Assembly: GCF_900182705.1 (NCBI RefSeq)
Contig: NZ_FXTP01000008.1
Span: 124,001 to 188,000, forward strand
DNA from: Gracilimonas mengyeensis
GTDB taxonomy: Bacteria > Bacteroidota > Rhodothermia > Balneolales > Balneolaceae
DNA length: 64,000 nt
Direction: 5' to 3'
The translations under genes were made by a program, and so were the position numbers. The notes below the pieces were generated by a model, which was not told the DNA's origin, did not search any database, and saw nothing but the letters and a program-made list of their open reading frames with translations. This document shows, piece by piece, positions 1 to 64,000 of the stretch. Within the stretch, counting starts at the first letter, position 1; each line of letters starts with the position of its first letter.

Positions 1-617
1 TTGTTCGATATAAACGGAAAGGGGTGTGACTCATCCACCGCCAGAGGTGTTACAATGGGATAAATCTGTTTCTGAAAATAACGGTCGCACACACTTTTCT
101 GGAAATCGGTGAGCTCGGAATATCTTTTGATATGTATTCCCTTTTGATCAAGAGCTGGACGGAGTTCTTCAAAATAACTTTTCCGGTAGGTCTCAATCAT
201 ACTTTTGACTTCCTTGCGGATGGCACGTAGCTGGTCAGAAGGCGTCATTCCGTCAACCGAAAGATCCTTGACCCGCGCCATCAGCTGTCTTTTCAAGCCG
301 CCCACACGTTTTTGGAAGAACTCGTCCAGATTCGAACAAACAATAGATAAAAAAGTGATTCGCTCCAGTAGCTTATTCTTTGAATTTTGAGCCTCTTCCA
401 ACACACGCCCGTTGAACTTCAGCCAGCTCAATTCATAATTCAGAAAGTATTCATCCCCAAAAATTTTGAGGTTGCTGGACCTCAAATCTTTATGCATTCC
501 TCTCCGCTTAAGAATTTCATTCTTTTTGGGATTGGCTTGTTTACTACCCATATTGGATCGTTGTTCTACGGATGGATCTAATTCAATTTCGTCCGGCGAT
601 AGGGAGTTTTTTTTCAT
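1..617 (-). CDS. ppk1: Polyphosphate kinase 1, N-terminal part (cut by window edge)
   Basis: This reading frame is open from an ATG at 617 down to the left edge, so about 205 residues are visible and the rest lies outside. PPK1 makes polyphosphate from the gamma-phosphate of ATP. The family's N-terminal signatures are clear: ELSWLKFNGRVLEEA at about residues 62-76, SNLDEFF at 95-101, and TPLAVDESHPFPFISN at the last visible residues. The catalytic histidines lie further on and cannot be checked. About 60 residues precede the ELSW motif, against roughly 11 in E. coli PPK, so either there is a basic N-terminal extension or the true start is an internal Met (residue 23 or 41). It is divergent from ruvB, with about 90 bp between them. 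Confidence 0.9.
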   Translation of the reverse strand, partial: MKKNSLSPDEIELDPSVEQRSNMGSKQANPKKNEILKRRGMHKDLRSSNLKIFGDEYFLNYELSWLKFNGRVLEEAQNSKNKLLERITFLSIVCSNLDEFFQKRVGGLKRQLMARVKDLSVDGMTPSDQLRAIRKEVKSMIETYRKSYFEELRPALDQKGIHIKRYSELTDFQKSVCDRYFQKQIYPIVTPLAVDESHPFPFISN

Positions 618-709
618 CGACCTTATTTTTATTTAACCTGCGCAATTAGGCTTAAAACTAAGTATAATTCTGTAAACTTAGCGTTAACAAATCACTTTTT
701 ACACCCAAC

Positions 710-1726
710 GTGAATAATCCACTTTTAAATCCCGAAGAAAAAGAAGAAGCGTTTGAGCAGACGGTACGTCCGGGTTCGCTTGAAGATTTTATCGGGCAAA
801 AAAAGGCTATCAACAATCTTTCTGTTTTTATCAAAGCCGCACGTCAGCGGGGTGATGCCCTTGACCACGTGATTCTTTCCGGCCCTCCCGGCTTGGGAAA
901 AACCACGCTGTCTTACATCATCGCTAATGAAATGGGTGTCAAAATTCGCCCCACCACCGGCCCTGTTTTGGAAAAACCCGGTGATCTTGCCGGTATGCTT
1001 ACCAACCTGGAAGAGGGCGATGTTCTTTTTATTGATGAAATCCACCGGCTAAATCCCGTGATTGAGGAATACCTCTACTCGGCTATGGAAGATTACAAGC
1101 TGGATATCGTGATCGATTCCGGCCCCAATGCACGCAGCATCCAGATTGAGCTCAATCATTTTACCCTGGTAGGCGCTACTACCCGAAAAGGCCTGCTAAC
1201 GGCTCCCCTTCGTGCACGCTTCGGCATCGACATGCGGCTGGATTATTACGATGTAGAATTACTTCAACGCATTGCTTTGCGTACCGCTCATATTATGGGC
1301 GTAGGTATCACGGAAGCGGGTGCTCATGAAATTGCCCGTCGTAGTCGTGGTACTCCCCGCATTGTGAATAAGCTGTTGCGCCGTACCCGCGATTTCGCCC
1401 AAGTGGATAACCTGGATACGATTGATGAAAAAATAGCGGATAAAGCTCTGAATGCTCTTGACGTAGATCAAAACGGACTGGACGAGATGGATATTCGTAT
1501 CCTCAAAGCCATCATCGAAAATTACAGTGGCGGTCCGGTAGGTTTGAGCACTTTAGGCGTAGCTGTAGGTGAGGACAAAGGTACCATCGAAGAGGTGTAC
1601 GAACCTTTCCTTATCAAAGAAGGCTTTATGCAACGCACTCCCAAAGGCCGCATAGCCACTCGCAAAGCTTACGAATACCTCGATATTTCTGAAGGGAAAA
1701 AGGAGCGGGATTTATTCGACGGGTAA
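710..1726 (+). CDS. ruvB: Holliday junction branch-migration helicase RuvB
   Basis: RuvB is the hexameric AAA+ motor that drives branch migration of Holliday junctions with RuvA. The 338-residue product has Walker A GPPGLGKT at residues 58-65, Walker B/DEIH at 109-112, the sensor region GATTRKGLLTAPLRARFG, and the C-terminal winged helix ending near RTPKGRIATRKAYEYL. Length is standard. The start is GTG; no ATG is available upstream in frame, and the N-terminus (MNNPLLNPEEKEE) is a normal RuvB beginning. A TATAAT-like box lies at about 662-668. ruvA and ruvC are not adjacent. Confidence 0.97.
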   Translation: MNNPLLNPEEKEEAFEQTVRPGSLEDFIGQKKAINNLSVFIKAARQRGDALDHVILSGPPGLGKTTLSYIIANEMGVKIRPTTGPVLEKPGDLAGMLTNLEEGDVLFIDEIHRLNPVIEEYLYSAMEDYKLDIVIDSGPNARSIQIELNHFTLVGATTRKGLLTAPLRARFGIDMRLDYYDVELLQRIALRTAHIMGVGITEAGAHEIARRSRGTPRIVNKLLRRTRDFAQVDNLDTIDEKIADKALNALDVDQNGLDEMDIRILKAIIENYSGGPVGLSTLGVAVGEDKGTIEEVYEPFLIKEGFMQRTPKGRIATRKAYEYLDISEGKKERDLFDG

Positions 1727-1734
1727 CAGGGAGT

Positions 1735-1810
1735 GTGATGCCTGTGATTTAAGTGATGTTCTATGATATTGTTCATCACAGTGCATCCAAATTATCACAC
1801 CGATCACAGT
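1735..1810. repeat. Palindromic intergenic repeat, family A copy 1
   Basis: A roughly 76-bp imperfect palindrome just after ruvB. The left arm starts TGTGATGCCTGTGATTT and the right arm ends ATTATCACACCGATCACAG, so the arms are largely reverse complements. It is closely related to the copy at 1907-1985 and to a shorter copy at 36349-36410. It looks like a REP/MITE-type element with no coding capacity. It could form a large hairpin in RNA from either strand, and may act as the 3' end of the converging ruvB and MATE transcripts. Confidence 0.7.
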
Positions 1811-1906
1811 TAAAGAGGAGTTAAATACTGTTTCTGCTTTACCTGCTTGCCCCTTGGAATAGAATTAGATCTGGATATACTTTCGCTTTAATAATCATTG
1901 TCAAAA

Positions 1907-1985
1907 ACTGTGATGCCTGTGATTTAAAAGATATTCTGTAATTAAATTCATCACAATACATCAAAATTATCACACCCATCACAGT
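1907..1985. repeat. Palindromic intergenic repeat, family A copy 2
   Basis: The terminal nine bases are perfectly inverted (ACTGTGATG at 1907 and CATCACAGT ending at 1985), and the whole 79 bp is an imperfect palindrome. Its right end overlaps the last codons and stop (TGA, 1979-1981) of the MATE gene, so the element supplies that gene's stop codon. It lies about 100 bp from copy 1 in the same orientation. Confidence 0.75.
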
Positions 1986-3283
1986 GACTGCTCGCCAAAT
2001 ATCCTCGAGGGCGCGTAAATACTTAGTATCACTCCCCGGGCAACCATAAAGCCAGTCATGGCCATCCAGAGAGCGTGAATGCCATAATCTTCTGCAGTGA
2101 TGAAGTACACCGGCACAAATACCAGGAAGGTGGCCACCAGCATGGAATTACGCATAGCCCCCGTTGCAGTAGCCCCGATATAAACCCCATCCCAAATAAA
2201 ACACACACTGTTGACCAATGGCGCTACAATCAACCAGATGACTACCGTCATGGCCATAGCTATCACGGGCTCCTTATCGGTGAACAGGGCAATGATTTCA
2301 GCATCAAATAGAGCATAAGCGATAGTACCAAATAAGCCTAATCCCAGCCCCCATAGCATATTGGCTTTAACGGCCAGTTTGAGTTTGTCTGGGGTTCCGG
2401 CTCCTTTAAATCGCCCCACTAAACTTTCAGCGGCGTAGGCAAAACCATCGGTGCCATACGAGCTGATGTACCACATTTGCAGCAGAATGGTATTTGCAGC
2501 CAGAACCACATCCCCCATAGCTGCCGATTTAGCCGTGAAAAACGCATAAGAAAAGATGAGGCATAGCGTACGAATCACAATATCCCGGTTCACTGTGAAA
2601 AAGCGTTTTATCTCGCTCGCTTCTATCAGCTCACTGAATTGGATATTCAGCTTCATCCCGCCGTACTTTCTTTTGTAGAGGATAAAAGCCAGGCCGAGTC
2701 CCAGGAAACTAGCCACTAAACTACCGGTTGCCACCCCGTCTACATTCATCCCAAACCGGAACACAAAAAGCAGGTTCAGCCCAATATTTACAAGGTTTAA
2801 AAATATGGTAACCGCCATGGGATAGTGTGAGTTCTGCATCCCCAAAAACCAACCATTGATGCCAAAAAGTGCCAGCGTAGCGGGAGCTGCAAATATGCGA
2901 ATGTGATAATAGAGCCGGGTGTATTCTTCCACTTCCGGCGAGGCATTGATCAGGTAAAGCGAGAGCTCGATTATAGGCAGCTGAAGCAGCAGGATCGCCA
3001 GACTACTGATCGCGGCCACAATAAGCACGCGCATCAGTATTATACGTGTTTCCCGTTCATTACCGGCCCCGTAGGCCTGTGCTACCAGTCCGGTGGTGCC
3101 CATTCTCAAGAAACCGAATCCCCAAAAAATAAAATCAAAAATGATACTGCCAACGGCAATGGCGCCAAGGTAATACACATGTTCCAGCCGGCCAACCACG
3201 GCGGTATCAATGGCACCCAGCAGAGGCACTGATAGATTGCTGATGATGTTTGGTATGGCTAGCCGGAGGATTTGGCGGTTCAA
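1979..3283 (-). CDS. MATE-family efflux transporter, DinF-like
   Basis: A 434-residue integral membrane protein with about 12 hydrophobic segments and the MatE hallmark near the N-terminus (LAIPNIISNLSVPLLGAIDTAVVG), followed by the matching segment of the second half. The sequence type is that of the DinF branch of MATE exporters, which use Na+ or H+ gradients to export drugs or oxidised metabolites. The substrate cannot be inferred. The start is TTG at 3283; no ATG or GTG in frame is better placed. The 3' end runs into repeat A copy 2. It is transcribed towards ruvB. Confidence 0.9.
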   Translation of the reverse strand: MNRQILRLAIPNIISNLSVPLLGAIDTAVVGRLEHVYYLGAIAVGSIIFDFIFWGFGFLRMGTTGLVAQAYGAGNERETRIILMRVLIVAAISSLAILLLQLPIIELSLYLINASPEVEEYTRLYYHIRIFAAPATLALFGINGWFLGMQNSHYPMAVTIFLNLVNIGLNLLFVFRFGMNVDGVATGSLVASFLGLGLAFILYKRKYGGMKLNIQFSELIEASEIKRFFTVNRDIVIRTLCLIFSYAFFTAKSAAMGDVVLAANTILLQMWYISSYGTDGFAYAAESLVGRFKGAGTPDKLKLAVKANMLWGLGLGLFGTIAYALFDAEIIALFTDKEPVIAMAMTVVIWLIVAPLVNSVCFIWDGVYIGATATGAMRNSMLVATFLVFVPVYFITAEDYGIHALWMAMTGFMVARGVILSIYAPSRIFGEQSL

Positions 3284-3450
3284 GAAAAACAGGGATCTTA
3301 ATTAAAATTGGCGGTGGAAAATACGGTCTGTAACTCAATAATGAATTCCTATTTTTAACTTTGCTTACGGTTGCATATCTATGGGTGTGCGTGTATTTTC
3401 TTTCTCTGTAAATTCTTTCACACAAATTATTCAACTTATTTGCTTTTCAC

Positions 3451-3924
3451 ATGGACATTGAAACCCGCAATAAACTTATCACATTTGTACTTGGAGTAAT
3501 CATTATTGGCCTTGGATACTGGTTATATGATTCCCTGGTAACCCCTTATCAGGAAGTTAGAGAACGGCAGGCTATGCGCGAAGACGTGCGCCAGCGCCTG
3601 GTTGACACCAAGGATGCCCTCATCCAGTATCAAACCAGAAACGACACGTTTCCACCTACCGAAGGCGGGTTAGACAGTTTGGTTAACTTCCTGAAAACCG
3701 ATTCCCTGATGATAGCAATGGGAGATTCTCTGTTCGGAACCACTTTTGATGTATACAATCCTGACTCTCTGGTATATTCTCCACGCCCACCGCACAACAA
3801 ATGGGAATATACGCTGAACGATACGCTGCGTCCGCAAATTTATTTGTTGGAAGATCCTGATACCGATGATGCCGTTGGTAGCCTGGAACGCACTACTTTG
3901 CGTAATGCTCCAAACTGGAATTAA
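3451..3924 (+). CDS. Membrane-anchored pseudopilin-like protein of unknown function
   Basis: A 157-residue protein with one N-terminal membrane segment (about residues 9-27) and a periplasmic domain. Residues 54-82 (ALIQYQTRNDTFPPTEGGLD) resemble the GspG-type pseudopilin core, where a helix is followed by 'xYPTTEQGLxAL'. The usual prepilin peptidase site (G-F-T-L-I-E) is missing, so it is at most a divergent or non-cleaved relative. Its TAA stop shares one base with the ATG of the DUF3822 gene (TAATG), so the two are translationally coupled. Function unknown. Confidence 0.75.
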   Translation: MDIETRNKLITFVLGVIIIGLGYWLYDSLVTPYQEVRERQAMREDVRQRLVDTKDALIQYQTRNDTFPPTEGGLDSLVNFLKTDSLMIAMGDSLFGTTFDVYNPDSLVYSPRPPHNKWEYTLNDTLRPQIYLLEDPDTDDAVGSLERTTLRNAPNWN

Positions 3925-4784
3925 TGAATGCAGCTTCTGCTAATTTAGGTGTTTGTTTTTTCTCGGATCGATTGTTCTATTCTATTAACGATCCGGAAAG
4001 GGACAAACACCTTTTTCGTATAGGCTCTTTCGATTTCAATTTCAATGTGATTGACGCTATTACCCGTCAACACTCCGATTACTTTCCCCACCTCGTTTCT
4101 ACTTTCGAAGATTTTCGAACCCGGCATAATATAAAATCGGTCCGTGCACTTACCCATCCCGCGCACGAATGCTGGACCGTTTTCCCCAAAGTTGTGTACG
4201 ACAATGCCGACGAACGTGAAGACCACCTCTCCATTTTGATGAAAGGCGTTGAACGCGAACATATTGAACCCACCTGGCACGAGCTGCACAACAACGAATA
4301 CCGGTTTCTGTGCCTGAGACGCCGTAATTTAATGGACGGTTTTGATAAACTAACGACCCGCGTAGCCACTACCGACTTTAGCAGTGATTTTGAAATGGCC
4401 CAAAAGTGGTCGGCTTTTGCCAAGCCCGGCGGTTCTTTTATGATGATTGGCTGCCACCAAAACGTGCTCTCGGTTACCTCTTTTCTGCTAGGCAAGTTTC
4501 GTGCGGCTACGTACATTTCGTTTGATCAGCGGGAAGATTTACCGTATCACTGGCTACAACAATCAGCGCATTCCAGCTGGATGCGGGGTATTCACGAAAC
4601 CATTTACCTGTTTGGTCATCAAACCCATGCCGTAGAGCAAGCCCTGAAGGGTTTTTGGGATGATTCGGCGGAAATATCACGCCTCAATAGCCTGGAAGAA
4701 ATTGGGGTAGAAGCCGAAGAAGAAACCTATGGCTTTGATCTTGCAGCTGCTTTCCCCGCTATTTTGCTAAGCCTGGATTTTTGA
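3924..4784 (+). CDS. DUF3822 family protein
   Basis: A 286-residue cytoplasmic protein with no signal peptide or membrane segment, recognised as the DUF3822 family that in Bacteroidota sits beside rsmD and coaD, as here. An actin/ASKHA-like fold has been suggested for the family; I cannot verify this from sequence. The C-terminus is acidic (ISRLNSLEEIGVEAEEETYG). It overlaps the preceding gene by one base and precedes rsmD by 85 bp of AT-rich sequence. Biochemical role unknown. Confidence 0.8.
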   Translation: MNAASANLGVCFFSDRLFYSINDPERDKHLFRIGSFDFNFNVIDAITRQHSDYFPHLVSTFEDFRTRHNIKSVRALTHPAHECWTVFPKVVYDNADEREDHLSILMKGVEREHIEPTWHELHNNEYRFLCLRRRNLMDGFDKLTTRVATTDFSSDFEMAQKWSAFAKPGGSFMMIGCHQNVLSVTSFLLGKFRAATYISFDQREDLPYHWLQQSAHSSWMRGIHETIYLFGHQTHAVEQALKGFWDDSAEISRLNSLEEIGVEAEEETYGFDLAAAFPAILLSLDF

Positions 4785-4869
4785 TTTGAAGCCTTAAATG
4801 CTCCGTTATAAATGTTAAATTGAGCCCTGCTTCATTTATCATTTATAACTTAAAATTTCATCATTCCTT

Positions 4870-5424
4870 ATGCGGATTATTACCGGAAAACTAAAAGGAA
4901 GACGCATTAGCATACCGGACGGGCTGGACGTTCGCCCAACCACCGATCGCACCAAAGAAAGCATTTTCAACCTGATTGAAGCCCGTTATTACCTGGATGG
5001 AACTTCAATTCTGGATCTTTTTGCCGGCTCGGGCAACCTGGGCTTTGAAGCCCTCTCGCGCGGCTCTGATCACGTAACAGCCATCGAACACGATGCAGGC
5101 AACACCAAACTTATCGAAAAAACCGCTGCTGAACTTGGTGTTGAAGATCAAATGCGTGTAGTTTGCGCCGATGTACAACACTATCTAAGCGGGCCAGCCA
5201 CCCCACATCATTTTATTTTTTGTGATCCGCCTTACGATTACCCTTCGATGGAAGAAGTAGTAGATAAAGTGTTTGCCAAAGACTGGCTTACCGAAGAAGG
5301 CTGGCTGCTTTTGGAACATGACAAATACAAGGATTTCAGCGACCATGAATTTTGGGCTGAATCCCGCGCATACGGCCGCACCATCGTTAGCATCTTTCGC
5401 CGCCAACCGGTAGATTCGGAGTAA
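4870..5424 (+). CDS. rsmD: 16S rRNA (guanine(966)-N2)-methyltransferase RsmD
   Basis: RsmD methylates G966 of 16S rRNA in the assembled small subunit, using S-adenosylmethionine. The 184-residue protein starts with the family signature MRIITGKLKGRRI and continues with the substrate segment RPTTDRTKESIFN. The SAM-binding motif I is LDLFAGSGNLGFEALSRG (about residues 49-66) and the catalytic DPPY motif lies at about 119-122. Normal length. coaD begins nine bases after the stop, the common rsmD-coaD arrangement. Confidence 0.96.
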   Translation: MRIITGKLKGRRISIPDGLDVRPTTDRTKESIFNLIEARYYLDGTSILDLFAGSGNLGFEALSRGSDHVTAIEHDAGNTKLIEKTAAELGVEDQMRVVCADVQHYLSGPATPHHFIFCDPPYDYPSMEEVVDKVFAKDWLTEEGWLLLEHDKYKDFSDHEFWAESRAYGRTIVSIFRRQPVDSE

Positions 5425-5433
5425 AACAGCCTT

Positions 5434-5928
5434 ATGAAAACTATCGCTTTATACCCGGGATCCTTTGATCCCATGACCAACGGCCACCTTGATATCCTTA
5501 AGCGGGCAGCCAAGCTATTCGAAAAAGTTATTGTTACCGTAGCCGTAAACAAGAAAAAGCAGGCCGTATTTACCGGAGACGAACGGGTAGAACTCATCAA
5601 GAAATGCATTGCCGATGAAGCATGGGCAAAGGATATTGAAGTCACACAATTTACCGGACTGCTGGTAGATCACGCCAAAAAAATGAAAGCCGATACCCTG
5701 GTGCGTGGTGTACGTCAAATCTCTGACTTTGAATATGAATTTCGCATGGCCCTCACCAATAAACGCCTGGCCCCCGAAGTAGATACCATCTTCCTGATGC
5801 CGGATGAGGAATTTACTTTTATTTCGGCCTCCATCGTGAAAGAAGTAGCATATTGGGGCGGAGACCTCAGCTCTTTTGTTCCGGATAATGTAGCCAGAGC
5901 CCTTAAGGATAAATATAAAGACCGTTAA
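5434..5928 (+). CDS. coaD: Phosphopantetheine adenylyltransferase
   Basis: CoaD transfers AMP from ATP to 4'-phosphopantetheine, the penultimate step of coenzyme A synthesis. The 164-residue protein has the nucleotidyltransferase motif YPGSFDPMTNGH at residues 7-18, the central RGVRQISDFEYEF segment, and the C-terminal FISASIVKEVA motif that corresponds to ISSTxVRE. It lies in an operon with rsmD, nine bases downstream. Confidence 0.97.
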   Translation: MKTIALYPGSFDPMTNGHLDILKRAAKLFEKVIVTVAVNKKKQAVFTGDERVELIKKCIADEAWAKDIEVTQFTGLLVDHAKKMKADTLVRGVRQISDFEYEFRMALTNKRLAPEVDTIFLMPDEEFTFISASIVKEVAYWGGDLSSFVPDNVARALKDKYKDR

Positions 5929-6050
5929 GTCCGGCCTCTTTATTTCCTTACAAGCTTATTTCCCAATTTCCCTTCTGGTATAGTATATTCACTATCAGAT
6001 TTAAGTATCTAACCAACAACTCACTCACATCATAGATAAACACTAAACAA

Positions 6051-7247
6051 ATGATCTCACAGCGAGCACAAAACGTACAGCCATCCGCAACCCTGAAAGT
6101 AACAGGACGCGCTAAAGAGCTTAAGCGACAGGGAAAATCAATCATTTCGCTTAGCGCCGGCGAACCCGATTTCAAAACACCTAAACATATTTGTGATGCG
6201 GCCATCAAAGCTATTGAAGACGGCTTTCACGGGTACACCATGAACCCTGGAACCCCGGAACTGCGGGAAGCTATTTGTGCCAAGTTGAAACGGGATAACA
6301 AACTTGATTTCGAGCCCTCTCAAATTATTTGCTCCAACGGTGCCAAGCAGTCTGTTGGATTCAGCATTCTTTCCCTGGTTAATCCCGGTGATGAAGTGAT
6401 TATCCCGGCTCCATATTGGGTGTCATATCCTGAGATGGTGTGTCTGGCCGAGGGTGAATCCGTGACGGTTCGCACCTCTTTCGAGCACAACTTTAAGCTC
6501 ACTCCGGAACAACTGGAAGAGGCCATCACACCCAAAACCAAGGCACTGATTTTATGTTCTCCATCAAACCCAACAGGAGCTCAGTACACCGAAGAAGAGC
6601 TTAAAGACCTGGCAGAAGTGCTCCGTAAGCACCCGGATGTGTATGTGATTTCTGACGAAATTTATGAGTACATCGTATTTGACCGCGACCATGTGGGCAT
6701 CCTGAATGTGGCTCCTGACCTTAAAGACCGCGTGCTGCTTATCAACGGCTTTTCCAAGGGCTTTGCGATGACCGGCTGGCGCTTAGGCTACCTCGCAGGA
6801 CCCAGCGAAATTGTAAGCGCTGTGGCTAAAATTCAGAGCCAGGAAACCTCGGCGCCTTCCTCTATCTCACAGAAAGCTGGAGAAGCCGCGTATACCAACT
6901 CTCTTGATGAAGTACACAAGATGCGCGATCAATTTAAAGAGCGTCGCGACTACCTGATTGAGACGCTCAACTCCTTTGACGGTGTGAGCTGTTTTACTCC
7001 CGGCGGCGCATTTTATGTATTCCCGGATATTTCAGCCTACATAGGCGCTCAGAAGCCTGACGGTGAGACCATTGAGTCGTCCACCGACCTCTGCCTGTAC
7101 TTGCTTGACGAGTACGGCTTGGCGCTGGTACCTGGTGATGCCTTTGGGGAACCAAACGGCGTACGCCTCAGCTATGCTGCTTCAAAAGAAGATCTTGAAG
7201 AGGCCATGAGCCGGTTTGAGAAAGGACTGAAAAGCTTGAAGAAGTAG
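6051..7247 (+). CDS. Class I pyridoxal-phosphate aminotransferase (aspartate aminotransferase type)
   Basis: A 398-residue fold-type I aminotransferase of the Ib (Thermus/Bacillus aspartate or aspartate/prephenate aminotransferase) group. Visible motifs: SLSAGEPDF near residue 34, NGAKQSV, SPSNPTG, the DEIYEYIVFD segment with the PLP-contacting Asp and Tyr, and the Schiff-base lysine K236 in SKGFAMTGWRLGY. It would transfer amino groups between aspartate/glutamate and 2-oxo acids; whether it also uses prephenate cannot be told. It stands alone, with its own terminator about 40 bp after the stop. Confidence 0.93.
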   Translation: MISQRAQNVQPSATLKVTGRAKELKRQGKSIISLSAGEPDFKTPKHICDAAIKAIEDGFHGYTMNPGTPELREAICAKLKRDNKLDFEPSQIICSNGAKQSVGFSILSLVNPGDEVIIPAPYWVSYPEMVCLAEGESVTVRTSFEHNFKLTPEQLEEAITPKTKALILCSPSNPTGAQYTEEELKDLAEVLRKHPDVYVISDEIYEYIVFDRDHVGILNVAPDLKDRVLLINGFSKGFAMTGWRLGYLAGPSEIVSAVAKIQSQETSAPSSISQKAGEAAYTNSLDEVHKMRDQFKERRDYLIETLNSFDGVSCFTPGGAFYVFPDISAYIGAQKPDGETIESSTDLCLYLLDEYGLALVPGDAFGEPNGVRLSYAASKEDLEEAMSRFEKGLKSLKK

Positions 7248-7286
7248 AACCAAGACTTCCATTTTCAACATCATTCATTATCTCAA

Positions 7287-7316
7287 GGCTCTGCACACTT
7301 ATGCAGGGCCTTTTTT
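7287..7316 (+). terminator. Rho-independent terminator of the aminotransferase gene
   Basis: The stem GGCTCTGCA/TGCAGGGCC (nine pairs, one G-T) has a six-base loop and is followed by six T residues. It lies 40 bp after the aminotransferase stop. Confidence 0.85.
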
Positions 7317-7387
7317 GTGAAAACAGGTGGAACACTTTTAGCCTTCGTACCATTTAACATATTGACCGGCAAACAAATACTACGATC

Positions 7388-8176
7388 ATGAATTATTATT
7401 CTCGTCGATTTTTGAATTCTTTTCTTCTGCTGATTTTGGGCGGCCTCGTCTTTGTCATTACTGCCTGCGACGGAGATCCTGCTTCTTCAGGAAATAATGA
7501 CGACCTCTATTCTAATACCTTAAGTCCTGGGTTATCGGCGCATAGCTTTTTGTCTGATTCCACCTTTATAGAGTTGGTGGTTGAAATTGATTACATGCCT
7601 GGACATTCTCCAAATCAGGAGGCATTAAACAATCTTCAGACTTTTCTGGAGCAACGACTGAATAAGCAATCTGTTACGATTTTAGCACCGCAGGAAATTC
7701 CAGCTGCAGGAAACAACAACTATTCAGCCAATGATATCCGCTCTTTAGAAGAAGATCACCGCAATGAATTTTCCGAGGATGACAAATTAGCCGCCTACAT
7801 GCTGATTACCGATGGATATTTTGAAAACAATAATGTGCTTGGTGTAGCTTACTATAACACTTCAACAGCATTTTTCGGAGCTGCCTATGATGACGCCACC
7901 AGTGGTTTTGGAGCTCCTTCAGACTATCAGATACAAGCCACATCTTTCCGGCATGAATTTGGACATCTTTTTGGACTGGTCAACATTTCCAACTCAGGCA
8001 CCGAAATGCAAACCAACCACCAGGATGCCGAGCATGGCAACCATTGCACGAATGAAAACTGCTTGATGTATTACGCTATGGAACGTCCTGATTTAGTTGA
8101 ACAGTTTTTTGGCAGCCAAGTCCCTTCTCTGGATGCCAACTGCCTGGCTGACCTTCAAGCAAATGGAGGGCAATAG
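7388..8176 (+). CDS. Metzincin-like zinc metalloprotease lipoprotein
   Basis: A 262-residue protein with a lipoprotein signal peptide (hydrophobic residues about 12-27, lipobox ITAC, acylated Cys near residue 28). Residues 189-197 are HEFGHLFGL, the zinc-binding HExxHxxG helix of metzincins. Further on is GNHCTNENCLMYY, a CxxxxC pair followed by a Met-turn-like methionine. The HExxHxxG...CxxxxCxM layout recalls archaemetzincins, but the spacing is longer and a histidine-rich segment lies between. It is probably an envelope-anchored protease with no known substrate. The GGCT-like gene follows nine bases later, so the two may be cotranscribed. Confidence 0.78.
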   Translation: MNYYSRRFLNSFLLLILGGLVFVITACDGDPASSGNNDDLYSNTLSPGLSAHSFLSDSTFIELVVEIDYMPGHSPNQEALNNLQTFLEQRLNKQSVTILAPQEIPAAGNNNYSANDIRSLEEDHRNEFSEDDKLAAYMLITDGYFENNNVLGVAYYNTSTAFFGAAYDDATSGFGAPSDYQIQATSFRHEFGHLFGLVNISNSGTEMQTNHQDAEHGNHCTNENCLMYYAMERPDLVEQFFGSQVPSLDANCLADLQANGGQ

Positions 8177-8185
8177 CTCTTCAGG

Positions 8186-8725
8186 ATGAAAAACCGATAT
8201 TACTTTGCTTACGGTTCAAATCTGCACCCTTTGAGGCTGCGGGAACGTCTGGGCAAGTCTGAAGCTCATGGCCGTGGCCGGTTGCCTATGGCCAGATTGT
8301 TATTCAATAAATCGGCAAGAGATGGTTCAGGTAAAGGAAATATTGCATTCACAGAAAACCTTTTAGATGAGGTATTCGGCTCCATCTATAAACTTTCTAA
8401 AAAACAGGAACGGTTACTCAACCGATACGAAGCCTTAGGCCACGGATATCATAAAATTGATGTTGGCGTGGAGCTTGATGACAAACGCGAAATCACCTGT
8501 TTTACGTATCAAGCCATGCCCGGCTATACCGATCCCGAAATTTTGCCCTACAACTGGTATAAGCAATTGGTGTATCTGGGAGCAGAATACATGGAATTTC
8601 CTGAACCCTATCTTCAAAAAATTCAGCAAACACCAAGCATTGAAGATCCCCAAAAACGAAGAGCCAGAAAGAATAAACAGCTCATTCAAAAAATGCAGTT
8701 ACAAAAAAAGCCCCAATCCAGCTGA
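8186..8725 (+). CDS. Gamma-glutamylcyclotransferase-fold protein (AIG2-like)
   Basis: A 179-residue protein that begins YYFAYGSNLHPLRLRERLG, the YGSN substrate-loop signature of the GGCT fold, and has the likely catalytic Glu in LLNRYEALGHGYHKI near residue 81. Known members cleave gamma-glutamyl amines or peptides to 5-oxoproline; the substrate here is not known. The C-terminus is lysine- and glutamine-rich. The last codons overlap the stem of the convergent terminator at 8704-8741. Confidence 0.85.
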   Translation: MKNRYYFAYGSNLHPLRLRERLGKSEAHGRGRLPMARLLFNKSARDGSGKGNIAFTENLLDEVFGSIYKLSKKQERLLNRYEALGHGYHKIDVGVELDDKREITCFTYQAMPGYTDPEILPYNWYKQLVYLGAEYMEFPEPYLQKIQQTPSIEDPQKRRARKNKQLIQKMQLQKKPQSS

Positions 8726-8741
8726 ACCGAACAGGGGCTTT
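8704..8741 (-). terminator. Terminator of the SulP gene (possibly bidirectional)
   Basis: AAAGCCCC at 8706 pairs with GGGGCTTT near 8740. Read on the minus strand the hairpin is followed by a run of Ts, so it ends the SulP transcript 25 bp after its stop. The distal arm lies inside the end of the GGCT-like gene. Confidence 0.75.
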
Positions 8742-8765
8742 GATCATAACCAATAGGTAACAGTC

Positions 8766-10295
8766 TTAAAGTTTATCGACGGCCAATTTGTAGGTGGGAT
8801 CTTCCATCACGTTTACATCAATGATATCATCAGCATTTGAAAGCAATTTGCGACAGTCTTTACTCAAATGTTTTAGATGCACCTTCTTACCCACTTTCTG
8901 ATATCGCTCCGTAATCTTATTTAACGCCTCAATGGCCGACATATCCACTACACGGCTTTCGGCGAAATCTATAATCACTTCCTCCGGATCATTGAGTACA
9001 TCAAATTTAGAGTTGAATACCGTAACCGAACCGAAAAACAGCGGTCCATAAATTTCGTAGTGTTTGGCACCATTCTCATCGATGTGCTTGCGGGCACGAA
9101 TGCGCTTAGAGTTTTCCCAGGCAAATACAAGAGCAGCTATAATCACACCAATTAAAACCGCTAAAGCCAGGTTATGCAGGAACGCGGTGATTAGAGTAAC
9201 CAATACCATCACTATAATATCAGGTGTTGGCATGCGGTTAAATGTTCGCAGACTGGCCCACTCAAAGGTTCCCACAGCTACCATAATCATCAAGCCGGTG
9301 AGTGCTGCCATGGGCATCAGCTCAATCAAACCGGAACCAAACATGATAAACACCAGCAACATTACCGAAGCTACGATCCCGGAGATACGGGTTCGGGCAC
9401 CGGAGGAAACGTTAATAAGACTTTGGCCGATCATCGCGCAGCCACCCATCCCTGAAAAGAAACCGGAGAAAATATTGGCAATACCTTGTGCCTTAGCCTC
9501 CTGGTTGCCATTTCCACGGGTCTCTGTAATTTCATCGATAATGTTCAAGGTCAGCAAACTTTCAATCAAACCTACTCCGGCCATAATCGCTGAATACGGT
9601 AGAATCAGCATAAAAGCTTCCCAGGTAAGCGGTATTTCCGGAATGTGAAACGGGGGGAAACCACCGCTGATAGAGGCTATATCGCCCACTGTGCGCGTTT
9701 CTATCCCAAAGGCAACTACCACTGCGAAGACCGTCACGATAGCCGTCAGAGAGGCCGGTATGGCTTTGGTAATCTTGGGCAGTCCCCAGATAATGAGGAT
9801 GGTAAGTGCCACCAATCCCAAGATCGTAAATAACGGCTCACCGGATAACCATGCACCGGAAGGACCTTTAAACTGGTCCAGCTGAGACATAAAGATGATG
9901 ATGGCCAATCCGTTTACGAAACCGAATATTACGGGGTGGGGGACCAGACGCATCAGCTTACCGAGTTTCAGTGAACCGGCAATCACCTGCAGAATTCCCG
10001 CTAGAATAACGGTAGCAAAAATGTATTCAGGTCCATGTGATTGCGCCAAGGCAACCAGCACTACGGCTACAGCTCCGGTTGCGCCGGAAATCATGCCGGG
10101 GCGTCCGCCAATGATGGAAGTCACTAATCCCATCATAAAGGCTGCATACAGTCCTGTCAAAGGTGACAGACCGGCAATCATCGCAAAAGCTACCGCTTCG
10201 GGAATTAAGGCCATAGCCACGGTCAGGCCCGCCAGGGTTTCAGTTTTATAGTCTATTTTATCATTGAGACCAAAAAGGTCCAGGTACTTCTTCAT
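8766..10295 (-). CDS. SulP-family anion transporter with C-terminal STAS domain
   Basis: A 509-residue protein with 10-14 membrane segments, including the family signature LTVAMALIPEAVAFAMIAGLSPLTGLY split over the first two helices, and a cytosolic STAS domain from about residue 400. SulP proteins carry sulfate, bicarbonate or dicarboxylates; short bacterial members of this type include bicarbonate transporters, and the substrate cannot be fixed here. The STAS region (VIIDFAESRVVDMSAIEAL) keeps the fold that resembles anti-sigma-factor antagonists. It stands alone, with a 424-bp spacer upstream. Confidence 0.93.
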   Translation of the reverse strand: MKKYLDLFGLNDKIDYKTETLAGLTVAMALIPEAVAFAMIAGLSPLTGLYAAFMMGLVTSIIGGRPGMISGATGAVAVVLVALAQSHGPEYIFATVILAGILQVIAGSLKLGKLMRLVPHPVIFGFVNGLAIIIFMSQLDQFKGPSGAWLSGEPLFTILGLVALTILIIWGLPKITKAIPASLTAIVTVFAVVVAFGIETRTVGDIASISGGFPPFHIPEIPLTWEAFMLILPYSAIMAGVGLIESLLTLNIIDEITETRGNGNQEAKAQGIANIFSGFFSGMGGCAMIGQSLINVSSGARTRISGIVASVMLLVFIMFGSGLIELMPMAALTGLMIMVAVGTFEWASLRTFNRMPTPDIIVMVLVTLITAFLHNLALAVLIGVIIAALVFAWENSKRIRARKHIDENGAKHYEIYGPLFFGSVTVFNSKFDVLNDPEEVIIDFAESRVVDMSAIEALNKITERYQKVGKKVHLKHLSKDCRKLLSNADDIIDVNVMEDPTYKLAVDKL

Positions 10296-10719
10296 TACAG
10301 TTGATGAATGTTATCGTAGATTAAAAATGTGTTTTTTGGTAGGATGCAGCGAAGAGATGAGCAAGAATCGAAGAGCAATAAAGCATCCTGTCGTATTTGT
10401 ACGACATAAAACTAAGCAACTATACAACCAGAAAGAATAGGAGAAAGTGTTTTTTCGTGTTACGAAATCATGAACTTAGTTGCATCTCTCGATAACATTT
10501 TTGGTAGCGGTTTTTTAGAAAAATAGCCGGAAATCACCCGGCCACAAACAGTGTGTTAAAAATCCAAAACACCCTTAATACCTACTTAAATACCCTTTAT
10601 AGAAAAATTAAATAGGAAAAATAGCTTGGCCTTTTGTGCGAGAATCAGGACAGAGCAGCCAGATTAATCAACCTGATATTCCACAAAAAAGAGAAAAGAA
10701 ATTTCTGCAGAAACTACCT
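10296..10719. other. Intergenic spacer between SulP and hisH
   Basis: No credible gene. It holds the SulP promoter region. Two hairpins are visible: AGGATGC/GCATCCT at 10341-10389 and GTCGTA/TACGAC at 10390-10405, both in what would be the SulP 5' region. A further hairpin GCCGG/CCGGC lies near 10535. Past hisH on the minus strand, TTTCTGCAGAAA followed by T-rich sequence (about 10690-10712) may be a weak terminator of the his operon. Confidence 0.5.
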
Positions 10720-11334
10720 TCAGGCTTTTACTTTTTCAGGTGAATACACCATATCCAGAAAATTTTGTAGAATAAGTGAACCTACGTTCCCCGATTTTTC
10801 GGGATGAAACTGTACCCCAATAAAATTGTCTTTGGCCACAATGGCTGTAAAGTCATTAATGTAATTGCAGGCTGCCAGTGTATCTTCACTTACCGGGGCA
10901 TAGTAACTGTGTACAAAATACAGATAATGTTTAGGGATGATGTTCCTAAGAATCGGATGTGACTCAACCTGTAGGTTGATACGGTTCCAACCCATGTGTG
11001 GTACTTTGGCCTGACTTTCATCAAACTTCTCCAGGCCTCCGTCTATAATACCCAAACCTACCGTGTTACCCTCACTTGAGGTTTCATATAGCAACTGCAT
11101 CCCAACACAGATTCCCAACACCGGCTTTTCGGTATTCTTTAACCATGTATCAATTTTTTGATCTTTAAGCGACTGCATGGCTGCACCGGCATGGCCTACG
11201 CCTGGAAAAATAATTCCGTCCGCTTTATTCAGTTCGTCAGGTGTTTCAGCTAAATAATAATCCGTACCCAGCCGCTCAAGTGCATTTGCGACAGAGGCTG
11301 TATTCCCAGCTTTATACTTGATGATAGCAATCAT
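10720..11334 (-). CDS. hisH: Imidazole glycerol phosphate synthase, glutamine amidotransferase subunit
   Basis: HisH releases ammonia from glutamine and channels it to HisF, which forms imidazole glycerol phosphate and AICAR. The 204-residue protein is a class I amidotransferase with nucleophile C76 in PVLGICVGMQLLYE and the partner residues H177 and E179 in GVQFHPEKSG; all three are present. It follows hisB by seven bases and is the last his gene in the window; hisA, hisF and hisI are not present. Confidence 0.96.
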   Translation of the reverse strand: MIAIIKYKAGNTASVANALERLGTDYYLAETPDELNKADGIIFPGVGHAGAAMQSLKDQKIDTWLKNTEKPVLGICVGMQLLYETSSEGNTVGLGIIDGGLEKFDESQAKVPHMGWNRINLQVESHPILRNIIPKHYLYFVHSYYAPVSEDTLAACNYINDFTAIVAKDNFIGVQFHPEKSGNVGSLILQNFLDMVYSPEKVKA

Positions 11335-11341
11335 GAATGAC

Positions 11342-12226
11342 CTACAAAGTTCCTTTGGAACTTGGAATTTGGTTTTTTATTCGCCCGTTTTGTTCTATAG
11401 CCATCTTTAGAGCCCGGGCAAGACCCTTAAAGCAGGCTTCTATTTTGTGGTGATCATTTTTTCCGGCAAAGCTAACATGTAATGTGGCTTTCAAGTTCAT
11501 CGCCAGGCTATAAAAAAAATGTTCAATCATTTCAGTGGGAAAGTCACCTACATACTCTCTCCTTAAAGAGCCTTCAAAAACTAAATATGGCCTTCCAGAC
11601 AAATCTATAGCCACCGTAGCTTGCGTTTCGTCCATAGGTAACACAAAACCATAACGTTCAATTCCCTTTTTTTCTCCAAGTGCTTTAGTAATCACTTCAC
11701 CCAGTGCAATGGCTACATCCTCTATGGTGTGGTGCTCATCCACTTCCAGGTCACCGTCACACTTCAGTTTTAAATCAATGAGCCCGTGCCGGGCAATTTG
11801 GTCCAGCATGTGATCAAAAAAGTTTAAACCCGTAGAAATATCGGCTTTCCCTGTTCCATCCAGGTTTATTTCTATGTTAATGTCCGTTTCATTGGTTTTT
11901 CGCTGGATGGAAGCTGTTCGTGCTTTGGTGGTAATGAACTTAACTACAGCTCCCCAGCTCTCCGATTCAATCAATACCTCATCTTCTTTTTTCAGCACCA
12001 GCTTGCCCTCAACTTCATCAATCAAGAAATCAGGCTCGCCATCTTCAAAAAGAGAAACATTCTCTTGCTCTAATATTTTTTTTTGGTCTGGGGATAGGTC
12101 GGCTGTAGACACATGAATGTCCCGCCCGCCATCGGAAATACTTTTCAGGGATGATATGGTTTGTTCTCTGAACAGGAACTCCCCATTTGGATCATTCAGT
12201 GCTTTTTTAGTGATGGAAATGAGCAT
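11342..12226 (-). CDS. hisB: Imidazoleglycerol-phosphate dehydratase with an eroded N-terminal phosphatase domain
   Basis: Residues from about 105 to 294 form a complete IGP dehydratase, with FFDHMLDQIARHG, the metal-binding HHTIEDVAIALGE, STEMIEHFF-like and DHHKIEACFKGLARAL motifs and the usual PSSKGTL end. In bifunctional HisB the domain before it is a HAD histidinol-phosphatase of about 165 residues. Here only about 100 residues remain and the catalytic DxDGT motif is missing, but the linker W-x7-I...A-x3-R-x-T-x-ET-x-I still matches that of bifunctional HisB. I read it as a relic of the fused enzyme, so histidinol-phosphatase must come from another gene. It is in an operon with hisH. Confidence 0.93.
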   Translation of the reverse strand: MLISITKKALNDPNGEFLFREQTISSLKSISDGGRDIHVSTADLSPDQKKILEQENVSLFEDGEPDFLIDEVEGKLVLKKEDEVLIESESWGAVVKFITTKARTASIQRKTNETDINIEINLDGTGKADISTGLNFFDHMLDQIARHGLIDLKLKCDGDLEVDEHHTIEDVAIALGEVITKALGEKKGIERYGFVLPMDETQATVAIDLSGRPYLVFEGSLRREYVGDFPTEMIEHFFYSLAMNLKATLHVSFAGKNDHHKIEACFKGLARALKMAIEQNGRIKNQIPSSKGTL

Positions 12227-12311
12227 GAGTTTGGTTCCTTAGGGCAGACTGTTTGTCCGCCATGGTTAATAAAAGTTTCGATGTTGCAGTTTTTTACAGG
12301 CCTTGGTCACC

Positions 12312-12348
12312 TTACCCACCCCTTTATCCCCGCCCAAGCGGGGAAACT
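12312..12348. repeat. his-spacer palindromic repeat, copy 1
   Basis: TTACCCACCCCT, then ATCCCCGC, CCAA and GCGGGGAAACT. The core is a perfect CCCCGC/GCGGGG hairpin. It lies in the 206-bp spacer between hisC and hisB. Nearly the same sequence recurs at 13656-13691 and a looser version at 15209-15254. AT-rich 'AAAATTCAACATTCA'-like filler follows at about 12405-12432. Confidence 0.7.
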
Positions 12349-12432
12349 CTTTTAGTGAGAAGTGTTATCGATATTCTATTTCGGATGTCTTTGTTTGAGC
12401 AAAACTCAAAATTCAACATTCAGCATTCATAA

Positions 12433-13482
12433 TTACAGACTTCCAAGCGCTTCAAAAAACCGGTCATTTTCCACTGAGGTTCCTACCGTCAGTCGCAGGC
12501 AATTTTCACAATGCGGTTCATTTCCGCGATAGCGAACAATCACGCCTTCATCTGCCAGCTTTTTATACACTTCCTGAGCATCATCAATACGAAACATTAC
12601 AAAATTAGCATCCGTGGGGAATACTTTCTCCACCTGTGGAAAAGTAACCAGTTCAGCAATTACCCGCTCCCGCTCTTCCATGATGGCTTCAATATTCCGT
12701 GTAACATCATCGAGGCTGGAAAAAGCCTGCAGGGCTTTCTGAGAGGTGAGCTTATTCACATTGTAAGGAGCCTTTACTTTCATCATGTACGAGATGATTT
12801 CCGGGTTGGCCAGTGCTACTCCCAACCGAATGCCGGCCAGTCCAAATGATTTTGACATCGTTTGTAATACCACCAAATTAGTAAACTCTTCCAGGTTATT
12901 GGCGAGGCTACCCTGCTGGCTGAAATCAATATATGCTTCATCTACCACCACCATGCCATCAAAACCTTCCAGCACTTTCGCGATATCAGTCACACTCATG
13001 CTGTTGGCAGTGGGATTGTTGGGCGAGCAGATAAAAATCAGCTTGGTTTCCGGTTTCACTGCTTCTAAGATTTTCTCCGGCTGCAACTGGAAACCTTCTG
13101 TGAGCAGTACTTCATCCACTGCCACATCGTTGATGTTGGCCGACACTTTATACATCCCATAAGTTGGAGGGTTGATGATAATGCGATCCTTACCCGGCCG
13201 GCAGAATATCCGGAACAGCAGGTCAATAGCTTCATCACTGCCCACGCCTACAAATACATTTTCGCGATTCACGCCGCGAAAGGTGGCAATTTTATCCCGC
13301 AACAGCTCTTGGTATGGCATGGGGTAACGGTTCAGTTCAAGGTCGTCTGCGTAGGGAGCCCCAAAACTGTTCTCGTTGGCATCCAGCAAAATCCCGGAAT
13401 CAAAATCATCCCGTGCACTGCGATAAGGTTTCAGGTTTCTAATGTTTTCCCTCACCAGGGAGTTGATGTCTATTTTCTTCAT
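12433..13482 (-). CDS. hisC: Histidinol-phosphate aminotransferase
   Basis: HisC transaminates imidazole acetol phosphate to histidinol phosphate, using glutamate and PLP. The 349-residue protein has the class II aminotransferase layout: LDANENSFGAP near residue 33, CSPNNPTANS, VVDEAYIDF, the PLP lysine K211 in MSKSFGLAGIRLG, and the C-terminal VRYRGNEPHCENCLRLTVG. It is third in the his operon, separated from hisD and hisB by spacers that each carry one copy of the his-spacer repeat. Confidence 0.96.
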   Translation of the reverse strand: MKKIDINSLVRENIRNLKPYRSARDDFDSGILLDANENSFGAPYADDLELNRYPMPYQELLRDKIATFRGVNRENVFVGVGSDEAIDLLFRIFCRPGKDRIIINPPTYGMYKVSANINDVAVDEVLLTEGFQLQPEKILEAVKPETKLIFICSPNNPTANSMSVTDIAKVLEGFDGMVVVDEAYIDFSQQGSLANNLEEFTNLVVLQTMSKSFGLAGIRLGVALANPEIISYMMKVKAPYNVNKLTSQKALQAFSSLDDVTRNIEAIMEERERVIAELVTFPQVEKVFPTDANFVMFRIDDAQEVYKKLADEGVIVRYRGNEPHCENCLRLTVGTSVENDRFFEALGSL

Positions 13483-13655
13483 TTATACCGGTTTATATAT
13501 ACTTCTTTATTTGTCTCAATATTTTTAGTGGAACGCGGATGAACAAGACAATCGCCATCATGTTGTTTTCTAATCAATAATCATCCGCCAAATCTGTGTT
13601 ATCTGTGTTCTAATACAATTTCTTTTAAAGGGTAAAGCTTTATGGCTGGCAACAT

Positions 13656-13691
13656 TTACCCACCCCTCAATCCCCGCCCAAGCGGGGAAGC
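13656..13691. repeat. his-spacer palindromic repeat, copy 2
   Basis: TTACCCACCCCTCAATCCCC, then a GCCCAAGC core and GGGGAAGCT: the same sequence as at 12312-12348 with only a few differences. It lies in the 275-bp spacer between hisD and hisC, next to AT-rich 'ATTCAACATTTAGCATTCA' filler like that in the other his spacer. Confidence 0.7.
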
Positions 13692-13757
13692 TTATCAAGC
13701 TAACTCCGAATCAATTCAACATTTAGCATTCAAAATTTAAAATTACCAGAAAGTTCA

Positions 13758-15047
13758 TTATTCGATGTTTCTTAATCTCAGGCTCACTGCATTCTTATGC
13801 GCCTGAAGTTCTTCTAAATCTGCCAGTTTTTCCACTGCAGGTCCAATATTTTTCAAGCCTTCCTCATTTAGTGACTGCATGGTCACTGATTTTTGAAAAG
13901 CCGCCAGGTTCACCCCGCTGTACATTCGGGCATATCCATAGGTAGGCAAGGTGTGATTGGTGCCCGAGGCATAATCGCCCACGCTTTCAGGGGTAAGCTG
14001 TCCTAAAAACACCGATCCGGCATTAATGATTAGATCGGTGTATGACTCAGCTTCCTCCACATTCACTATCAAATGCTCCGGAGCATATTGATTGGAGAAT
14101 GAAAAAGCTTCCTCCAACGAATCTACTACCAGCGTGAAACTGTTATCCAGGGCTTTCGCTGCCATTTCTTTGCGAGGCAACGCATCCAGTTGCACCTCTA
14201 ATTCTGTATTCAAAACTTCTAAATTGAATTCAGCAGTGGCCACCAATACCACCTGGCTGTCTTTGCCATGCTCAGCCTGGGAGAGCAAGTCGGCCGCCAC
14301 AAAAGCAGGATTGGCCTCACCGTCTGCAACCACCAATACCTCCGACGGTCCCGCCGGCATATCAATACTGATCTGTGCTTCCGAGTTTTGCAGAATCATC
14401 TTTGCGGCCGTCACATACTGGTTACCGGGACCAAAAATTTTGTCCACTTTCGGCACCGAATCAGTTCCCAATGCCATGGCGGCAACCGCCTGCGCACCGC
14501 CTGCCAGCAAAATGGTGTCAATACCTGCTTTCTGTGCTATGTAAATGATTTCCGGAGCTACGGTTCCATCTTTCCGGGGCGGAGTGGCCAGCACTTTGGT
14601 GGTACAACCAGCAATCATGGCCGGGATGGATAACATCATTGCGGTTGAAGGTAAAATGGCGGTTCCTCCCGGCACGTACAATCCCACCCGCTCAATGGGC
14701 CGCGTCACTTTCATACATCGCACACCCGGCATGGTCTCCACCTCCATGGGCTCCGGATATTGGGCTTTGTGAAACCGGAAGATGTTATCGAAAGCCACAT
14801 CGATGGCTTCTTTTGTTTCCTCATCAACCGTCACTTCTGTTTCTTGTGGGTTGATAACCACGGAATCCAATTTCACCCCGTCAAATTGTTCAGTGAATTT
14901 CCTGACGGCCTCATCGCCATTTTTCTCTACCGCATCCAAAATCGGTTGTACTGTTTGGAAGATGGAACTGAAATCAATTTTGGGCCGCTTCAGCAGCTTG
15001 TTTGATTCTTCCTGCGATAATTCTGAGTAGTTATATGTTTTCATCAT
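13758..15047 (-). CDS. hisD: Histidinol dehydrogenase
   Basis: HisD oxidises histidinol to histidine in two NAD+-dependent steps and uses zinc. The product is about 430 residues. Seen in it are the [22 protein letters not shown] segment, [38 protein letters not shown] with catalytic and zinc-binding residues, and [21 protein letters not shown] followed by NHTLPT. The reading frame is open further upstream, but I place the start at the double ATG at 15047/15044 because a GAGG box lies five bases before 15047 and the protein should begin near MKTYNYSEL. Confidence 0.96.
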
Positions 15048-15208
15048 ATTTACCTCTTGGTTGGAGGCTGAGCCTCCTAAAAGCATTCCGCAGCAGAGCA
15101 GCGGAGCGAGTGATATCGTTATTCAAAATGTCACGCTCCAACACAGAATGCGAGAGCGAGTAGCAGTAAGTGTTTGGGGAAATTCTGGCACTGATTCCTT
15201 GGCACCAG

Positions 15209-15254
15209 TTACCCTCCCCTCCCCGAATAACTCGGGGCCTCCCAAGAGGGGAAT
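15209..15254. repeat. his-spacer palindromic repeat, copy 3 (divergent)
   Basis: It starts TTACCCTCCCCT, continues with a CCCCGA/TCGGGG hairpin, and ends CCTCCCAAGAGGGGAATCT. It keeps the head and tail of the other two copies but carries an extra inner hairpin. It lies in the spacer between hisG and hisD, so each of the three long his spacers has one copy. Confidence 0.55.
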
Positions 15255-15279
15255 CTTGTGGAGTTGAATGTTCGATGTT

Positions 15280-16161
15280 CTACATAATCATGCTTTCAAT
15301 GGGCAGCATCACGATGTCCGTGGCTCCGGCGGCTTTCAGCTCTTCCATTACCGTCCAGAATTTCTCGATAGGAATCACGGTATGAACAGCCACCATATCT
15401 TTTTCAGCCAGCGGCATTACCGTAGGGCTTTTCATAGAAGGAATAATTTTTTTGATTTCTTCCACTGAAGCCTCCGGGGCGTTCATCATAATATACCGGC
15501 TTTTTGCTGCTTGCTGATGGCCATCCATACGTACTAAAAACTTCTCAATCAGCTGCTGCTTGCCCGGTGAGAGTTCTTTATTGGTGCGAATGAGTTGCGT
15601 CTGGGATTCAAGAATAGTGTTCAGTTCCACCAAACCATTTGCTTTCAGCGTACCGCCCGAGGAAACCAGGTCAACAATGGCATCAGCCACTTCCAGCTGG
15701 GGGGCAATTTCCACCGCGCCGGCAATCTCAATAATTTGAATATCAATGCCACGGCTCTCAAAAAACTTCCGGGTCAGATTGGGATAACTGGTGGCTACTT
15801 TCTTTCCGTCAAAATCTTCCGGCTTTTTGATGTCTCCGTTTTTTGGAGCGGCCAAAGAAAGCCGGCATTTTCCATATCCTAAATCCCTGATGGCTGTTAC
15901 ATCGGCGCCGGTTTCCTGTGTTTCATTAGCGCCTACAAAGCCAAGGTCGCATACACCATCTTGCACATACTCGGGAATATCATCATCCCGAAGCAGTAGC
16001 AACTCTACATCAAAGTTGCGGGTTTTAACAATCAGGTTGCGCTTGTAGTTATCAAATTCAATGCCAATGCCTTCCAGCAAATCAATGGTTTTATCGGTCA
16101 AACGACCGCTTTTCTGGATGGCAATGCGTAATGAGGTAGAAGAATCCTTCGTTCGGTTCAT
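15280..16161 (-). CDS. hisG: ATP phosphoribosyltransferase, long form
   Basis: HisG joins ATP and PRPP, the first and feedback-regulated step of histidine synthesis. At 293 residues it is the long form, with a catalytic domain (LRIAIQKSGRL start; DLVSSGGTLKANGL PRPP-binding region near residues 171-184) and a C-terminal regulatory domain from about 215 (MMNAPEASVEEIKKIIPSMKSPTV), so it does not need HisZ. It is the first enzyme gene of the operon and is preceded by a His-rich leader ORF and alternative hairpins, which fits histidine-dependent attenuation. Confidence 0.96.
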   Translation of the reverse strand: MNRTKDSSTSLRIAIQKSGRLTDKTIDLLEGIGIEFDNYKRNLIVKTRNFDVELLLLRDDDIPEYVQDGVCDLGFVGANETQETGADVTAIRDLGYGKCRLSLAAPKNGDIKKPEDFDGKKVATSYPNLTRKFFESRGIDIQIIEIAGAVEIAPQLEVADAIVDLVSSGGTLKANGLVELNTILESQTQLIRTNKELSPGKQQLIEKFLVRMDGHQQAAKSRYIMMNAPEASVEEIKKIIPSMKSPTVMPLAEKDMVAVHTVIPIEKFWTVMEELKAAGATDIVMLPIESMIM

Positions 16162-16228
16162 AGTATTGGTAAATAAAAAATTGAGTTAAAAAGTAAGAAT
16201 AAAAGAGGGTAGAAAAAGAGAGATCGAA

Positions 16229-16287
16229 GACGTGCGAAATTAATGCACATCAATGTGGTGATGTCCGCGATGGGCATGATGGACATC
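16229..16287 (-). promoter_or_regulatory. Candidate histidine attenuator (alternative hairpins)
   Basis: Four segments on the minus strand can pair in mutually exclusive ways. 1:2 is GATGTCC (16287-16281) with GGACATC (16266-16260), seven pairs. 2:3 is ACATCA (16264-16259) with TGATGT (16252-16247), six pairs. 3:4 is GATGTGC (16251-16245) with GCACGTC (16235-16229), seven pairs with one wobble, followed by pyrimidine-rich CTCTCTTTTTCT. This is the classical 1:2, 2:3, 3:4 logic of amino-acid operon attenuators and overlaps the His codons. The U-tract is not immediate, so the terminator is weak by eye. The pairings are seen directly; their function is inferred. Confidence 0.6.
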
Positions 16288-16329
16288 GTGATGAATATGA
16301 TGAGTGATATGGAGGCTGTTTTTTATCAC
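16240..16329 (-). CDS. hisL: Histidine operon leader peptide (12 His in 29 residues)
   Basis: An open frame just before hisG reads from GTG at 16329 to TAA at 16242-16240 and encodes 29 residues, 12 of them His, in clusters HH, HH, HH and HHH. An in-frame TTG at 16353 would add eight residues. Such His density directly upstream of hisG is what a ribosome-stalling leader needs. The last 80 bp before hisG hold the terminator-like hairpin. A TTGTCA-17 bp-TATTTT promoter lies at 16364-16336, but its start point would fall almost on the GTG, so either translation is nearly leaderless or the real promoter is upstream. The gene is too short for ordinary gene finders. Confidence 0.72.
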   Translation of the reverse strand: MIKNSLHITHHIHHDVHHAHRGHHHIDVH

Positions 16330-16390
16330 GGATTCAAAATAGGCATTGTTCAATTTCTTGACAACTAAGCAGCTAACATTTTCAGATAAT

Positions 16391-16645
16391 TTAATATTGG
16401 TTCGGGCTTACAAAGCGACCCACTTCTTCTTTTCTCTTTTTGCGGTGTTTGGTATACCGCCCGCTTACCCGCTTTCTCCACATCTTAAAACTGGATCGTT
16501 TCATTTCTTTTCGCATCAGCGCGATGGTTTCCTCCTCATCCAGGCCAAATTGAAATTCGATGGCATCAAAAGGCGTGCGGTCTTCCCATGCCATTTCAAT
16601 GATTCTGCTTTTATCTGCTTTGGATAGTTTATCTAAATCAGCCAT
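16391..16645 (-). CDS. DUF2805 / TIGR03643 family protein
   Basis: An 84-residue basic cytosolic protein with the family pattern SRIIEMAWEDRTPFDAIEF, QFGLDEEETIALMRKEMK and SSFKMWRKRVSGRYTKH. The central part looks like a helix-turn-helix (Asp-Ala-Ile-x5-Gly-Leu-x4), so nucleic-acid binding is possible but unproven. It lies directly upstream of the his leader on the same strand; its stop is only about 40-60 bp before the leader start, so read-through into the his operon is possible. Confidence 0.85.
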   Translation of the reverse strand: MADLDKLSKADKSRIIEMAWEDRTPFDAIEFQFGLDEEETIALMRKEMKRSSFKMWRKRVSGRYTKHRKKRKEEVGRFVSPNQY

Positions 16646-16768
16646 AATTTCCTTTTTAATTTACCCATCCAATCAAATCTTCCCTCCATTCCGTTTCAAA
16701 AAATTAAAACTTTTCCCTCGCCTGCACTGTTTGAATTACATATTCATCCTAATTAAGAGACCTTGCTT

Positions 16769-17221
16769 ATGAAATTCCTTCTCAGCGCATTAACCATTTT
16801 TATTCTCTTCGCTACTACCAATAGTTCAGCTCAATCCGGTATGGAACTGCAGCTGGAAGACTATCAATGGGAAAACCGGCTCTTACTTATTTTCTCTCCA
16901 AGCGTCAATCACAACGATTTTCAGGTAATGAATCAAATCATCGAAGAACACACGGAAGGTTTTACTGAGCGCGATTTAAAGGTATTCTATGCTGCTCCTG
17001 AAACCGATCTTTCCATTCATGGAACCCACATTGAGCAGAACAGTGCCGAAACGATCTCAACCAAGTTTGACCTCTCTGACTCCGCATTCACCGTTCTTTT
17101 GATTGGCAAAGACGGCACGGAAAAGCTACGCTCGGATGAGGCAATTTCATCACAGAAACTATTCAAAGTAATTGATGCCATGCCGATGCGTCAGCGGGAG
17201 ATGAAGAGGGATGGTAAATAG
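16769..17221 (+). CDS. DUF4174 domain-containing exported protein
   Basis: About 150 residues with a Sec signal peptide (KFLLSALTIFILFATTNSSAQ, cleaved after AQ). The mature part has the DUF4174 pattern: WENRLLLIFSP, a middle RDLKVFYA, then GKDGTEKLRS and the C-terminal MPMRQREM. The domain is thioredoxin-like in layout but has no CxxC. I start it at ATG 16769; an in-frame TTG lies two codons upstream. Function unknown. Confidence 0.85.
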   Translation: MKFLLSALTIFILFATTNSSAQSGMELQLEDYQWENRLLLIFSPSVNHNDFQVMNQIIEEHTEGFTERDLKVFYAAPETDLSIHGTHIEQNSAETISTKFDLSDSAFTVLLIGKDGTEKLRSDEAISSQKLFKVIDAMPMRQREMKRDGK

Positions 17222-17278
17222 AAGTGGAAGTGGTTAAATTATTGCCGACCACTAAAATCAGCAAAAAGACAATTACCC

Positions 17279-17698
17279 ATGAAAATTGATGTGAACTGGC
17301 TGGGCGAAGGCCTGCATTTTGAATCAGAAAATGAAACCAATGGCAAAATCCGCATAGATGGCTCTAATTCCATCGGTGGGCTGGAGGGCGGACTTTCGCC
17401 TATGCAACTGTTGCTTGCCGGAGCCGGAGGTTGTAGTGCTATTGATGTGGTTAACATCCTGGAAAAACAAAAACAAAAGCTTACCGGGCTAAAAGTTGAA
17501 GTAGACGGAGATCGCCAAAACGTGGAAGGCGCCAGCCATTCCGAATACAAGTCTATTCACATGCACTATATTTTTGAAGGCGATTTGGATCCCAAGAAAG
17601 TAGAACGCGCCTTAAAGCTTTCTATCACCAAGTACTGCTCCGTTTCCAAGGCGCTGGAGAAGGGTTCTAAGATTAGTTATGATTATGAGATTAGATAA
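17279..17698 (+). CDS. OsmC family protein
   Basis: A 139-residue OsmC/Ohr-fold protein with both expected cysteines: one in AGAGGCSAIDVVNIL near residue 52 and one in ITKYCSVSKALEKG near residue 121. The family reduces organic hydroperoxides through this Cys pair. The sequence is closer to the general OsmC (YhfA-like) type than to Ohr. It is probably an independent gene, 57 bp after DUF4174. Confidence 0.92.
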   Translation: MKIDVNWLGEGLHFESENETNGKIRIDGSNSIGGLEGGLSPMQLLLAGAGGCSAIDVVNILEKQKQKLTGLKVEVDGDRQNVEGASHSEYKSIHMHYIFEGDLDPKKVERALKLSITKYCSVSKALEKGSKISYDYEIR

Positions 17699-17856
17699 TT
17701 GAAGATTAAAAGATGGAAGATTATTCTAAGAGCAATCTTCCATAGCGAAGCGTTTTAATCTTCCTTTTTTAATCGTGAAACCGTCTAAAATTGATTCTGA
17801 GCCACATTTTAGCTATATTTAGAGATATTAAATTACAATAAATCAGATACTTATCT

Positions 17857-18027
17857 ATGGCTAAATGTGAGTTATACCAAGACGTTAAAGGCGAATGGAG
17901 ATGGAGACGAGTTTCCAAAAGCGGTGATATTGAGGCCTTTTCCAGTCAGGGTTTTGAAAAAGAAGAAGATGCCCGCAAAGACGGGAAAGATTGCAACGAA
18001 TGCACCAGCTATCTGAGAAAATTTTAA
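17857..18027 (+). CDS. Small DUF1508 (YegP-like) protein, 56 residues
   Basis: The frame from ATG 17857 to TAA 18027 encodes 56 residues: a start MAKCELYQDVKGEWRWR, then SKSGDIEAFSSQGF, and a C-terminus with two cysteines (DCNECTSYLRKF). The 'GEWRWR...SGDIEA.SSQGF...EDA' pattern matches the one-repeat DUF1508/YegP fold, whose function is unknown. A good terminator follows 24 bp after the stop and supports a real short transcript. Confidence 0.75.
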   Translation: MAKCELYQDVKGEWRWRRVSKSGDIEAFSSQGFEKEEDARKDGKDCNECTSYLRKF

Positions 18028-18050
18028 CTGATTTTTTAGATCATCTTTTA

Positions 18051-18079
18051 AGCCTCTCCCCACCGGAGAGGCTTTTTTT
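18051..18079 (+). terminator. Rho-independent terminator of the small DUF1508 gene
   Basis: GCCTCTCC pairs with GGAGAGGC (eight perfect pairs, five-base loop) and is followed by seven Ts. Confidence 0.9.
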
Positions 18080-18674
18080 GTTGGTCTCAGCTAAGGGTTT
18101 AAAACTCTGCTCTTCAATATTCCTAAAAATATACTCCCAGCAGTCATTCTGAAGCCCCGAATAAGTCGGGGGCTGAAGAACCTTAGCCAAAAAATGAATA
18201 CAAACAGGCCAAAGTTAGTGCTCTAAGAGTCACTGGAAAAAGTGGTTCAGGAATGGTGTCCTAATGCTCTGCAAAATGCAAGATCTTTCGTCCCGAATCA
18301 TCGGGATCAAGATGACCGGACACAAAGGGCACAGAAACTTTCAGTATAAGCCTTAAGATTTCAGCACAGGGGGGGTACATGGTCTTTGGTAACAGTGCCG
18401 ATACTTATTCCACAGCCCTCTCTCTGGATTATAGCAGAGCTAAATCTGTCTCTCTCCTCCGAATGCTCGGAGCAGGCTAGAGAGATAAGTTTTTGCTTAA
18501 GAAAGATTCATTCTCTCAACTCACTTTTGTAAAAATACTGGCTAAAATAAGATTCCTGACTGCGCAGGAATGACCGCTAAAGATTTTTGGAGCTGTTGAA
18601 TGTAAGCACCAAATAATAAATTGATCTGTTTCTTCAGACTACTGAGTTCTGAATCCTGAATTCTGCACATTTAC
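18080..18674. other. Gene-free spacer rich in palindromic repeats
   Basis: I see no gene in these roughly 600 bp. Four palindromic units are present: about 18141-18180 (a GTCATTCTGAAGCCCCGA start and a GTCGGGGGCTGAAG end), 18290-18307 (TCCCGA/TCGGGA), 18451-18485 (CTCCGA/TCGGAG flanked by TCTCTC/GAGAGA) and 18552-18573 (TTCCTG...CAGGAA). Several have 'GTCATTCTGA' or 'CAGGAATGAC' flanks like those near 60230 and 62006. It lies between convergent genes and looks like a landing place for short repeats. Confidence 0.55.
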
Positions 18675-19583
18675 TCACTGCTCATCAAAAGCCTCAATAG
18701 CATTCAGAATCAATTGCACCGAGCTCTTGTAAAAATCCTGGGGAATTGTTTCGAATTCATCGGTATGGCTGTGGTAATGCTCATGATCTTCCACCCCAAA
18801 GTACACAAAGGGAACGCCCTGCTGATGAAACGGTCCATGATCGGATGCATAAGTCCAGTCGTCTAAGTCACTATTCGGATCGTCGTGACCAAATTGGAGG
18901 TTGATTGCCCCGGTATCGATGCTATCCAACACGGTCTTTAATTCAGGGTAGTGATAGGTACCGACTGCATATAACTCATTTTCCTGATTTTGGGCAATCA
19001 TATCCAGATTGATGTTCAGTTTCACCTTTTCCAGGAAAACGGAGTCCTGCACGAAAGCACGTGCGCCTCGCAGCCCCATTTCTTCCGCATCAAAAGCAGC
19101 AAAAACTAAGGTGTGATTAGGCTGTACCTGGCTGAAGTACTCTGCATATGCCAGCAATGCGGAGGTGCCTGATGCGTCGTCATCAGCACCGTTATAAATC
19201 AGAGAATCCTGCTTTCCCAAGTGATCATAATGAGCTGTAATTACTATTACCGAATCAGAATCACCCGTAATTTGCCCGATCACATTTACCCCGGTCATCT
19301 GCTCATCCTGCCGGTTAGTAAATTCAAATTCATGAGTGTAAGACCCCTGAAATGGCTGGGCGCCAGTTTCCTTGAATCGCTCAACAATGTATTCACGAGC
19401 AATGCGGTTGCCTTCCGTACCCGCACGGCGTCCTTCCGTAGTATCAGAAGAAATAAACCGAAGATCTTCAATAAGCTGCTCCGTGTCGAGCGTTGGGAGT
19501 GGGGTCTCTTCCTGCTGCGCTGAACAAGAGATAAAAAGAACAGCAAGAAAGAGTAGAAGCAGGGGGTTTTTGTGATAATTCAT
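18675..19583 (-). CDS. M28-family zinc aminopeptidase lipoprotein
   Basis: About 302 residues from the ATG at 19583; the frame is open further upstream, but only this Met gives a proper lipoprotein signal (MNYHKNPLLLLFLAVLFISC). The M28 co-catalytic zinc site is visible: TAHYDH, GADDDASG, FAAFDAEEMGLRGA with the catalytic Glu, NINLDMI and YASDHGPFHQQG. These exopeptidases release N-terminal residues from peptides, probably in the periplasm or at the outer membrane here. It stands alone. Confidence 0.92.
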   Translation of the reverse strand: MNYHKNPLLLLFLAVLFISCSAQQEETPLPTLDTEQLIEDLRFISSDTTEGRRAGTEGNRIAREYIVERFKETGAQPFQGSYTHEFEFTNRQDEQMTGVNVIGQITGDSDSVIVITAHYDHLGKQDSLIYNGADDDASGTSALLAYAEYFSQVQPNHTLVFAAFDAEEMGLRGARAFVQDSVFLEKVKLNINLDMIAQNQENELYAVGTYHYPELKTVLDSIDTGAINLQFGHDDPNSDLDDWTYASDHGPFHQQGVPFVYFGVEDHEHYHSHTDEFETIPQDFYKSSVQLILNAIEAFDEQ

Positions 19584-19722
19584 TCGTACAAATATGTCGT
19601 TATAATTTTGCCTTAAGATAGGCATTTTGGTCATCGCACATCCTAAATTATGTAAAGGCTGATCTCTAACTTGTATTAATACCAAGCTGAGAGTTTGCAT
19701 CCCTCATGGAGGGGGTTGCATT

Positions 19723-20715
19723 TTAATCCTTAAAAATACTTTTGGGGATGTGCATGGATACCAGCATATGAGGTACATCCACAACCTCGGCTGTTTTCAG
19801 ATCACCGGCCAGTGAGCACAGGGCATAGGCCTCATTGCGTCTCAAACCCTTTTCTTCTTCCAGATAATCAATCATATAGCGAGTCGCTTTTTTCGAAGCC
19901 TCATCAATGGTCTCGGCAAAGGCCGTAACCGCATAATAGTCTTCGGTTTCATATTGGGGTTCACTGATGGCCCGCCCGTTTTTAATCACTTCTACTTCGT
20001 AGATAATATTCATGGGAGCTTCAATAGCCGTACCGCAAACCTCTCCATGGCCTTGTGCGGCGTGCGTATCACCAATAGAGAACAAAGCGCCCTCCACAAA
20101 TACGGGAAAGTAAATGGTAGAACCTTCTGTCATATTCGGGTCGTCCATGTTACCGCCATTGGCGCGGGGCGGAATGGTAGACAAACTGTCTTCGGTGTCC
20201 GGTGCAACGCCCATCACACCGGGAAAGGGCTTGAGTGGTATCTCAATATTCTCGGAAAATTTGGCTGTTTTGCGATCTTTCCCCAGTTCAAAAGTTTTCA
20301 GCCAGGGCTCATCAAATTCATCTGCAAGAAAACCAAAACCCGGAATGATGGCGGTCCAACCCCAGTCACCCATCTCAACCTCATGTAGTGTCACCTTCAG
20401 CACATCACCCGGTTCGGCGCCTTCTACATAAACCGGACCGGTTAACGGGTGAATAGGATCAAAACTCAGGTTCCCGAGGTCTTCTACCGTAGAGTTCATA
20501 TCCAGCTGCTTGGCCGAGGCTTCTTGTGTAGCCACTTTAATTACCGAACCCGAGGGTACGGTTAGTATCGGATCAATATTGCCACTCCAAAATGCATGTA
20601 CCTGCTCATCGCCTAGTTCGTAATCAACAGCTATTTCCTGTGCTGTTTCTGTTTGATTTGATGACTGATCGTTTGGAACACATCCTGCAACCATCCAGAT
20701 CGCACCAAAAACCAT
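19723..20715 (-). CDS. Acetamidase/formamidase family lipoprotein (probable AUA start upstream)
   Basis: A 330-residue protein of the FmdA/AmdA family: GPVYVEGAEPGDVLKVTL, the GFGFLADEF and NGGNMDDPNMTEGSTIYFPVF segments, and SIGDTHAAQGHGEVCGTAIE with probable metal or catalytic residues. Family members hydrolyse small amides to ammonia and an acid. The only ATG (20715) gives a signal peptide without positive charge. Nine codons upstream, an ATA at 20742 sits six bases after a perfect GGAGG (AAAGGAGG at 20756-20749) and would give MKRVIRACTMVFGAIWMVAGC-type export with a Lys-Arg N-region and lipobox. I think translation starts at this ATA; in-frame stop TAA lies just above it. Confidence 0.85.
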   Translation of the reverse strand: MVFGAIWMVAGCVPNDQSSNQTETAQEIAVDYELGDEQVHAFWSGNIDPILTVPSGSVIKVATQEASAKQLDMNSTVEDLGNLSFDPIHPLTGPVYVEGAEPGDVLKVTLHEVEMGDWGWTAIIPGFGFLADEFDEPWLKTFELGKDRKTAKFSENIEIPLKPFPGVMGVAPDTEDSLSTIPPRANGGNMDDPNMTEGSTIYFPVFVEGALFSIGDTHAAQGHGEVCGTAIEAPMNIIYEVEVIKNGRAISEPQYETEDYYAVTAFAETIDEASKKATRYMIDYLEEEKGLRRNEAYALCSLAGDLKTAEVVDVPHMLVSMHIPKSIFKD

Positions 20716-20824
20716 TGTACATGCGCGTATTACCCTTTTTATACAAAACCTCCTTTGTTACCTCCTAATGTTAATGTCAGGAATGTGGGGAGATCAGACC
20801 AGTTTTACAAGTTAACAGATATAA

Positions 20825-20860
20825 AAAAGCCCCTGTCTCTGATTTAGAAACAGGGGGCTT
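20825..20860 (-). terminator. Distal terminator after gap
   Basis: On the minus strand AAGCCCCCTGTTTC pairs with an imperfect GAGACAGGGGCTT, followed by TTTT. It is the second of two hairpins after gap and about 75-110 bp past its stop. Confidence 0.8.
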
Positions 20861-20877
20861 GGTAACGCTCAAAAATA

Positions 20878-20905
20878 GTAAAGGCGCATCGGAATGCGCC
20901 TTTAC
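20878..20905 (-). terminator. Perfect hairpin after gap (first of two)
   Basis: GTAAAGGCGCAT/ATGCGCCTTTAC is a perfect 12-bp stem with a four-base loop, 32-60 bp after the gap stop. There is no immediate T-run after it (ACTATTTTTG), so it may protect the 3' end or act together with the next hairpin. Confidence 0.65.
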
Positions 20906-20936
20906 TCAAACTTTAAGCTATAATTGTCAAAACAAA

Positions 20937-21935
20937 TTATAGGATTTTGGAAATCAGATCGGCAGTACGTGCAGAATAACCTGCTTCGTTATCGTACCAG
21001 CCAATTACTTTAACCAGATTACCGTCAACTTTGGTGCTTAAGCTGTCAAAGATGTTGGAGTGTGGGTTTCCAATAATATCGCTGGATACCAGATCAATAT
21101 CGGAATACTCAAGAACACCTTTCATTGGGCCTTCAGCAGCAGCTTTAAATGCAGCGTTCACTTCTTCTTCGGTGGTTTCTTTCTCAAGTACCACAGTGAA
21201 GTCCGTGAGAGAACCGGTTACAGTTGGTACGCGAACAGCGCCACCATCCAGTTTACCATTCAAGTGCGGCAGTACTAAGCCTACAGCTTTAGCAGCACCT
21301 GTAGTAGTTGGCACAATGTTTACAGCAGCAGCACGGGCGCGACGAAGATCCTTGTGAGGACCATCAACCAGAGCCTGATCGCCGGTGTAAGAGTGGATGG
21401 TCGTCATGAAGCCTTTTACAAGACCAAAACTGTCATCCAGTACTTTTGCCATTGGAGCCAGGCAGTTGGTAGTACAGCTGGCGTTAGAGTAGATCTCAAC
21501 ATCTTTGTCGATCTTGTCATCATTTACGCCCAGTACAATTGTCTGGATATCATCACCAGAAGCAGGAGCAGAAATGATCACTTTCTTGGCGCCGGCTTTC
21601 AAATGCTTGCCTGCGCTTGCAGCATCACGGAAAAAGCCTGTTGATTCAATTACAACTTCAGCACCTAATTCGCCCCAATTCAAGTTAGCGGGGTCGCGCT
21701 CGGCGCTCACTTTGAAGCTGTGACCGTCGATGGTAAGTTTGTCACCATCTACAGATACGTCGCCCGGGAAGGTACCCTGAGCAGAGTCGTACTTAAAGAG
21801 ATGAGCCAAAGTCTTTGTGTCGGTCAGGTCATTGACTCCCACAATTTCAATGTTATCATGATTTGCCAGAATCGCACGGGTTACCATTCGTCCAATACGT
21901 CCGAACCCGTTAATTCCCACTTTAATATTTGCCAT
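20937..21935 (-). CDS. gap: Glyceraldehyde-3-phosphate dehydrogenase, type I
   Basis: GAPDH oxidises and phosphorylates glyceraldehyde 3-phosphate with NAD+ in glycolysis. The 332-residue protein starts [18 protein letters not shown] (Rossmann motif) and has the active-site cysteine in [17 protein letters not shown] near residue 153 and the partner His in [10 protein letters not shown]. The C-terminal [15 protein letters not shown] is standard. The codon choice looks tuned for high expression. A 7-bp-arm palindrome lies 40-55 bp upstream, and two hairpins follow the stop. Confidence 0.97.
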
Positions 21936-21974
21936 TTCTTATCCTGTTTATGATTGAGTTTTTATTCCTGTAAC

Positions 21975-21990
21975 TTCTTATCTATAAGAA
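21975..21990. promoter_or_regulatory. Palindrome in the gap/pruA divergent promoter region
   Basis: TTCTTAT-CT-ATAAGAA has perfect 7-bp arms and weaker symmetry beyond them (GTAAC on one side, GTAAC shifted by four bases on the other). It lies 40 bp before gap and 180 bp before pruA. It may be an operator or just a 5' UTR hairpin. Confidence 0.3.
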
Positions 21991-22169
21991 TGTAGTAACT
22001 ACCTGTAAAGTTCTTATGAAGGCCATAAAGCTACCATTATCGCTTCCCTTTTTCAATATTTTGCACTTCTGCAATCCGCTTAAAGCCTGCTCTTTGAATT
22101 GGGAGCGCTTTTCTGCGTATCTTTCGGCCATCACGCAAAAAACTTTTTCAAATAAATTATTAGATACCC

Positions 22170-23786
22170 ATGCCTGATCGCACCTTAAAAGAATATAAAA
22201 ACGAAACTTATCTCGATTTTTCTGACCCCACGAACGACAAAGCCCAAAAGAAAGCTATTGAAGAAGTTCGCTCAAATTTTGGGAAAGAATACGATCTTTA
22301 CATCAATGGTGAATTTGTAAAGGGAGATGCCGGGACTTTTGAAAGTAAAAACCCATCTAATATATCCGAAACCATTGGCGTATTTCAAAGTGCAAGCAAA
22401 GAGCAAGCCTTCAACGCTCTCGGCAAAGCCTGGGACGCTTTTGAAGACTGGCAATATGTATCAGCCAAAAAACGTGCTGATTTCCTATTTAAAGCCGCCG
22501 ATGTTGTACGACGACGACGGCTTGAAATCAACGCCTGGATGATCAGCGAAGCCGGCAAAAACTATCTCGAAGCCGACGCCGACACCTGCGAAGCCATCGA
22601 CTTCATTGAATATTACGCTTACGAAGCCCTCCGCATTGACGACGGCATGGACGTGCTGTCCGAAACCTGGGGTGATCATAATAAATCATTCTACATGCCC
22701 ATCGGTGCAGGCGTATCCATTTCTCCATGGAATTTTCCTTTTGCTATTTTTGTAGGGATGTCGGTAGCGCCCATAGCTGTTGGTAATACTGTAGTGGCTA
22801 AACCTGCCCCAGACACGCCTCGCATGGGATCTCTTCTTGCTGAAATTTTTGAAGAAGTTGGATTACCAGCCGGCGTATTTAACTTTGTAACAGGCGGCGA
22901 TATTGAAGTGGGAGAGAACCTCGCGAAACATCCCGATACGCGCTTTATTTCCTTTACAGGATCACGAGCCGTTGGCCTTCACCTCAACAAGATTGCAGCC
23001 GAGACTCATGAAGACCAAAACTTCCTGAAGCGCATGGTTTGCGAGCTTGGTGGTAAAAATGCTACTGTGGTTGATGAAGATGCCGACCTTAATTCTGCAG
23101 CCACCGAAATTATTAAGGGTGCCTTTGGTTTCCAGGGGCAAAAATGTTCAGCCAGCTCTCGAGTTGTTGCTCACCAAGCCATTTATGATGAACTACTGGA
23201 AAAAGTAACCGAAAAAGCCAAAGCTCTTGAAGTAGGCAATTCCAAAGAAAACTACATTTCCGGCCCCGTTATCAACCAAAAAGCGGTTGATAAAATCATG
23301 AAATACATCGAAATCGGCAAAGAAGAAGGCCGACTTGTTGCCGGCGGTAAGCGCGCCGAAACCGAAAACGAAGGCTATTACATTGAGCCTACCGTATTTG
23401 CTGATGTGGATGAAAATGCCCGAATTGCACAGGAAGAAATCTTTGGTCCCGTTACGGCTTTCATTAAAGCAAAAGACACAGAGGATGCCTTACGCATTGC
23501 CAACGGCGTGGAGTATGGGCTTACAGGCGCTTACTTCTCTAAAGATCCCAAGAAGATCGACAATGCACTGCGTAAGTTCCGCGTAGGTAATCTGTACATC
23601 AACCGTAAGTGCACAGGTGCGTTGGTTGGAGCTCAGCCTTTTGGCGGCTTTAAGATGAGTGGTACTGATGCCAAAGCAGGCGGACGTGATTATCTCAAGT
23701 ATTTCCTTGAGCCAAAATCAGCCACCCTGCGTCCTGCAGAAGGTGTAGATTACGATCTGGAAGACTTTGACTTTGCTAACGAGTAA
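22170..23786 (+). CDS. pruA: L-glutamate gamma-semialdehyde (1-pyrroline-5-carboxylate) dehydrogenase
   Basis: This NAD+-dependent enzyme oxidises glutamate semialdehyde to glutamate, the second step of proline breakdown. The 538-residue protein is a single-domain P5C dehydrogenase of the RocA/PruA type: SPWNFPFAIFVGM, FTGSRAVGLHL, the general-base segment CELGGKNATVVDEDAD, and the nucleophile Cys in GFQGQKCSASSRV. The C-terminal GGFKMSGTDAKAGGRDYL is typical. No proline dehydrogenase gene adjoins it. It has its own terminator and is divergent from gap. Confidence 0.95.
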   Translation: MPDRTLKEYKNETYLDFSDPTNDKAQKKAIEEVRSNFGKEYDLYINGEFVKGDAGTFESKNPSNISETIGVFQSASKEQAFNALGKAWDAFEDWQYVSAKKRADFLFKAADVVRRRRLEINAWMISEAGKNYLEADADTCEAIDFIEYYAYEALRIDDGMDVLSETWGDHNKSFYMPIGAGVSISPWNFPFAIFVGMSVAPIAVGNTVVAKPAPDTPRMGSLLAEIFEEVGLPAGVFNFVTGGDIEVGENLAKHPDTRFISFTGSRAVGLHLNKIAAETHEDQNFLKRMVCELGGKNATVVDEDADLNSAATEIIKGAFGFQGQKCSASSRVVAHQAIYDELLEKVTEKAKALEVGNSKENYISGPVINQKAVDKIMKYIEIGKEEGRLVAGGKRAETENEGYYIEPTVFADVDENARIAQEEIFGPVTAFIKAKDTEDALRIANGVEYGLTGAYFSKDPKKIDNALRKFRVGNLYINRKCTGALVGAQPFGGFKMSGTDAKAGGRDYLKYFLEPKSATLRPAEGVDYDLEDFDFANE

Positions 23787-23807
23787 TCCGGACCTTATAA
23801 AAACTTT

Positions 23808-23841
23808 AAAAGCCCTGTTCTTTACGGAACAGGGCTTTTTT
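23808..23841 (+). terminator. Rho-independent terminator of pruA
   Basis: AAAAGCCCTGTTC pairs with GGAACAGGGCTTTT around a short loop and is followed by more Ts; 22 bp after the stop. Confidence 0.9.
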
Positions 23842-23922
23842 AATTTATCAAAAATTCCACGAGCAGGTTTCTACTTTAACAACCAATCCATCACTTAAAA
23901 CTAAAAACTTATAAAACCCCTC

Positions 23923-24618
23923 TTAATCAAGATCGATATCATCAGGAGCTTCATCCTCATCAATCAGATCATCTACATCAGGAGCATCTGAAATATCATC
24001 ATCGTCTTCGTCATCATCATCGGCTACCGAACCCGGATCTACTTTAGGCTTGGTTTCCGCTTTAGCTCCTGCCCGGCGCAACATCAGGGCAATATCATCC
24101 TGATCGTTATCCATGGCAATCATCATGGCTGTATCACCATTTTTGTCTCGCAATTTTACATTGGCACCCTGATCTATCAAGTACTTGACAACATCGGTAT
24201 TCCCTGCCTTTGCAGCTACCATTAAGGCGGTATGCCCCCAGCGTTGTTGTGCATCTACATCAGCACCAGCCTCTACAAGAATTTTAACCGCATCCGGTTC
24301 ATCAGCCCGTGCAGCTGCAATCAAAGCCAGATCGCCTATTTTAGCGCCTTTTTCGATGAGCATTTGCAGCAGATCTGTATGTCCATTTTCAGCTACCCGG
24401 TTTAAAGCCGTTCCACCCATTTTGGTTTCTACATTGAGGTCGGCTCCTTTTTCTACCAATAGCTTAACAACATCGGTGTGATCTTTTTCGGCAGCCAATA
24501 TCAAAGCAGATGCCCCGCTTTTATTAGTTTGGTTAATGTCTGCACCATTGGCCAGATGCTGATTTACAGCTTCTAAATTTCCGTTCTTGGCAGCGTCTAA
24601 AAAATCTGATTGCTCCAT
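23923..24618 (-). CDS. Ankyrin-repeat protein with acidic tail
   Basis: A 231-residue protein of about six ankyrin repeats (pattern G-A/N-x-x-A-x-x-x-G-H-T-D-V-x-L-L-x-x-G-A, from residue 5 to about 185), then a tail of mostly Asp and Glu (VADDDDEDDDDISDAPD onward) of about 35 residues. No signal peptide or membrane segment, so it is likely cytosolic. Such proteins bind partner proteins; no partner is suggested by its neighbours. It is the last gene in the direction of the fmt group but lies 125 bp beyond fmt. Confidence 0.88.
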   Translation of the reverse strand: MEQSDFLDAAKNGNLEAVNQHLANGADINQTNKSGASALILAAEKDHTDVVKLLVEKGADLNVETKMGGTALNRVAENGHTDLLQMLIEKGAKIGDLALIAAARADEPDAVKILVEAGADVDAQQRWGHTALMVAAKAGNTDVVKYLIDQGANVKLRDKNGDTAMMIAMDNDQDDIALMLRRAGAKAETKPKVDPGSVADDDDEDDDDISDAPDVDDLIDEDEAPDDIDLD

Positions 24619-24743
24619 GACATTTTGCTCTTATTATCATTGTAAGTGGCAGGATGATAAAAAACGGCAGGTATTTCTCAAATTAATTCTTCAACAAAAT
24701 CAATTTATCTTCCGACCCATCTCAAAAAGGCCTCCTGTTAGCC

Positions 24744-25661
24744 CTAGAGAAGCTTTCCCTCAACTTCATATCCCCGGATAAAATCCCCGGCATCTAATTT
24801 TTTGGTGCCTGGCAGTTGTATTTTCAACAACTCAACGGTTCCATCGGCACATCCAACGTAAAGCCGGTCATCCTTAACCATAAGCTTTCCGGCTTCCGGT
24901 GACCCGGCATCATGCCCAATTTTTGAGCGATACATATTGAATTTTTCCCCATTCCATGTAGCCCAGGCGGTTGGGAAAGGGCTTAGCCCCCTGATTTTAT
25001 TGTGAACTTCTTCCGCAGGACGATTAAAATCGACATGACAGTCGTCTTTGAAAAGTTTAGGTGCCGGAGTAGCCTCGTCATCATTTTGAGACTGTAACGA
25101 ATAGCTTTTGTTGTCTATCTGGTCAATAGCCTCAACCAGAAGGTCAGCCCCCATTTCTTTAAGACGTTCATAGACCTCCCCGGTCGTTTCATTTTCACCT
25201 ATCTCAGTTTTTTTCTGGATGATAATGTTACCGGTATCCACTTTTTCATCCAAAAAGAATATCGTGCAACCGGTGGTTTTCTCTCCATTAATTACCGCCC
25301 AATGGATGGGGGCAGCGCCACGGTATTTAGGCAACAAAGATGCGTGAAGATTTACCGAACCTTTCTTAGGGATGTCCAAAATAGATTGGGGTAAAACGCG
25401 AAAGGCTACTACCACCAACAAATCGGGTTGAAGCTCTTTCAGCTGCTCCGCAAAATCCGGATCCCTCAAATCTTCTACTTCTATAACCGGCAGCCCTAAA
25501 TCAAGAGCTTTAGCTTTAACCGGGGTGGGAGACGTTTTGCCTCCGCGCCCCCTGCGTTTGTCCACATTGCTGACGACAGCTGTAATGGTATGGGAAGATG
25601 TATGAATTTGCTCCATACTGGGAATCGCAAATTCAGGTGACCCCATAAAAACGATGTTCAT
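24744..25661 (-). CDS. fmt: Methionyl-tRNA formyltransferase
   Basis: Fmt formylates initiator Met-tRNA with 10-formyl-THF. The 305-residue protein has MNIVFMGSPEFAIPSME, the formyl-transfer core SVNLHASLLPKYRGAAPIHW (catalytic Asn and His), DTGNIIIQKK with the conserved Asp, and a C-terminal OB-like domain (FNRPAEEVHNKIRGLSPFPTAW). It lies 36 bp after def, the classical def-fmt pair. Confidence 0.97.
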   Translation of the reverse strand: MNIVFMGSPEFAIPSMEQIHTSSHTITAVVSNVDKRRGRGGKTSPTPVKAKALDLGLPVIEVEDLRDPDFAEQLKELQPDLLVVVAFRVLPQSILDIPKKGSVNLHASLLPKYRGAAPIHWAVINGEKTTGCTIFFLDEKVDTGNIIIQKKTEIGENETTGEVYERLKEMGADLLVEAIDQIDNKSYSLQSQNDDEATPAPKLFKDDCHVDFNRPAEEVHNKIRGLSPFPTAWATWNGEKFNMYRSKIGHDAGSPEAGKLMVKDDRLYVGCADGTVELLKIQLPGTKKLDAGDFIRGYEVEGKLL

Positions 25662-25697
25662 CCTATACCTCTTATGCGGTAATTTTGTAGATGCAGA

Positions 25698-26264
25698 TTA
25701 TTTCTCAACCGTATTTTTAGGAACGACGGGATATTTAATTTTCTTCTCGCCTTCTTCAATGGATTTGAGTTCCTTTTTATGCATTCTCTTTTTAAAAGCA
25801 CTCAGGTAATCCAGAAACAGGACACCCTCAAGGTGATCATATTCGTGTTGAATCACCCTGGAAGTCCATCCGTTGGCTTCTAACCGGTGCTTGTTGAAGT
25901 CCCGGTCAAAAAACTCAATAACCACAGTTTCTGGCCTGAATACTTTGTCATTCACCTCAGGAATGCTCAAGCATCCTTCCTCCATGGGCACTTTGTTCCC
26001 TTTTTTTTCAAGGATAAGCGGATTGATAAACACCATGGGGCCGTAAGGAACTTCTCCATCTTCAATCATGGAATCGGTGTCCATCACAAACAATTTTATA
26101 GAACGACCAATTTGCGGGGCTGCGAGTCCTACTCCGTCCGCGTTATACATGGTCTCCAACATGTTGTCAATAAGGGTTTGCAGCTCAGGGCTGTCTTCTT
26201 CAATTTCTTCGGCCTGTTCTGTCAGAACCGGATCGTTGTAAGTTACTATAGGTAATACTGGCAT
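25698..26264 (-). CDS. def: Peptide deformylase
   Basis: Def removes the formyl group from new proteins with an Fe/Zn centre. The 188-residue enzyme has all three motifs: GVGLAAPQIG (about 45-54), EEGCLSIPEV with the metal Cys (about 98-107) and QHEYDHLEGVLF with HExxH (about 139-150). It lies in the order ruvX-def-fmt with seven bases between ruvX and def. Confidence 0.97.
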   Translation of the reverse strand: MPVLPIVTYNDPVLTEQAEEIEEDSPELQTLIDNMLETMYNADGVGLAAPQIGRSIKLFVMDTDSMIEDGEVPYGPMVFINPLILEKKGNKVPMEEGCLSIPEVNDKVFRPETVVIEFFDRDFNKHRLEANGWTSRVIQHEYDHLEGVLFLDYLSAFKKRMHKKELKSIEEGEKKIKYPVVPKNTVEK

Positions 26265-26271
26265 TGTTTAT

Positions 26272-26694
26272 TTATGAGTTCGAATCAAGATATTTTTGAA
26301 GTATAACGGCAGCGGCGATACGATCAACCCTCCCTTTTTGCTGCCTCTTTTTTTTGGGAACGCCGGCTTCAATCATTAAATCCTGCGCAATGTTAGAAGT
26401 GTATCGCTCATCGACCTTAACAATAGTTATGTCGGGAAAAGTTCGGTTCAGTTTGTTTATAAATTCTTGAACCATTTGGGTGGCACGGCCTTCTTCTCCG
26501 GCGGGATTTAGGGGCCATCCCACCACAAATTTATCAACTTTTGCCTGGCTAGTGATAGCCTTTAATTTACTTATAACTTCATCTGGGGCAAAAGTTCCAA
26601 CCGGAGATGCAAAAGTTTTAAGCAAATCGGTTTGAGCTACTCCAATTCGCTTTTTTCCTACGTCTATACCAACAAGGCGTGCATAATTTTGCAA
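26272..26694 (-). CDS. ruvX: Putative pre-16S rRNA nuclease / Holliday junction resolvase YqgF
   Basis: A 140-residue RNase H-fold protein with the acidic motifs GIDVGKKRIGVAQTD (first Asp), the FVVGWPLNPAGEEGRA segment, and VKVDERYTSNIAQD (second Asp and Glu). YqgF/RuvX trims 16S rRNA 5' ends in E. coli. It lies between the HU gene and def on the same strand with short gaps, so it is likely cotranscribed with them. Confidence 0.93.
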   Translation of the reverse strand: MQNYARLVGIDVGKKRIGVAQTDLLKTFASPVGTFAPDEVISKLKAITSQAKVDKFVVGWPLNPAGEEGRATQMVQEFINKLNRTFPDITIVKVDERYTSNIAQDLMIEAGVPKKKRQQKGRVDRIAAAVILQKYLDSNS

Positions 26695-26717
26695 AAAACT
26701 AGACTATCCGGATTAGC

Positions 26718-27038
26718 TTATTTTTTCTTTACGTCTTCCAGCGGCTGGCGTAAAAACTTCTTCATCAGCTTACTGGGCTTAAAGTGTGTTTTACGATGCG
26801 CTGGCACGTAAATCACTTCATTAGTTTTGGGATTGCGAGCTTTTGGCTTCGCTTTGGTTTCTTTGACCTCAAAAACACCAAAGTCCCGAATCTCTATACG
26901 ACATTCGGTGTCGGCAGACATCATAATCTCCCGAATCGCAACAATAACTGCATCCACCCATGGCTCGGCTTGGATCATGGGTTCATCCATTGATTCCGCC
27001 ACCCTTCTAACTACATCACGTTTAGTATATGTCATCAT
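26718..27038 (-). CDS. HU/IHF-family DNA-binding protein
   Basis: A 106-residue member of the bacterial histone-like family. The DNA-binding arm is KPKARNPKTNEVIYVPAHRKTHFKPSKLMK, read in parts as RNPKTNE and VPAHRKTHFKPSK, with the usual Asn-Pro at the tip. The dimerisation helices precede it. The N-terminus is a little longer and more acidic than E. coli HU, and the C-terminus ends in EDVKKK. It has its own 178-bp upstream region after rel/spoT, followed closely by ruvX. Confidence 0.92.
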   Translation of the reverse strand: MMTYTKRDVVRRVAESMDEPMIQAEPWVDAVIVAIREIMMSADTECRIEIRDFGVFEVKETKAKPKARNPKTNEVIYVPAHRKTHFKPSKLMKKFLRQPLEDVKKK

Positions 27039-27216
27039 GGTTCTGTTGTTTGTTTTTTTCGATTGTAGTGCTAAAAATTTTTGTATAGCAATATTTTAGT
27101 CCTTCCAAATTACTCGCAACTTTGTTTTAGTCAAGCTTTTTCAGCTAAAGCGAGTAATCCATTATTATTGTAAAGATAAGTTTAATAAAAATCTACCTAA
27201 TATTATTAAGATTTGG

Positions 27217-29463
27217 CTACTCATAACGCAGCACATTCTTAACTCCCTCAACTTTCTCCAGCTTCTTCATAATACGGTTAAGGTGAGAAATACCATCCAC
27301 ATATAGAGTAATGATACCCTCGAACATTCCGCTATCGCTGTTCACATTTATACTCTTCATATTGGTTTCCAAGGATTTTGACAAGACGTCGGTGATGTCG
27401 TTTATCATACCCACCCTGTCGCCACCAATAACTTTGATAGCACCTAAGAACTTGGTATCAAGGTTCTTAGCCCAGTTAACATCCACAATACGCTCGCTTT
27501 CTGTCTTCAATAAATGCTGGGCATTATTACACATCGTACGGTGAATCTTAATATCACCGGTCCGGCTTATAAAACCAATCACATCATCACCGGGGATAGG
27601 ATTACAGCAATTTGCATAGGAATACTTGATGTTGCTCAGTTCACCGTTGATGATAAGCGATTTCCCGTCGCCCACCGACCGGGCAGCATCAAAGTATGTT
27701 TTCTGAATTTCCTCTTCGCTGATGGGCGCCGATTCTACCTGCTCCTCTTTCTCAAGGCGCCCCGTGCTTTTGTATTTCTTAACCTCTTTAAACAGGTCAC
27801 CGACATCAAATGCCCCGGAACCTATCGCAAAGAACAGGTCCTGCGTGGTTTCATATTTAAACTTCTTGGCAAACTGGGTGAGCTCCTGATCCGAAATTTC
27901 CAAATTGCCACGGTCAGCGCGTTTATCCCACAACTCGCGGCCTTTTTCAGCCACTTTACGCTGCTTTTGTTTGATGAACTGCCGGATACGTGACTTGGCT
28001 TTATGGGTCACCACATCATCAATCCAGTCGGGATTCAGGTTGATCTTGTTACTGGTGATGATTTCCACCTGGTCGCCATTTTGAAGCTTTTGGCGCAAAG
28101 GCACCATCTTGCCATTCACTTTGGCCGCCATGGCCCGCTCGCCGATTTCGCTGTGGATTTCAAAGGCAAAATCGATAGGCGTGGCATTTCGGGGTAAGGT
28201 TCGCAGCTCTCCGTCTGGGGTGAATACGTAGATTTCATCCTTGTATAAGTTTAGCTGAAAATCTTTGACGAAATCGGTAGCCGCATCGGGACGAGGGTTG
28301 TCCAGTACATCCCGCACCCAGTTCACAAACTTATCGAGCGTTTCGGAGCCTTGTTGTGCGCCTTCTTTGTATTTCCAGTGGGCCGCAAGGCCTTTTTCGG
28401 CGATATCATCCATACGCCGGGTGCGAATTTGCACTTCCACCTTTCGTCCTTTGTTGGTGATTACCGTGGTATGCAGACTCTGGTACCCGTTAGCTTTTGG
28501 CACTGAAATGAAATCCCGGAATCGCTCCGGTATCGGCGTGTACCAGTCGGTGATGATGGAATACACCCGCCAGCAGTCTTCCTTAGCATGAGGGTTTTCC
28601 AGGATGATGCGGATGGCAAACAAATCATAAATCTCTTCAAACGGCTTTTGCTGCCGCTGCATCTTCCGGTAAATAGAATAGATGTGCTTAGGACGACCCT
28701 TTATTTCAAACTTGAAATTGAGCTTTCCAAGCTCTCTTTCAATCGGCTCCATGAACTCCTGTATAAATTCCTCGCGGTCTTCTTTTTTCTCCCGGAGTTT
28801 ACGCGCTACAAATTTGTAGGACGTGGGGTCAATGGTTTTGAAGCACAGATCTTCCAGCTCATTCTTAATCCGGAACAAACCAAACCGATGCGCCAATGGA
28901 GCGTACAAGTCCATAGTTTCGGACGCAATCTTGATCTGCTTTTCCCGCTTCAGGTGCTGAATGGTCCGCATGTTATGCAGGCGATCGGCAAACTTAATGA
29001 GTACCACCCGAATATCTTCCGCCATAGAAAGCAGCAGCTTCATAAAAGTCTCAGCCTGCTTGCTGTCCCGGCTTTTAAATACGCCGGCAATTTTAGTGAC
29101 CCCGTCAATAATCACGGCTACTTCTTCGCCAAACCAGTGCCGGATATCATCCAGGCTCACATCAGTATCTTCCACCGTATCATGCAGGAGGGAGGCAATT
29201 ACGGAAACATCATCAATGTTAATTTCGCTGGCTACAATCTTGGCTACTTCAACCGGGTGGTAATAATAGGGTTCACCGGAGGCTCTCAAAGCATCTTTAT
29301 GAGACAAATAGCAAAGCTTAAAGGCATAACTTATGGCCTTTTCATCCACCTGCGAGATGTGTTCATGGCACACGTCTATTAACTGCTGCAGATCTTCTCT
29401 CTGAGCCTTTTTTAGGGTATAACCTTCCAGGTCATATTTATCTATGGAAGAAATTTCACTCAT
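27217..29463 (-). CDS. spoT: Bifunctional (p)ppGpp synthetase/hydrolase
   Basis: A 748-residue Rel/SpoT protein that makes and degrades the alarmone (p)ppGpp. The HD hydrolase domain is intact (YYHPVEVAKIV and LLHDTVEDTDVSLDD, residues about 65-105). The synthetase domain has GRPKHIYSIYRKMQ, RFRDFISVPKANGYQSLHT and EVQIRTRRMDDIAEKG-AAHW. A TGS domain (YVFTPDGELRTLPRNATPIDFAF start) begins near 410, and a C-terminal zinc-finger/ACT domain (NCCNPIPGDDVIGF; VIGGDRVGMINDIT) ends the protein. RFRD resembles the RxKD motif of bifunctional enzymes. Confidence 0.96.
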   Translation of the reverse strand: MSEISSIDKYDLEGYTLKKAQREDLQQLIDVCHEHISQVDEKAISYAFKLCYLSHKDALRASGEPYYYHPVEVAKIVASEINIDDVSVIASLLHDTVEDTDVSLDDIRHWFGEEVAVIIDGVTKIAGVFKSRDSKQAETFMKLLLSMAEDIRVVLIKFADRLHNMRTIQHLKREKQIKIASETMDLYAPLAHRFGLFRIKNELEDLCFKTIDPTSYKFVARKLREKKEDREEFIQEFMEPIERELGKLNFKFEIKGRPKHIYSIYRKMQRQQKPFEEIYDLFAIRIILENPHAKEDCWRVYSIITDWYTPIPERFRDFISVPKANGYQSLHTTVITNKGRKVEVQIRTRRMDDIAEKGLAAHWKYKEGAQQGSETLDKFVNWVRDVLDNPRPDAATDFVKDFQLNLYKDEIYVFTPDGELRTLPRNATPIDFAFEIHSEIGERAMAAKVNGKMVPLRQKLQNGDQVEIITSNKINLNPDWIDDVVTHKAKSRIRQFIKQKQRKVAEKGRELWDKRADRGNLEISDQELTQFAKKFKYETTQDLFFAIGSGAFDVGDLFKEVKKYKSTGRLEKEEQVESAPISEEEIQKTYFDAARSVGDGKSLIINGELSNIKYSYANCCNPIPGDDVIGFISRTGDIKIHRTMCNNAQHLLKTESERIVDVNWAKNLDTKFLGAIKVIGGDRVGMINDITDVLSKSLETNMKSINVNSDSGMFEGIITLYVDGISHLNRIMKKLEKVEGVKNVLRYE

Positions 29464-29539
29464 ACAAAACAGCCTCGCCTTGCTATCGGCAATGTACCTA
29501 TATCATTGAATTAAAGCACTTACCTGAATTTTTATCTAC

Positions 29540-29570
29540 AAAAAAAGCGGACATGAAGTTCATATCCGCT
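29540..29570 (-). terminator. Terminator of the outer-membrane protein gene
   Basis: On the minus strand AGCGGATATGAA pairs with an imperfect TTCATGTCCGCT, followed by seven Ts. It lies 20-50 bp after the barrel-protein stop and separates it from spoT downstream. Confidence 0.85.
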
Positions 29571-29590
29571 ATGATTTAACCTGAAATTAT

Positions 29591-30148
29591 CTAAAAACTG
29601 AGTAACACGCCAAACATGATTCGCCCATTTTGTGCATCGGCCAGTGTAGGTTCACTTAACTCTTTGTTGGTGTAGCGATACTCTACAAATGGTTTCACCA
29701 AAGGAATGACCGTTACCTTGGCCCCGGCCGACATATTCCAGTAAAAATTTGATTCGTCTCCCTCTTGCTCTGGATAAGAGTCGGATAGTCCTTTTAGGTC
29801 TACATCAGTAGTTTCTGAACCAAGACCAACCGTAACAAAAGGTTGAAGCAGTCCCAAAGAAACCCCACCTACCGCAGCTACGCCAAAATCGTAGTTTGTT
29901 ATTTCATTGGAATAGCTTACTCCATCCCGGCTTATATTATTATCCTCGTTGAAATAGCTAAAGTGAGCCCTCAAGCCAAGATCAACCAGAGGAATGCTTT
30001 CAAAAATGCCTTTCTCTACCCGGAGGCCAAAACCGTTTTTAGGTTCTTCATCCCGGAGTTCATACGAAGCGCCAATTTCGAATTGCGCTAAAGCGGTTGC
30101 AGAGGTAATTATAGTGACAAGCAGACTTAAAACTATTATGCGTTTCAT
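29591..30148 (-). CDS. Small outer-membrane beta-barrel protein
   Basis: A 185-residue protein with a Sec signal peptide (MKRIIVLSLLVTIITSATALAQ) followed by alternating hydrophobic/polar strands (FEIGASYELRDEE, GFGLRVEKGIFESI, LGLRAHFSYFNEDNN, YDFGVAAVGGVSLGL, FVTVGLGSETTDVDL, FYWNMSAGAKVTVIP, PFVEYRYTNKELS) and ending in the barrel-type aromatic terminus FGVLLSF. About eight strands fit an OmpA/OmpW-like barrel. No ligand is suggested. Confidence 0.85.
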   Translation of the reverse strand: MKRIIVLSLLVTIITSATALAQFEIGASYELRDEEPKNGFGLRVEKGIFESIPLVDLGLRAHFSYFNEDNNISRDGVSYSNEITNYDFGVAAVGGVSLGLLQPFVTVGLGSETTDVDLKGLSDSYPEQEGDESNFYWNMSAGAKVTVIPLVKPFVEYRYTNKELSEPTLADAQNGRIMFGVLLSF

Positions 30149-30399
30149 AATTCTCTTTTTATTGATTTTAGGTTAAAGGTACAAAACCCTGCGGGTGATT
30201 CAATACGTTGATTTGTTTCTTGTATCCCGATTCCCCGAGTTAGCACGTGGATTAACGAAAGAATTCGCAATAGCTTATCCATCTTTTCGTGATTCTTCTG
30301 GATTTCTTTCGCCTTCCTGCTTCTTGCGGTTTGTCCTCACTTTTGAATTTGTTAACTTCGCAAAGTTACACTACAAGCATAAAATAAAGCTTTGGCATT

Positions 30400-30969
30400 A
30401 TGATATCGGAAGAATTACAGGAAATTATTGATGAAGCGGAGCTTCACATGGATGAAGCCACCAGGTATTTCAAAAAAGAACTTTCTCATGTGCGTGCCGG
30501 GAAAGCAAATCCTGCCTTGTTGGAGGGCATTAAGGTGGAATACTACGGATCCCAAACTCCTTTACAACAGCTGGCTAACGTGAGCGCGCCGGAAGCCCGG
30601 CTGCTGGTTGTTCAGCCTTACGACCGTTCTGGCATGGAAGAAATCGAAAAGGCCATTATGTCGGCCGGACTGGGATTGAACCCCAATAATGACGGTGAGC
30701 GCATTTTGATTCCCCTGCCCGTTCTTACTGAGGAACGTCGTAAAGAGCTGGTGAAGCATTCCAAAGACATTGCAGAGAAAGCCAAAATCAGTATCCGGAA
30801 TACCCGCCGGGATGCTAACGACTCTATCAAGAAAACCGTAGAAAAAGAATCCCTTTCTGAAGATTCAAAATATGAGGCGGAAGAGGATATTCAACAGCTC
30901 ACCGATAAATACACGGAAAAAGTGGATGAGCTGCTGACCAAAAAAGAAGAAGAAATTATGACGGTGTAA
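30400..30969 (+). CDS. frr: Ribosome recycling factor
   Basis: RRF splits post-termination ribosomes together with EF-G. The 189-residue protein has the domain I start (AELHMDEATRYFKKELSHVRAGKANPALLEGI, seen in parts), VEYYGSQTPLQQLANVSAPEARLLVVQPYD, and the ERRKELVKHSKDIAEKAKISIRN-type helix. It is a few residues longer than E. coli Frr. pyrH does not adjoin it. smc follows after a 130-bp inverted-repeat spacer. Confidence 0.97.
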   Translation: MISEELQEIIDEAELHMDEATRYFKKELSHVRAGKANPALLEGIKVEYYGSQTPLQQLANVSAPEARLLVVQPYDRSGMEEIEKAIMSAGLGLNPNNDGERILIPLPVLTEERRKELVKHSKDIAEKAKISIRNTRRDANDSIKKTVEKESLSEDSKYEAEEDIQQLTDKYTEKVDELLTKKEEEIMTV

Positions 30970-31096
30970 GGTGTTAAGGTGCTTTAGTGTTACGGTGTTA
31001 GTGTATAAATCTACTATTAGATTATTGCTATATCATATATCGTAACCCGTAACACTATAACACTGTCGTACTGTAACACTATAACACCGTAACACC
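30970..31096. repeat. Inverted-repeat spacer between frr and smc
   Basis: The left side carries TTAGTGTTACGGTGTTAGTG and the right side several 'GTAACACTATAACAC' units whose reverse complement is GTGTTATAGTGTTAC, so the spacer can fold into a long imperfect hairpin built from GTGTTA/TAACAC words. Direct repeats of the same words occur in the right arm (about 31050-31096). It ends six bases before the smc start codon. It encodes nothing. Confidence 0.7.
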
Positions 31097-31101
31097 ACCC
31101 C

Positions 31102-34100
31102 ATGTACATATCCGAACTTGAATTACAGGGTTTTAAGAGCTTTGCCCATAAGACCAAGGTGAAGTTTGACAGCGGAATTACGTCTATCGTAGGGCCGAAT
31201 GGGTGTGGTAAATCTAATATTGTGGATGCCTTGCGCTGGGTGTTGGGGGAGCAACGGCCATCTTTGCTGAGATCCTCGGCTATGGCTAATGTGATTTTTA
31301 ACGGGACGGCTCAAAAGAAAGCCTTGGGGATGGCTGAAGTATCCCTGACTTTCGTTAACGATAAAGGCATTCTTCCGATTGAATACAGCGAAGTGACCAT
31401 CACACGGCGCCTGTACCGTTCCGGCGATAGCGAATACCTGATCAACGGCACCACCTGTCGGCTCAAAGATATCATGGAGCTTTTTATGGACACCGGGATG
31501 GGCTCGGATGCCTACTCGGTGATTGAGCTGAAAATGGTGGAGGAAATCCTTAACGATAAAAACAACGACCGCCGGCGACTGTTTGAAGAAGCGGCCGGTG
31601 TTACCAAGTACAAAGATCAGCGCAAGAAAACCATTCGTAAGTTAGAAAGTACCCGTAAGGATTTGCAACGGGTGGACGATTTGCTGATAGAGCTCCGCAA
31701 GAAGGCGCGATCGCTGGAGATACAGGCCGAGAAGGCGCAAAAAGCCAAAGTGTATAAAGACGAGCTGGAACAGCTGGACAAAGCCCTAACTCTACATGAT
31801 TTCAACAAGATTAAGGATGAGCTGGAGCCGCTGAAAGAGCGCATCGCTAATGCGGATAAAGAGAAGAAAGAAATTGCCAAAGCTATTGAGGAGCTGGAAG
31901 AAAATGATGAAAAAGCCCGCGCGGAATTGGTGGAAAAAGAGCGTCAGCAGGCTGAAGCTCAGCGCCGGGTAAGTCAGCTGCACAATACGCTCCGCGAAGC
32001 CGATACCAACCTGCGCATCACCCGTGAAAAGATCGAGAATGAGAAAAAGGTGATTGCCGAATATGGCAAGGATATTGAAAGCGGGGAAAAGGATCTAAAA
32101 GAGCTTAAAGACCTGCTGGAATCAAGTCGTGACAAGCTGGAAGGCTATGACGATGAGATGGCAAAATCCGTGCAGGCGCTGGAAGATTCCAAGAAGAAAT
32201 ACAACCAAATTCAGCAGCAATATAACCGCGAGCGCAGTGAACTTTATGAGATTGAAGTAGAGTTGAGCGCGGCGAATAATGAATTGAGTCAGCTGCAGAC
32301 CAAGCGCATCAAAATTGAAAGTCGGCTGGAAAACACTGAAGGCGACCTGGAACGCATTGATGATGAAATCACCGACCTGAATGATGAGATTGAAAACCTG
32401 AACGGGGAGCAGGGACTCATTGAGAAAAAGCTGGACAAACTGGTAGTTAACCGCGATGAACTGGAGGAAGAGCTGGAAACGGCGCGTGAAAAGCGTGAGC
32501 AATTCGCCGACAAACAGAACGAAATTAAAGACGAGCTCCGAACCCTTCAGAGTAAAAAGGAGTCGCTGGAATCAGAGATCAACTTGATGAACGATCTGGC
32601 GGCTTCCAATGAAGCATTCCCCGGAAGCGTGAAGTACCTGATTGAAAATCACCGCTTCGACTTTAAAGAGATGACAACGGTCTCCGAGATTTTCAACACC
32701 GATCAGGAGCACGCCGTGGCGCTGGAAGCCGTGCTGGGCGATGTACTTAATTTTGTGGTTGTAAAAACCTTGGATGAGGCGCAGCGAGCCGCCAAAATCC
32801 TCAAAGATAATGAGAAAGGCCGGGCCACTTTTATTCCGCTTGATCAGCTGGCCGCAACCTATCCCGTTAAAGACGGGAGTTTGTTTGATGAGGTCAAATC
32901 CAAGCGGGATCATTCCGCCCTGAAACAACTGTTGCTTGGAAATGTACTGGTGTTTGATTCGGTGGAAGAAGCCTATCAAGGCACCAAAAACCAAGATGAT
33001 GTAGTTGGAGTGACCTACGACGGTGAAGTGGTTACCGACAACAAATTTTTCCAGAGCGGAAGCAAGAGCAAGAATGCCGGTATCCGCGTGGGGCTGAAGG
33101 ACAAAATTGAGAAGCTGGAGAAAGAAGAAGCGAAAGTCTCCAAAGAAATCACCAAGCTGGAAGAATATCTGCAGCAGATCGTAGAGAAATACGAGAAGCT
33201 GGACATTGGCAAGCTCAGCCAGATGCTGAAAGAAAAAGAGCAGGAAGTGCGCCGGCTGGAGCAACAGCAACAGAGTTTGAGTTCCAAAGTATCGGTGTAT
33301 CAGAAGAATATCGGTGAGCTGGTGAATCGTAAAGATCATTTGAAAAGCAGCGAGGGCACGGCCCAGGAAGAACTCAACTCCATTCAACCCAAACAGAAAG
33401 AGCTTCAGCAAAAAATGCTGGCGCTGGATGAGAAACAGCAGGAGAAAAAAGACCTGCTGGAGACGCTGGAAGAAGAACGCTCCATCGCCCAAAGCCGCTA
33501 CAACGATACCCAGCTCAAGCATCAGGATTTAAAGAACAAGGTGGAAAACCTGGAGCGGGATGTGCAGCGGGCCGAGACCGGCATCGAAAACGTGAAGAAG
33601 CGAATCGAAAACCGTACGCGTCTTACCGAAGAAAGTAAAGAGCGCATTGAAACGCTGACCTCCAAAACCAAGGAGCTTCAGGAAACCATCACCACCAACA
33701 GCGAGCTGAAAGAGAAAGCAGACGAGACGCTCAAAAAAGCCGAAGAAGCGGCCGCCAAACAACGTGGTAAAATCAACGAGATTGAGAAAGAGCTGAAGGA
33801 AGTGCGTCGCCGTAAAGAGGTGAACATGGAGCTGGTGCATCACCTGGATATGGCCCGCGAGAAGATGGAAATGCAGAGTCAGACGCTGTCCGATCACATC
33901 TGGGAAACCTACGGCGTGCTGATGAAGCAGATTGATGAAGAGCTGCCGGAAGACAAGACGCCGGAAGAGGCTAAAGAGCGCATCAGCTGGCTAAAACAGA
34001 AGCTGAATCGCATTGGAGAAGTAAACCCACTGGCCATTGAGGAATACAAGGAAGAGAAAGAGCGGCTCGATTTTTATGAAGAGCAGATCATGGACCTGGA

Positions 34101-34629
34101 AGAGGCCGAAGAGCAGCTGCTGGAAACCATTGATGAAATTAACGAGACGGCTACTGAACGTTTCAATACTACGTTTGAACGCATCAGGCAGAATTTCCAG
34201 AAAGTATTTAAAACCCTGTTTGAAGCCGATGACTATTGCGACCTGATTATTGAACAGGATGTGGAAGATCCGCTGGAAGCCCGCATTGAGATTAAAGCCC
34301 AGCCGCGGGGTAAGCGTCCTTCGGGTATTTCGCAACTGTCGGGTGGGGAAAAAACACTGACGGCCATTGCCCTTCTTTTCGCCATCTACCTGGTAAAACC
34401 GTCGCCTTTCTGCGTGCTGGATGAGGTGGATGCCCCGCTGGATGACGCCAACATTGAGCGCTTCGCCAAGATGATCAAGGATTTCAGCCACGATACGCAG
34501 TTCATCATCATCACGCACAACAAAAAAACCATGAGCAAGGCCGAGATGATGTACGGGGTTACCATGCCAGATACCGGTGTTTCCCGCTTGGTTGGGGTGA
34601 AGCTGGACGAAGTGGAAGACGTGCTGTAG
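31102..34629 (+). CDS. smc: Chromosome segregation protein SMC
   Basis: A 1175-residue SMC ATPase. Walker A is GPNGCGKSNIVDALRW (about residues 32-47). Two long coiled coils flank a hinge at about 510-660 that starts at FPGSVKYLIENHRFDF and includes FVVVKTLDEAQRAAKIL. The C-terminal head has the signature SQLSGGEKTLTAIALLF and Walker B FCVLDEVDAPLDDANI. SMC compacts and segregates the chromosome with ScpA and ScpB, whose genes are not next to it. Normal length; the start ATG lies right after the inverted-repeat spacer. Confidence 0.97.
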   Translation: MYISELELQGFKSFAHKTKVKFDSGITSIVGPNGCGKSNIVDALRWVLGEQRPSLLRSSAMANVIFNGTAQKKALGMAEVSLTFVNDKGILPIEYSEVTITRRLYRSGDSEYLINGTTCRLKDIMELFMDTGMGSDAYSVIELKMVEEILNDKNNDRRRLFEEAAGVTKYKDQRKKTIRKLESTRKDLQRVDDLLIELRKKARSLEIQAEKAQKAKVYKDELEQLDKALTLHDFNKIKDELEPLKERIANADKEKKEIAKAIEELEENDEKARAELVEKERQQAEAQRRVSQLHNTLREADTNLRITREKIENEKKVIAEYGKDIESGEKDLKELKDLLESSRDKLEGYDDEMAKSVQALEDSKKKYNQIQQQYNRERSELYEIEVELSAANNELSQLQTKRIKIESRLENTEGDLERIDDEITDLNDEIENLNGEQGLIEKKLDKLVVNRDELEEELETAREKREQFADKQNEIKDELRTLQSKKESLESEINLMNDLAASNEAFPGSVKYLIENHRFDFKEMTTVSEIFNTDQEHAVALEAVLGDVLNFVVVKTLDEAQRAAKILKDNEKGRATFIPLDQLAATYPVKDGSLFDEVKSKRDHSALKQLLLGNVLVFDSVEEAYQGTKNQDDVVGVTYDGEVVTDNKFFQSGSKSKNAGIRVGLKDKIEKLEKEEAKVSKEITKLEEYLQQIVEKYEKLDIGKLSQMLKEKEQEVRRLEQQQQSLSSKVSVYQKNIGELVNRKDHLKSSEGTAQEELNSIQPKQKELQQKMLALDEKQQEKKDLLETLEEERSIAQSRYNDTQLKHQDLKNKVENLERDVQRAETGIENVKKRIENRTRLTEESKERIETLTSKTKELQETITTNSELKEKADETLKKAEEAAAKQRGKINEIEKELKEVRRRKEVNMELVHHLDMAREKMEMQSQTLSDHIWETYGVLMKQIDEELPEDKTPEEAKERISWLKQKLNRIGEVNPLAIEEYKEEKERLDFYEEQIMDLEEAEEQLLETIDEINETATERFNTTFERIRQNFQKVFKTLFEADDYCDLIIEQDVEDPLEARIEIKAQPRGKRPSGISQLSGGEKTLTAIALLFAIYLVKPSPFCVLDEVDAPLDDANIERFAKMIKDFSHDTQFIIITHNKKTMSKAEMMYGVTMPDTGVSRLVGVKLDEVEDVL

Positions 34630-35079
34630 AATATCGAATATTGAATACAGAACATTGAATGTTGAAGTGCTTTATTTAAAAGCTGCTTTTTTCTAAGCAC
34701 TTATCTCATCTCAAAGATTGCTTACCTAACTTTCTTATTGTTTAGGATTACAGAAATATATCCGGTACAAGCCACCGTTCTGAGAACGGTACTTTTCTTA
34801 TCAATATCACTTTCTGGAACAAATCTAAACTTTGTGTTAAAGATTGATGGTATAAATTACAGACTCAGTTCCTCATCTTACCAACTCTCAAGCTTTCATT
34901 ATATGACTTAACCTCACGTAAAATTATCATTACTTGCTATTAGTTATAGAAAGGAAATTAAATTTGGTCGAGGCACCCTTTCCGCCGTATATTGGAAGCA
35001 GTTATTCAAAAAACAAGTCCACAGAGGTAATCTGGCGGGCTATTTTTATGCCTTTCTGTTATCAGTTACTGTCGCATTC
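34630..35079. other. Gene-free spacer after smc
   Basis: No convincing gene. It begins with low-complexity 'GAATATTGAATACAGAACATTGAATGTTGAA'-type repeats (about 34632-34663), of the kind also seen in the his spacers. AAGTGCTT/AAGCACTT (34664-34705) may be the smc 3' hairpin. ACCGTTCT/AGAACGGT followed by ACTTTTCTT lies at about 34773-34800. Beyond it the sequence is plain and AT-rich up to the stop of the UxuA-like gene. Confidence 0.45.
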
Positions 35080-36159
35080 TTAACGGTATCCATATTCTTT
35101 AGCTACTGCTTCCATCAGGCCCTTAATGTATCCAATAGCGAATAATGTCCCCATGGTACTGTAGCCTGGATGTTCATTTGAATCCCCGGCCACGGTGGGT
35201 ACATGATCCGGGCGTAGTGGTCCTCGAAAGCCTACTTCATAGTATGCCTTCATTGCCTCATACATGTCTGTTTTACCATTATCGTGCCACTCCTCGCTGA
35301 AATTGGTGGTATGCCCGGTTACATCCCTGAAGTGCACAAAATGAATTTTGTTACGTGAACCGAAATATCTAATAGCTTCTGGAATGTTGGTATCTTTCTG
35401 GCTGGCAAAGCTACCCTGACAAAAACAAATTCCGTTGTAGTCACTGGAGTTCATTGTAATAAGTCGCTTGAAGGCATCCACATTGGTAAAAATACGGGGA
35501 ATACCACGGATTTTATCCACCGGGGGATCATCAGGATGTAAAGCCAACTTCACGTCGTATTCTTCTGCCACTGGAATTACCGCATCTAAAAAATACTGCA
35601 TGTTTTCCCAGAGTTGCTCTTCGGTAAACTCTCCATATTCCGTGAGTGAATTATCTTCGATGTCCTCATAATCAAAAGCCGTGACCAGCGAACCGCCCCG
35701 GTTTTTACGGGCTGAGTCGGTTCGCGCCCAGCTGATAACGGGCATCCAGTTGTAACACAACACTTTGATACCCAGCTCCGAGCAGCCTTTAATCAACCTG
35801 ATGAGCTTTTCGATGTCTTCATCCCGGCCATCCACTCCCAATTGGGCCCGGCTTAGATTCACGCCTTCCAGCACCTTCCACTCCAGTCCGGCTTCTTTGA
35901 AGCGATCGTAGGTTTCTTTCAGGTTATCTCGCTCTGAAGTCACCGCGCCATACGCACCCATTTGAGTTGAAAGCTGCATCCGGATTTCATCAAAACCAAA
36001 AAAGTGGGCCAGACACAAATCCATCCACTCGTATTCTTCTTTGCGCAGTATTTTTTTTGGGGTGATGCGGCCCGAGGCCTGCAAACCAAATCCACCAGAG
36101 GCCGTTAATGCTGCCAAAGCCGCACTTTTTTTAAGGAAATCTCGCCTTGAGTTACTCAT
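35080..36159 (-). CDS. Tat-exported mannonate dehydratase (UxuA-like)
   Basis: A 359-residue protein of the UxuA fold, which converts D-mannonate to 2-keto-3-deoxygluconate with Mn2+/Fe2+. Family segments: KVLEGVNLSRAQLG, KVLCYNWMPVISWARTD, VKLALHPDDPP, GICFCQGSFA, IHFVHFRDVTG and the C-terminal GPLRPDHVPTVAGDSNEHPG. It begins SNSRRDFLKKSAALAALTA, a twin-arginine signal, although classical UxuA is cytosolic. It is last in a minus-strand cluster with an enolase-superfamily enzyme, a BASS symporter and an RraA-fold protein, so the true substrate may be a related sugar acid. Confidence 0.88.
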   Translation of the reverse strand: MSNSRRDFLKKSAALAALTASGGFGLQASGRITPKKILRKEEYEWMDLCLAHFFGFDEIRMQLSTQMGAYGAVTSERDNLKETYDRFKEAGLEWKVLEGVNLSRAQLGVDGRDEDIEKLIRLIKGCSELGIKVLCYNWMPVISWARTDSARKNRGGSLVTAFDYEDIEDNSLTEYGEFTEEQLWENMQYFLDAVIPVAEEYDVKLALHPDDPPVDKIRGIPRIFTNVDAFKRLITMNSSDYNGICFCQGSFASQKDTNIPEAIRYFGSRNKIHFVHFRDVTGHTTNFSEEWHDNGKTDMYEAMKAYYEVGFRGPLRPDHVPTVAGDSNEHPGYSTMGTLFAIGYIKGLMEAVAKEYGYR

Positions 36160-36187
36160 AGTTTCGGATTTTTGGTTTTTTAAAAGA

Positions 36188-36218
36188 GACCTGTCAGGTT
36201 TGCAAAACCTGACAGGTC
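36188..36218. repeat. Perfect inverted repeat (GACCTGTCAGGTT / AACCTGACAGGTC)
   Basis: The two 13-bp arms are perfect complements around a five-base loop. It lies 29 bp before the UxuA-like start codon on the minus strand. The same word is common between genes in Bacteroidota, so I take it as a dispersed repeat and not an operator. Confidence 0.7.
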
Positions 36219-36348
36219 TTAGGGAATTACTATTTTGGATCGTCCCTGTGGGACTTTTTCCTATTTCATTTTTACAACGGAGTGAACTCCGTGGCTACAT
36301 TCGGTTATCCCTACAGGATTTTTTGGTTGAATTGTAAAAGCAATAAAA

Positions 36349-36410
36349 TGTGATTTCTATGATACTTTTCATCATAATACATCAATTTCATCACGCCTAT
36401 CACAGTTAAA
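36349..36410. repeat. Palindromic intergenic repeat, family A copy 3 (shorter)
   Basis: It aligns with the right two thirds of the copies near ruvB: TCTATGATA, TTCATCA, then ATACATCAA, TCATCACGCC and TATCACAGTTAAA. The outer part of the left arm (CTGTGATGCC) is missing. Confidence 0.65.
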
Positions 36411-36453
36411 AGCAGATGCGCACAAAAGATGCAAAGAAAGTCATTACCCACCC

Positions 36454-36528
36454 GAGATCTCTTAAGTCTTTAGCGAAGCAAGCAACTCTTCCAGGGATAA
36501 TTTCTTTGCCGAGCGGTGACTTAAAGAG
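36454..36528. repeat. Palindromic intergenic repeat, family B copy 1
   Basis: The left end GAGATCTCTTAAGTCTTTAG and the right end GCGGTGACTTAAAGAG form CTCTTAAGTC/GACTTAA(A)GAG arms. A second copy lies at 60284-60354 with the same ends and a different middle, which suggests selection on the ends and not the centre. Confidence 0.65.
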
Positions 36529-36729
36529 TTCAAGCACTGTAAGTCTCCTGACTTACGTCAACAAATGGCCTTTTTTATCACGCGAGTCCGGAGACTCGTA
36601 ATGCTGTTACTTTCCAGTCTCCGCTTCGCTAAAGACTGAAAAGATCATTGGGGGGCCAAATCAACTCAAAACTCATCACTCAAAACTAAAACCTGCTTTT
36701 TAGGACATAATCTTTGTTTCTGCAGGCTC

Positions 36730-37824
36730 TTACCCGGGAGCTTCGCCGGCTTTGGATTCTCGCATCCAGTAATTGGCCAAGGTGGAGCCGGTCACATTCA
36801 TCCAGGGACCAAATACGGCTGGGGCGAGCCCTACCGTTGCTACTTTCCCCATCTCTACGGCAATGCCAGAAGCCATGCCACCATTTTGCATACCCACTTC
36901 CAAAGCTACCGTTCGAGCCGATGTCTTCTCCATACCCAATGCCCGTGCACCCCAATAGCCAAACACATAACCGGCCGCATTGTGGATAATGGCGGCCACA
37001 ATCAGCAACACCCCCACGGCAAGAAGGGAATCACGACCCGCCGCGGTAATTATGGTAATGATAACAGCAATACCGACCATCGAAATCACCGGCATGGCAT
37101 CATCCAGCCATTTCATCTTACCGTGCAAAAAACGATTGAACAACACGCCCAATACAATAGGAATGATGATCATTTTGATAATGCTCCACATCATAGAAGT
37201 AAATTCAATAGGCACAAACTGACCTGCAAGCAGTTGCATCAAAAACGGGGTTAAAAGAGGCGAGAGTAAAGTGGAAACAGCCGTTAATGTGATAGAAAGA
37301 GCGAGATTTGCGTTGGCTATATAGGCCATTACATTTGACGCCACACCGCCGGGCGAAGATCCAATTAACACAACACCAGCTGCGATCTCTGCGGGAAATC
37401 CAAAAGTCAGCGCCAGACTGATTCCAACAACGGGCATTACGCTATACTGCAACACTACACCAATGGCCACACCTTTGGGCATCTTTAATACATTCATGAA
37501 ATCCTTTACGCTTAGGGAAGTGCCCATCCCAAACATGATGATTTGAATCAGTGGTACAATAAGTGCGCTTAACTTAAAATTACCAACTTCCAGAAACAGC
37601 CCCGGATAAAACATAGCCAGGGTAACAGAGGCAAAAATCCAGAAGGTAAAAGCAAAGGATTTGAAGAGTGTATCCGTGCCCCGCACGCCTAATGCCAAGC
37701 AAACAAACATCCCGGTCATCAGCGGACCTAATACGGGCGAACCGCTGTCCACCAGCAAAGTCACTATCACCCCAATAAAACAGGCAAGACTTAAGTAGAG
37801 TAGTACTTTTTGCAGTTTCTGCAT
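36730..37824 (-). CDS. Bile acid:sodium symporter (BASS) family transporter
   Basis: A 364-residue protein with about ten membrane segments. The family signature GSSPGGVASNVMAYIANAN lies near residues 155-173, with the matching second-half VGMQNGGMASGIAVEMG. BASS proteins move organic anions (bile acids, pantoate, pyruvate and other 2-oxo acids) with Na+. Placed between three exported sugar-acid enzymes, it could take up their acidic product, such as a 2-keto-3-deoxy sugar acid or pyruvate. The substrate is inferred from context only. Confidence 0.88.
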   Translation of the reverse strand: MQKLQKVLLYLSLACFIGVIVTLLVDSGSPVLGPLMTGMFVCLALGVRGTDTLFKSFAFTFWIFASVTLAMFYPGLFLEVGNFKLSALIVPLIQIIMFGMGTSLSVKDFMNVLKMPKGVAIGVVLQYSVMPVVGISLALTFGFPAEIAAGVVLIGSSPGGVASNVMAYIANANLALSITLTAVSTLLSPLLTPFLMQLLAGQFVPIEFTSMMWSIIKMIIIPIVLGVLFNRFLHGKMKWLDDAMPVISMVGIAVIITIITAAGRDSLLAVGVLLIVAAIIHNAAGYVFGYWGARALGMEKTSARTVALEVGMQNGGMASGIAVEMGKVATVGLAPAVFGPWMNVTGSTLANYWMRESKAGEAPG

Positions 37825-37903
37825 GTGGTTGGTTATTTGTCAATTAGGGTATTGGCTAATGGGGCCCCAAACAACAAAAACCCCAATAACCAATAACTAA
37901 AAA

Positions 37904-39352
37904 TCAGCTCCAGATTCGGTCCCAGCTGCGGATTTCATTCCACTCGGGTGTAGGCTCAAAATAGCCGGCATCCTCAATCAGGTGTTCTTTCACCGCTTCC
38001 TCGTTGATGGTAACGCCGAGGCCGGGCTTTTCAGGCACCGGACAGTAGCCATCCTGGAAAATGTCTGATTTATCTTCCTGCACCAGGTCATACCAGTTGG
38101 GGGTATCTACAGAGTGATGTTCCAAGGCTGTAAAATTTTCTGTGGCTGCTGCAGCATGAACAGAAGCCATAAACCCAAAAGGCGAGCCGGCATAGTGCAG
38201 CATCATGGCGATGCCGTTTTGCTGGGCATAATCGCCAATACGCTTGGTTTCCAGGATGCCCCCGGCCGAACCAAGATCGGGATGAACCAAATCCACTGCT
38301 CGCTTGTCGATGAGTTCACGAAAACCGTCCAGTGCGTAGATATCCTCGCCGGTCATCGTGGGTGTGGTGGTAGCTTCAGTGATTTCGCGCCACTCATCTA
38401 CGTATTCCCAGCCAATTAAATCCTCTATGTAAGCCAGGGTATACGGTTCGGCTGCACGGGCAATTTTTATGCATTCGTTCACCCCAAAATGTCCCCAGTG
38501 ATCACCTCCTAAAGGAATTTCCCATCCTATAGTATCGCGCATCACACGCAGGTATTCCATCATGCGCTCCAGGCCTTTTTCGGTTACTTGTACACGGGTG
38601 AAGGGGTGATCAATCTGTCCATACTCTCCCCGGTTGGACGAGTATTGCGACTGCAGCCGTCGATCCCCCTTGGGACTGTGTTCACGTGTATTAACGAGCG
38701 AGCCCTGTTCCTCATCTATTAAATCGATTCCAATATCCATTTTCAGGAAGGTGTAGCCCATATCCACCCGCTCTTTCATGCGGCGGGCGTATTCGTGTGG
38801 ATCTTCGGAAACCGTAGTATCACAATACAAACGTACTTTATCGCGATAGCGGCCTCCCAAAAGCTGATATACGGGCACGTTGTACGCCTTCCCGGTTAAA
38901 TCCCAAAGGGCCGTCTCCACGCCAGACACGCCGCCGCCTTGCCTTCCGTGACCGCCAAACTGTTTAATGATCTTGAAAATCTTTTCCACATTGCATGGAT
39001 TTTCGCCCAGAATGCGGCTCTTCAAAAAGAGGGCGTACTCCTTGGCTCCATTGTCGCGCACTTCGCCGTAGCCGGAAATCCCCTGGTTGGTATCAATGCG
39101 GATAAGCGGTACCCGGAAGGGGATGTTATCAATTTCGGCAATCCTCAGGTCGGTTATTTTTAACTCCGATGGATTGGAGTTCCGGTTCACCTTTGAAGTC
39201 AGATGTGCTATCTGATCTTCAAAGGGAGCCGAGAACAGGGCCCCTAAACCCAAACCTCCGGCGCCGGCTTTCTTTAAAAACCCGCGCCGATCTACGTGAT
39301 ATTTTGTTTTGTCGGTGGTGTCATTCATATCCCTTTTACTTTTATTCCCCAT
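37904..39352 (-). CDS. Tat-exported enolase-superfamily sugar-acid dehydratase (MR/MLE type)
   Basis: A 482-residue protein of the mandelate racemase/muconate lactonizing subgroup. After a twin-arginine signal (VDRRGFLKKAGAGGLGLGAL, near residues 22-41) come the capping domain and the barrel: KMDIGIDLID (KxD motif), metal ligands in GGDHWGHFG, YIEDLIGW and TGEDIYALDG, and LHYAGSPFGFMASVHAAAA. The ligand order Asp-Glu-Glu fits an acid-sugar dehydratase such as galactonate or gluconate dehydratase; the exact substrate is unknown. GGAG six bases before ATG 39352 supports that start. Ten bases separate it from the RraA-like gene upstream. Confidence 0.88.
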   Translation of the reverse strand: MGNKSKRDMNDTTDKTKYHVDRRGFLKKAGAGGLGLGALFSAPFEDQIAHLTSKVNRNSNPSELKITDLRIAEIDNIPFRVPLIRIDTNQGISGYGEVRDNGAKEYALFLKSRILGENPCNVEKIFKIIKQFGGHGRQGGGVSGVETALWDLTGKAYNVPVYQLLGGRYRDKVRLYCDTTVSEDPHEYARRMKERVDMGYTFLKMDIGIDLIDEEQGSLVNTREHSPKGDRRLQSQYSSNRGEYGQIDHPFTRVQVTEKGLERMMEYLRVMRDTIGWEIPLGGDHWGHFGVNECIKIARAAEPYTLAYIEDLIGWEYVDEWREITEATTTPTMTGEDIYALDGFRELIDKRAVDLVHPDLGSAGGILETKRIGDYAQQNGIAMMLHYAGSPFGFMASVHAAAATENFTALEHHSVDTPNWYDLVQEDKSDIFQDGYCPVPEKPGLGVTINEEAVKEHLIEDAGYFEPTPEWNEIRSWDRIWS

Positions 39353-39363
39353 AATGTGCTCCG

Positions 39364-40308
39364 TTAGATTTCCCTGTTTTCAATAATACGGTTGATGGTC
39401 TGCAGGCCTATACCGTGTTCCTCATGTAGTTTGTTTTTGTTTGATTGCAGCCACTCAAAAAAGTCAGCTTTGATGTCTTCCGTCCAGTCCGTATCCATTT
39501 GTCCGGCGGTATAAGTGCCTTCCTGAACGCTTTGATGTGCGAAGATGTCGGTGAGGCGAATTACTTCAGATTGATCTACTACCACTTCAGCCAGGTGAGC
39601 CGGAATGAATATGATCCCGGTTTTTTTGGCCAGCACCACATCGCCGGGCAGCACGGTGGCTTCGCCAATCATAATGGGTGTGTTGAGGCCCATCAGCATC
39701 ATCTGCTGCAGGTAGGAAGGATCCCATGCGCGCACAAAAGCGTTGAAGCCTTCAATTTGTGAGAGTCCTTCCATGTCTCGCGAGGAGCCGTCAAAAACCA
39801 CTCCGTTGCCGGAATTGGCGTAGATGGTGGTTCCGAGGCGATCCCCAATCAGGGTGCCGTCTTTTACCTTGCCGAAACCATCGGCTACATACACATCACC
39901 CTGCACCAGTTCGTCGATGGGCCAGGTGTTCATGGGCCCAGACCGGCCATCCGCTTCTCCGTTATTGATAATCCGTTCCTCTATCGCCGGACGCGTGGGC
40001 ATATACTGCGCCGTCACCGCACGACCTACCACAACTTCACCGGGATTCAAAATTCTCCAGTTGCCCCCGGCAAACTGGTTGTGATAGCCATAATTCCGGA
40101 TAATACCCCAGGCTTCCTCGATGGAAACATGCTGCATACGCTCTAAAACGTGATCAGGCACTTTAGGACGGCCGTCCTCAAAGCGTTCGCCTTCCCACTT
40201 TGGAGTTAGCCAAATGAGTTTTTCTTTGGAAATAGTCTGAGCTTGCGACCCTGCTTGTACCCCGAGTACTAAGCAAAACAACAGCAAACATCCGCTAAGC
40301 TTTTTCAT
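39364..40308 (-). CDS. Sec-exported RraA-fold protein (aldolase/decarboxylase-like)
   Basis: About 314 residues from ATG 40308, which gives a clean Sec signal (MKKLSGCLLLFCLVLGVQAG, cut after SQAQ); the frame is open upstream but without a better start. The RraA fold follows: VVGRAVTAQYMP, GDVYVADGFGKVKDGTLIGDRLG in parts, VVFDGSSRDMEGLSQIEGFNAF and PGDVVLAKKTGIIFIPAHL. The GDRLGTTIYANSGNGVVFDG-Arg-Asp region matches the metal and pyruvate site of HMG/CHA-type aldolases. An exported member of this normally cytosolic family is unusual. It is first in the cluster. Confidence 0.87.
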   Translation of the reverse strand: MKKLSGCLLLFCLVLGVQAGSQAQTISKEKLIWLTPKWEGERFEDGRPKVPDHVLERMQHVSIEEAWGIIRNYGYHNQFAGGNWRILNPGEVVVGRAVTAQYMPTRPAIEERIINNGEADGRSGPMNTWPIDELVQGDVYVADGFGKVKDGTLIGDRLGTTIYANSGNGVVFDGSSRDMEGLSQIEGFNAFVRAWDPSYLQQMMLMGLNTPIMIGEATVLPGDVVLAKKTGIIFIPAHLAEVVVDQSEVIRLTDIFAHQSVQEGTYTAGQMDTDWTEDIKADFFEWLQSNKNKLHEEHGIGLQTINRIIENREI

Positions 40309-40383
40309 AATTAAAAATGGTTGGTTAGGGTTTACTCCATCAACAAACAATGAAAGCGCTTTTTCAAATAAGAAGAATATGGG

Positions 40384-40408
40384 AATTAATCAATACTATT
40401 GATTAATT
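40384..40408. promoter_or_regulatory. 25-bp perfect palindrome, operator candidate of the sugar-acid cluster
   Basis: The arms AATTAATCAAT and ATTGATTAATT are perfect complements around ACT. It lies 76 bp before the first gene of the cluster (start 40308), where an operator is expected. There is no regulator gene next to it. The lack of a T-run and the AT-rich arms argue against a terminator. Confidence 0.5.
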
Positions 40409-40480
40409 AATTAGCTTCAGTATGATTTAGGATGCTGTAATCAGCAAATATTTAGAAGAGAAGTAATTAGAAAAGGACAT

Positions 40481-40520
40481 AAAAAAACCATTCCCGGATC
40501 AAAATCCAGAAATGGTCTTT
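40481..40520 (-). terminator. Terminator downstream of lysA
   Basis: On the minus strand ACCATTTCTGGAT pairs imperfectly with ATCCGGGAATGGT around TTTG and is followed by seven Ts. It lies about 230 bp past the lysA stop, so the transcript has a long 3' part or there is a separate small RNA. Confidence 0.8.
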
Positions 40521-40740
40521 AATTCTACCTCCGAAAATACCCAAACCCTATGGTTAAGCTCTCCCTTAACCAGCCATTGAGTAAGAGTGATCAGGGAGCA
40601 ATTCCTTACAAAAGGATTCAACTTTTCTGTTTTTATGAAAAATGCCCCGCAAAGAGATTTTAGGACCGTTTTTTCAGACACATCCCTTCCATTTAAGCTT
40701 TAAGTGTAAATTTTTTTAAGCAAATAAGAGGCGCTTTTGT
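40521..40740 (-). other. Unexplained transcript region after lysA: small RNA or 60-residue ORF
   Basis: Two readings are possible. A small RNA could run from about 40700 to the terminator; it contains the hairpin GGTTAAG/CTTAACC around GGAGAG near 40553-40572. Or a GTG ORF at 40681-40499 (60 residues, start SEKTVLKSLCGAFFIK, end VELKTISGF) is translated; a GGAAGGG stands just before its GTG, but its stop lies inside the terminator stem and I recognise no family. I cannot decide between a small RNA, a small protein or just a long lysA 3' UTR. Confidence 0.3.
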
Positions 40741-40751
40741 GCGAGGATAAG

Positions 40752-41924
40752 CTATTTCTTGACCGCACTCACAATTTCATCAGAATATACAGAAGGATTT
40801 TCGGGACGTAAATTGTAGGCACTGCGCATTACTTCTCCGTAAGCACCAGCACTGCGAATGGCAATAATATCTCCGCGCTGAACTTCGGGTAATTCCACTC
40901 CTTTACGGAAGGTGTCGGAGCTTTCACAAATAGGGCCTACCACATCGTACGTTTTCTTTTCTTTGTTGCTGGTAAGCACATCAATTCGGTGGGCGGCTTT
41001 GTATAAAGCAGGACGGATGAGCTCGGTCATGCCGGCATCTACTACGGCAAAATTTTTGACCTGACCGGTTTTGGTGAATAGCACTTCAGTTATCAGGCTG
41101 CCGCACTGGCCGGTAACCGAACGTCCCAGCTCAAAATGCAGGTTTTGGTGTGGTTTTAGTGTGATATGCTGTTCAAACAAACCAAAAAACCGTTCAAAAT
41201 CGGGAATGGCATGTTCATTAGGATGATCGTAATTAATCCCAAAACCACCGCCCACATTAATTACAGTGAGCTCAAAGCCTTTCCCTTCAATGTAATTATT
41301 CAGCCGGTTGGCTTTATCACACAGCTCACGGAATGGCTTCATGTTTTCAATCTGAGAACCGATATGAAAATGGATACCAATAAGCTCCAGGTTTTCCAGC
41401 TTCGGCAACAGTTCAAGTACCGTATCCAACTCACTTTCGTTGATACCAAACTTATTTTCATTCAGCCCTGTGGTGATGTATTCGTGCGTATCGGCTTCCA
41501 CATTGGGATTCAGGCGTAGCGCAATGCGGGCTGTTTTCCCATGTTGGCCAGCTAATTCGTTTAATACTTTAAGCTCCTGCAGTGACTCACAGTTAAAACA
41601 AAAAATATCATGCTTCAGTCCCAGCTCCATTTCCTCATCACTCTTACCCACACCGGCAAAGGCGATATCATCCGGAGCAAAGCCCGCTTCCAGGGCCCGA
41701 TTGATTTCTCCACCACTCACGCAATCCGCACCCAAACCCGCATCTCGAATAGTTTCCAGCATCCGCAATTGATTGTTGGCCTTCAGCGCAAAATGGATGT
41801 GATATCCTTTTGAGAGCCCGTGTTTTTTAATCTGATCCAAAGTGGCATTCAACACATCCAGATCATAAAAATAAAAAGGCGTTTTTTGGTTACGAAAATA
41901 GTCGGTTACTTCCGATGGAAACAT
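40752..41924 (-). CDS. lysA: Diaminopimelate decarboxylase
   Basis: LysA decarboxylates meso-diaminopimelate to lysine with PLP. The 390-residue protein is an alanine racemase-fold type III PLP enzyme: the PLP lysine in HIHFALKANNQ (about residue 49), IGIHFHIGSQIENM, VINVGGGFGINY, the ELGRSVTG phosphate site, and the second active-site Cys in VVGPICESSDTF. The C-terminal GAYGEVMRSAYN is also standard. It has no cotranscribed neighbour. Confidence 0.95.
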   Translation of the reverse strand: MFPSEVTDYFRNQKTPFYFYDLDVLNATLDQIKKHGLSKGYHIHFALKANNQLRMLETIRDAGLGADCVSGGEINRALEAGFAPDDIAFAGVGKSDEEMELGLKHDIFCFNCESLQELKVLNELAGQHGKTARIALRLNPNVEADTHEYITTGLNENKFGINESELDTVLELLPKLENLELIGIHFHIGSQIENMKPFRELCDKANRLNNYIEGKGFELTVINVGGGFGINYDHPNEHAIPDFERFFGLFEQHITLKPHQNLHFELGRSVTGQCGSLITEVLFTKTGQVKNFAVVDAGMTELIRPALYKAAHRIDVLTSNKEKKTYDVVGPICESSDTFRKGVELPEVQRGDIIAIRSAGAYGEVMRSAYNLRPENPSVYSDEIVSAVKK

Positions 41925-42043
41925 GAATGATATACCGTTTAACTGTGAGTGAGTGTAATTTTAGAGCATTTAAGATAAGGAAAATATAGGCAGGGTGTAA
42001 TAGAAGCTTATATGGGCCGATGTTAAATCTTTTCTATTGGAAT

Positions 42044-42147
42044 GAGGTTTAAGGTGCAAGTCACAAGGTTCAAGACTCGAAACTACGGGCTGCAGCTCTT
42101 TATGTATCCCATTTTACTTGCAACTTGCACCTAGTACCATGAACCTC
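42044..42147. repeat. Inverted-repeat spacer before the polysaccharide locus
   Basis: The left side GAGGTTTAAGGTGCAAGTC and the right side ACTTGCACCTAGTACCATGA plus ACCTC are near-complementary (GAGGTTxAxGGTGCAAG), giving a large hairpin built from 'GGTGCAAG' words. It lies 33 bp before the EamA gene. It contains no ORF. Confidence 0.65.
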
Positions 42148-42179
42148 AAATTCGGTTTAAACGGGAATTCCCCTTACCT

Positions 42180-43112
42180 TTGGCCTCACTTAAAATCACC
42201 CCATTGCTACGAAAATATTTAATTGACTTAAGCCTTATTCTGGTAGCCATCATCTGGGCGTTAAACTTCAGTGTCGTCAAAGTTTCACTGGAAGAAATGG
42301 ATCCGTATAGCTTCAATGCCCTTCGGTTTATATTTTCTTCTTCGTTATTATGGTACGCTGCTCGAAGGAAGGGATATTCTCTTCGCATAAAGAAAGAACA
42401 CTTCTGGCAACTGGTAGGGATTGGTATTGTCGGCAACATGTTCTACCAGCTGCTCTTTATTATCGGGATCAACTACACTTATGCGGCTAACGCAGCCGTA
42501 ATGCTTGGCACCATCCCCATCTGGGTGGCTTTGCTCTCGCAGTTTTTCACCGACGAGAAGCTTACCCTGTATAAAGGTCTGGGTGTACTTTTTGCCTTTG
42601 CCGGGGTCACGCTCATTATCCTTGGCAGCAGCGATAAATTATCTTTTGAATCTGAAACATTCCTTGGAAATATCATTACCTTGGTGGCCGCTTTATGCTG
42701 GGCGATATATACGATATTATCCCGCCGGTATTTAAAAGTATACAGCCCTTTGCAATATTCGGCTTTTATGTCGGTTATTGGGCTGGCGGGTTTGCTAGCA
42801 GTAGGCCTGCCATTTTTAGTACAACTGGATTGGTCCGGCGTTTCGCTGCTTGGCTATGGAGGCATTTTCTATAGTGGAGCACTTTCGGTAGGTTTAGCCT
42901 ACATCATGTGGAACAACGGCGTAAAAAAGATAGGCGCCGTACGCACCGCCGCCTACCAAAACCTGGTGCCGGTGCTCGGTCTTTTGTTTGGAGTGATATT
43001 ATTAGGTGAAGAACTTGCCACACTTCAATATATTGGGGCTTCTTTAGTGATAGCCGGCATCATATTAGCCCGCAAAAAAACGGCCCGCGAACTCAAAGTT
43101 AATTTTAAGTGA
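42180..43112 (+). CDS. EamA/DMT-family transporter
   Basis: A 310-residue protein with ten membrane segments in two EamA repeats (AIIWALNFSVVKVSLEEMDP and TLVAALCWAIYTILSRRYL). DMT permeases export amino acids or metabolites, or carry nucleotide sugars; the substrate is unknown. The start is TTG at 42180, the only suitable one. Its TGA is immediately followed by the ATG of the Wza-like gene with no gap, so it is in the same operon as the polysaccharide export genes. Confidence 0.9.
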   Translation: MASLKITPLLRKYLIDLSLILVAIIWALNFSVVKVSLEEMDPYSFNALRFIFSSSLLWYAARRKGYSLRIKKEHFWQLVGIGIVGNMFYQLLFIIGINYTYAANAAVMLGTIPIWVALLSQFFTDEKLTLYKGLGVLFAFAGVTLIILGSSDKLSFESETFLGNIITLVAALCWAIYTILSRRYLKVYSPLQYSAFMSVIGLAGLLAVGLPFLVQLDWSGVSLLGYGGIFYSGALSVGLAYIMWNNGVKKIGAVRTAAYQNLVPVLGLLFGVILLGEELATLQYIGASLVIAGIILARKKTARELKVNFK

Positions 43113-44861
43113 ATGAGAATGAATAGTTATAAGGCATTATTTCCATTTTTGTTAGTAATTGCTTTTTTGTGTACCCCTTTTCAAGTATCCGCACAGGACG
43201 ATGGAGGAAGCCGGCAAACTCCTACCAATTATGATCTTGACTTTGGCCCGGCAATTGATATTCAATACTATCAAGATGCATTAAGCCCATTTTTGGGGGC
43301 TAACCCATTATCATTTTCCGAAGAGATTAACATCAACAGCTACACGTTAGGTCCCGATGACCTTATTACGGTAACTATCCAAGGAAACCAGACCGTAGTA
43401 TTAAGGGCTTTGTTAGTTAATCCACAGGGTGATATTGTATTACCGATGCTTGGCTCTATACATGTTGATAATCAAACGATTGCAGAGGCTCAAAAAACAA
43501 TAAGTGACGCCGCAAAAGATGTTTTTAAAGACCCCACAGCTACTGTAACACTTGAAAAAGCAAAAGCCTTAAAAGTACATGTAAATGGCGCAGTACCTCA
43601 ACCCGGAAAACATATCATAGCCCCCTTCTCAAGGGTTGATGCTGCTGTTTTTAGCGGTGTTTATGATATTCAAGAGGCCGGCTCTTCAACCGAATCAGAT
43701 AATGTTATAGCTCTTCGGCCCATTACTAACACCGTGCGGCTTTTAGAGGCAGACAACCTTTCTTTGCGTAATATCAGGATCATTCATTCGGATGGCAGTA
43801 CCTCCCAAGCCGACCTCTATGCTTATTTCAAAGCCGGAAAGCTTTCCGCAAACCCCGTGGTGCAAAATGGTGATCGGATTATCGTAAATAACGTTACCCG
43901 CGACACCCCACGTATTGGTGTTTCGGGAGCAGTAATGAATGCATATGAATTGGAGTATACTGACTCTGACACCCCCGCTTTATTACTCGAAATGACAGGT
44001 GGGTTCAGGCCTGACGCAGATACATCCAAAGTTTTTGTATTCAGATATCAAAACGGCAGCACTAACAAAATAGAAGTACCAAGAAGTGAATGGCCAGAAT
44101 TTGAATTAATGCCCAATGATCGTCTGATAGTTCCAACCAATAAATCTAATAATAACTCAGCATCCGCCTGGGTACATGGGGAGGTATCAAATCCCGGAAA
44201 TTATCCCATCAGAAATGGAGAAACCTCTGCTTTGCAATTAATACAAATTTCAGGTGATCTAACGGACAGAGCGTTGCCTTCGGCAGCATATTTAAGCAGG
44301 GGTTCCATCGAAAATGAGATTCCCAACCAGTTTAATACTGATATACTGAAAAGAACTTCCGATCAACTGGCGCAAGGGTTTGAGTACCTGGACCTGGAGA
44401 CCCGCTTAAGCCAAAATAAAGTTCATATTGACTTAACAGATGAAGAGCAGTTGTCTAAGGTTAAAATTTACGATGGTGATCGACTATACGTGCCCCGCGA
44501 CGAGGCCACAATATTTGTTTTTGGCCAAGTCAACAATCCCGGTTATTATCCCTTTACCGGCATAGAGCAAGACCCGATGGATTATATTCAACGTGCCGGC
44601 GGATTCGCTTTATCTGCAAACAAAGATAGAATTTTTATCATTAAAGCAGGCAGTGGAACATGGTATCGTCCGGATGAAACGGAATTGGCATCTGGCGACC
44701 GTATCTTCATTGACAGGGTTCCTTATGATGAATTGAATGCTCAGCGGACTTATGAAGTTCAAAGACAACAGATCAAAAACACCCGTATTCAGCTTATTAT
44801 GACTGGTTTATCTACCATAACTGGTATAATAACCACCTACCTAGCCATACAGAGAAATTAA
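43113..44861 (+). CDS. Polysaccharide export outer-membrane protein (Wza-like, SLBB domains)
   Basis: A 582-residue protein with a Sec signal (KALFPFLLVIAFLCTPFQVSA). It then has the Poly_export domain (YTLGPDDLITVTIQGNQ, near residues 77-93, to about 160) and several SLBB beta-grasp repeats (VNGAVPQPGKH, VSGAVMNAYELEY, VHGEVSNPGNYPIR, VFGQVNNPGYYPF). It ends in a hydrophobic helix (IQLIMTGLSTITGIITTYLA) that could span the outer membrane. It lacks a lipobox Cys, unlike E. coli Wza. It forms the export pore of a Wzy-type capsule or exopolysaccharide system, with the Wzz-like gene 21 bp downstream. Confidence 0.93.
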   Translation: MRMNSYKALFPFLLVIAFLCTPFQVSAQDDGGSRQTPTNYDLDFGPAIDIQYYQDALSPFLGANPLSFSEEININSYTLGPDDLITVTIQGNQTVVLRALLVNPQGDIVLPMLGSIHVDNQTIAEAQKTISDAAKDVFKDPTATVTLEKAKALKVHVNGAVPQPGKHIIAPFSRVDAAVFSGVYDIQEAGSSTESDNVIALRPITNTVRLLEADNLSLRNIRIIHSDGSTSQADLYAYFKAGKLSANPVVQNGDRIIVNNVTRDTPRIGVSGAVMNAYELEYTDSDTPALLLEMTGGFRPDADTSKVFVFRYQNGSTNKIEVPRSEWPEFELMPNDRLIVPTNKSNNNSASAWVHGEVSNPGNYPIRNGETSALQLIQISGDLTDRALPSAAYLSRGSIENEIPNQFNTDILKRTSDQLAQGFEYLDLETRLSQNKVHIDLTDEEQLSKVKIYDGDRLYVPRDEATIFVFGQVNNPGYYPFTGIEQDPMDYIQRAGGFALSANKDRIFIIKAGSGTWYRPDETELASGDRIFIDRVPYDELNAQRTYEVQRQQIKNTRIQLIMTGLSTITGIITTYLAIQRN

Positions 44862-44882
44862 GCCAGAAAATTTTAACAACTG

Positions 44883-46022
44883 ATGAAACCAACTTTTAAT
44901 ACGCCTGATTGGGCTGATACATTTCGTTATCTGTATGCCAATAAAATTAAACTTTTTGGTATACCATTCGCTATTGCTGTTGTTATAGCAATATACACTC
45001 TTTTCATCCCCAACCGGTTTACTTCAACTGCTAATTTACTTCCAAGTCAGCGCCCTTCTCTTGGCTTTGACTTATTCTCTGAAGAGGGCGGTCTGCAGTC
45101 TCTGGCCAGTTCTGTTTTAGGAGGTGAATCCGAAGAATCTAACCGGTACATCATTCTTCTTAGTAGCTATTCTACCAGTAAAAAAGTCATTGACCGGTTT
45201 GATCTAATGCAACAATACGATGTGGAGCTTGTTAAGGACGCCATAGATATACTTGCAGAAAGGACTACATTTGAAAGTATGGAGGAAGGTAATTTCATCA
45301 TCAGCGTACAGGATGAAAGTCCTGAGCAAGCCAAAGAAATGGCGGAATATTATGTTGATATACTTAATGAACTAAATACCGAAATAGTATCTAAAGACGC
45401 CCGCCAATACCGGCAGTTTATTGAGAAAAGATATAATAAGTCTCTTCAGGATATCGATAGCCTTAAAACAGAAATTATTGATTTCCAGCAAGAAAACGGG
45501 GTTTTTCAACTACCGGATCAGGTTTCGGAATACTTTTCTTTAATCAGTGGACTTACTGTAAAACAACTTGAAGCTGAAATTAAATTAAATTTGTTGGATA
45601 AAACCGTTCAACAACAGAGTAACACTTATCAGAATGCCCGTTTTCAATTAGAAACAATCCGGGAAAAACTTGATGAAGTATATTCAGATACCAGCAGCCA
45701 AAACCTGATACTCAATTTCGATAATTTGTCAGAGCTTGGAGCCCGTTATTATGAACTTGAGTTAAGCCGGGAAATTCAGACCGAAATTCAGAAATTTTTG
45801 CTGCCTATCTACGAACAGGCAAAAATGGAGGAGGCTAAATCCCTTCCGATCGTCAGTGTTGTAGATGAACCACATGTAGCAGAGAAAAAAAGCTATCCTT
45901 CGAGGTCTATCATTGTTATTATTTCCGGGATATCTGCTTTCTTCTTAGTGTTATTATATTTCATAATGAAGTTTTCTTGGATTAAAAATCAGGACTACAT
46001 AGAATATCTTCAAAACAAATAG
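44883..46022 (+). CDS. Chain-length determinant protein (Wzz-type polysaccharide co-polymerase)
   Basis: A 379-residue inner-membrane protein with the PCP topology: a membrane segment at about residues 21-39 (FGIPFAIAVVIAIYTLFIP), a long periplasmic part with coiled coil (about 150-290) and a second membrane segment at about 345-366 ending in a short tail. The tail has no kinase domain, so it is a PCP-1/Wzz type and not a Wzc-type protein. It sets polymer length together with Wzy. Only two bases separate it from the next gene. Confidence 0.9.
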   Translation: MKPTFNTPDWADTFRYLYANKIKLFGIPFAIAVVIAIYTLFIPNRFTSTANLLPSQRPSLGFDLFSEEGGLQSLASSVLGGESEESNRYIILLSSYSTSKKVIDRFDLMQQYDVELVKDAIDILAERTTFESMEEGNFIISVQDESPEQAKEMAEYYVDILNELNTEIVSKDARQYRQFIEKRYNKSLQDIDSLKTEIIDFQQENGVFQLPDQVSEYFSLISGLTVKQLEAEIKLNLLDKTVQQQSNTYQNARFQLETIREKLDEVYSDTSSQNLILNFDNLSELGARYYELELSREIQTEIQKFLLPIYEQAKMEEAKSLPIVSVVDEPHVAEKKSYPSRSIIVIISGISAFFLVLLYFIMKFSWIKNQDYIEYLQNK

Positions 46023-46024
46023 GT

Positions 46025-47422
46025 TTGATTGCAGAGCGAATCCGATATGAACTTAATGAGTGGCTGATCCTGGTCACACTTGTCTCGGCCAGCTTTATCG
46101 GGCTGTCTGCATTATCGGGAGATTATATACTCTATATCATCCCTGGCGTTACCGGGGTAGTATTCCTCGGCTATTTGCTTATTATCAATCCTTCTTGGTT
46201 CCCATTACTCTATTTACTTGGCAGTATTTTGTTCCTTGAGAATGAACCGGGCATACAACCTTTGGAACTTCCCTTTTATGCCCTCAATATAATTGCTGCT
46301 GCTTACTTATGTTTTGATATTGTAAGGGGTAACCTAAAGCTTAAAACTACCCTTGACTATCTCTTCTTATTGTATCTGCTACTCATTCCCTATGGTATTT
46401 CACTAGGCATTCTCCATGGTGCGGCCCCATTTAAAGTGGTTGGAGAAGTAACCTATTTTTTTGGCCTCTTCATCTATTTCATTCTTAGAAAATATATGCA
46501 TGATGAAGGTTTCCAGAAAAAGGTCTTCTTTATAGTAGGATTAATTCTCACTTATATTTTAATCCGAAATGCTTTGAACTATCAAGCCTTACTCATACAG
46601 GCTGTGGCACCTTGGGAACTTGAATTGGCACGTTCTGCAGCTAATGAACTGTTTATCGTACTTGGTGCCAGCTTCTTTCTCGCAGCAACAGCAACCACCA
46701 AATCCCGCTGGCTGCAGCTTATATACACAGGCACTTTCATTGCTTTTGTAGGCGGACTTATATTAACGCAAAGCAGGGGCTATTGGCTGGCTTTCTTTTT
46801 AGCTGCTGTAGTGATTTTCATTTATTTGAATAATAAAGGAAAGCTCAGGCTACTGATAAGCTTTTTAGTGCTTTCCGCTATATCTATACTTATTGCCAAA
46901 ATCTTTTTCGGAGATTTATATGATTTTATAAGTCAGGCCCTGATCGACCGGGTTAGTTCAATCGGCTCCACATTTTCAGGTAAGCTTGACCTCTCATTAA
47001 GAGAAAGGGTGCTTGAATCCCAAAGTGTTTTTGAAAAAATATCAGACAATCCTATTGTTGGCCACGGATGGGCAACCACTTATACCAAAAACAATATTTT
47101 CCAAGACTTTTTTTTCCAAACCAGTTATGTTCATAATGGATATTTAGCTGGATGGTATAAATTTGGAATTTTCGGTCTTGGAATCATCCTGTCTGTGTGG
47201 TTTTACATTATCCGTTATGCTTATGTCATATATTCAACATCCAAACACCAAATGCACAGGGTGTCGGCCCTTACTATTTTTAGTGTTACTATAGGCATGC
47301 TTCTGGTTAACATAACCAGCCCTCAGATTCTTGCTTATGATAGTATGCTTATCACTGTGATAATGGGCTGTTTTTGCAGCACACAGTATTCTCAGATCCA
47401 ATCAGAATCTGACGGAGGTTAG
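46025..47422 (+). CDS. O-antigen polymerase/ligase-like membrane protein (Wzy-like)
   Basis: A 465-residue protein with about 12 membrane segments and the Wzy_C region: GGLILTQSRGYWLAFFLA near residues 240-257 and a large loop containing DNPIVGHGWATTY (about 340-352). This is the O-antigen ligase/polymerase fold. Given the neighbours, a polymerase (Wzy) is more likely than a WaaL ligase, but sequence alone does not decide. Start TTG at 46025, two bases after the Wzz-like stop. Confidence 0.87.
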   Translation: MIAERIRYELNEWLILVTLVSASFIGLSALSGDYILYIIPGVTGVVFLGYLLIINPSWFPLLYLLGSILFLENEPGIQPLELPFYALNIIAAAYLCFDIVRGNLKLKTTLDYLFLLYLLLIPYGISLGILHGAAPFKVVGEVTYFFGLFIYFILRKYMHDEGFQKKVFFIVGLILTYILIRNALNYQALLIQAVAPWELELARSAANELFIVLGASFFLAATATTKSRWLQLIYTGTFIAFVGGLILTQSRGYWLAFFLAAVVIFIYLNNKGKLRLLISFLVLSAISILIAKIFFGDLYDFISQALIDRVSSIGSTFSGKLDLSLRERVLESQSVFEKISDNPIVGHGWATTYTKNNIFQDFFFQTSYVHNGYLAGWYKFGIFGLGIILSVWFYIIRYAYVIYSTSKHQMHRVSALTIFSVTIGMLLVNITSPQILAYDSMLITVIMGCFCSTQYSQIQSESDGG

Positions 47423-47427
47423 TAGCT

Positions 47428-48336
47428 ATGTCAACAAACCCCAAGGTTTCGATTATCTTCGTAAACTATTTTTCAGAAGATGACATAAAAGCTTCTATTG
47501 CATCTATTGTGGAGCAAAGCATACATTCCAACTTTGAGATTCTGATTGTATCAAACTCTACCATCACACAAAAAAACCTTTCCTCACTCGAAAGCAAACA
47601 CCACCAAATTCGCATTTTTGAACAAAATGAGAATACAGGCTTTGCCAAAGCTTGCAATTTCGGGGCTTCAAAGGCTCGCGGTTCTTTCCTTTTTTTTCTA
47701 AACCCGGATACCTCTTTTAAAAACAATGTTATTGATCATTTGCTTGAATTTCAGCTTGCCCACCCGGATGCCTGGATAATAGGCCCAAAGACTTTAAACC
47801 CTGATAAAGGAACCCAGAGTGCAACCATTAAGCATGATTTTAATTCGGTCTCATTACTGGCATTAGCCTTTCCACTCTTAAAACCTCTGATCCCTGCAGA
47901 AAAAAAGAAGGATCATTTCAAGGTTAAGCAGAGTATGTCTGTGCCTATTGTAAATGGCCACGCTTTATTTGTGGAAAAAGAAATCTACAAATCCCTCGGT
48001 GGTATGGATGAAAATTTCTTCATGTATTATGAAGAAAATGACCTATGCTTGAGAACCCGAAAATCCGGAGGAAAAGTCTATTTTTGTGCTAAAGCAGAAC
48101 TGTATCATGCTAAAGGCAGCACTACCAGTCGCTATTTTGTACCTATGGAAATAGTAAAGCACCAGTCCAAAAAAAAATTCCTCAAAAAACATTATCCGAG
48201 TGGTATCAAATGGAACCGAAGTGCTCATATAATAGGCTATATACAACGGCTTTTGGTTGCTTTGCTAATCTTTAAAAAAAACAAAATACAGCAATATTAT
48301 GCATTGCTTAAATGGTACCTGTTTAGTTACCAATAA
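47428..48336 (+). CDS. Family 2 glycosyltransferase (rhamnosyltransferase-like)
   Basis: A 302-residue GT-A enzyme: KVSIIFVNYFSEDDIKASI at the start, ENTGFAKACNFGASKARG, and the DxD-like NPDTSF near residue 93, followed by VNGHALFVEKEIY and GGMDENFFMYYEENDLCLR. This layout is that of WbbL/RfbF-type rhamnosyltransferases. It adds a sugar to the repeat unit at the inner face of the membrane. Six bases after the Wzy-like stop. Its last 14 bases overlap the end of the convergent flippase gene. Confidence 0.9.
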   Translation: MSTNPKVSIIFVNYFSEDDIKASIASIVEQSIHSNFEILIVSNSTITQKNLSSLESKHHQIRIFEQNENTGFAKACNFGASKARGSFLFFLNPDTSFKNNVIDHLLEFQLAHPDAWIIGPKTLNPDKGTQSATIKHDFNSVSLLALAFPLLKPLIPAEKKKDHFKVKQSMSVPIVNGHALFVEKEIYKSLGGMDENFFMYYEENDLCLRTRKSGGKVYFCAKAELYHAKGSTTSRYFVPMEIVKHQSKKKFLKKHYPSGIKWNRSAHIIGYIQRLLVALLIFKKNKIQQYYALLKWYLFSYQ

Positions 48337-49843
48337 CAGACCTTATTTTACTGATCATATACTCATCTAACAGCCATTTCCAGCTTACTATGGCAAAGAG
48401 TAAAAGTAGTATTCCCAACAAAAGCATTTCATACAATAGACTAAGTGACAACATTGGAATTAGCAAAATCAAAGCTAATGGCAATATTAAAGCTACTTTT
48501 CTAAAAAGCTCTTTTTGAAAGTGGGACTGCAACTTTAGGGTAGCATATATCAGAAGCAAGAAGTCAAGAACCGTAACGCCTAATCCAGCATAAGCTACAT
48601 AAAGAATCTCACCAGACTGCCCTGCAAAATAAAAGATTGCAGCACCTATGATTATTTCTGCCATATGGAATTTGGCGGTAAGGTCAGGTCGATTGATACC
48701 TTGCAGATAAATGGAAGGAATATAGGCGATCCCTCTGATAAAAAAAGTAATGCAGAATACATGAGCTACAGTTGCGCTTTGGGTAATGAAATCGGAACTG
48801 GCGTTTCCTAACCATAGCGTCAGCCCTTCTTCTGCAAAAAAGGATATCATTAACAATGCAGGAAACAAACTTATCATTACCAGACTAAGGCTTTGAAGCA
48901 GCAAGCGATCTTTAGTGGTTGAATTGGAAGTAGCCAGAGAGGAAAAAGCCGGAAATAGTACAGATACAAAAGACATCGGCAAGATGAGAACCTTTGAAAG
49001 AATATCCATTGGAGTAGTATAGAAAGTTACTGCGGACATAGAAATAAATGAAGCAATGAAGTAACGATCCATCTGGTCCATAAAAGGACCTATTGCATTA
49101 GAAAGTGTTATCCATTTACCAAAATGAAGTAAGTCTTTAAATTCTTGAAAATCATACTTAATACCTCTTACTAATTCTTTTTCGATACGAAGACTAAAAA
49201 ATAAGTATACAAAGAAAAGAATCACTTTAAGGCCCAGTAAAGCCATTACTACATAGCTCAAATCATTGGCTATATAGCTCACTACCAGCAAAGGCAGCAA
49301 ATAATTAAAAAAGGAGTTTATACTTTGTAACGTGCTGGTTATATCGAACCGTTGCAGGGTATTGAGTATTGATTTAAAACAGGATGAGCTGGTAATAAAG
49401 GGTAGTGCATAGGCCGTATACTGAAACGCCACTATAGCTTGCGTCTGGAAATCTTCAGATACTTTAAATAATGAAATGACAAGAATATCACTGAAGAGAT
49501 ATAAAATAACAGCCGCAGCTAAGCCTAAAAATACAGAGGAAATAATTCCGGTCCATGCTGTCTTGCCAATATCCTCGTATTTCTCCTCCCCAATCTTCTC
49601 AGACAAACGTTTTGTTACAGCCGGGCCAAGCCCCATATCAAAAACGGAAAAATAACTAATAATAAGCCACACCAAAGCCAGTATTCCAAAGCCTTGCTCT
49701 GTCAAAACCTCAATTAATATAGGAATGGAATACAAGCCAACCAGTAGAGGAACTATCTTAGAGCCGATGTCAATAACTGTATTTCTGGCTAATGTGGCAT
49801 TACTAGTCAGGTTTTTATAGCGTAGTTTTTCTTTGTCTTCCAT
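48323..49843 (-). CDS. Lipid-linked oligosaccharide flippase (Wzx-like, MOP superfamily)
   Basis: A 506-residue protein with 12-14 membrane segments. It starts near NATLARNTVIDIGSKIVPLLVGLYSIPILI, as Wzx/RfbX proteins do, and contains the polysaccharide-biosynthesis MOP layout (AVTKRLSEKIGEEKYEDIGK in the second loop). It would flip the undecaprenyl-linked repeat unit for the Wzy-like protein. It is on the opposite strand to the rest of the locus and overlaps the convergent GT2 gene by 14 bases. Confidence 0.9.
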   Translation of the reverse strand: MEDKEKLRYKNLTSNATLARNTVIDIGSKIVPLLVGLYSIPILIEVLTEQGFGILALVWLIISYFSVFDMGLGPAVTKRLSEKIGEEKYEDIGKTAWTGIISSVFLGLAAAVILYLFSDILVISLFKVSEDFQTQAIVAFQYTAYALPFITSSSCFKSILNTLQRFDITSTLQSINSFFNYLLPLLVVSYIANDLSYVVMALLGLKVILFFVYLFFSLRIEKELVRGIKYDFQEFKDLLHFGKWITLSNAIGPFMDQMDRYFIASFISMSAVTFYTTPMDILSKVLILPMSFVSVLFPAFSSLATSNSTTKDRLLLQSLSLVMISLFPALLMISFFAEEGLTLWLGNASSDFITQSATVAHVFCITFFIRGIAYIPSIYLQGINRPDLTAKFHMAEIIIGAAIFYFAGQSGEILYVAYAGLGVTVLDFLLLIYATLKLQSHFQKELFRKVALILPLALILLIPMLSLSLLYEMLLLGILLLLFAIVSWKWLLDEYMISKIRSVIGN

Positions 49844-50359
49844 TTATGGTTTAGCAGTCCAATACCCGGCAGATAATATCATCTTTTCAATTACTCCAGC
49901 GGTTTCAATTCAGTTTATATCATTAATAATGTAAAGCATTTTGGGAAAGACATTTATATAAATCTGGGTTTTGTATTATTTCTTCTATTTCCCATAGATA
50001 GTACTCGTAGCTTTTTATTTCAGAAATAATCTTATCTGCTTTACAAAAGCTCATATTACTAAGTCATGCTTATCAAGTTATACCCCAAAAAATGTCTTCT
50101 TTCTGCTGAATGACGAAAACACCTGCAAACAGAATTATCCCTCAAAAAGGGAGTTTAGTTTTTATAATCTGGATCTACAGGTGATTCAAAGCCTCCACGA
50201 CTTCCTGCTCATCTTTCTTTTCAGTATTTAGAAGTCCTTTGGTTTTCAAAACACCCAAGTTAAGTAATTATTGATATGTCGACTGACACGATGTAGATTC
50301 TTTTTTAAGTTTTGGAATACACTTTCATCTACTCTCGGGAATATTCTTTATCATTGGAT
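49844..50359. other. Divergent spacer between flippase and glycosyltransferase genes
   Basis: No complete gene in about 515 AT-rich bases, which hold the promoters of the flippase (minus) and GT4 genes (plus). A minus-strand remnant of 30 codons (50267-50175) ends EKKDEQEVVEALNHL-stop with no start, and could be the last piece of a lost gene. Nothing else is recognisable. Confidence 0.4.
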
Positions 50360-51568
50360 ATGACTATACTCATGATTTCACCACGCATCCCCGCCCCTCC
50401 TCAGGACGGTGGGGCTCTGTATGTTTACAATACTATAAAAGGGCTTCATCAACGAGGTCATTACATAGAACTGGCATCTTTTAATTCTAACCTACATACA
50501 CAAGCCCCCGACCAACTGGAAACCTACGCATCCGTTAATCATCTTGACATTAATTTCAAGAGTTACGGGCTTGCAGCTTTTATAAAGTCCCTTATTAGTG
50601 GCAAACCAGTACAAATTGTACACCGGATGGATCGTTCGGTCATGTCAGAAATTCTGGATAAATCGAATCTTGAAAACTTGGATGTAATTTTATTGGAAGG
50701 CATTCACACGGCTTGGTTTATAGAATTGCTTAGAAACAAATTCCCCGAAAAAAAAATCATCCTCAGGGAATCAAATGTGGAATACCTTCTATTAAAACGC
50801 AATGCAAAACGCGAAGCAAATCCAGTTAAAAAAGTCCTATTATATCACCAGGCTACGATGATGAAGAAATTTGAAGCCGAAGCTCTTCAGAAAGTTGACG
50901 CATTCACGGCCATATCTGAATATGACCGTCAACTCCTTTCCGCTTTGGTGCCTAAAAAAAAATCAGCTGCTATATATCCATCCATCGAGATACCTGAAAT
51001 ACGGGGATTAGAACGAGACCCTTACAAGATGCTGATGTTTGCTGACTGGAATTGGCAACCAAATATACAAGGGCTCGAATGGTTCCTGAAAGAAGTCTGG
51101 CCTCCCCTTAAAAAAGCTCAACCTAAAGTTTCTCTTACAGTTTGTGGGAAAGGAATGCCGGATTCACTTTTGTCTATTTTTAATAATGATACACAGCTTC
51201 ACTACAAAGGTTTTGTTGAAGATCTTGAAGAATTCAAACAGCGCTGCGGAGTTATGTTAGCCCCCTTATTCTCAGGATCCGGAATAAAATTAAAAATAAT
51301 GGAAAGCTTGGCCAGCGGTTTGCCCGTTATAACAACAAACTCCGGGGCAGAAGGAATTCCAGGCCTAAAAGAAAATGCACATTACCTGAAAGCAAACAAT
51401 GCGGAAGATTTTCTACAGAAAATTAATAAGTTGCTAAATGATTGCAGTTTACAAAAGACGTTATCTACACAGGGTAGAACTCTCGTTAAAAGAAACTTCA
51501 GCTATAAAGCCCAATCTCAAAAATTGGAATCATTTATTCAAAAAGTCATAAATAGCCCGAATTCGTGA
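50360..51568 (+). CDS. Family 4 glycosyltransferase
   Basis: About 402 residues from ATG 50360, chosen because ILMISPRIPAPPQDGGALYVYN is the usual GT4 N-terminus with a Gly-rich loop; the frame is open 16 codons further upstream. The C-terminal GT-B domain has MLMFADWNWQPNIQGLEWFL, FVEDLEEFKQRCGVMLAPLF and GSGIKLKIMESLASGLPVITT, which contains the E-x7-E-like nucleotide-sugar site. Retaining transferase; sugar unknown. It overlaps the next gene by four bases (GTGA). Confidence 0.9.
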   Translation: MTILMISPRIPAPPQDGGALYVYNTIKGLHQRGHYIELASFNSNLHTQAPDQLETYASVNHLDINFKSYGLAAFIKSLISGKPVQIVHRMDRSVMSEILDKSNLENLDVILLEGIHTAWFIELLRNKFPEKKIILRESNVEYLLLKRNAKREANPVKKVLLYHQATMMKKFEAEALQKVDAFTAISEYDRQLLSALVPKKKSAAIYPSIEIPEIRGLERDPYKMLMFADWNWQPNIQGLEWFLKEVWPPLKKAQPKVSLTVCGKGMPDSLLSIFNNDTQLHYKGFVEDLEEFKQRCGVMLAPLFSGSGIKLKIMESLASGLPVITTNSGAEGIPGLKENAHYLKANNAEDFLQKINKLLNDCSLQKTLSTQGRTLVKRNFSYKAQSQKLESFIQKVINSPNS

Positions 51569-52731
51569 ACAGTCAACAACAGAGTTCCACCATTATTCTG
51601 TACCAGCCATACTATGATTTTATGGGCCACTTTAAAGATTTTTTCCATCTGTATGAGGATTACCTAACTAAAAAGGGCTTCAATACCTGTGGCATTATAG
51701 GCACACTTAGTGGAGAGTCCTCAGGATTGAATCAAAAGGGATGCATCCAAGCTTTTAAATCGTATACAGATAATAAATTTAAACGTATTCTGGCTAACTA
51801 CGCTGGTTTCCATGAAGTTGAAGAGCTGTTAAATCAAAGGAAGATTGATGCAGTGCATTTTCTGGATTATGAAATCCTGTCGTTAGCCTCACATCTTATG
51901 GTACATCCAGAACCGTTTCAGAAAACAAAAATCATTCTCACCCAACACTCTGTTAACTTTCTAACGGCAAATATTAATTCCAGCCTTTTATTGACAGGCT
52001 ATCGGAAGATGGCTCAGAAAGCTTATGAATTTCTGGATAGGAACTTTGATCTCACAATCGTAACCAATGGGAAATGGATTACCCGTTCACTTCAAGGTTT
52101 TTATTCCTCTGACAATACCCGCTTTGTAACTTCCACCTGGGGGGCCCATCCACCCTTGAGTTTTTCAAACGAATTTAAGTCTCCACCGAATTCCTTTTTA
52201 TATCTTGGTATAATAAGAAAGGATAAAAACCTTGAATATCTATTGGAACAGTTTTCCAAAGTAGATACTCCTTTTAAGCTTACAATTGCCGGTGTTCCTT
52301 TTGATTATAGTGAAGAGGAACTTTTGAGACTTACTCAAAAATCAGGAATACCTGAAGAGTCTCTGCATATAGACTTAGGTTTTATAGAAGAAGACAAGTA
52401 TCTGCAATATCTTGCTTCCAATCGTTATCTTGTTTTACCTTACAGCGCTTCAAACCAAAGCAACAGTGGTCCGCTTATTCAGGCAATACAGTATGGCTGT
52501 ATTCCCATTGTCAGTAATTATGGGGAAAGAGGTTTAATAGTGGAGAGTAATAACCTTGGATATACTTTTAACTTCGAACAAAAAGATCACCTTTCAGCAA
52601 TTGTAGATGCTATACTAAACAAAAATATGGATCCGAATTCATATCTGAATCGACTGAGGCAGATAAAAGAACAGTATCAATGGAAAAATATTTTAGAGGA
52701 CCAAATTTTGAACCAAAAGATCTACAGTTAA
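51565..52731 (+). CDS. Glycosyltransferase, GT-B fold (family 4-like)
   Basis: A 388-residue protein starting with GTG that overlaps the stop of the previous gene (GTGA), so translation is coupled. The C-terminal half has FLYLGIIRKDKNLEYLLEQF, a GFIEEDKYLQYLASNRYLVLPYSA segment (in parts), and SGPLIQAIQYGCIPIVSNYGERG, the GT4 nucleotide-sugar region with a weaker E-x7-E. The N-terminal half is divergent (MGHFKDFFHLYEDYL). The donor is unknown. Confidence 0.82.
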   Translation: MNSQQQSSTIILYQPYYDFMGHFKDFFHLYEDYLTKKGFNTCGIIGTLSGESSGLNQKGCIQAFKSYTDNKFKRILANYAGFHEVEELLNQRKIDAVHFLDYEILSLASHLMVHPEPFQKTKIILTQHSVNFLTANINSSLLLTGYRKMAQKAYEFLDRNFDLTIVTNGKWITRSLQGFYSSDNTRFVTSTWGAHPPLSFSNEFKSPPNSFLYLGIIRKDKNLEYLLEQFSKVDTPFKLTIAGVPFDYSEEELLRLTQKSGIPEESLHIDLGFIEEDKYLQYLASNRYLVLPYSASNQSNSGPLIQAIQYGCIPIVSNYGERGLIVESNNLGYTFNFEQKDHLSAIVDAILNKNMDPNSYLNRLRQIKEQYQWKNILEDQILNQKIYS

Positions 52732-52785
52732 AAACAGGTTGAGAAGTTATCACAGCGGCCGGATAAGACCATTCTTAATAAAATT

Positions 52786-53910
52786 CTACCACTTGAGCCC
52801 TAATAACTTAACCCTTAGCATCTGATATCCATAACCCAAAAAGTGCCCCAGATGCATTGTTGTGAAAACCAGGGTACACATCGCACCGTTTAAAAAAGTT
52901 CCCGGTATTTTATCCAAATCTCCTTTCCAGATATCTTCCTTGAATTCCTTCCGTTTATCAATGCTTACCCGAAATGCTTCGAACACCAACAGGGAAAAAC
53001 TGGCAGCCATTATATAAAAAGAACCAAGTGAACCATTTAAAAACATCTGGTCAACAAGAGTAAAAAGGATAAGAAAACTGATTGCCAAAAAAGGAGCTTT
53101 ACTACGAAATGGGATGCGCCCTTTATGTATGTTACTTGTAAGGTACCTTCCACGGCCATAGCGCAAATACTGTTTAAATAATTTCAGAATACTGTCGCGA
53201 GGGTAATACCAGATTTTAATTTTAGGAGTAATGTATACTTTACCATCCAGCAGCTCAGATATTCTGAAGTTTATTTCGGCATCCTCATTTGTCCTGTTAA
53301 CTTCAGAAAAGCCTCCCAACTTTTTCAAATCTTTTAGCCGAAAACAACCCAGAAACACCGTATCGGAATATCCTTCAAAGTTTTCTTCCATGTATTTAGC
53401 TCCACCAGTCCCAAAAATGCTTTTTGAGGCAAGTGCTATTGCACTTTGAGCCCAGGTTTTTGCAATATATCTCTGTGAACCACCTACATTTTTGGCCCCT
53501 GTATCCAGAATTGCTTTAACACTTTCTTGTATATAATTATCTGAGTAGATACAATGTCCATCGGCTCTTAGAAAAAGCTCACCACTTGCAGCTTCAATCA
53601 TCCTATTTAAGCCAAAAGATTGGAATTTATCTGGATTTTCAATGAGTTTTACCCGCGAATCTTTTTCTCTCAGTTTCTGAACAATTTCTCGGGTAGCATC
53701 TGTACTACCACCATCTGCAATCAGAATTTCTTCAAGAGCTGGATAACCTGCATTGAGAAATCCGGTAACAACACGTTCTATGTGCTCCTCTTCATTAAAA
53801 ACTGGTATAGCAATAGTGACTGTAGGCTGTGAAGATGATATTGAATCTGAGTTATCCGTGTTGATATCCTTAAACGTAGCTTTGGCTGGTTTTGAATGAA
53901 ATTTAATCAA
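52786..53910 (-). CDS. Family 2 glycosyltransferase with C-terminal membrane segments (ExoA-like)
   Basis: A 374-residue protein. The GT-A domain has TVTIAIPVFNEEEHIERVV, EILIADGGSTDATREIV, the DxD motif in LRADGHCIYS and the acceptor-site NRTNEDAEINFRISE. Near 270-360 there are two or three membrane helices (FLAISFLILFTLVDQMFL). The order resembles succinoglycan ExoA, a membrane-bound glucosyltransferase. It is on the minus strand and converges with the GT4 pair, with 54 bp between. Confidence 0.9.
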   Translation of the reverse strand: MIKFHSKPAKATFKDINTDNSDSISSSQPTVTIAIPVFNEEEHIERVVTGFLNAGYPALEEILIADGGSTDATREIVQKLREKDSRVKLIENPDKFQSFGLNRMIEAASGELFLRADGHCIYSDNYIQESVKAILDTGAKNVGGSQRYIAKTWAQSAIALASKSIFGTGGAKYMEENFEGYSDTVFLGCFRLKDLKKLGGFSEVNRTNEDAEINFRISELLDGKVYITPKIKIWYYPRDSILKLFKQYLRYGRGRYLTSNIHKGRIPFRSKAPFLAISFLILFTLVDQMFLNGSLGSFYIMAASFSLLVFEAFRVSIDKRKEFKEDIWKGDLDKIPGTFLNGAMCTLVFTTMHLGHFLGYGYQMLRVKLLGLKW

Positions 53911-54001
53911 TTTTCTAAAATCTATTTAACAACAAATAATATAGGCAACAGGGATAAATTATTTGTGAAATTTTTACAGCCATATATAAGGCTTTCAACA
54001 C

Positions 54002-55939
54002 TCATTTTAAAAAAAGCATTTTTTTTATTTGAATTGAAGAACCTGTTCTCAATTCATAGAAGTAAATACCAGAACCAAGTTCATTGCCATAAAATACGGC
54101 TGAATGTAAGCCTTCTTCTTGTTCTTCTGAAACCAATGTCTGCACCAATCTCCCTAAACTATCATAAACTTTTAGTGTAACTTTACTCCTTTCAGGTATA
54201 TAATACTCAATATTCGTATTTGGGTTAAACGGATTCGGATAATTCTGATAAAGCCTAAAATCATCCATTCTTTCTATTTCTTCACTATTGATGTTAGCTA
54301 CTAAAACCCAATCCATCGTATCTGGTGGGATACTTTTATAGACTGAGGATTCTAAGTTCTTTTCGGCTAACATTTTTTCTCCGGTTATTACATTTATATA
54401 CCTTATTTCCCCAAAATTTTCATTGCCAGACAGATGGTATTCAACAAAATCCGTGCCTGTGGGCAAGTAAGAAATCATGAGTTCTGAAGATCTAGCTACA
54501 GAAATACTGTCTTGCCCCCCTGATATACCAATTATACCAGGGGCTGGCCATAAATTATTCCATCCGTATTCCTCCATAATATTCTTCAAAACTTTCATTT
54601 GGCTGGAACCAGGAAGATCTATTGCTTCCAACACCTTATATCTTGGCAAAAAATCTGCCCAAAGCCCCTCTTTGTGCCATTGCCACACCCCATTAGCACC
54701 ATAAGTTATCCCTACTAGTCCTCCCGACAAAATACTTTCATACGAGGCTTGCCTGAGGTGTTCGGGTCTTATCCTGAAGGTTTCAGGATGTTCACTATTA
54801 CCCGGGAGCCATAAATTATGATATATATCTTCATATGTTGTCTCCCCATTTAGTACCGGTTTCACAGGATTCAGGTTATATCCTCTTAAAGCTGCCGACA
54901 TTGGATAATCTCCTCTGGCAATATGTGAAGACTGATACATGTTAAAATCCATCCATAAAGTATTATTATCAAAATAATCAAAAGAAGCACGCAACCCAGC
55001 CGGGTGCAAAGTTGTCAAACTTCTGTCACCTGATGCTTCTTTCAAATTCAATGCAAAATCTTCCCAAAACTCCATCTTCTCAGGTGTATCATAATAATTA
55101 TCCCCGCCCACTATCCAAATAACATTATGCGCTGCATACCTGGCTCCAATGTATCTGGCGATATATATTGACTCTTCCTTACTTAAGTAGTAATCATTGT
55201 AGCGATCGTCGTAATGCAATTCATTCATACCAGCCCAAAGAGGTACGATAACAGCCACCATTTCCGCCTTATTTAACGAATCCGCTATTTCATCAATGTA
55301 ATCAAAATACCGTGGGTTAGGCATTGAGAAGTCATCGTCTAGATAATAGGTTTCTCCATACTGATTTTTAACCCCATTTGGTCCTATTACCTGATGAGAC
55401 ATGGGTACAAACTGTACCGCCGAGAATTTTTTTGATTTCCTATCCTTTATGTATTCCACAAGCTCTTCCCGAGTGGACTTCCACCCAATTTCCCACGCCG
55501 TATCACCTAAATAGAAAAAAGGTGTTCCATCCTGATAAGACAAGTATCTTTTATTGTCCGAAACACGTAACCAGCCATGATTCTGAAAGGGATTGCTTCC
55601 AGTATACTCTTCCACCAAAAACTGACCGGATATATTCTGAAGACTCGCATTATCAGCATCTGAACACGTTGCACTGTATTCCCACTGCCCCTTGCTTGGA
55701 GGAGCAAACCGGACCTTTAAATTATCCCCACCATCCCAAAAAGCATCCTGAGTTATTTTTTCACCTTCTGGTCCGCTAAAAGTAACTCTTAACCTCACAT
55801 CAGTAATAAAATTATCATACTTAACATCAGACTTAAATGAGGTCTCAAACTGTCCAAAAACAGCCACAGTATCTTCATTTTGGGCGTACGCTGGAAAAGC
55901 TGAAAAGAAAAGGCATATCAGTACTAGTGTCTCTCTCAT
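54002..55939 (-). CDS. DUF4038 glycoside hydrolase-like protein with T9SS sorting domain
   Basis: A 645-residue exported protein: Sec signal (MRETLVLICLFFSAFPAYAQ), a DUF5060-type beta-sandwich (about 25-115), a DUF4038 TIM barrel (about 125-440, with YLSYQDGTPFFYLGDTAWE, VWQWHKEG and WIVGGDNYYDTPEKMEF), then a C-terminal type A sorting domain beginning LYQNYPNPFNPNTNIEY and ending ELRTGSSIQIKKMLFLK. The last part targets it to type IX secretion. Such proteins are putative endo-glycosidases. Located in a polysaccharide locus, it may trim or degrade the exported polymer. Its acidic catalytic residues are not assigned with certainty. Confidence 0.87.
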   Translation of the reverse strand: MRETLVLICLFFSAFPAYAQNEDTVAVFGQFETSFKSDVKYDNFITDVRLRVTFSGPEGEKITQDAFWDGGDNLKVRFAPPSKGQWEYSATCSDADNASLQNISGQFLVEEYTGSNPFQNHGWLRVSDNKRYLSYQDGTPFFYLGDTAWEIGWKSTREELVEYIKDRKSKKFSAVQFVPMSHQVIGPNGVKNQYGETYYLDDDFSMPNPRYFDYIDEIADSLNKAEMVAVIVPLWAGMNELHYDDRYNDYYLSKEESIYIARYIGARYAAHNVIWIVGGDNYYDTPEKMEFWEDFALNLKEASGDRSLTTLHPAGLRASFDYFDNNTLWMDFNMYQSSHIARGDYPMSAALRGYNLNPVKPVLNGETTYEDIYHNLWLPGNSEHPETFRIRPEHLRQASYESILSGGLVGITYGANGVWQWHKEGLWADFLPRYKVLEAIDLPGSSQMKVLKNIMEEYGWNNLWPAPGIIGISGGQDSISVARSSELMISYLPTGTDFVEYHLSGNENFGEIRYINVITGEKMLAEKNLESSVYKSIPPDTMDWVLVANINSEEIERMDDFRLYQNYPNPFNPNTNIEYYIPERSKVTLKVYDSLGRLVQTLVSEEQEEGLHSAVFYGNELGSGIYFYELRTGSSIQIKKMLFLK

Positions 55940-55960
55940 GACCTCACTTTATCTCAAATT

Positions 55961-56911
55961 TTAAACTCTCTTACCTCCGCTTAGCAAATACAAAACAGCC
56001 ATTCTCACGGCTACTCCGTTGGTTACCTGGCTTAGAATTACGGCCCGGTCGCTGTCTGCAACTTCACTTTCCATTTCTACACCACGGTTGATAGGACCGG
56101 GGTGCATTATTTTAAAATCAGGATATTTTTCGAGGTGTGAAAGTTTTATTCCAAATCGCTGATGATATTCTCTTAATGATGGGAAATATTCGGTTCCTTT
56201 TTCTTGCCGCTCCAACTGAATGCGCAATGCCATCGCAATATCGCACCACTCCAAGGTCTCTTCCAAATTATAAGAAACCTCTACGCCCATTTCATTCACA
56301 TAAACTGGCATGAGAGTTTTAGGCCCGCATAAAACCACTTTTGCCCCAAGCTTAGTCAAGCCGATGATATTGGAGCGAACCACCCGACTGTGCGCAATAT
56401 CTCCGATGATGGCAATCTTTTTACCTTTTAAATCTTCATGAATAGTCTGCATGGTGAACATATCCAGCAGAGCCTGGGTAGGATGCTCGTGTGCTCCATC
56501 ACCGGCATTCAAGATGGCTGCATCCACGCAATTGGTTAAGAAATGGGGTACACCCGGACTCTCGTGCCGCACTACCACCATGTCAATTTTCATGGAACTG
56601 ATGTTGCGGATGGTATCCTTCAACGACTCGCCCTTCTTGGTACTGGATGAGCCGGCCGAGAAATTCACTACATCGGCTCCCATCCGTTTCTGGGCTAATT
56701 CAAATGAAAGCCGGGTTCGGGTACTGTTCTCATAAAAAAGGTTTACAATGGTCTTGTCGCGCAGGGTAGGGACCTTGGGAACGGCTCGGTCCAGAATTTC
56801 CCGAAAGTACTTGGCCTGTTCCAATACAAATAAAATATCTTCACGGGAATAGTCGGCCAGCCCAAGCAGATGTTTTTGATTAAACTGATATTCCCCATCT
56901 GTTTTACTCAT
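55961..56911 (-). CDS. pyrB: Aspartate carbamoyltransferase catalytic subunit
   Basis: PyrB condenses carbamoyl phosphate and aspartate in pyrimidine synthesis. The 316-residue protein has the carbamoyl-phosphate loop FYENSTRTRLSFELA (about residues 57-71), SSTKKGESLKDT, HPTQALLDMFT and GDIAHSRVVRSN, and the C-terminal HPGPINRGVEMESEV. No PyrI regulatory subunit adjoins it. It overlaps pyrR by eight bases; pyrR-pyrB is the usual order in bacteria with PyrR control. Confidence 0.96.
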   Translation of the reverse strand: MSKTDGEYQFNQKHLLGLADYSREDILFVLEQAKYFREILDRAVPKVPTLRDKTIVNLFYENSTRTRLSFELAQKRMGADVVNFSAGSSSTKKGESLKDTIRNISSMKIDMVVVRHESPGVPHFLTNCVDAAILNAGDGAHEHPTQALLDMFTMQTIHEDLKGKKIAIIGDIAHSRVVRSNIIGLTKLGAKVVLCGPKTLMPVYVNEMGVEVSYNLEETLEWCDIAMALRIQLERQEKGTEYFPSLREYHQRFGIKLSHLEKYPDFKIMHPGPINRGVEMESEVADSDRAVILSQVTNGVAVRMAVLYLLSGGKRV

Positions 56912-57452
56912 CCTCGCCCTCCAGTTCTACCACGTACACTGCGTCTTCATCATCAATTTCTTTTACTTTTACCCGCACTTCTTCGTCTTCATAGGTAGGC
57001 AAATACAATCCTTTATAATCTGCTGAAATGGGGAGCTCCCGGTGGCCTCGATCTACCATACAGCAAAACTTTATACTACGTGGACGTCCGTAAGCCATCA
57101 GCGCATCCATGGCTGAACGAACAGTACGACCGGTGTACAGCACATCATCTACCAAAACGATATCACGTTCATACAAATCGAAAGGAATCTCCGTGATTTT
57201 AACTTCCGGCATCTTCAGCTTAGAGCGATAATCATCCCGATAAAAGGTAACATCCAGCACCCCAAAGTCGACATCGGTGTCAAAAGATTCTTTGATTTCA
57301 TGTATGATACGCTTGCCTATATAAACGCCTCTTGTTTGCATGCCCACTACAGCCAAGCGGGAGAAATCGTCATAAGGCTCCACGAATTGATGAGCAAACC
57401 GCCGGTAGGTGCGGTCCAAGTCCTCAGCAGTCATGATTTTGGCTTTCTTCAA
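56904..57452 (-). CDS. pyrR: PyrR: pyrimidine operon regulator / uracil phosphoribosyltransferase
   Basis: A 182-residue phosphoribosyltransferase-fold protein with the PRPP loop RDIVLVDDVLYTGRTVRSAMDAL (in parts, near 94-115) and the PyrR-type ends RRFAHQFVEPYDDFSRLAVVG-like and KFCCMVDRGHRELPI. PyrR binds pyr mRNA to promote termination when UMP is plentiful. The start is TTG at 57452, or ATG at 57434 six codons inside. The 93-bp upstream stretch holds a TTG-21 bp-TAACTTTA promoter candidate but no obvious PyrR hairpin, so the target could lie elsewhere. Confidence 0.94.
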   Translation of the reverse strand: MKKAKIMTAEDLDRTYRRFAHQFVEPYDDFSRLAVVGMQTRGVYIGKRIIHEIKESFDTDVDFGVLDVTFYRDDYRSKLKMPEVKITEIPFDLYERDIVLVDDVLYTGRTVRSAMDALMAYGRPRSIKFCCMVDRGHRELPISADYKGLYLPTYEDEEVRVKVKEIDDEDAVYVVELEGEDE

Positions 57453-57545
57453 GCGGTGTCACCTTTTTAATTTTGATGGATAAAGTTAGTATTTGTGGGG
57501 AGTAAATGCCAAGACTTATCACACTTCTTCAAATAAATCATACTA

Positions 57546-58667
57546 TCATTCAACATATATTGAAAAATAGTCTTTTGATGGTCTTAGGTTTATGTAAACT
57601 TTGCTTTTAGTTAATTTTTTTTGTGTAATCTGCTTTTCAGCTTGTTCTATAGTTAAAGTTTTCCCCAGAGAGTTTTCAGCAATAGATATTTCTAATGATA
57701 AATCATGATTAAACCTTTCTATTGGAAGTTCTGTCTCCAGCATCAATTTGTACTGACTCTCATTAACCATTTTCAGCTCATAAGTTGTTTGATTTCTCAA
57801 GTAGGTATAAATAGTCACATCACTCATGTTTGCAAGCCAGACTTTTCCTTTTTCCCTCAATTCCTTAATAGCAAGCATATCTTTATAAAAATTTTCCCTG
57901 GTGTAATATCCCCATCCTTCAGGTCTTCCATCTGTTTTTCCATCAAAACCTATAGAATGGTAGGTGCTTATTAGCCAAGATTCAAGACCCACACTTTCAT
58001 TAAGATAACTTAAAAACTCATCGTGATTATTAATACACCTCTCACATTGATCGAAATTGAAGTCTTGCATAGGCAAAGATGGCAATGCATACCAGTTTTC
58101 AGGAGCCATTTGATCTCCAGACATTATATATGGCCCCCTCCCTTCAAACTCTTTTTGAAACAATCTCCCTGAAAGGTAGCCACTCTTTTTTAAGGCAAAC
58201 TGTGTACTGTCTTCAAACCCATAACCACCAGGATAAGCGTAAGCAATAGGATTCAAGCCAAAGGCTTTTATATGCTCCGCATCTTTTCTGAATGATTTGT
58301 AAGCCTCTTCATAGCTCAGCTGATCATGGTTAATATGGGTATGTCCATGGCCAAAATACCCAAAACCATTAGGAATCAACTTCTCCTTTAAATACTCAAC
58401 TAACTTAGGGTTTGAAACATAACGATCTGATATTATTTCATAATCCATAAACATTTGATGCTCATAAAGCCAGCTATTTTCTATATCGTTTGAGATAGGA
58501 TAACCAGAGTCGTGAGTAACGGAAAGAGCAGACTTGTAATTATTATACCACTTAGTTATACCCAGTATTTTTATCTGTGGTTCTTCATCTACAGAATGAT
58601 GGCATGAGTTGACAAAAGTAAAAGCGATCACTATTAGAAAAATGAAAATATCCGAGGGTTTAAACAT
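57546..58667 (-). CDS. Polysaccharide deacetylase-like lipoprotein (modified NodB motifs)
   Basis: A 373-residue lipoprotein (signal FIFLIVIAFTFVNSC, lipidated Cys near 22). It has a NodB-like barrel: motif 1 ALSVTHDSG (canonical TFDDG), motif 2 GHGHTHINHD (HxxxH-type metal site kept), motif 3 AYAYPGGYGFED. The second Asp of motif 1 is Ser here, so metal binding may differ. It may act on the polysaccharide made by the nearby locus or on cell-wall sugars. It is separated from that locus by pyrBR. Substrate unknown. Confidence 0.78.
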   Translation of the reverse strand: MFKPSDIFIFLIVIAFTFVNSCHHSVDEEPQIKILGITKWYNNYKSALSVTHDSGYPISNDIENSWLYEHQMFMDYEIISDRYVSNPKLVEYLKEKLIPNGFGYFGHGHTHINHDQLSYEEAYKSFRKDAEHIKAFGLNPIAYAYPGGYGFEDSTQFALKKSGYLSGRLFQKEFEGRGPYIMSGDQMAPENWYALPSLPMQDFNFDQCERCINNHDEFLSYLNESVGLESWLISTYHSIGFDGKTDGRPEGWGYYTRENFYKDMLAIKELREKGKVWLANMSDVTIYTYLRNQTTYELKMVNESQYKLMLETELPIERFNHDLSLEISIAENSLGKTLTIEQAEKQITQKKLTKSKVYINLRPSKDYFSIYVE

Positions 58668-58898
58668 ATCTTATCTTTTCTGAGTCCCTCATTTTAATTT
58701 GGAGATCATGACTTTTACTTTCTTGCAGCTTGACCGGAATTGATTGAATACATTAAATTCTAAGAACCCATTTTTAGAAATCAAAATGTAAAGTTTAGTC
58801 ATTGGAAACTATATCCAGCTAACTTCCCTTTCTTTTAGCTCCCAATCTCGGTATTATTGCCATCCCGAAAATTGCTTTTAATTCGTAAAAAAACTCCT

Positions 58899-60104
58899 AT
58901 GAAAATACACGAGTATCAAGCTAAAGAAATTCTTGAGAAATATAACGTGGCTGTTCCGGCCGGAATTGCTACCACTACGGTGGAAGAAACCGTGGAAGCT
59001 GCTAAAAAATTAAAAGAAGAGGGCGCCACGTTATTTGTGGTAAAAGCCCAGATTCATGCCGGCGGACGTGGTAAAGGCCGAACCAAGAAGAATAACGCCA
59101 AGGGTGTGGTACTCTGTAAAAGCATCGATGAGGTGAAGGAAGCTGCCGAAAACCTGCTGGGTGATGTGCTGGTGACGGTACAAACCGGTGAAGAAGGTCA
59201 GCTGGTGCAGCGCCTGTATGTGACCGACGGAGTGGATATCAAATCGGAGTTTTATCTGGGTATCCTGATGGACCGCGCGGTAAGCAAGAATGTGATCATG
59301 GCATCCACTGAAGGTGGCGTGGAAATTGAGAAGGTGGCGGAAGAAACACCCGAGAAGATTGTGAAAGAATGGGTAGAGCCAGGCATGGACCTGCAGCCCA
59401 ACCAGGCACGACGTATTGCATTTGCACTGGGACTGGAAGGCGACGCACTCAAAAAAGGCATCAAGTTTGTGCAAGCCTTGTACAAAGCTTACGAAGAAAC
59501 CGATGCCAACATGTTCGAGATCAACCCGCTGATTGTGACACCAGATAACGACGTGTACGCCCTGGATGCCAAAGTGACTTTTGATGACAACGCCTTATAC
59601 CGTCATCCGGACCTGGCTGAACTCAAAGACGAATCCGAAGAAAACCCTGCAGAACTTGAAGCCCAAAAGTACGACCTGAATTACATCAAACTGGATGGCA
59701 ACGTAGGTTGTATGGTAAACGGTGCCGGACTCGCTATGGCCACTATGGATATCATCAAGCTTTCCGGTGGTGATCCCGCAAACTTTTTGGATGTAGGCGG
59801 TGGCGCTAATGTTGAAACCGTGAAAAATGGCTTCCGCATTATCCTGGAAGATCAAAATGTGAAAGCTATCCTGATCAATATTTTTGGCGGTATTGTACGA
59901 TGCGACCGTGTAGCTAACGGCGTTATCGAAGCCGTTAAAGATCCTGAAATTGCAGAGAAGGTTGAAGGTGTACCCATCATCGTACGTCTGCAAGGCACCA
60001 ATGCCGAAGAGGCCAAAGAGATTATTGACAACAGCGACCTGAATGTGATTTCAGCTGTGCTGCTGAAAGAAGCCGCCGAGGAAGTATCCAAGGTGCTGGC
60101 TTAA
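58899..60104 (+). CDS. sucC: Succinyl-CoA ligase (ADP-forming), beta subunit
   Basis: SucC carries the ATP-grasp and CoA-linked half of succinyl-CoA synthetase in the TCA cycle. About 401 residues from ATG 58899 (MKIHEYQAKEILEKYNV); the frame is open 14 codons further upstream, but MKIHEYQ is the standard start. Visible: VKAQIHAGGRGK near residue 45, the ATP-grasp YALDAKVTFDDNALYR and the C-terminal LINIFGGIVRCDRVANGVIEA. sucD is not adjacent. A clean terminator follows. Confidence 0.96.
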   Translation: MKIHEYQAKEILEKYNVAVPAGIATTTVEETVEAAKKLKEEGATLFVVKAQIHAGGRGKGRTKKNNAKGVVLCKSIDEVKEAAENLLGDVLVTVQTGEEGQLVQRLYVTDGVDIKSEFYLGILMDRAVSKNVIMASTEGGVEIEKVAEETPEKIVKEWVEPGMDLQPNQARRIAFALGLEGDALKKGIKFVQALYKAYEETDANMFEINPLIVTPDNDVYALDAKVTFDDNALYRHPDLAELKDESEENPAELEAQKYDLNYIKLDGNVGCMVNGAGLAMATMDIIKLSGGDPANFLDVGGGANVETVKNGFRIILEDQNVKAILINIFGGIVRCDRVANGVIEAVKDPEIAEKVEGVPIIVRLQGTNAEEAKEIIDNSDLNVISAVLLKEAAEEVSKVLA

Positions 60105-60132
60105 TCGCGCCTCAAACTTTTTATTTACTTTG

Positions 60133-60166
60133 AAAGCCTGCCTCATGAAAGGGGCAGGCTTTTTTT
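60133..60166 (+). terminator. Rho-independent terminator of sucC
   Basis: AAAGCCTGCC pairs with GGCAGGCTTT around a loop of about 10 bases and is followed by Ts; 29 bp after the stop. Confidence 0.88.
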
Positions 60167-60435
60167 ATGGATCCTGTTTTAACTTTTCTATATATAACGT
60201 GAGTGAGATAAGAATGACACGAAAATAGGCCTGTCATCCCGGTCAAGATGTAGCGCAGCGGAATCGCAGAACCGGGACCTCCATAGATCTCTTAAGTCTT
60301 TAGCGAGGCAAAAGTAGCCAAGGTACTCCTGTCATTCGAGCGGTGACTTAAGAGCATTATCCGAGAGATTGCCACAGGCTGTGCTCCCTGCGGTCACTGC
60401 AGCCTTCGCAATGACGTGTTTTATATGTAACCATA
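60167..60435. other. Repeat-bearing spacer after sucC
   Basis: No gene. It has a GTCATCCCGGTC unit facing AACCGGGACC (about 60233-60281), then the family B repeat (60284-60354), then a GTCATTGCGAAGGC-type short unit read on the minus strand (about 60400-60415). These are of the same 'GTCAT...' short-repeat type as at 18141 and 62006. Confidence 0.5.
60284..60354. repeat. Palindromic intergenic repeat, family B copy 2
   Basis: Left end TAGATCTCTTAAGTCTTTAG, right end GAGCGGTGACTTAAGAG. CTCTTAAGTC/GACTTAAGAG is a perfect 10-bp inverted pair. It shares both ends with 36454-36528; the centres differ. Confidence 0.7.
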
Positions 60436-61233
60436 TTAACCTAAATCATCCAGAATTTGGCGGGCTTGCTGTTGGTTTTCGCGGTCGAATTTTGTTTTTG
60501 CTTCTTCATCCAGCACTTTTTGTAAAGCCTGCCTTGCTTTCTCCGTCTCGCCGGCTCGCTGATAATGCCGGCCTAAATCCAGCTGGTAGCGGATGCTTTG
60601 CTCCGGATCCAGTTTGATGGCTTTCAGAATATACTCTTCAGCTTTTTGATTGCTTGCGCCTTCCGGGAGTCCTTTTGAAAACAATCCGGCCACCAGTTTT
60701 TTACCTCCTCCGGTGTTCGCCACTTTACTGTGCCACAAACCCAATAAATGCCAGGCCGGGGCATATTCGGGTAGCAACTCCACTGCTTTTTCCGCATGCT
60801 CTTTCACCACGTGGGAAAGCTCAATCCGCTTCTCATTACCGGAGATATCCGATATTCTGCCGCTGGCTACCGCATATACAAAATGGGTATATCCTTTTTC
60901 GGGGTGATGTTCCAGCACCCTTTCGGCATAATTCATAGCCTCCCGGTAGTACGGCTCCATGGCTTTTTTATTAGGCTGACGATAGCCTTCCCGGGCAAAC
61001 AACAAGGCAGTTCTCCATAGCGCTTTGTAATGCGTGGAATCTCTTTTTAGAACAGCTTTGTATATCTCAAGCGCCTCTTCTTCCTCGGCCTCGTTAAAAA
61101 GTGAATCCGCTTTGGTTATTTGTGTTTCGATGGATTTGTTAGCCGGAGCTTGTGCAAGGACTCCCTTGGAGATCATCATCACACCAAACAAAAAGAGCGT
61201 GCAAGCTTTAACAACAGAATAGAAAGGTTTCAT
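60436..61233 (-). CDS. Exported TPR protein (RMDN-like)
   Basis: A 265-residue protein with a Sec signal (SVVKACTLFLFGVMMISKGVLA, cut after AQA). The rest is helical repeats: ADSLFNEAEEEEALEIYK, HYKALWRTALLFAREG, AMNYAERVLEHHPEKG, AEKAVELLPEYAPAWHLLG, and the conserved GKKLVAGLFSKGLPEGASN segment. This pattern is that of the RMDN (regulator of microtubule dynamics)-type TPR family, which also occurs in Bacteroidota. It is periplasmic and its partner is unknown. Confidence 0.82.
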   Translation of the reverse strand: MKPFYSVVKACTLFLFGVMMISKGVLAQAPANKSIETQITKADSLFNEAEEEEALEIYKAVLKRDSTHYKALWRTALLFAREGYRQPNKKAMEPYYREAMNYAERVLEHHPEKGYTHFVYAVASGRISDISGNEKRIELSHVVKEHAEKAVELLPEYAPAWHLLGLWHSKVANTGGGKKLVAGLFSKGLPEGASNQKAEEYILKAIKLDPEQSIRYQLDLGRHYQRAGETEKARQALQKVLDEEAKTKFDRENQQQARQILDDLG

Positions 61234-61336
61234 ATGGCATCCGGTTAATTGGGCAGGGCAAGTTACTATATAAAACAGATTACGCGCTTTATTGTTTCAT
61301 TGTTACTTTTGGGATGATCATAAATCATATTCAAGC

Positions 61337-61897
61337 ATGAGTAGCAATTTCAATAAACCATTATTTTTTGTTGGGGTGATACCGGATGAAACCCTGCAAA
61401 ACAAAATCCAGGAATTAAAGCATTACGTAAAGGATACCTACCACAGCTCCCATTCCCTGAATGCTCCGCCGCATATCACGCTGTTAAGTCCCTTTCGGAC
61501 CGATGCCGACCATACACAAGAGCTGCATTTGCTACTTGAAGTTTTTGCGCAGGCTTATGAACCCTTTGAAGTTTCGCTGGATGGATTTGCGACCTTCCCG
61601 CCTCGGGTTATTTTTATTGATGTAGATAAAAGCGAGCCTTTAATGACCTTGCAGGAAAAGCTGGAAGAACTGGCCCGATCAAAAGAAGAACTCTTCAGCT
61701 ATGGATATAAAGAACGGCCCTATCACCCGCACATGACATTGGCCTTTAAGGATCTAACCAAAGCCAACTTCCACCGCGCTTGGAAGGAATTCAAAGACCG
61801 TGAGTTTGATGAAAGTTTTAAAGTGGACAAACTAAGCCTGCTAAAACATGACGGTGAGCGCTGGGAGGTTGAGAAAGAATTTGAGCTGGGAAAGTAA
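61337..61897 (+). CDS. 2H phosphoesterase, RNA 2',3'-cyclic phosphodiesterase (ThpR/LigT-like)
   Basis: About 186 residues from ATG 61337 (the frame is open upstream, but MSSNFNKPLFFVGVIPDE is the normal start). The two catalytic H-x-T/S-x motifs are both present: PPHITLLSPF near residue 44 and YHPHMTLAFKD near 135. Such enzymes open 2',3'-cyclic phosphates or ligate tRNA halves; the substrate here is unknown. No operon partner. Confidence 0.88.
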   Translation: MSSNFNKPLFFVGVIPDETLQNKIQELKHYVKDTYHSSHSLNAPPHITLLSPFRTDADHTQELHLLLEVFAQAYEPFEVSLDGFATFPPRVIFIDVDKSEPLMTLQEKLEELARSKEELFSYGYKERPYHPHMTLAFKDLTKANFHRAWKEFKDREFDESFKVDKLSLLKHDGERWEVEKEFELGK

Positions 61898-62006
61898 GAG
61901 ACAACTAAAGAATCCTGGCAACCCTTTAATCCTGATTAATCATGGTTCAAAGCGCTGGTATCGTTTAAAAGCCAACCGTAAACTCCAACACTTTTTATAC
62001 AATAAG

Positions 62007-62026
62007 ATCCCTGCTTTTGCAGGGAT
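62007..62026. terminator. Hairpin after the acyltransferase pair (possible terminator and dispersed repeat)
   Basis: ATCCCTGC/GCAGGGAT has eight perfect pairs around TTTT. It is on the 3' side of the acyltransferase gene (minus strand) but followed by only TCTTATT. The flanking GATGACA matches the short palindromes near 18552 and 60233, so it may be a dispersed repeat used as a weak terminator. Confidence 0.4.
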
Positions 62027-62058
62027 GACACTTTACCGGAAAGATTGGTCCTGTTCGC

Positions 62059-62832
62059 CTATTGTAGCGCCGGCGACGTAGGCTCAAAAATATCCTGCAC
62101 CTTATCTCGCAATTTCGCTGCCAGTTCTTTACGGTTTGCAGATTGCACGGTTTGTTCTCCAAAACGAATGGTGCAATACACCCGGCGGGTTTGGGCCAAT
62201 TTCCACACGTGTTGTGGAAAACTATGGCGGGCGCCAAAAAAGCAGACGCTGTCGCGGGCAGGCTCATCGCCCTCTTTTGTCCGATAAGAGATAGCGGCCG
62301 TGTGCACCGGAATTTCAGCACTGGCGGGATATTTCAGCAGGGAGGCATGAAAGGGCAACACTTCCTCGCCACCAGACGACGTTCCCTCCGGAAACACAAT
62401 TAATCCCTGGTATTTATTCATGGATTGGGAAAGCACTTCGTTCACTCTCTTCACATCGCCGCGCCGACCACGGTCCACAAATATCACCCCAACCGCATTT
62501 ACCATAAAACCGAGCATGGGCCAGCTGCGCACCGCTTTTTTAGCCACGAAGGTACAACGCAGATTCAAAAACAATGGTACAATATCCAGGTAGCTGAGAT
62601 GATTGGAAACCAGGAAGAAAGGTGATTGCGGCGGCGTTCCCTTTACCGTCATCTTCATATTAAAAATAATGGCCACGCCGCGCGACCAGCTACGCATAAA
62701 CTGATTTCTCCAAGGTTCGTAGGGTAAACGAAAAAGCTTAGGCACTACTAAACCGATAGCGTAAATGCTAAACGAAGTAAGGGTAAAAATCAGCAGCCCA
62801 ATGAGTCGTAAAGTGGCCCGGATTTTTCTCAT
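62059..62832 (-). CDS. Lysophospholipid acyltransferase family protein (PlsC/OlsA/GlsA type)
   Basis: A 257-residue membrane-anchored acyltransferase: an N-terminal hydrophobic segment (LIGLLIFTLTSFSIYAIGL), then the HX4D motif in SNHLSYLDIVPLF near residue 77, and the FPEGTSSGGEEVLPF motif near 150. It transfers acyl groups to a lysolipid hydroxyl. It lies 31 bp downstream of an OlsB-type N-acyltransferase gene, the order of olsBA and glsBA operons, so it probably completes an ornithine- or glycine-type lipid. Confidence 0.88.
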   Translation of the reverse strand: MRKIRATLRLIGLLIFTLTSFSIYAIGLVVPKLFRLPYEPWRNQFMRSWSRGVAIIFNMKMTVKGTPPQSPFFLVSNHLSYLDIVPLFLNLRCTFVAKKAVRSWPMLGFMVNAVGVIFVDRGRRGDVKRVNEVLSQSMNKYQGLIVFPEGTSSGGEEVLPFHASLLKYPASAEIPVHTAAISYRTKEGDEPARDSVCFFGARHSFPQHVWKLAQTRRVYCTIRFGEQTVQSANRKELAAKLRDKVQDIFEPTSPALQ

Positions 62833-62863
62833 GGCTGCATAAATCTTCTTTTTAGTTCAGCAA

Positions 62864-63622
62864 TCACCCAAAAAACATTCTGCGCGTGCGGTCGGATATT
62901 TCTTCTACATCCAGAAATATCATCACATACATAAGCTTAAGCTTAGGGTGATAGGCCGGCTTGCTGATGATGGTGCACCCGATATCCAGGTAATTTTGCA
63001 GGAGCTGTGGCGCTTCAAAGTGTTCTTTAGAGGCAAGCTGTTTATCGCCTTCTTTTTGACGATATACTTCTTTAGCGCTTACACGATACGTTTCGTCCAA
63101 ATCTCCGTTTTCCCGGAAATTCTGATAAATCGCCAGTCCTTCTTCGGCGGTCTCTGCAGGAATTCCCAGACTACCCAGCAAGTATCTTTTGTTGAAGGCT
63201 TTCAGATACCCGGCAAAACCTTTCCAGAGTAAAAACAAAACACGACCACTGCGGTGTTCTTCCTCAATACAAGCACGACCCACTTCAAAACTTTGCTCCA
63301 AAACATGCTGGGGCAAGTCCGTCAAATTAAACAAGCTCTCGGAATAAAAACCGTTACCTACCGCTGCCTGTTCATAGGTTTGCAACCGGTAGGTACCGAT
63401 AACTCTTTCTGTTTGATTCTCTTTCACAATCAAATGATGGCACTGATCATCGTACTCATCACGGTCTATAGATTGATTGGAATTAAATTCCCGGTTTAAC
63501 TCTTTGTAGAATATGTCATACCTGAGTGTTAATGCATCTTCAATCTCTTCATCGGTTTGAGCAATACTAACCGAATAACGATGATTGGATATATCAGGTA
63601 AAATCTTTTTTTCAGCTTTCAA
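62864..63622 (-). CDS. OlsB-type amino-acid N-acyltransferase (GNAT family)
   Basis: A 252-residue protein of the acetyltransferase_5 (OlsB/GlsB) group: ALTLRYDIFYKELNREF, YDDQCHHLIVKEN, RVIGTYRL, GFYSESLFNLTDL, SFEVGRACIEEEHRSGRVLFLLW (in parts) and YLLGSLGIPAE. Such enzymes attach a 3-hydroxyacyl group to the amino group of ornithine (OlsB) or glycine (GlsB). The start is TTG at 63622; an in-frame TAA lies directly above it and no ATG occurs near the N-terminus. It is probably cotranscribed with the PlsC-type gene. Confidence 0.85.
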   Translation of the reverse strand: MKAEKKILPDISNHRYSVSIAQTDEEIEDALTLRYDIFYKELNREFNSNQSIDRDEYDDQCHHLIVKENQTERVIGTYRLQTYEQAAVGNGFYSESLFNLTDLPQHVLEQSFEVGRACIEEEHRSGRVLFLLWKGFAGYLKAFNKRYLLGSLGIPAETAEEGLAIYQNFRENGDLDETYRVSAKEVYRQKEGDKQLASKEHFEAPQLLQNYLDIGCTIISKPAYHPKLKLMYVMIFLDVEEISDRTRRMFFG

Positions 63623-64000
63623 TTATGTACTACACCTTTGCTTTTAGAAACTCCGTACCAGGTACTCTACCTGCCAACAAATTTTGTCTTTTAAAAAATC
63701 CCGTTTTATGCCGGTTGTAACACTTTTGGATAAATGCTACACCTTTAAGAACACTATCTCAGATAAGAAGTTCTGGATGCCTGAATATCTTCCGTAATGC
63801 CCTTATAAAACATATCGCGAAAATATCACTAAAACCTTAGATCATTTCAATAGAATTTACAGCTTATACCGCAGTGGTACACGCCCTGATTTATCCTTAT
63901 CATTGATCCTTCAAAAAACCTGCTGGTAGTCGAGCATATTTTGTAATCTAACTCAAATTTCTTTCACTCCATATTTTGACACAATCTCCCCAAAACCAGA
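63623..64000. other. Spacer at the right edge
   Basis: No gene that I can support. On the minus strand the last 48 bases are open (16 codons, ending YGVKEI-stop at 63953) and could be the tail of a gene lying beyond the window, but the evidence is too small to call it. The rest is AT-rich and probably holds the promoter of the OlsB-type gene. Confidence 0.4.

Follow-up and report, generated by a model that had tools for sequence, protein, structure and literature searches.

We have analyzed a stretch of 64,000 nucleotides from Gracilimonas mengyeensis, a member of the Balneolaceae; "the window" below means the whole of this stretch. Its minus strand carries a his operon in the order hisG, hisD, hisC, hisB and hisH, preceded by a short His-rich open reading frame. 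The features of the locus, followed along that strand, are these:

16362-16364, minus strand: candidate -33 element, TTG, lying 20 nt ahead of the TA in the -7 box
16335-16341, minus strand: candidate -7 box, TATTTTG, an imperfect match to TAnnTTTG (4 of 6 positions)
16240-16329, minus strand: his leader ORF with its stop; GTG start, 29 codons, 12 His, TAA
16309-16311, minus strand: codon 7 of the leader, the first His codon and the likely stall codon
16260-16287, minus strand: hairpin A, GATGTCC paired with GGACATC, within the His codons and beginning at leader nt 43
16229-16251, minus strand: hairpin B, GATGTGC paired with GCACGTC, with the leader TAA in its loop
16162-16239, minus strand: spacer from the leader stop to hisG, the proposed Rho-loading stretch; 78 nt, 25.6% C, 52.6% T and 3.8% G
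15280-16161, minus strand: hisG (TIGR00070, 4.1e-61)
13758-15086, minus strand: hisD (TIGR00069, 7.3e-153), given as the longest frame; the true start may be internal
12433-13482, minus strand: hisC (TIGR01141, 3.3e-111)
11342-12226, minus strand: hisB (NF002111, 282.2 bits against a cut-off of 231); the dehydratase is the C-terminal part
10720-11334, minus strand: hisH (TIGR01855, 1.1e-66)

The leader frame lies directly upstream of hisG, the first his gene of the operon. Its GTG start codon occupies 16329-16327 and its TAA stop 16242-16240, and it encodes the peptide VIKNSLHITHHIHHDVHHAHRGHHHIDVH, in which residue 1 is fMet if GTG is the start. Re-reading of the window bore out a preliminary description of this DNA as to the strand, the frame, the length of 29 codons and the count of 12 His; of the two start codons which that description allowed, GTG and TTG, the annotated one is GTG. 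The His codons are scattered through the frame rather than gathered in one run. A search of the whole window against Rfam gave no match at gathering score, and a lax threshold added chance-level matches only. The leader's immediate upstream neighbour, likewise on the minus strand, is a gene for a small protein of the TIGR03643 family, of unknown function (16391-16645). The HisB protein (11342-12226) carries about 100 N-terminal residues ahead of the dehydratase domain that fall outside most HisB models.

The His-rich frame is widely conserved. hisG is present in 87 of 92 Balneolaceae genomes, and the upstream DNA was read at 84 hisG loci, the partial genes of G027, G050 and G070 being left out. 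A His-rich leader is annotated at 77 of these 84 loci, in 17 genera and at all nine loci read in the window's genus, which places the frame beyond chance. Close relatives were inspected for such a frame as a potential refutation; it is present in them, and in distant relatives too. The 77 leaders encode between 4 and 12 His (mean 8.2) and start with GTG (49) or ATG (28). Codon 7 is His in 68 of them and is the first His in 60, and outside the His positions the peptide sequence differs widely from one leader to the next. The starts were chosen partly by the promoter box described below; 47 of the 77 leaders have just one possible in-frame start within 60 nt, and five starts (L038, L046, L060, L061 and L062) were set by hand. 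The seven loci outside the 77 comprise L047, left out because its His-rich frame is unlike the rest; L053 and L064, left out because they are cut by contig ends (L053 retains part of a His-rich frame); and L081 to L084, which have a divergent hisG without this leader. At L081 (G036) the divergent hisG, of 45% identity, is preceded by a short frame with 4 His and then, by eye, a classic hairpin-U terminator; hisG and attenuator look there as if replaced together.

The simplest account is a His-sensing leader peptide, and this is very probably correct; the ORF would then be the regulatory leader (hisL) of the Balneolaceae his operon. His-rich peptides can bind metals, and the frame could alternatively encode a small protein of such a kind, or have no regulatory role. 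Either is very improbable: the position before hisG is fixed at 77 of 84 loci, the peptide apart from its His varies widely, and the His-rich frame is missing from 16 of 18 hisG loci in family f5 of the Balneolales. As with enterobacterial hisL, a short His-rich ORF lies directly before the his operon, and this likeness is most naturally read as the translating ribosome sensing His-tRNA (PMC3896937).

The spacing between the leader start and the promoter is also conserved. In 69 of the 77 leaders the start codon follows the end of a box resembling TAnnTTTG (at least 4 of 6 positions) by 4-5 nt; 55 of 77 have a box with 5-6 matches at this distance, and no other offset up to 39 nt has one in more than 7 of 77. 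The conserved promoter box is located upstream of the leader GTG, and the gap from TTG to TA is most often 21 nt (29 counts in the 77 leaders). In Flavobacterium psychrophilum the -7 box is reported to cover -12 to -5 (PMC9723704). With this position and the box-to-start spacing, the leader start codon would fall at +1 or +2, and the leader mRNA should be leaderless, as judged from promoter geometry. The box of the window itself matches imperfectly (4 of 6), so that the leaderless reading of the window leans on the relatives. Leaderless mRNAs are described as a minority in F. psychrophilum (5.5%; PMC9723704), about 3.7% of 5' UTRs are reported to be shorter than 10 nt in B. thetaiotaomicron, and GUG is said to be a poor start codon for leaderless mRNAs in E. 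coli (PMC9031893).

The preliminary description fitted the leader to the classic his attenuator, with hairpins 1:2, 2:3 and 3:4, where 2:3 acts as antiterminator and 3:4 as intrinsic terminator. The window sequence does permit each of these pairings, as was claimed there (GATGTCC with GGACATC, 7 pairs; ACATCA with TGATGT, 6; GATGTGC with GCACGTC, 7), and MFE folding of the window leader yields the first and the third. Some relatives (e.g. L008, L043 and L078) have weak hairpins followed by T-rich DNA, and classic his leaders with terminators occur elsewhere in the phylum. Nevertheless, the scheme is not supported as an account of this leader, and we consider it unlikely. In the window leader, a scanner for hairpins of up to 45 nt immediately before a T-tract, which can miss weak or wide-loop terminators, detected no intrinsic terminator, and only two of the 77 his leaders (L006 and L065) have a terminator at -10 or better, the median being 0. 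A search that allowed any loop found stems of at least 6 pairs before a T-tract in just 7 of the 77, and a scan of the first 300 nt of hisG, covering 12 of 30 loci, gave one terminator at -10 or better. The 3:4 hairpin has no adjoining U-tract, and because the leader stop codon sits in its loop, a ribosome finishing the leader would block it. The 2:3 pairing is not conserved and was rejected as an antiterminator: its sum over 60 leaders of the family is -269.1, against a random-partner mean of -263.8 (sd 14.3), and within the genus it is strong in the window only (-8.9, versus -1.1 to -4.4 in the other 8).

The absence of a terminator is common to the Balneolaceae and some neighbours; the leaders read in families f3 and f4 (L177, L178, L180 and L181) have no terminator better than -6.9. 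Family f2 includes three genomes, G092, G094 and G095, in which a His-rich frame is accompanied by a terminator of -14 or better close to hisG. Terminators accompany leaders of other operons in the order Balneolales: trp leaders, picked by their WWW, have one in 7 of 7 cases (-15.9 to -20.5), four of them in Balneolaceae and one of these in the window's own genome, and three ilvD leaders, picked by peptide, have terminators of -9.7 to -14.8. Such trp leaders were seen at 7 of 20 trpE loci and ilv leaders at 3 of 13 ilvD loci; at the ilvD locus of the window's own genome no ilv leader was seen, and scans ahead of leuA and pheA yielded no clear result. The trp leader of the window's genome (L208, contig C1, upstream of a trpE match at 143129-143551) combines WWW with a strong intrinsic terminator, and similar trp leaders are found in six further Balneolales genomes. 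The ilv leaders (L254, L256 and L257) belong to the window's genus, are rich in Ile, Val and Leu, lie upstream of ilvD and are followed by a classic terminator. Seven his leaders from Melioribacteraceae, Chlorobiota and unclassified records have terminators of -14.5 to -20.5; these non-Balneolales leaders were chosen by eye with their terminators already visible, and they serve as a positive control rather than as a survey. Across the phylum, sampled evenly, hisG was present in 51 of 61 genomes. A scan of 40 loci, with approximate gene starts, found a His-rich frame with a terminator at eight that lie outside the Balneolales (L289, L290, L294, L296, L302, L305, L306 and L318). At two loci of genus g36 in family f5 (L194 and L195), the leader ends, with its last His codons and its stop, within a hairpin that is followed by a T-run, and a stalled ribosome could block this hairpin directly.

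Structure within and just beyond the leader frame was compared across the family. In 62 of 77 leaders, as against 56 of 227 codon-shuffled frames, the best in-frame hairpin begins within nt 37-43, and its energy is -7.47 in native leaders versus -4.72 (sd 2.61) after codon shuffling. With codon 7 in the A site of the ribosome, the start of hairpin A lies a few bases ahead of the ribosome. The complementary arms of hairpin A differ between genera. An own-versus-other comparison of arms is biased, the arms having been picked as the best hairpin, and the codon-shuffled controls were relied on instead. Against synonymous permutations, hairpin A is no more stable across the family (mean z -0.21). 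The window hairpins are likewise unexceptional, codons 8 to the end scoring -12.2 versus -14.9 for synonymous permutations. The preliminary description had warned that its pairings could be due to chance; this caution holds for the hairpins of the window, and does not extend to the His frame itself.

Pairing across the leader stop, as in hairpin B, is a family-wide signal: the energy summed over the family is -899.8, versus -707.5 (sd 26.5) with partners from other genera. A reversed control also falls below random (-720.2 versus -635.4, sd 23.2), so that composition explains part of this signal. GTGC before the stop and GCAC up to 50 nt after it occur together in 30 leaders, the first only in 7, the second only in 9 and neither in 31 (p = 2.8e-7, with no correction for relatedness). 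The spacers contain GCAC in 51% of cases, versus 7.5% of shuffled spacers. By genus, g19 alone gives a clear signal (mean z -2.78) and g11 a moderate one (-1.11); the window's genus, g1, has no excess over other-genus partners (mean z -0.13; the window, -1.59). In genus g3 the main hairpin comes after the stop and does not enclose it. The preliminary description had proposed to align relatives for a conserved His-rich ORF and compensatory changes in the stems. The ORF is kept, as seen above; blind covariation in MAFFT alignments gave helices within the range of column-shuffled alignments and not above the best of these. The best covarying helix reached 1.85 in g3, where shuffled alignments had a mean of 1.39 and a maximum of 2.09; the corresponding values were 1.4, 0.24 and 1.58 for group C and 1.3, 0.93 and 2.44 for group A. 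RNAalifold predicted hairpins in g3 and g19 alone, and groups A and C came out without structure.

A different pairing, P1, would join the 5' end of the transcript, including the start codon, to sequence beyond hairpin B; the closing stem would stop transcription or re-initiation, and a ribosome halted at codon 7 would cover the 5' end and prevent it. Long complementarity of this kind is found in g5 (mean z -3.68) and g7 (-3.18) relative to other-genus partners, and it is moderate in g21 (-1.6), g10 (-1.27) and g2 (-0.86). Neither the window's genus (mean z +0.19) nor g11 (-0.14) shows an excess, and the window's own value of -4.4 compares with a cross mean of -5.3. By eye P1 had looked like a general feature; the cross-genus control limits it to some genera, the window's excluded. 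Occlusion of the 5' end is a quite unlikely explanation for this leader.

The spacer between leader and hisG is poor in G throughout the family, with 26.6% C, 41.5% T and 7.1% G over the 77 leaders; nt 13-36 of the leader contain 3.4% G. The median of C minus G in the spacer is 0.20, versus 0.057 in the upstream regions of 33 window genes, hisG's included, and 0.050 upstream of 16 hisG genes of family f5. For two other genes of the window, at 31102-34629 and 8766-10295, the upstream region has as high an excess of C over G as that of hisG. Rho is described as using RNA that is high in C, low in G and weakly structured (PMC5021804), and a rho gene is present in the window's genome. Besides the main rho, that genome has a second open frame (405 aa) with a match to the Rho RNA-binding domain (G000:C6:181011-181223, 2.7e-10).

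Folds of the spacer bear on the possibility that the leader controls mRNA decay or translation of hisG rather than transcription. The spacer just before hisG is at least 90% unpaired in 51 of 77 folds when the coding part is omitted, which argues against translational masking, as do the alignments, in which no conserved structure reaches the hisG start. When 40 nt of hisG are added, only 18 of the 77 MFE folds leave the hisG start region (-20 to +10) at least 80% unpaired, which weakens the case against masking. The finding of no intrinsic terminator agrees with control of decay or translation, and for decay there is a precedent in the speF leader, where pausing of the ribosome at Arg codons is reported to select an RNase-resistant structure (PMC6386406). 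On balance we assign this explanation a small probability.

We prefer Rho-dependent termination, in which hairpin B would mask the spacer just as long as the ribosome stays upstream of it, a logic reported for the Salmonella mgtL leader. This reading fits the stop codon inside the hairpin, and the classic scheme does not. What points to Rho is the composition of the spacer together with the missing terminator. Transcription would start at the GTG or one base earlier, and ribosomes would load directly on the 5' end, reaching the first His codon at codon 7 and further His codons after it. With ample charged His-tRNA, the ribosome would reach the stop in the loop of hairpin B and open hairpins A and B. 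The G-poor, C/U-rich spacer would then be bare, and Rho could load and end transcription before hisG or early in it. When His-tRNA is short, the ribosome would halt near codon 7, and hairpins A and B, just ahead of it, could form and cover part of the stretch where Rho loads; RNA polymerase would then reach hisG. That the locus is a leaderless, ribosome-sensing his attenuator without an intrinsic terminator, probably dependent on Rho in the manner of mgtL, is a proposition that we regard as evenly balanced. The full sequence of events, in which the ribosome starts at base 1-2, halts at codon 7 and decides whether the stop-enclosing hairpin hides a Rho-loading spacer, unlike the hairpin-U type of the phylum, is offered tentatively, as possible rather than probable.

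Several known systems share parts of this arrangement. Enterobacterial hisL has one run of seven His, whereas in the Balneolaceae leader His is spread over the frame; the latter differs also in its predicted leaderless start and in that neither an intrinsic terminator, a conserved antiterminator nor an Rfam match was found for it. Classic his leaders elsewhere in the Bacteroidota and their relatives are likewise His-rich short ORFs before hisG, but they have a strong hairpin-U terminator (-14.0 to -20.5) that the Balneolaceae form lacks. In F. psychrophilum a structured element before hisG, kept in Flavobacteriaceae, has been reported, together with clues for leader-peptide attenuation ahead of amino-acid operons (PMC9723704). 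The mycobacterial polycysteine leader ORFs (Canestrari 2020) are described as leaderless and short attenuators that are likewise rich in one amino acid; they differ in using cysteine, in belonging to Actinobacteria and in a translational effect on downstream genes (PMC9031893). In the proline leader mgtL, a stem-loop made upon stalling is reported to mask the Rho region (PMC5021804); mgtL responds to proline and Mg2+ and is not described as leaderless, and in the Balneolaceae the part of Rho is putative. Before their Firmicutes case, leader-peptide systems had to the knowledge of Naville and Gautheret (2010) been demonstrated only in Proteobacteria and Actinobacteria (PMC2965389). Literature on his attenuation and leader peptides in Bacteroidetes and Balneola, within a coverage that leaves out most subscription journals, contained no account of this leader. 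Our best reading is that the Balneolaceae his leader is a variant, new in being leaderless and in having no intrinsic terminator.

The His at codon 7 and the spacing of start and promoter provide clear predictions for the bench, and the family offers many natural variants of RNA structure. If the proposed mechanism is true, ribosome-sensing amino-acid attenuation would be extended to the Balneolaceae, with a leader peptide encoded from the very 5' end of the transcript and with no use of an intrinsic terminator. Attenuation of two kinds would then operate in one cell, the trp operon and some ilv operons keeping the classic hairpin-U terminators.
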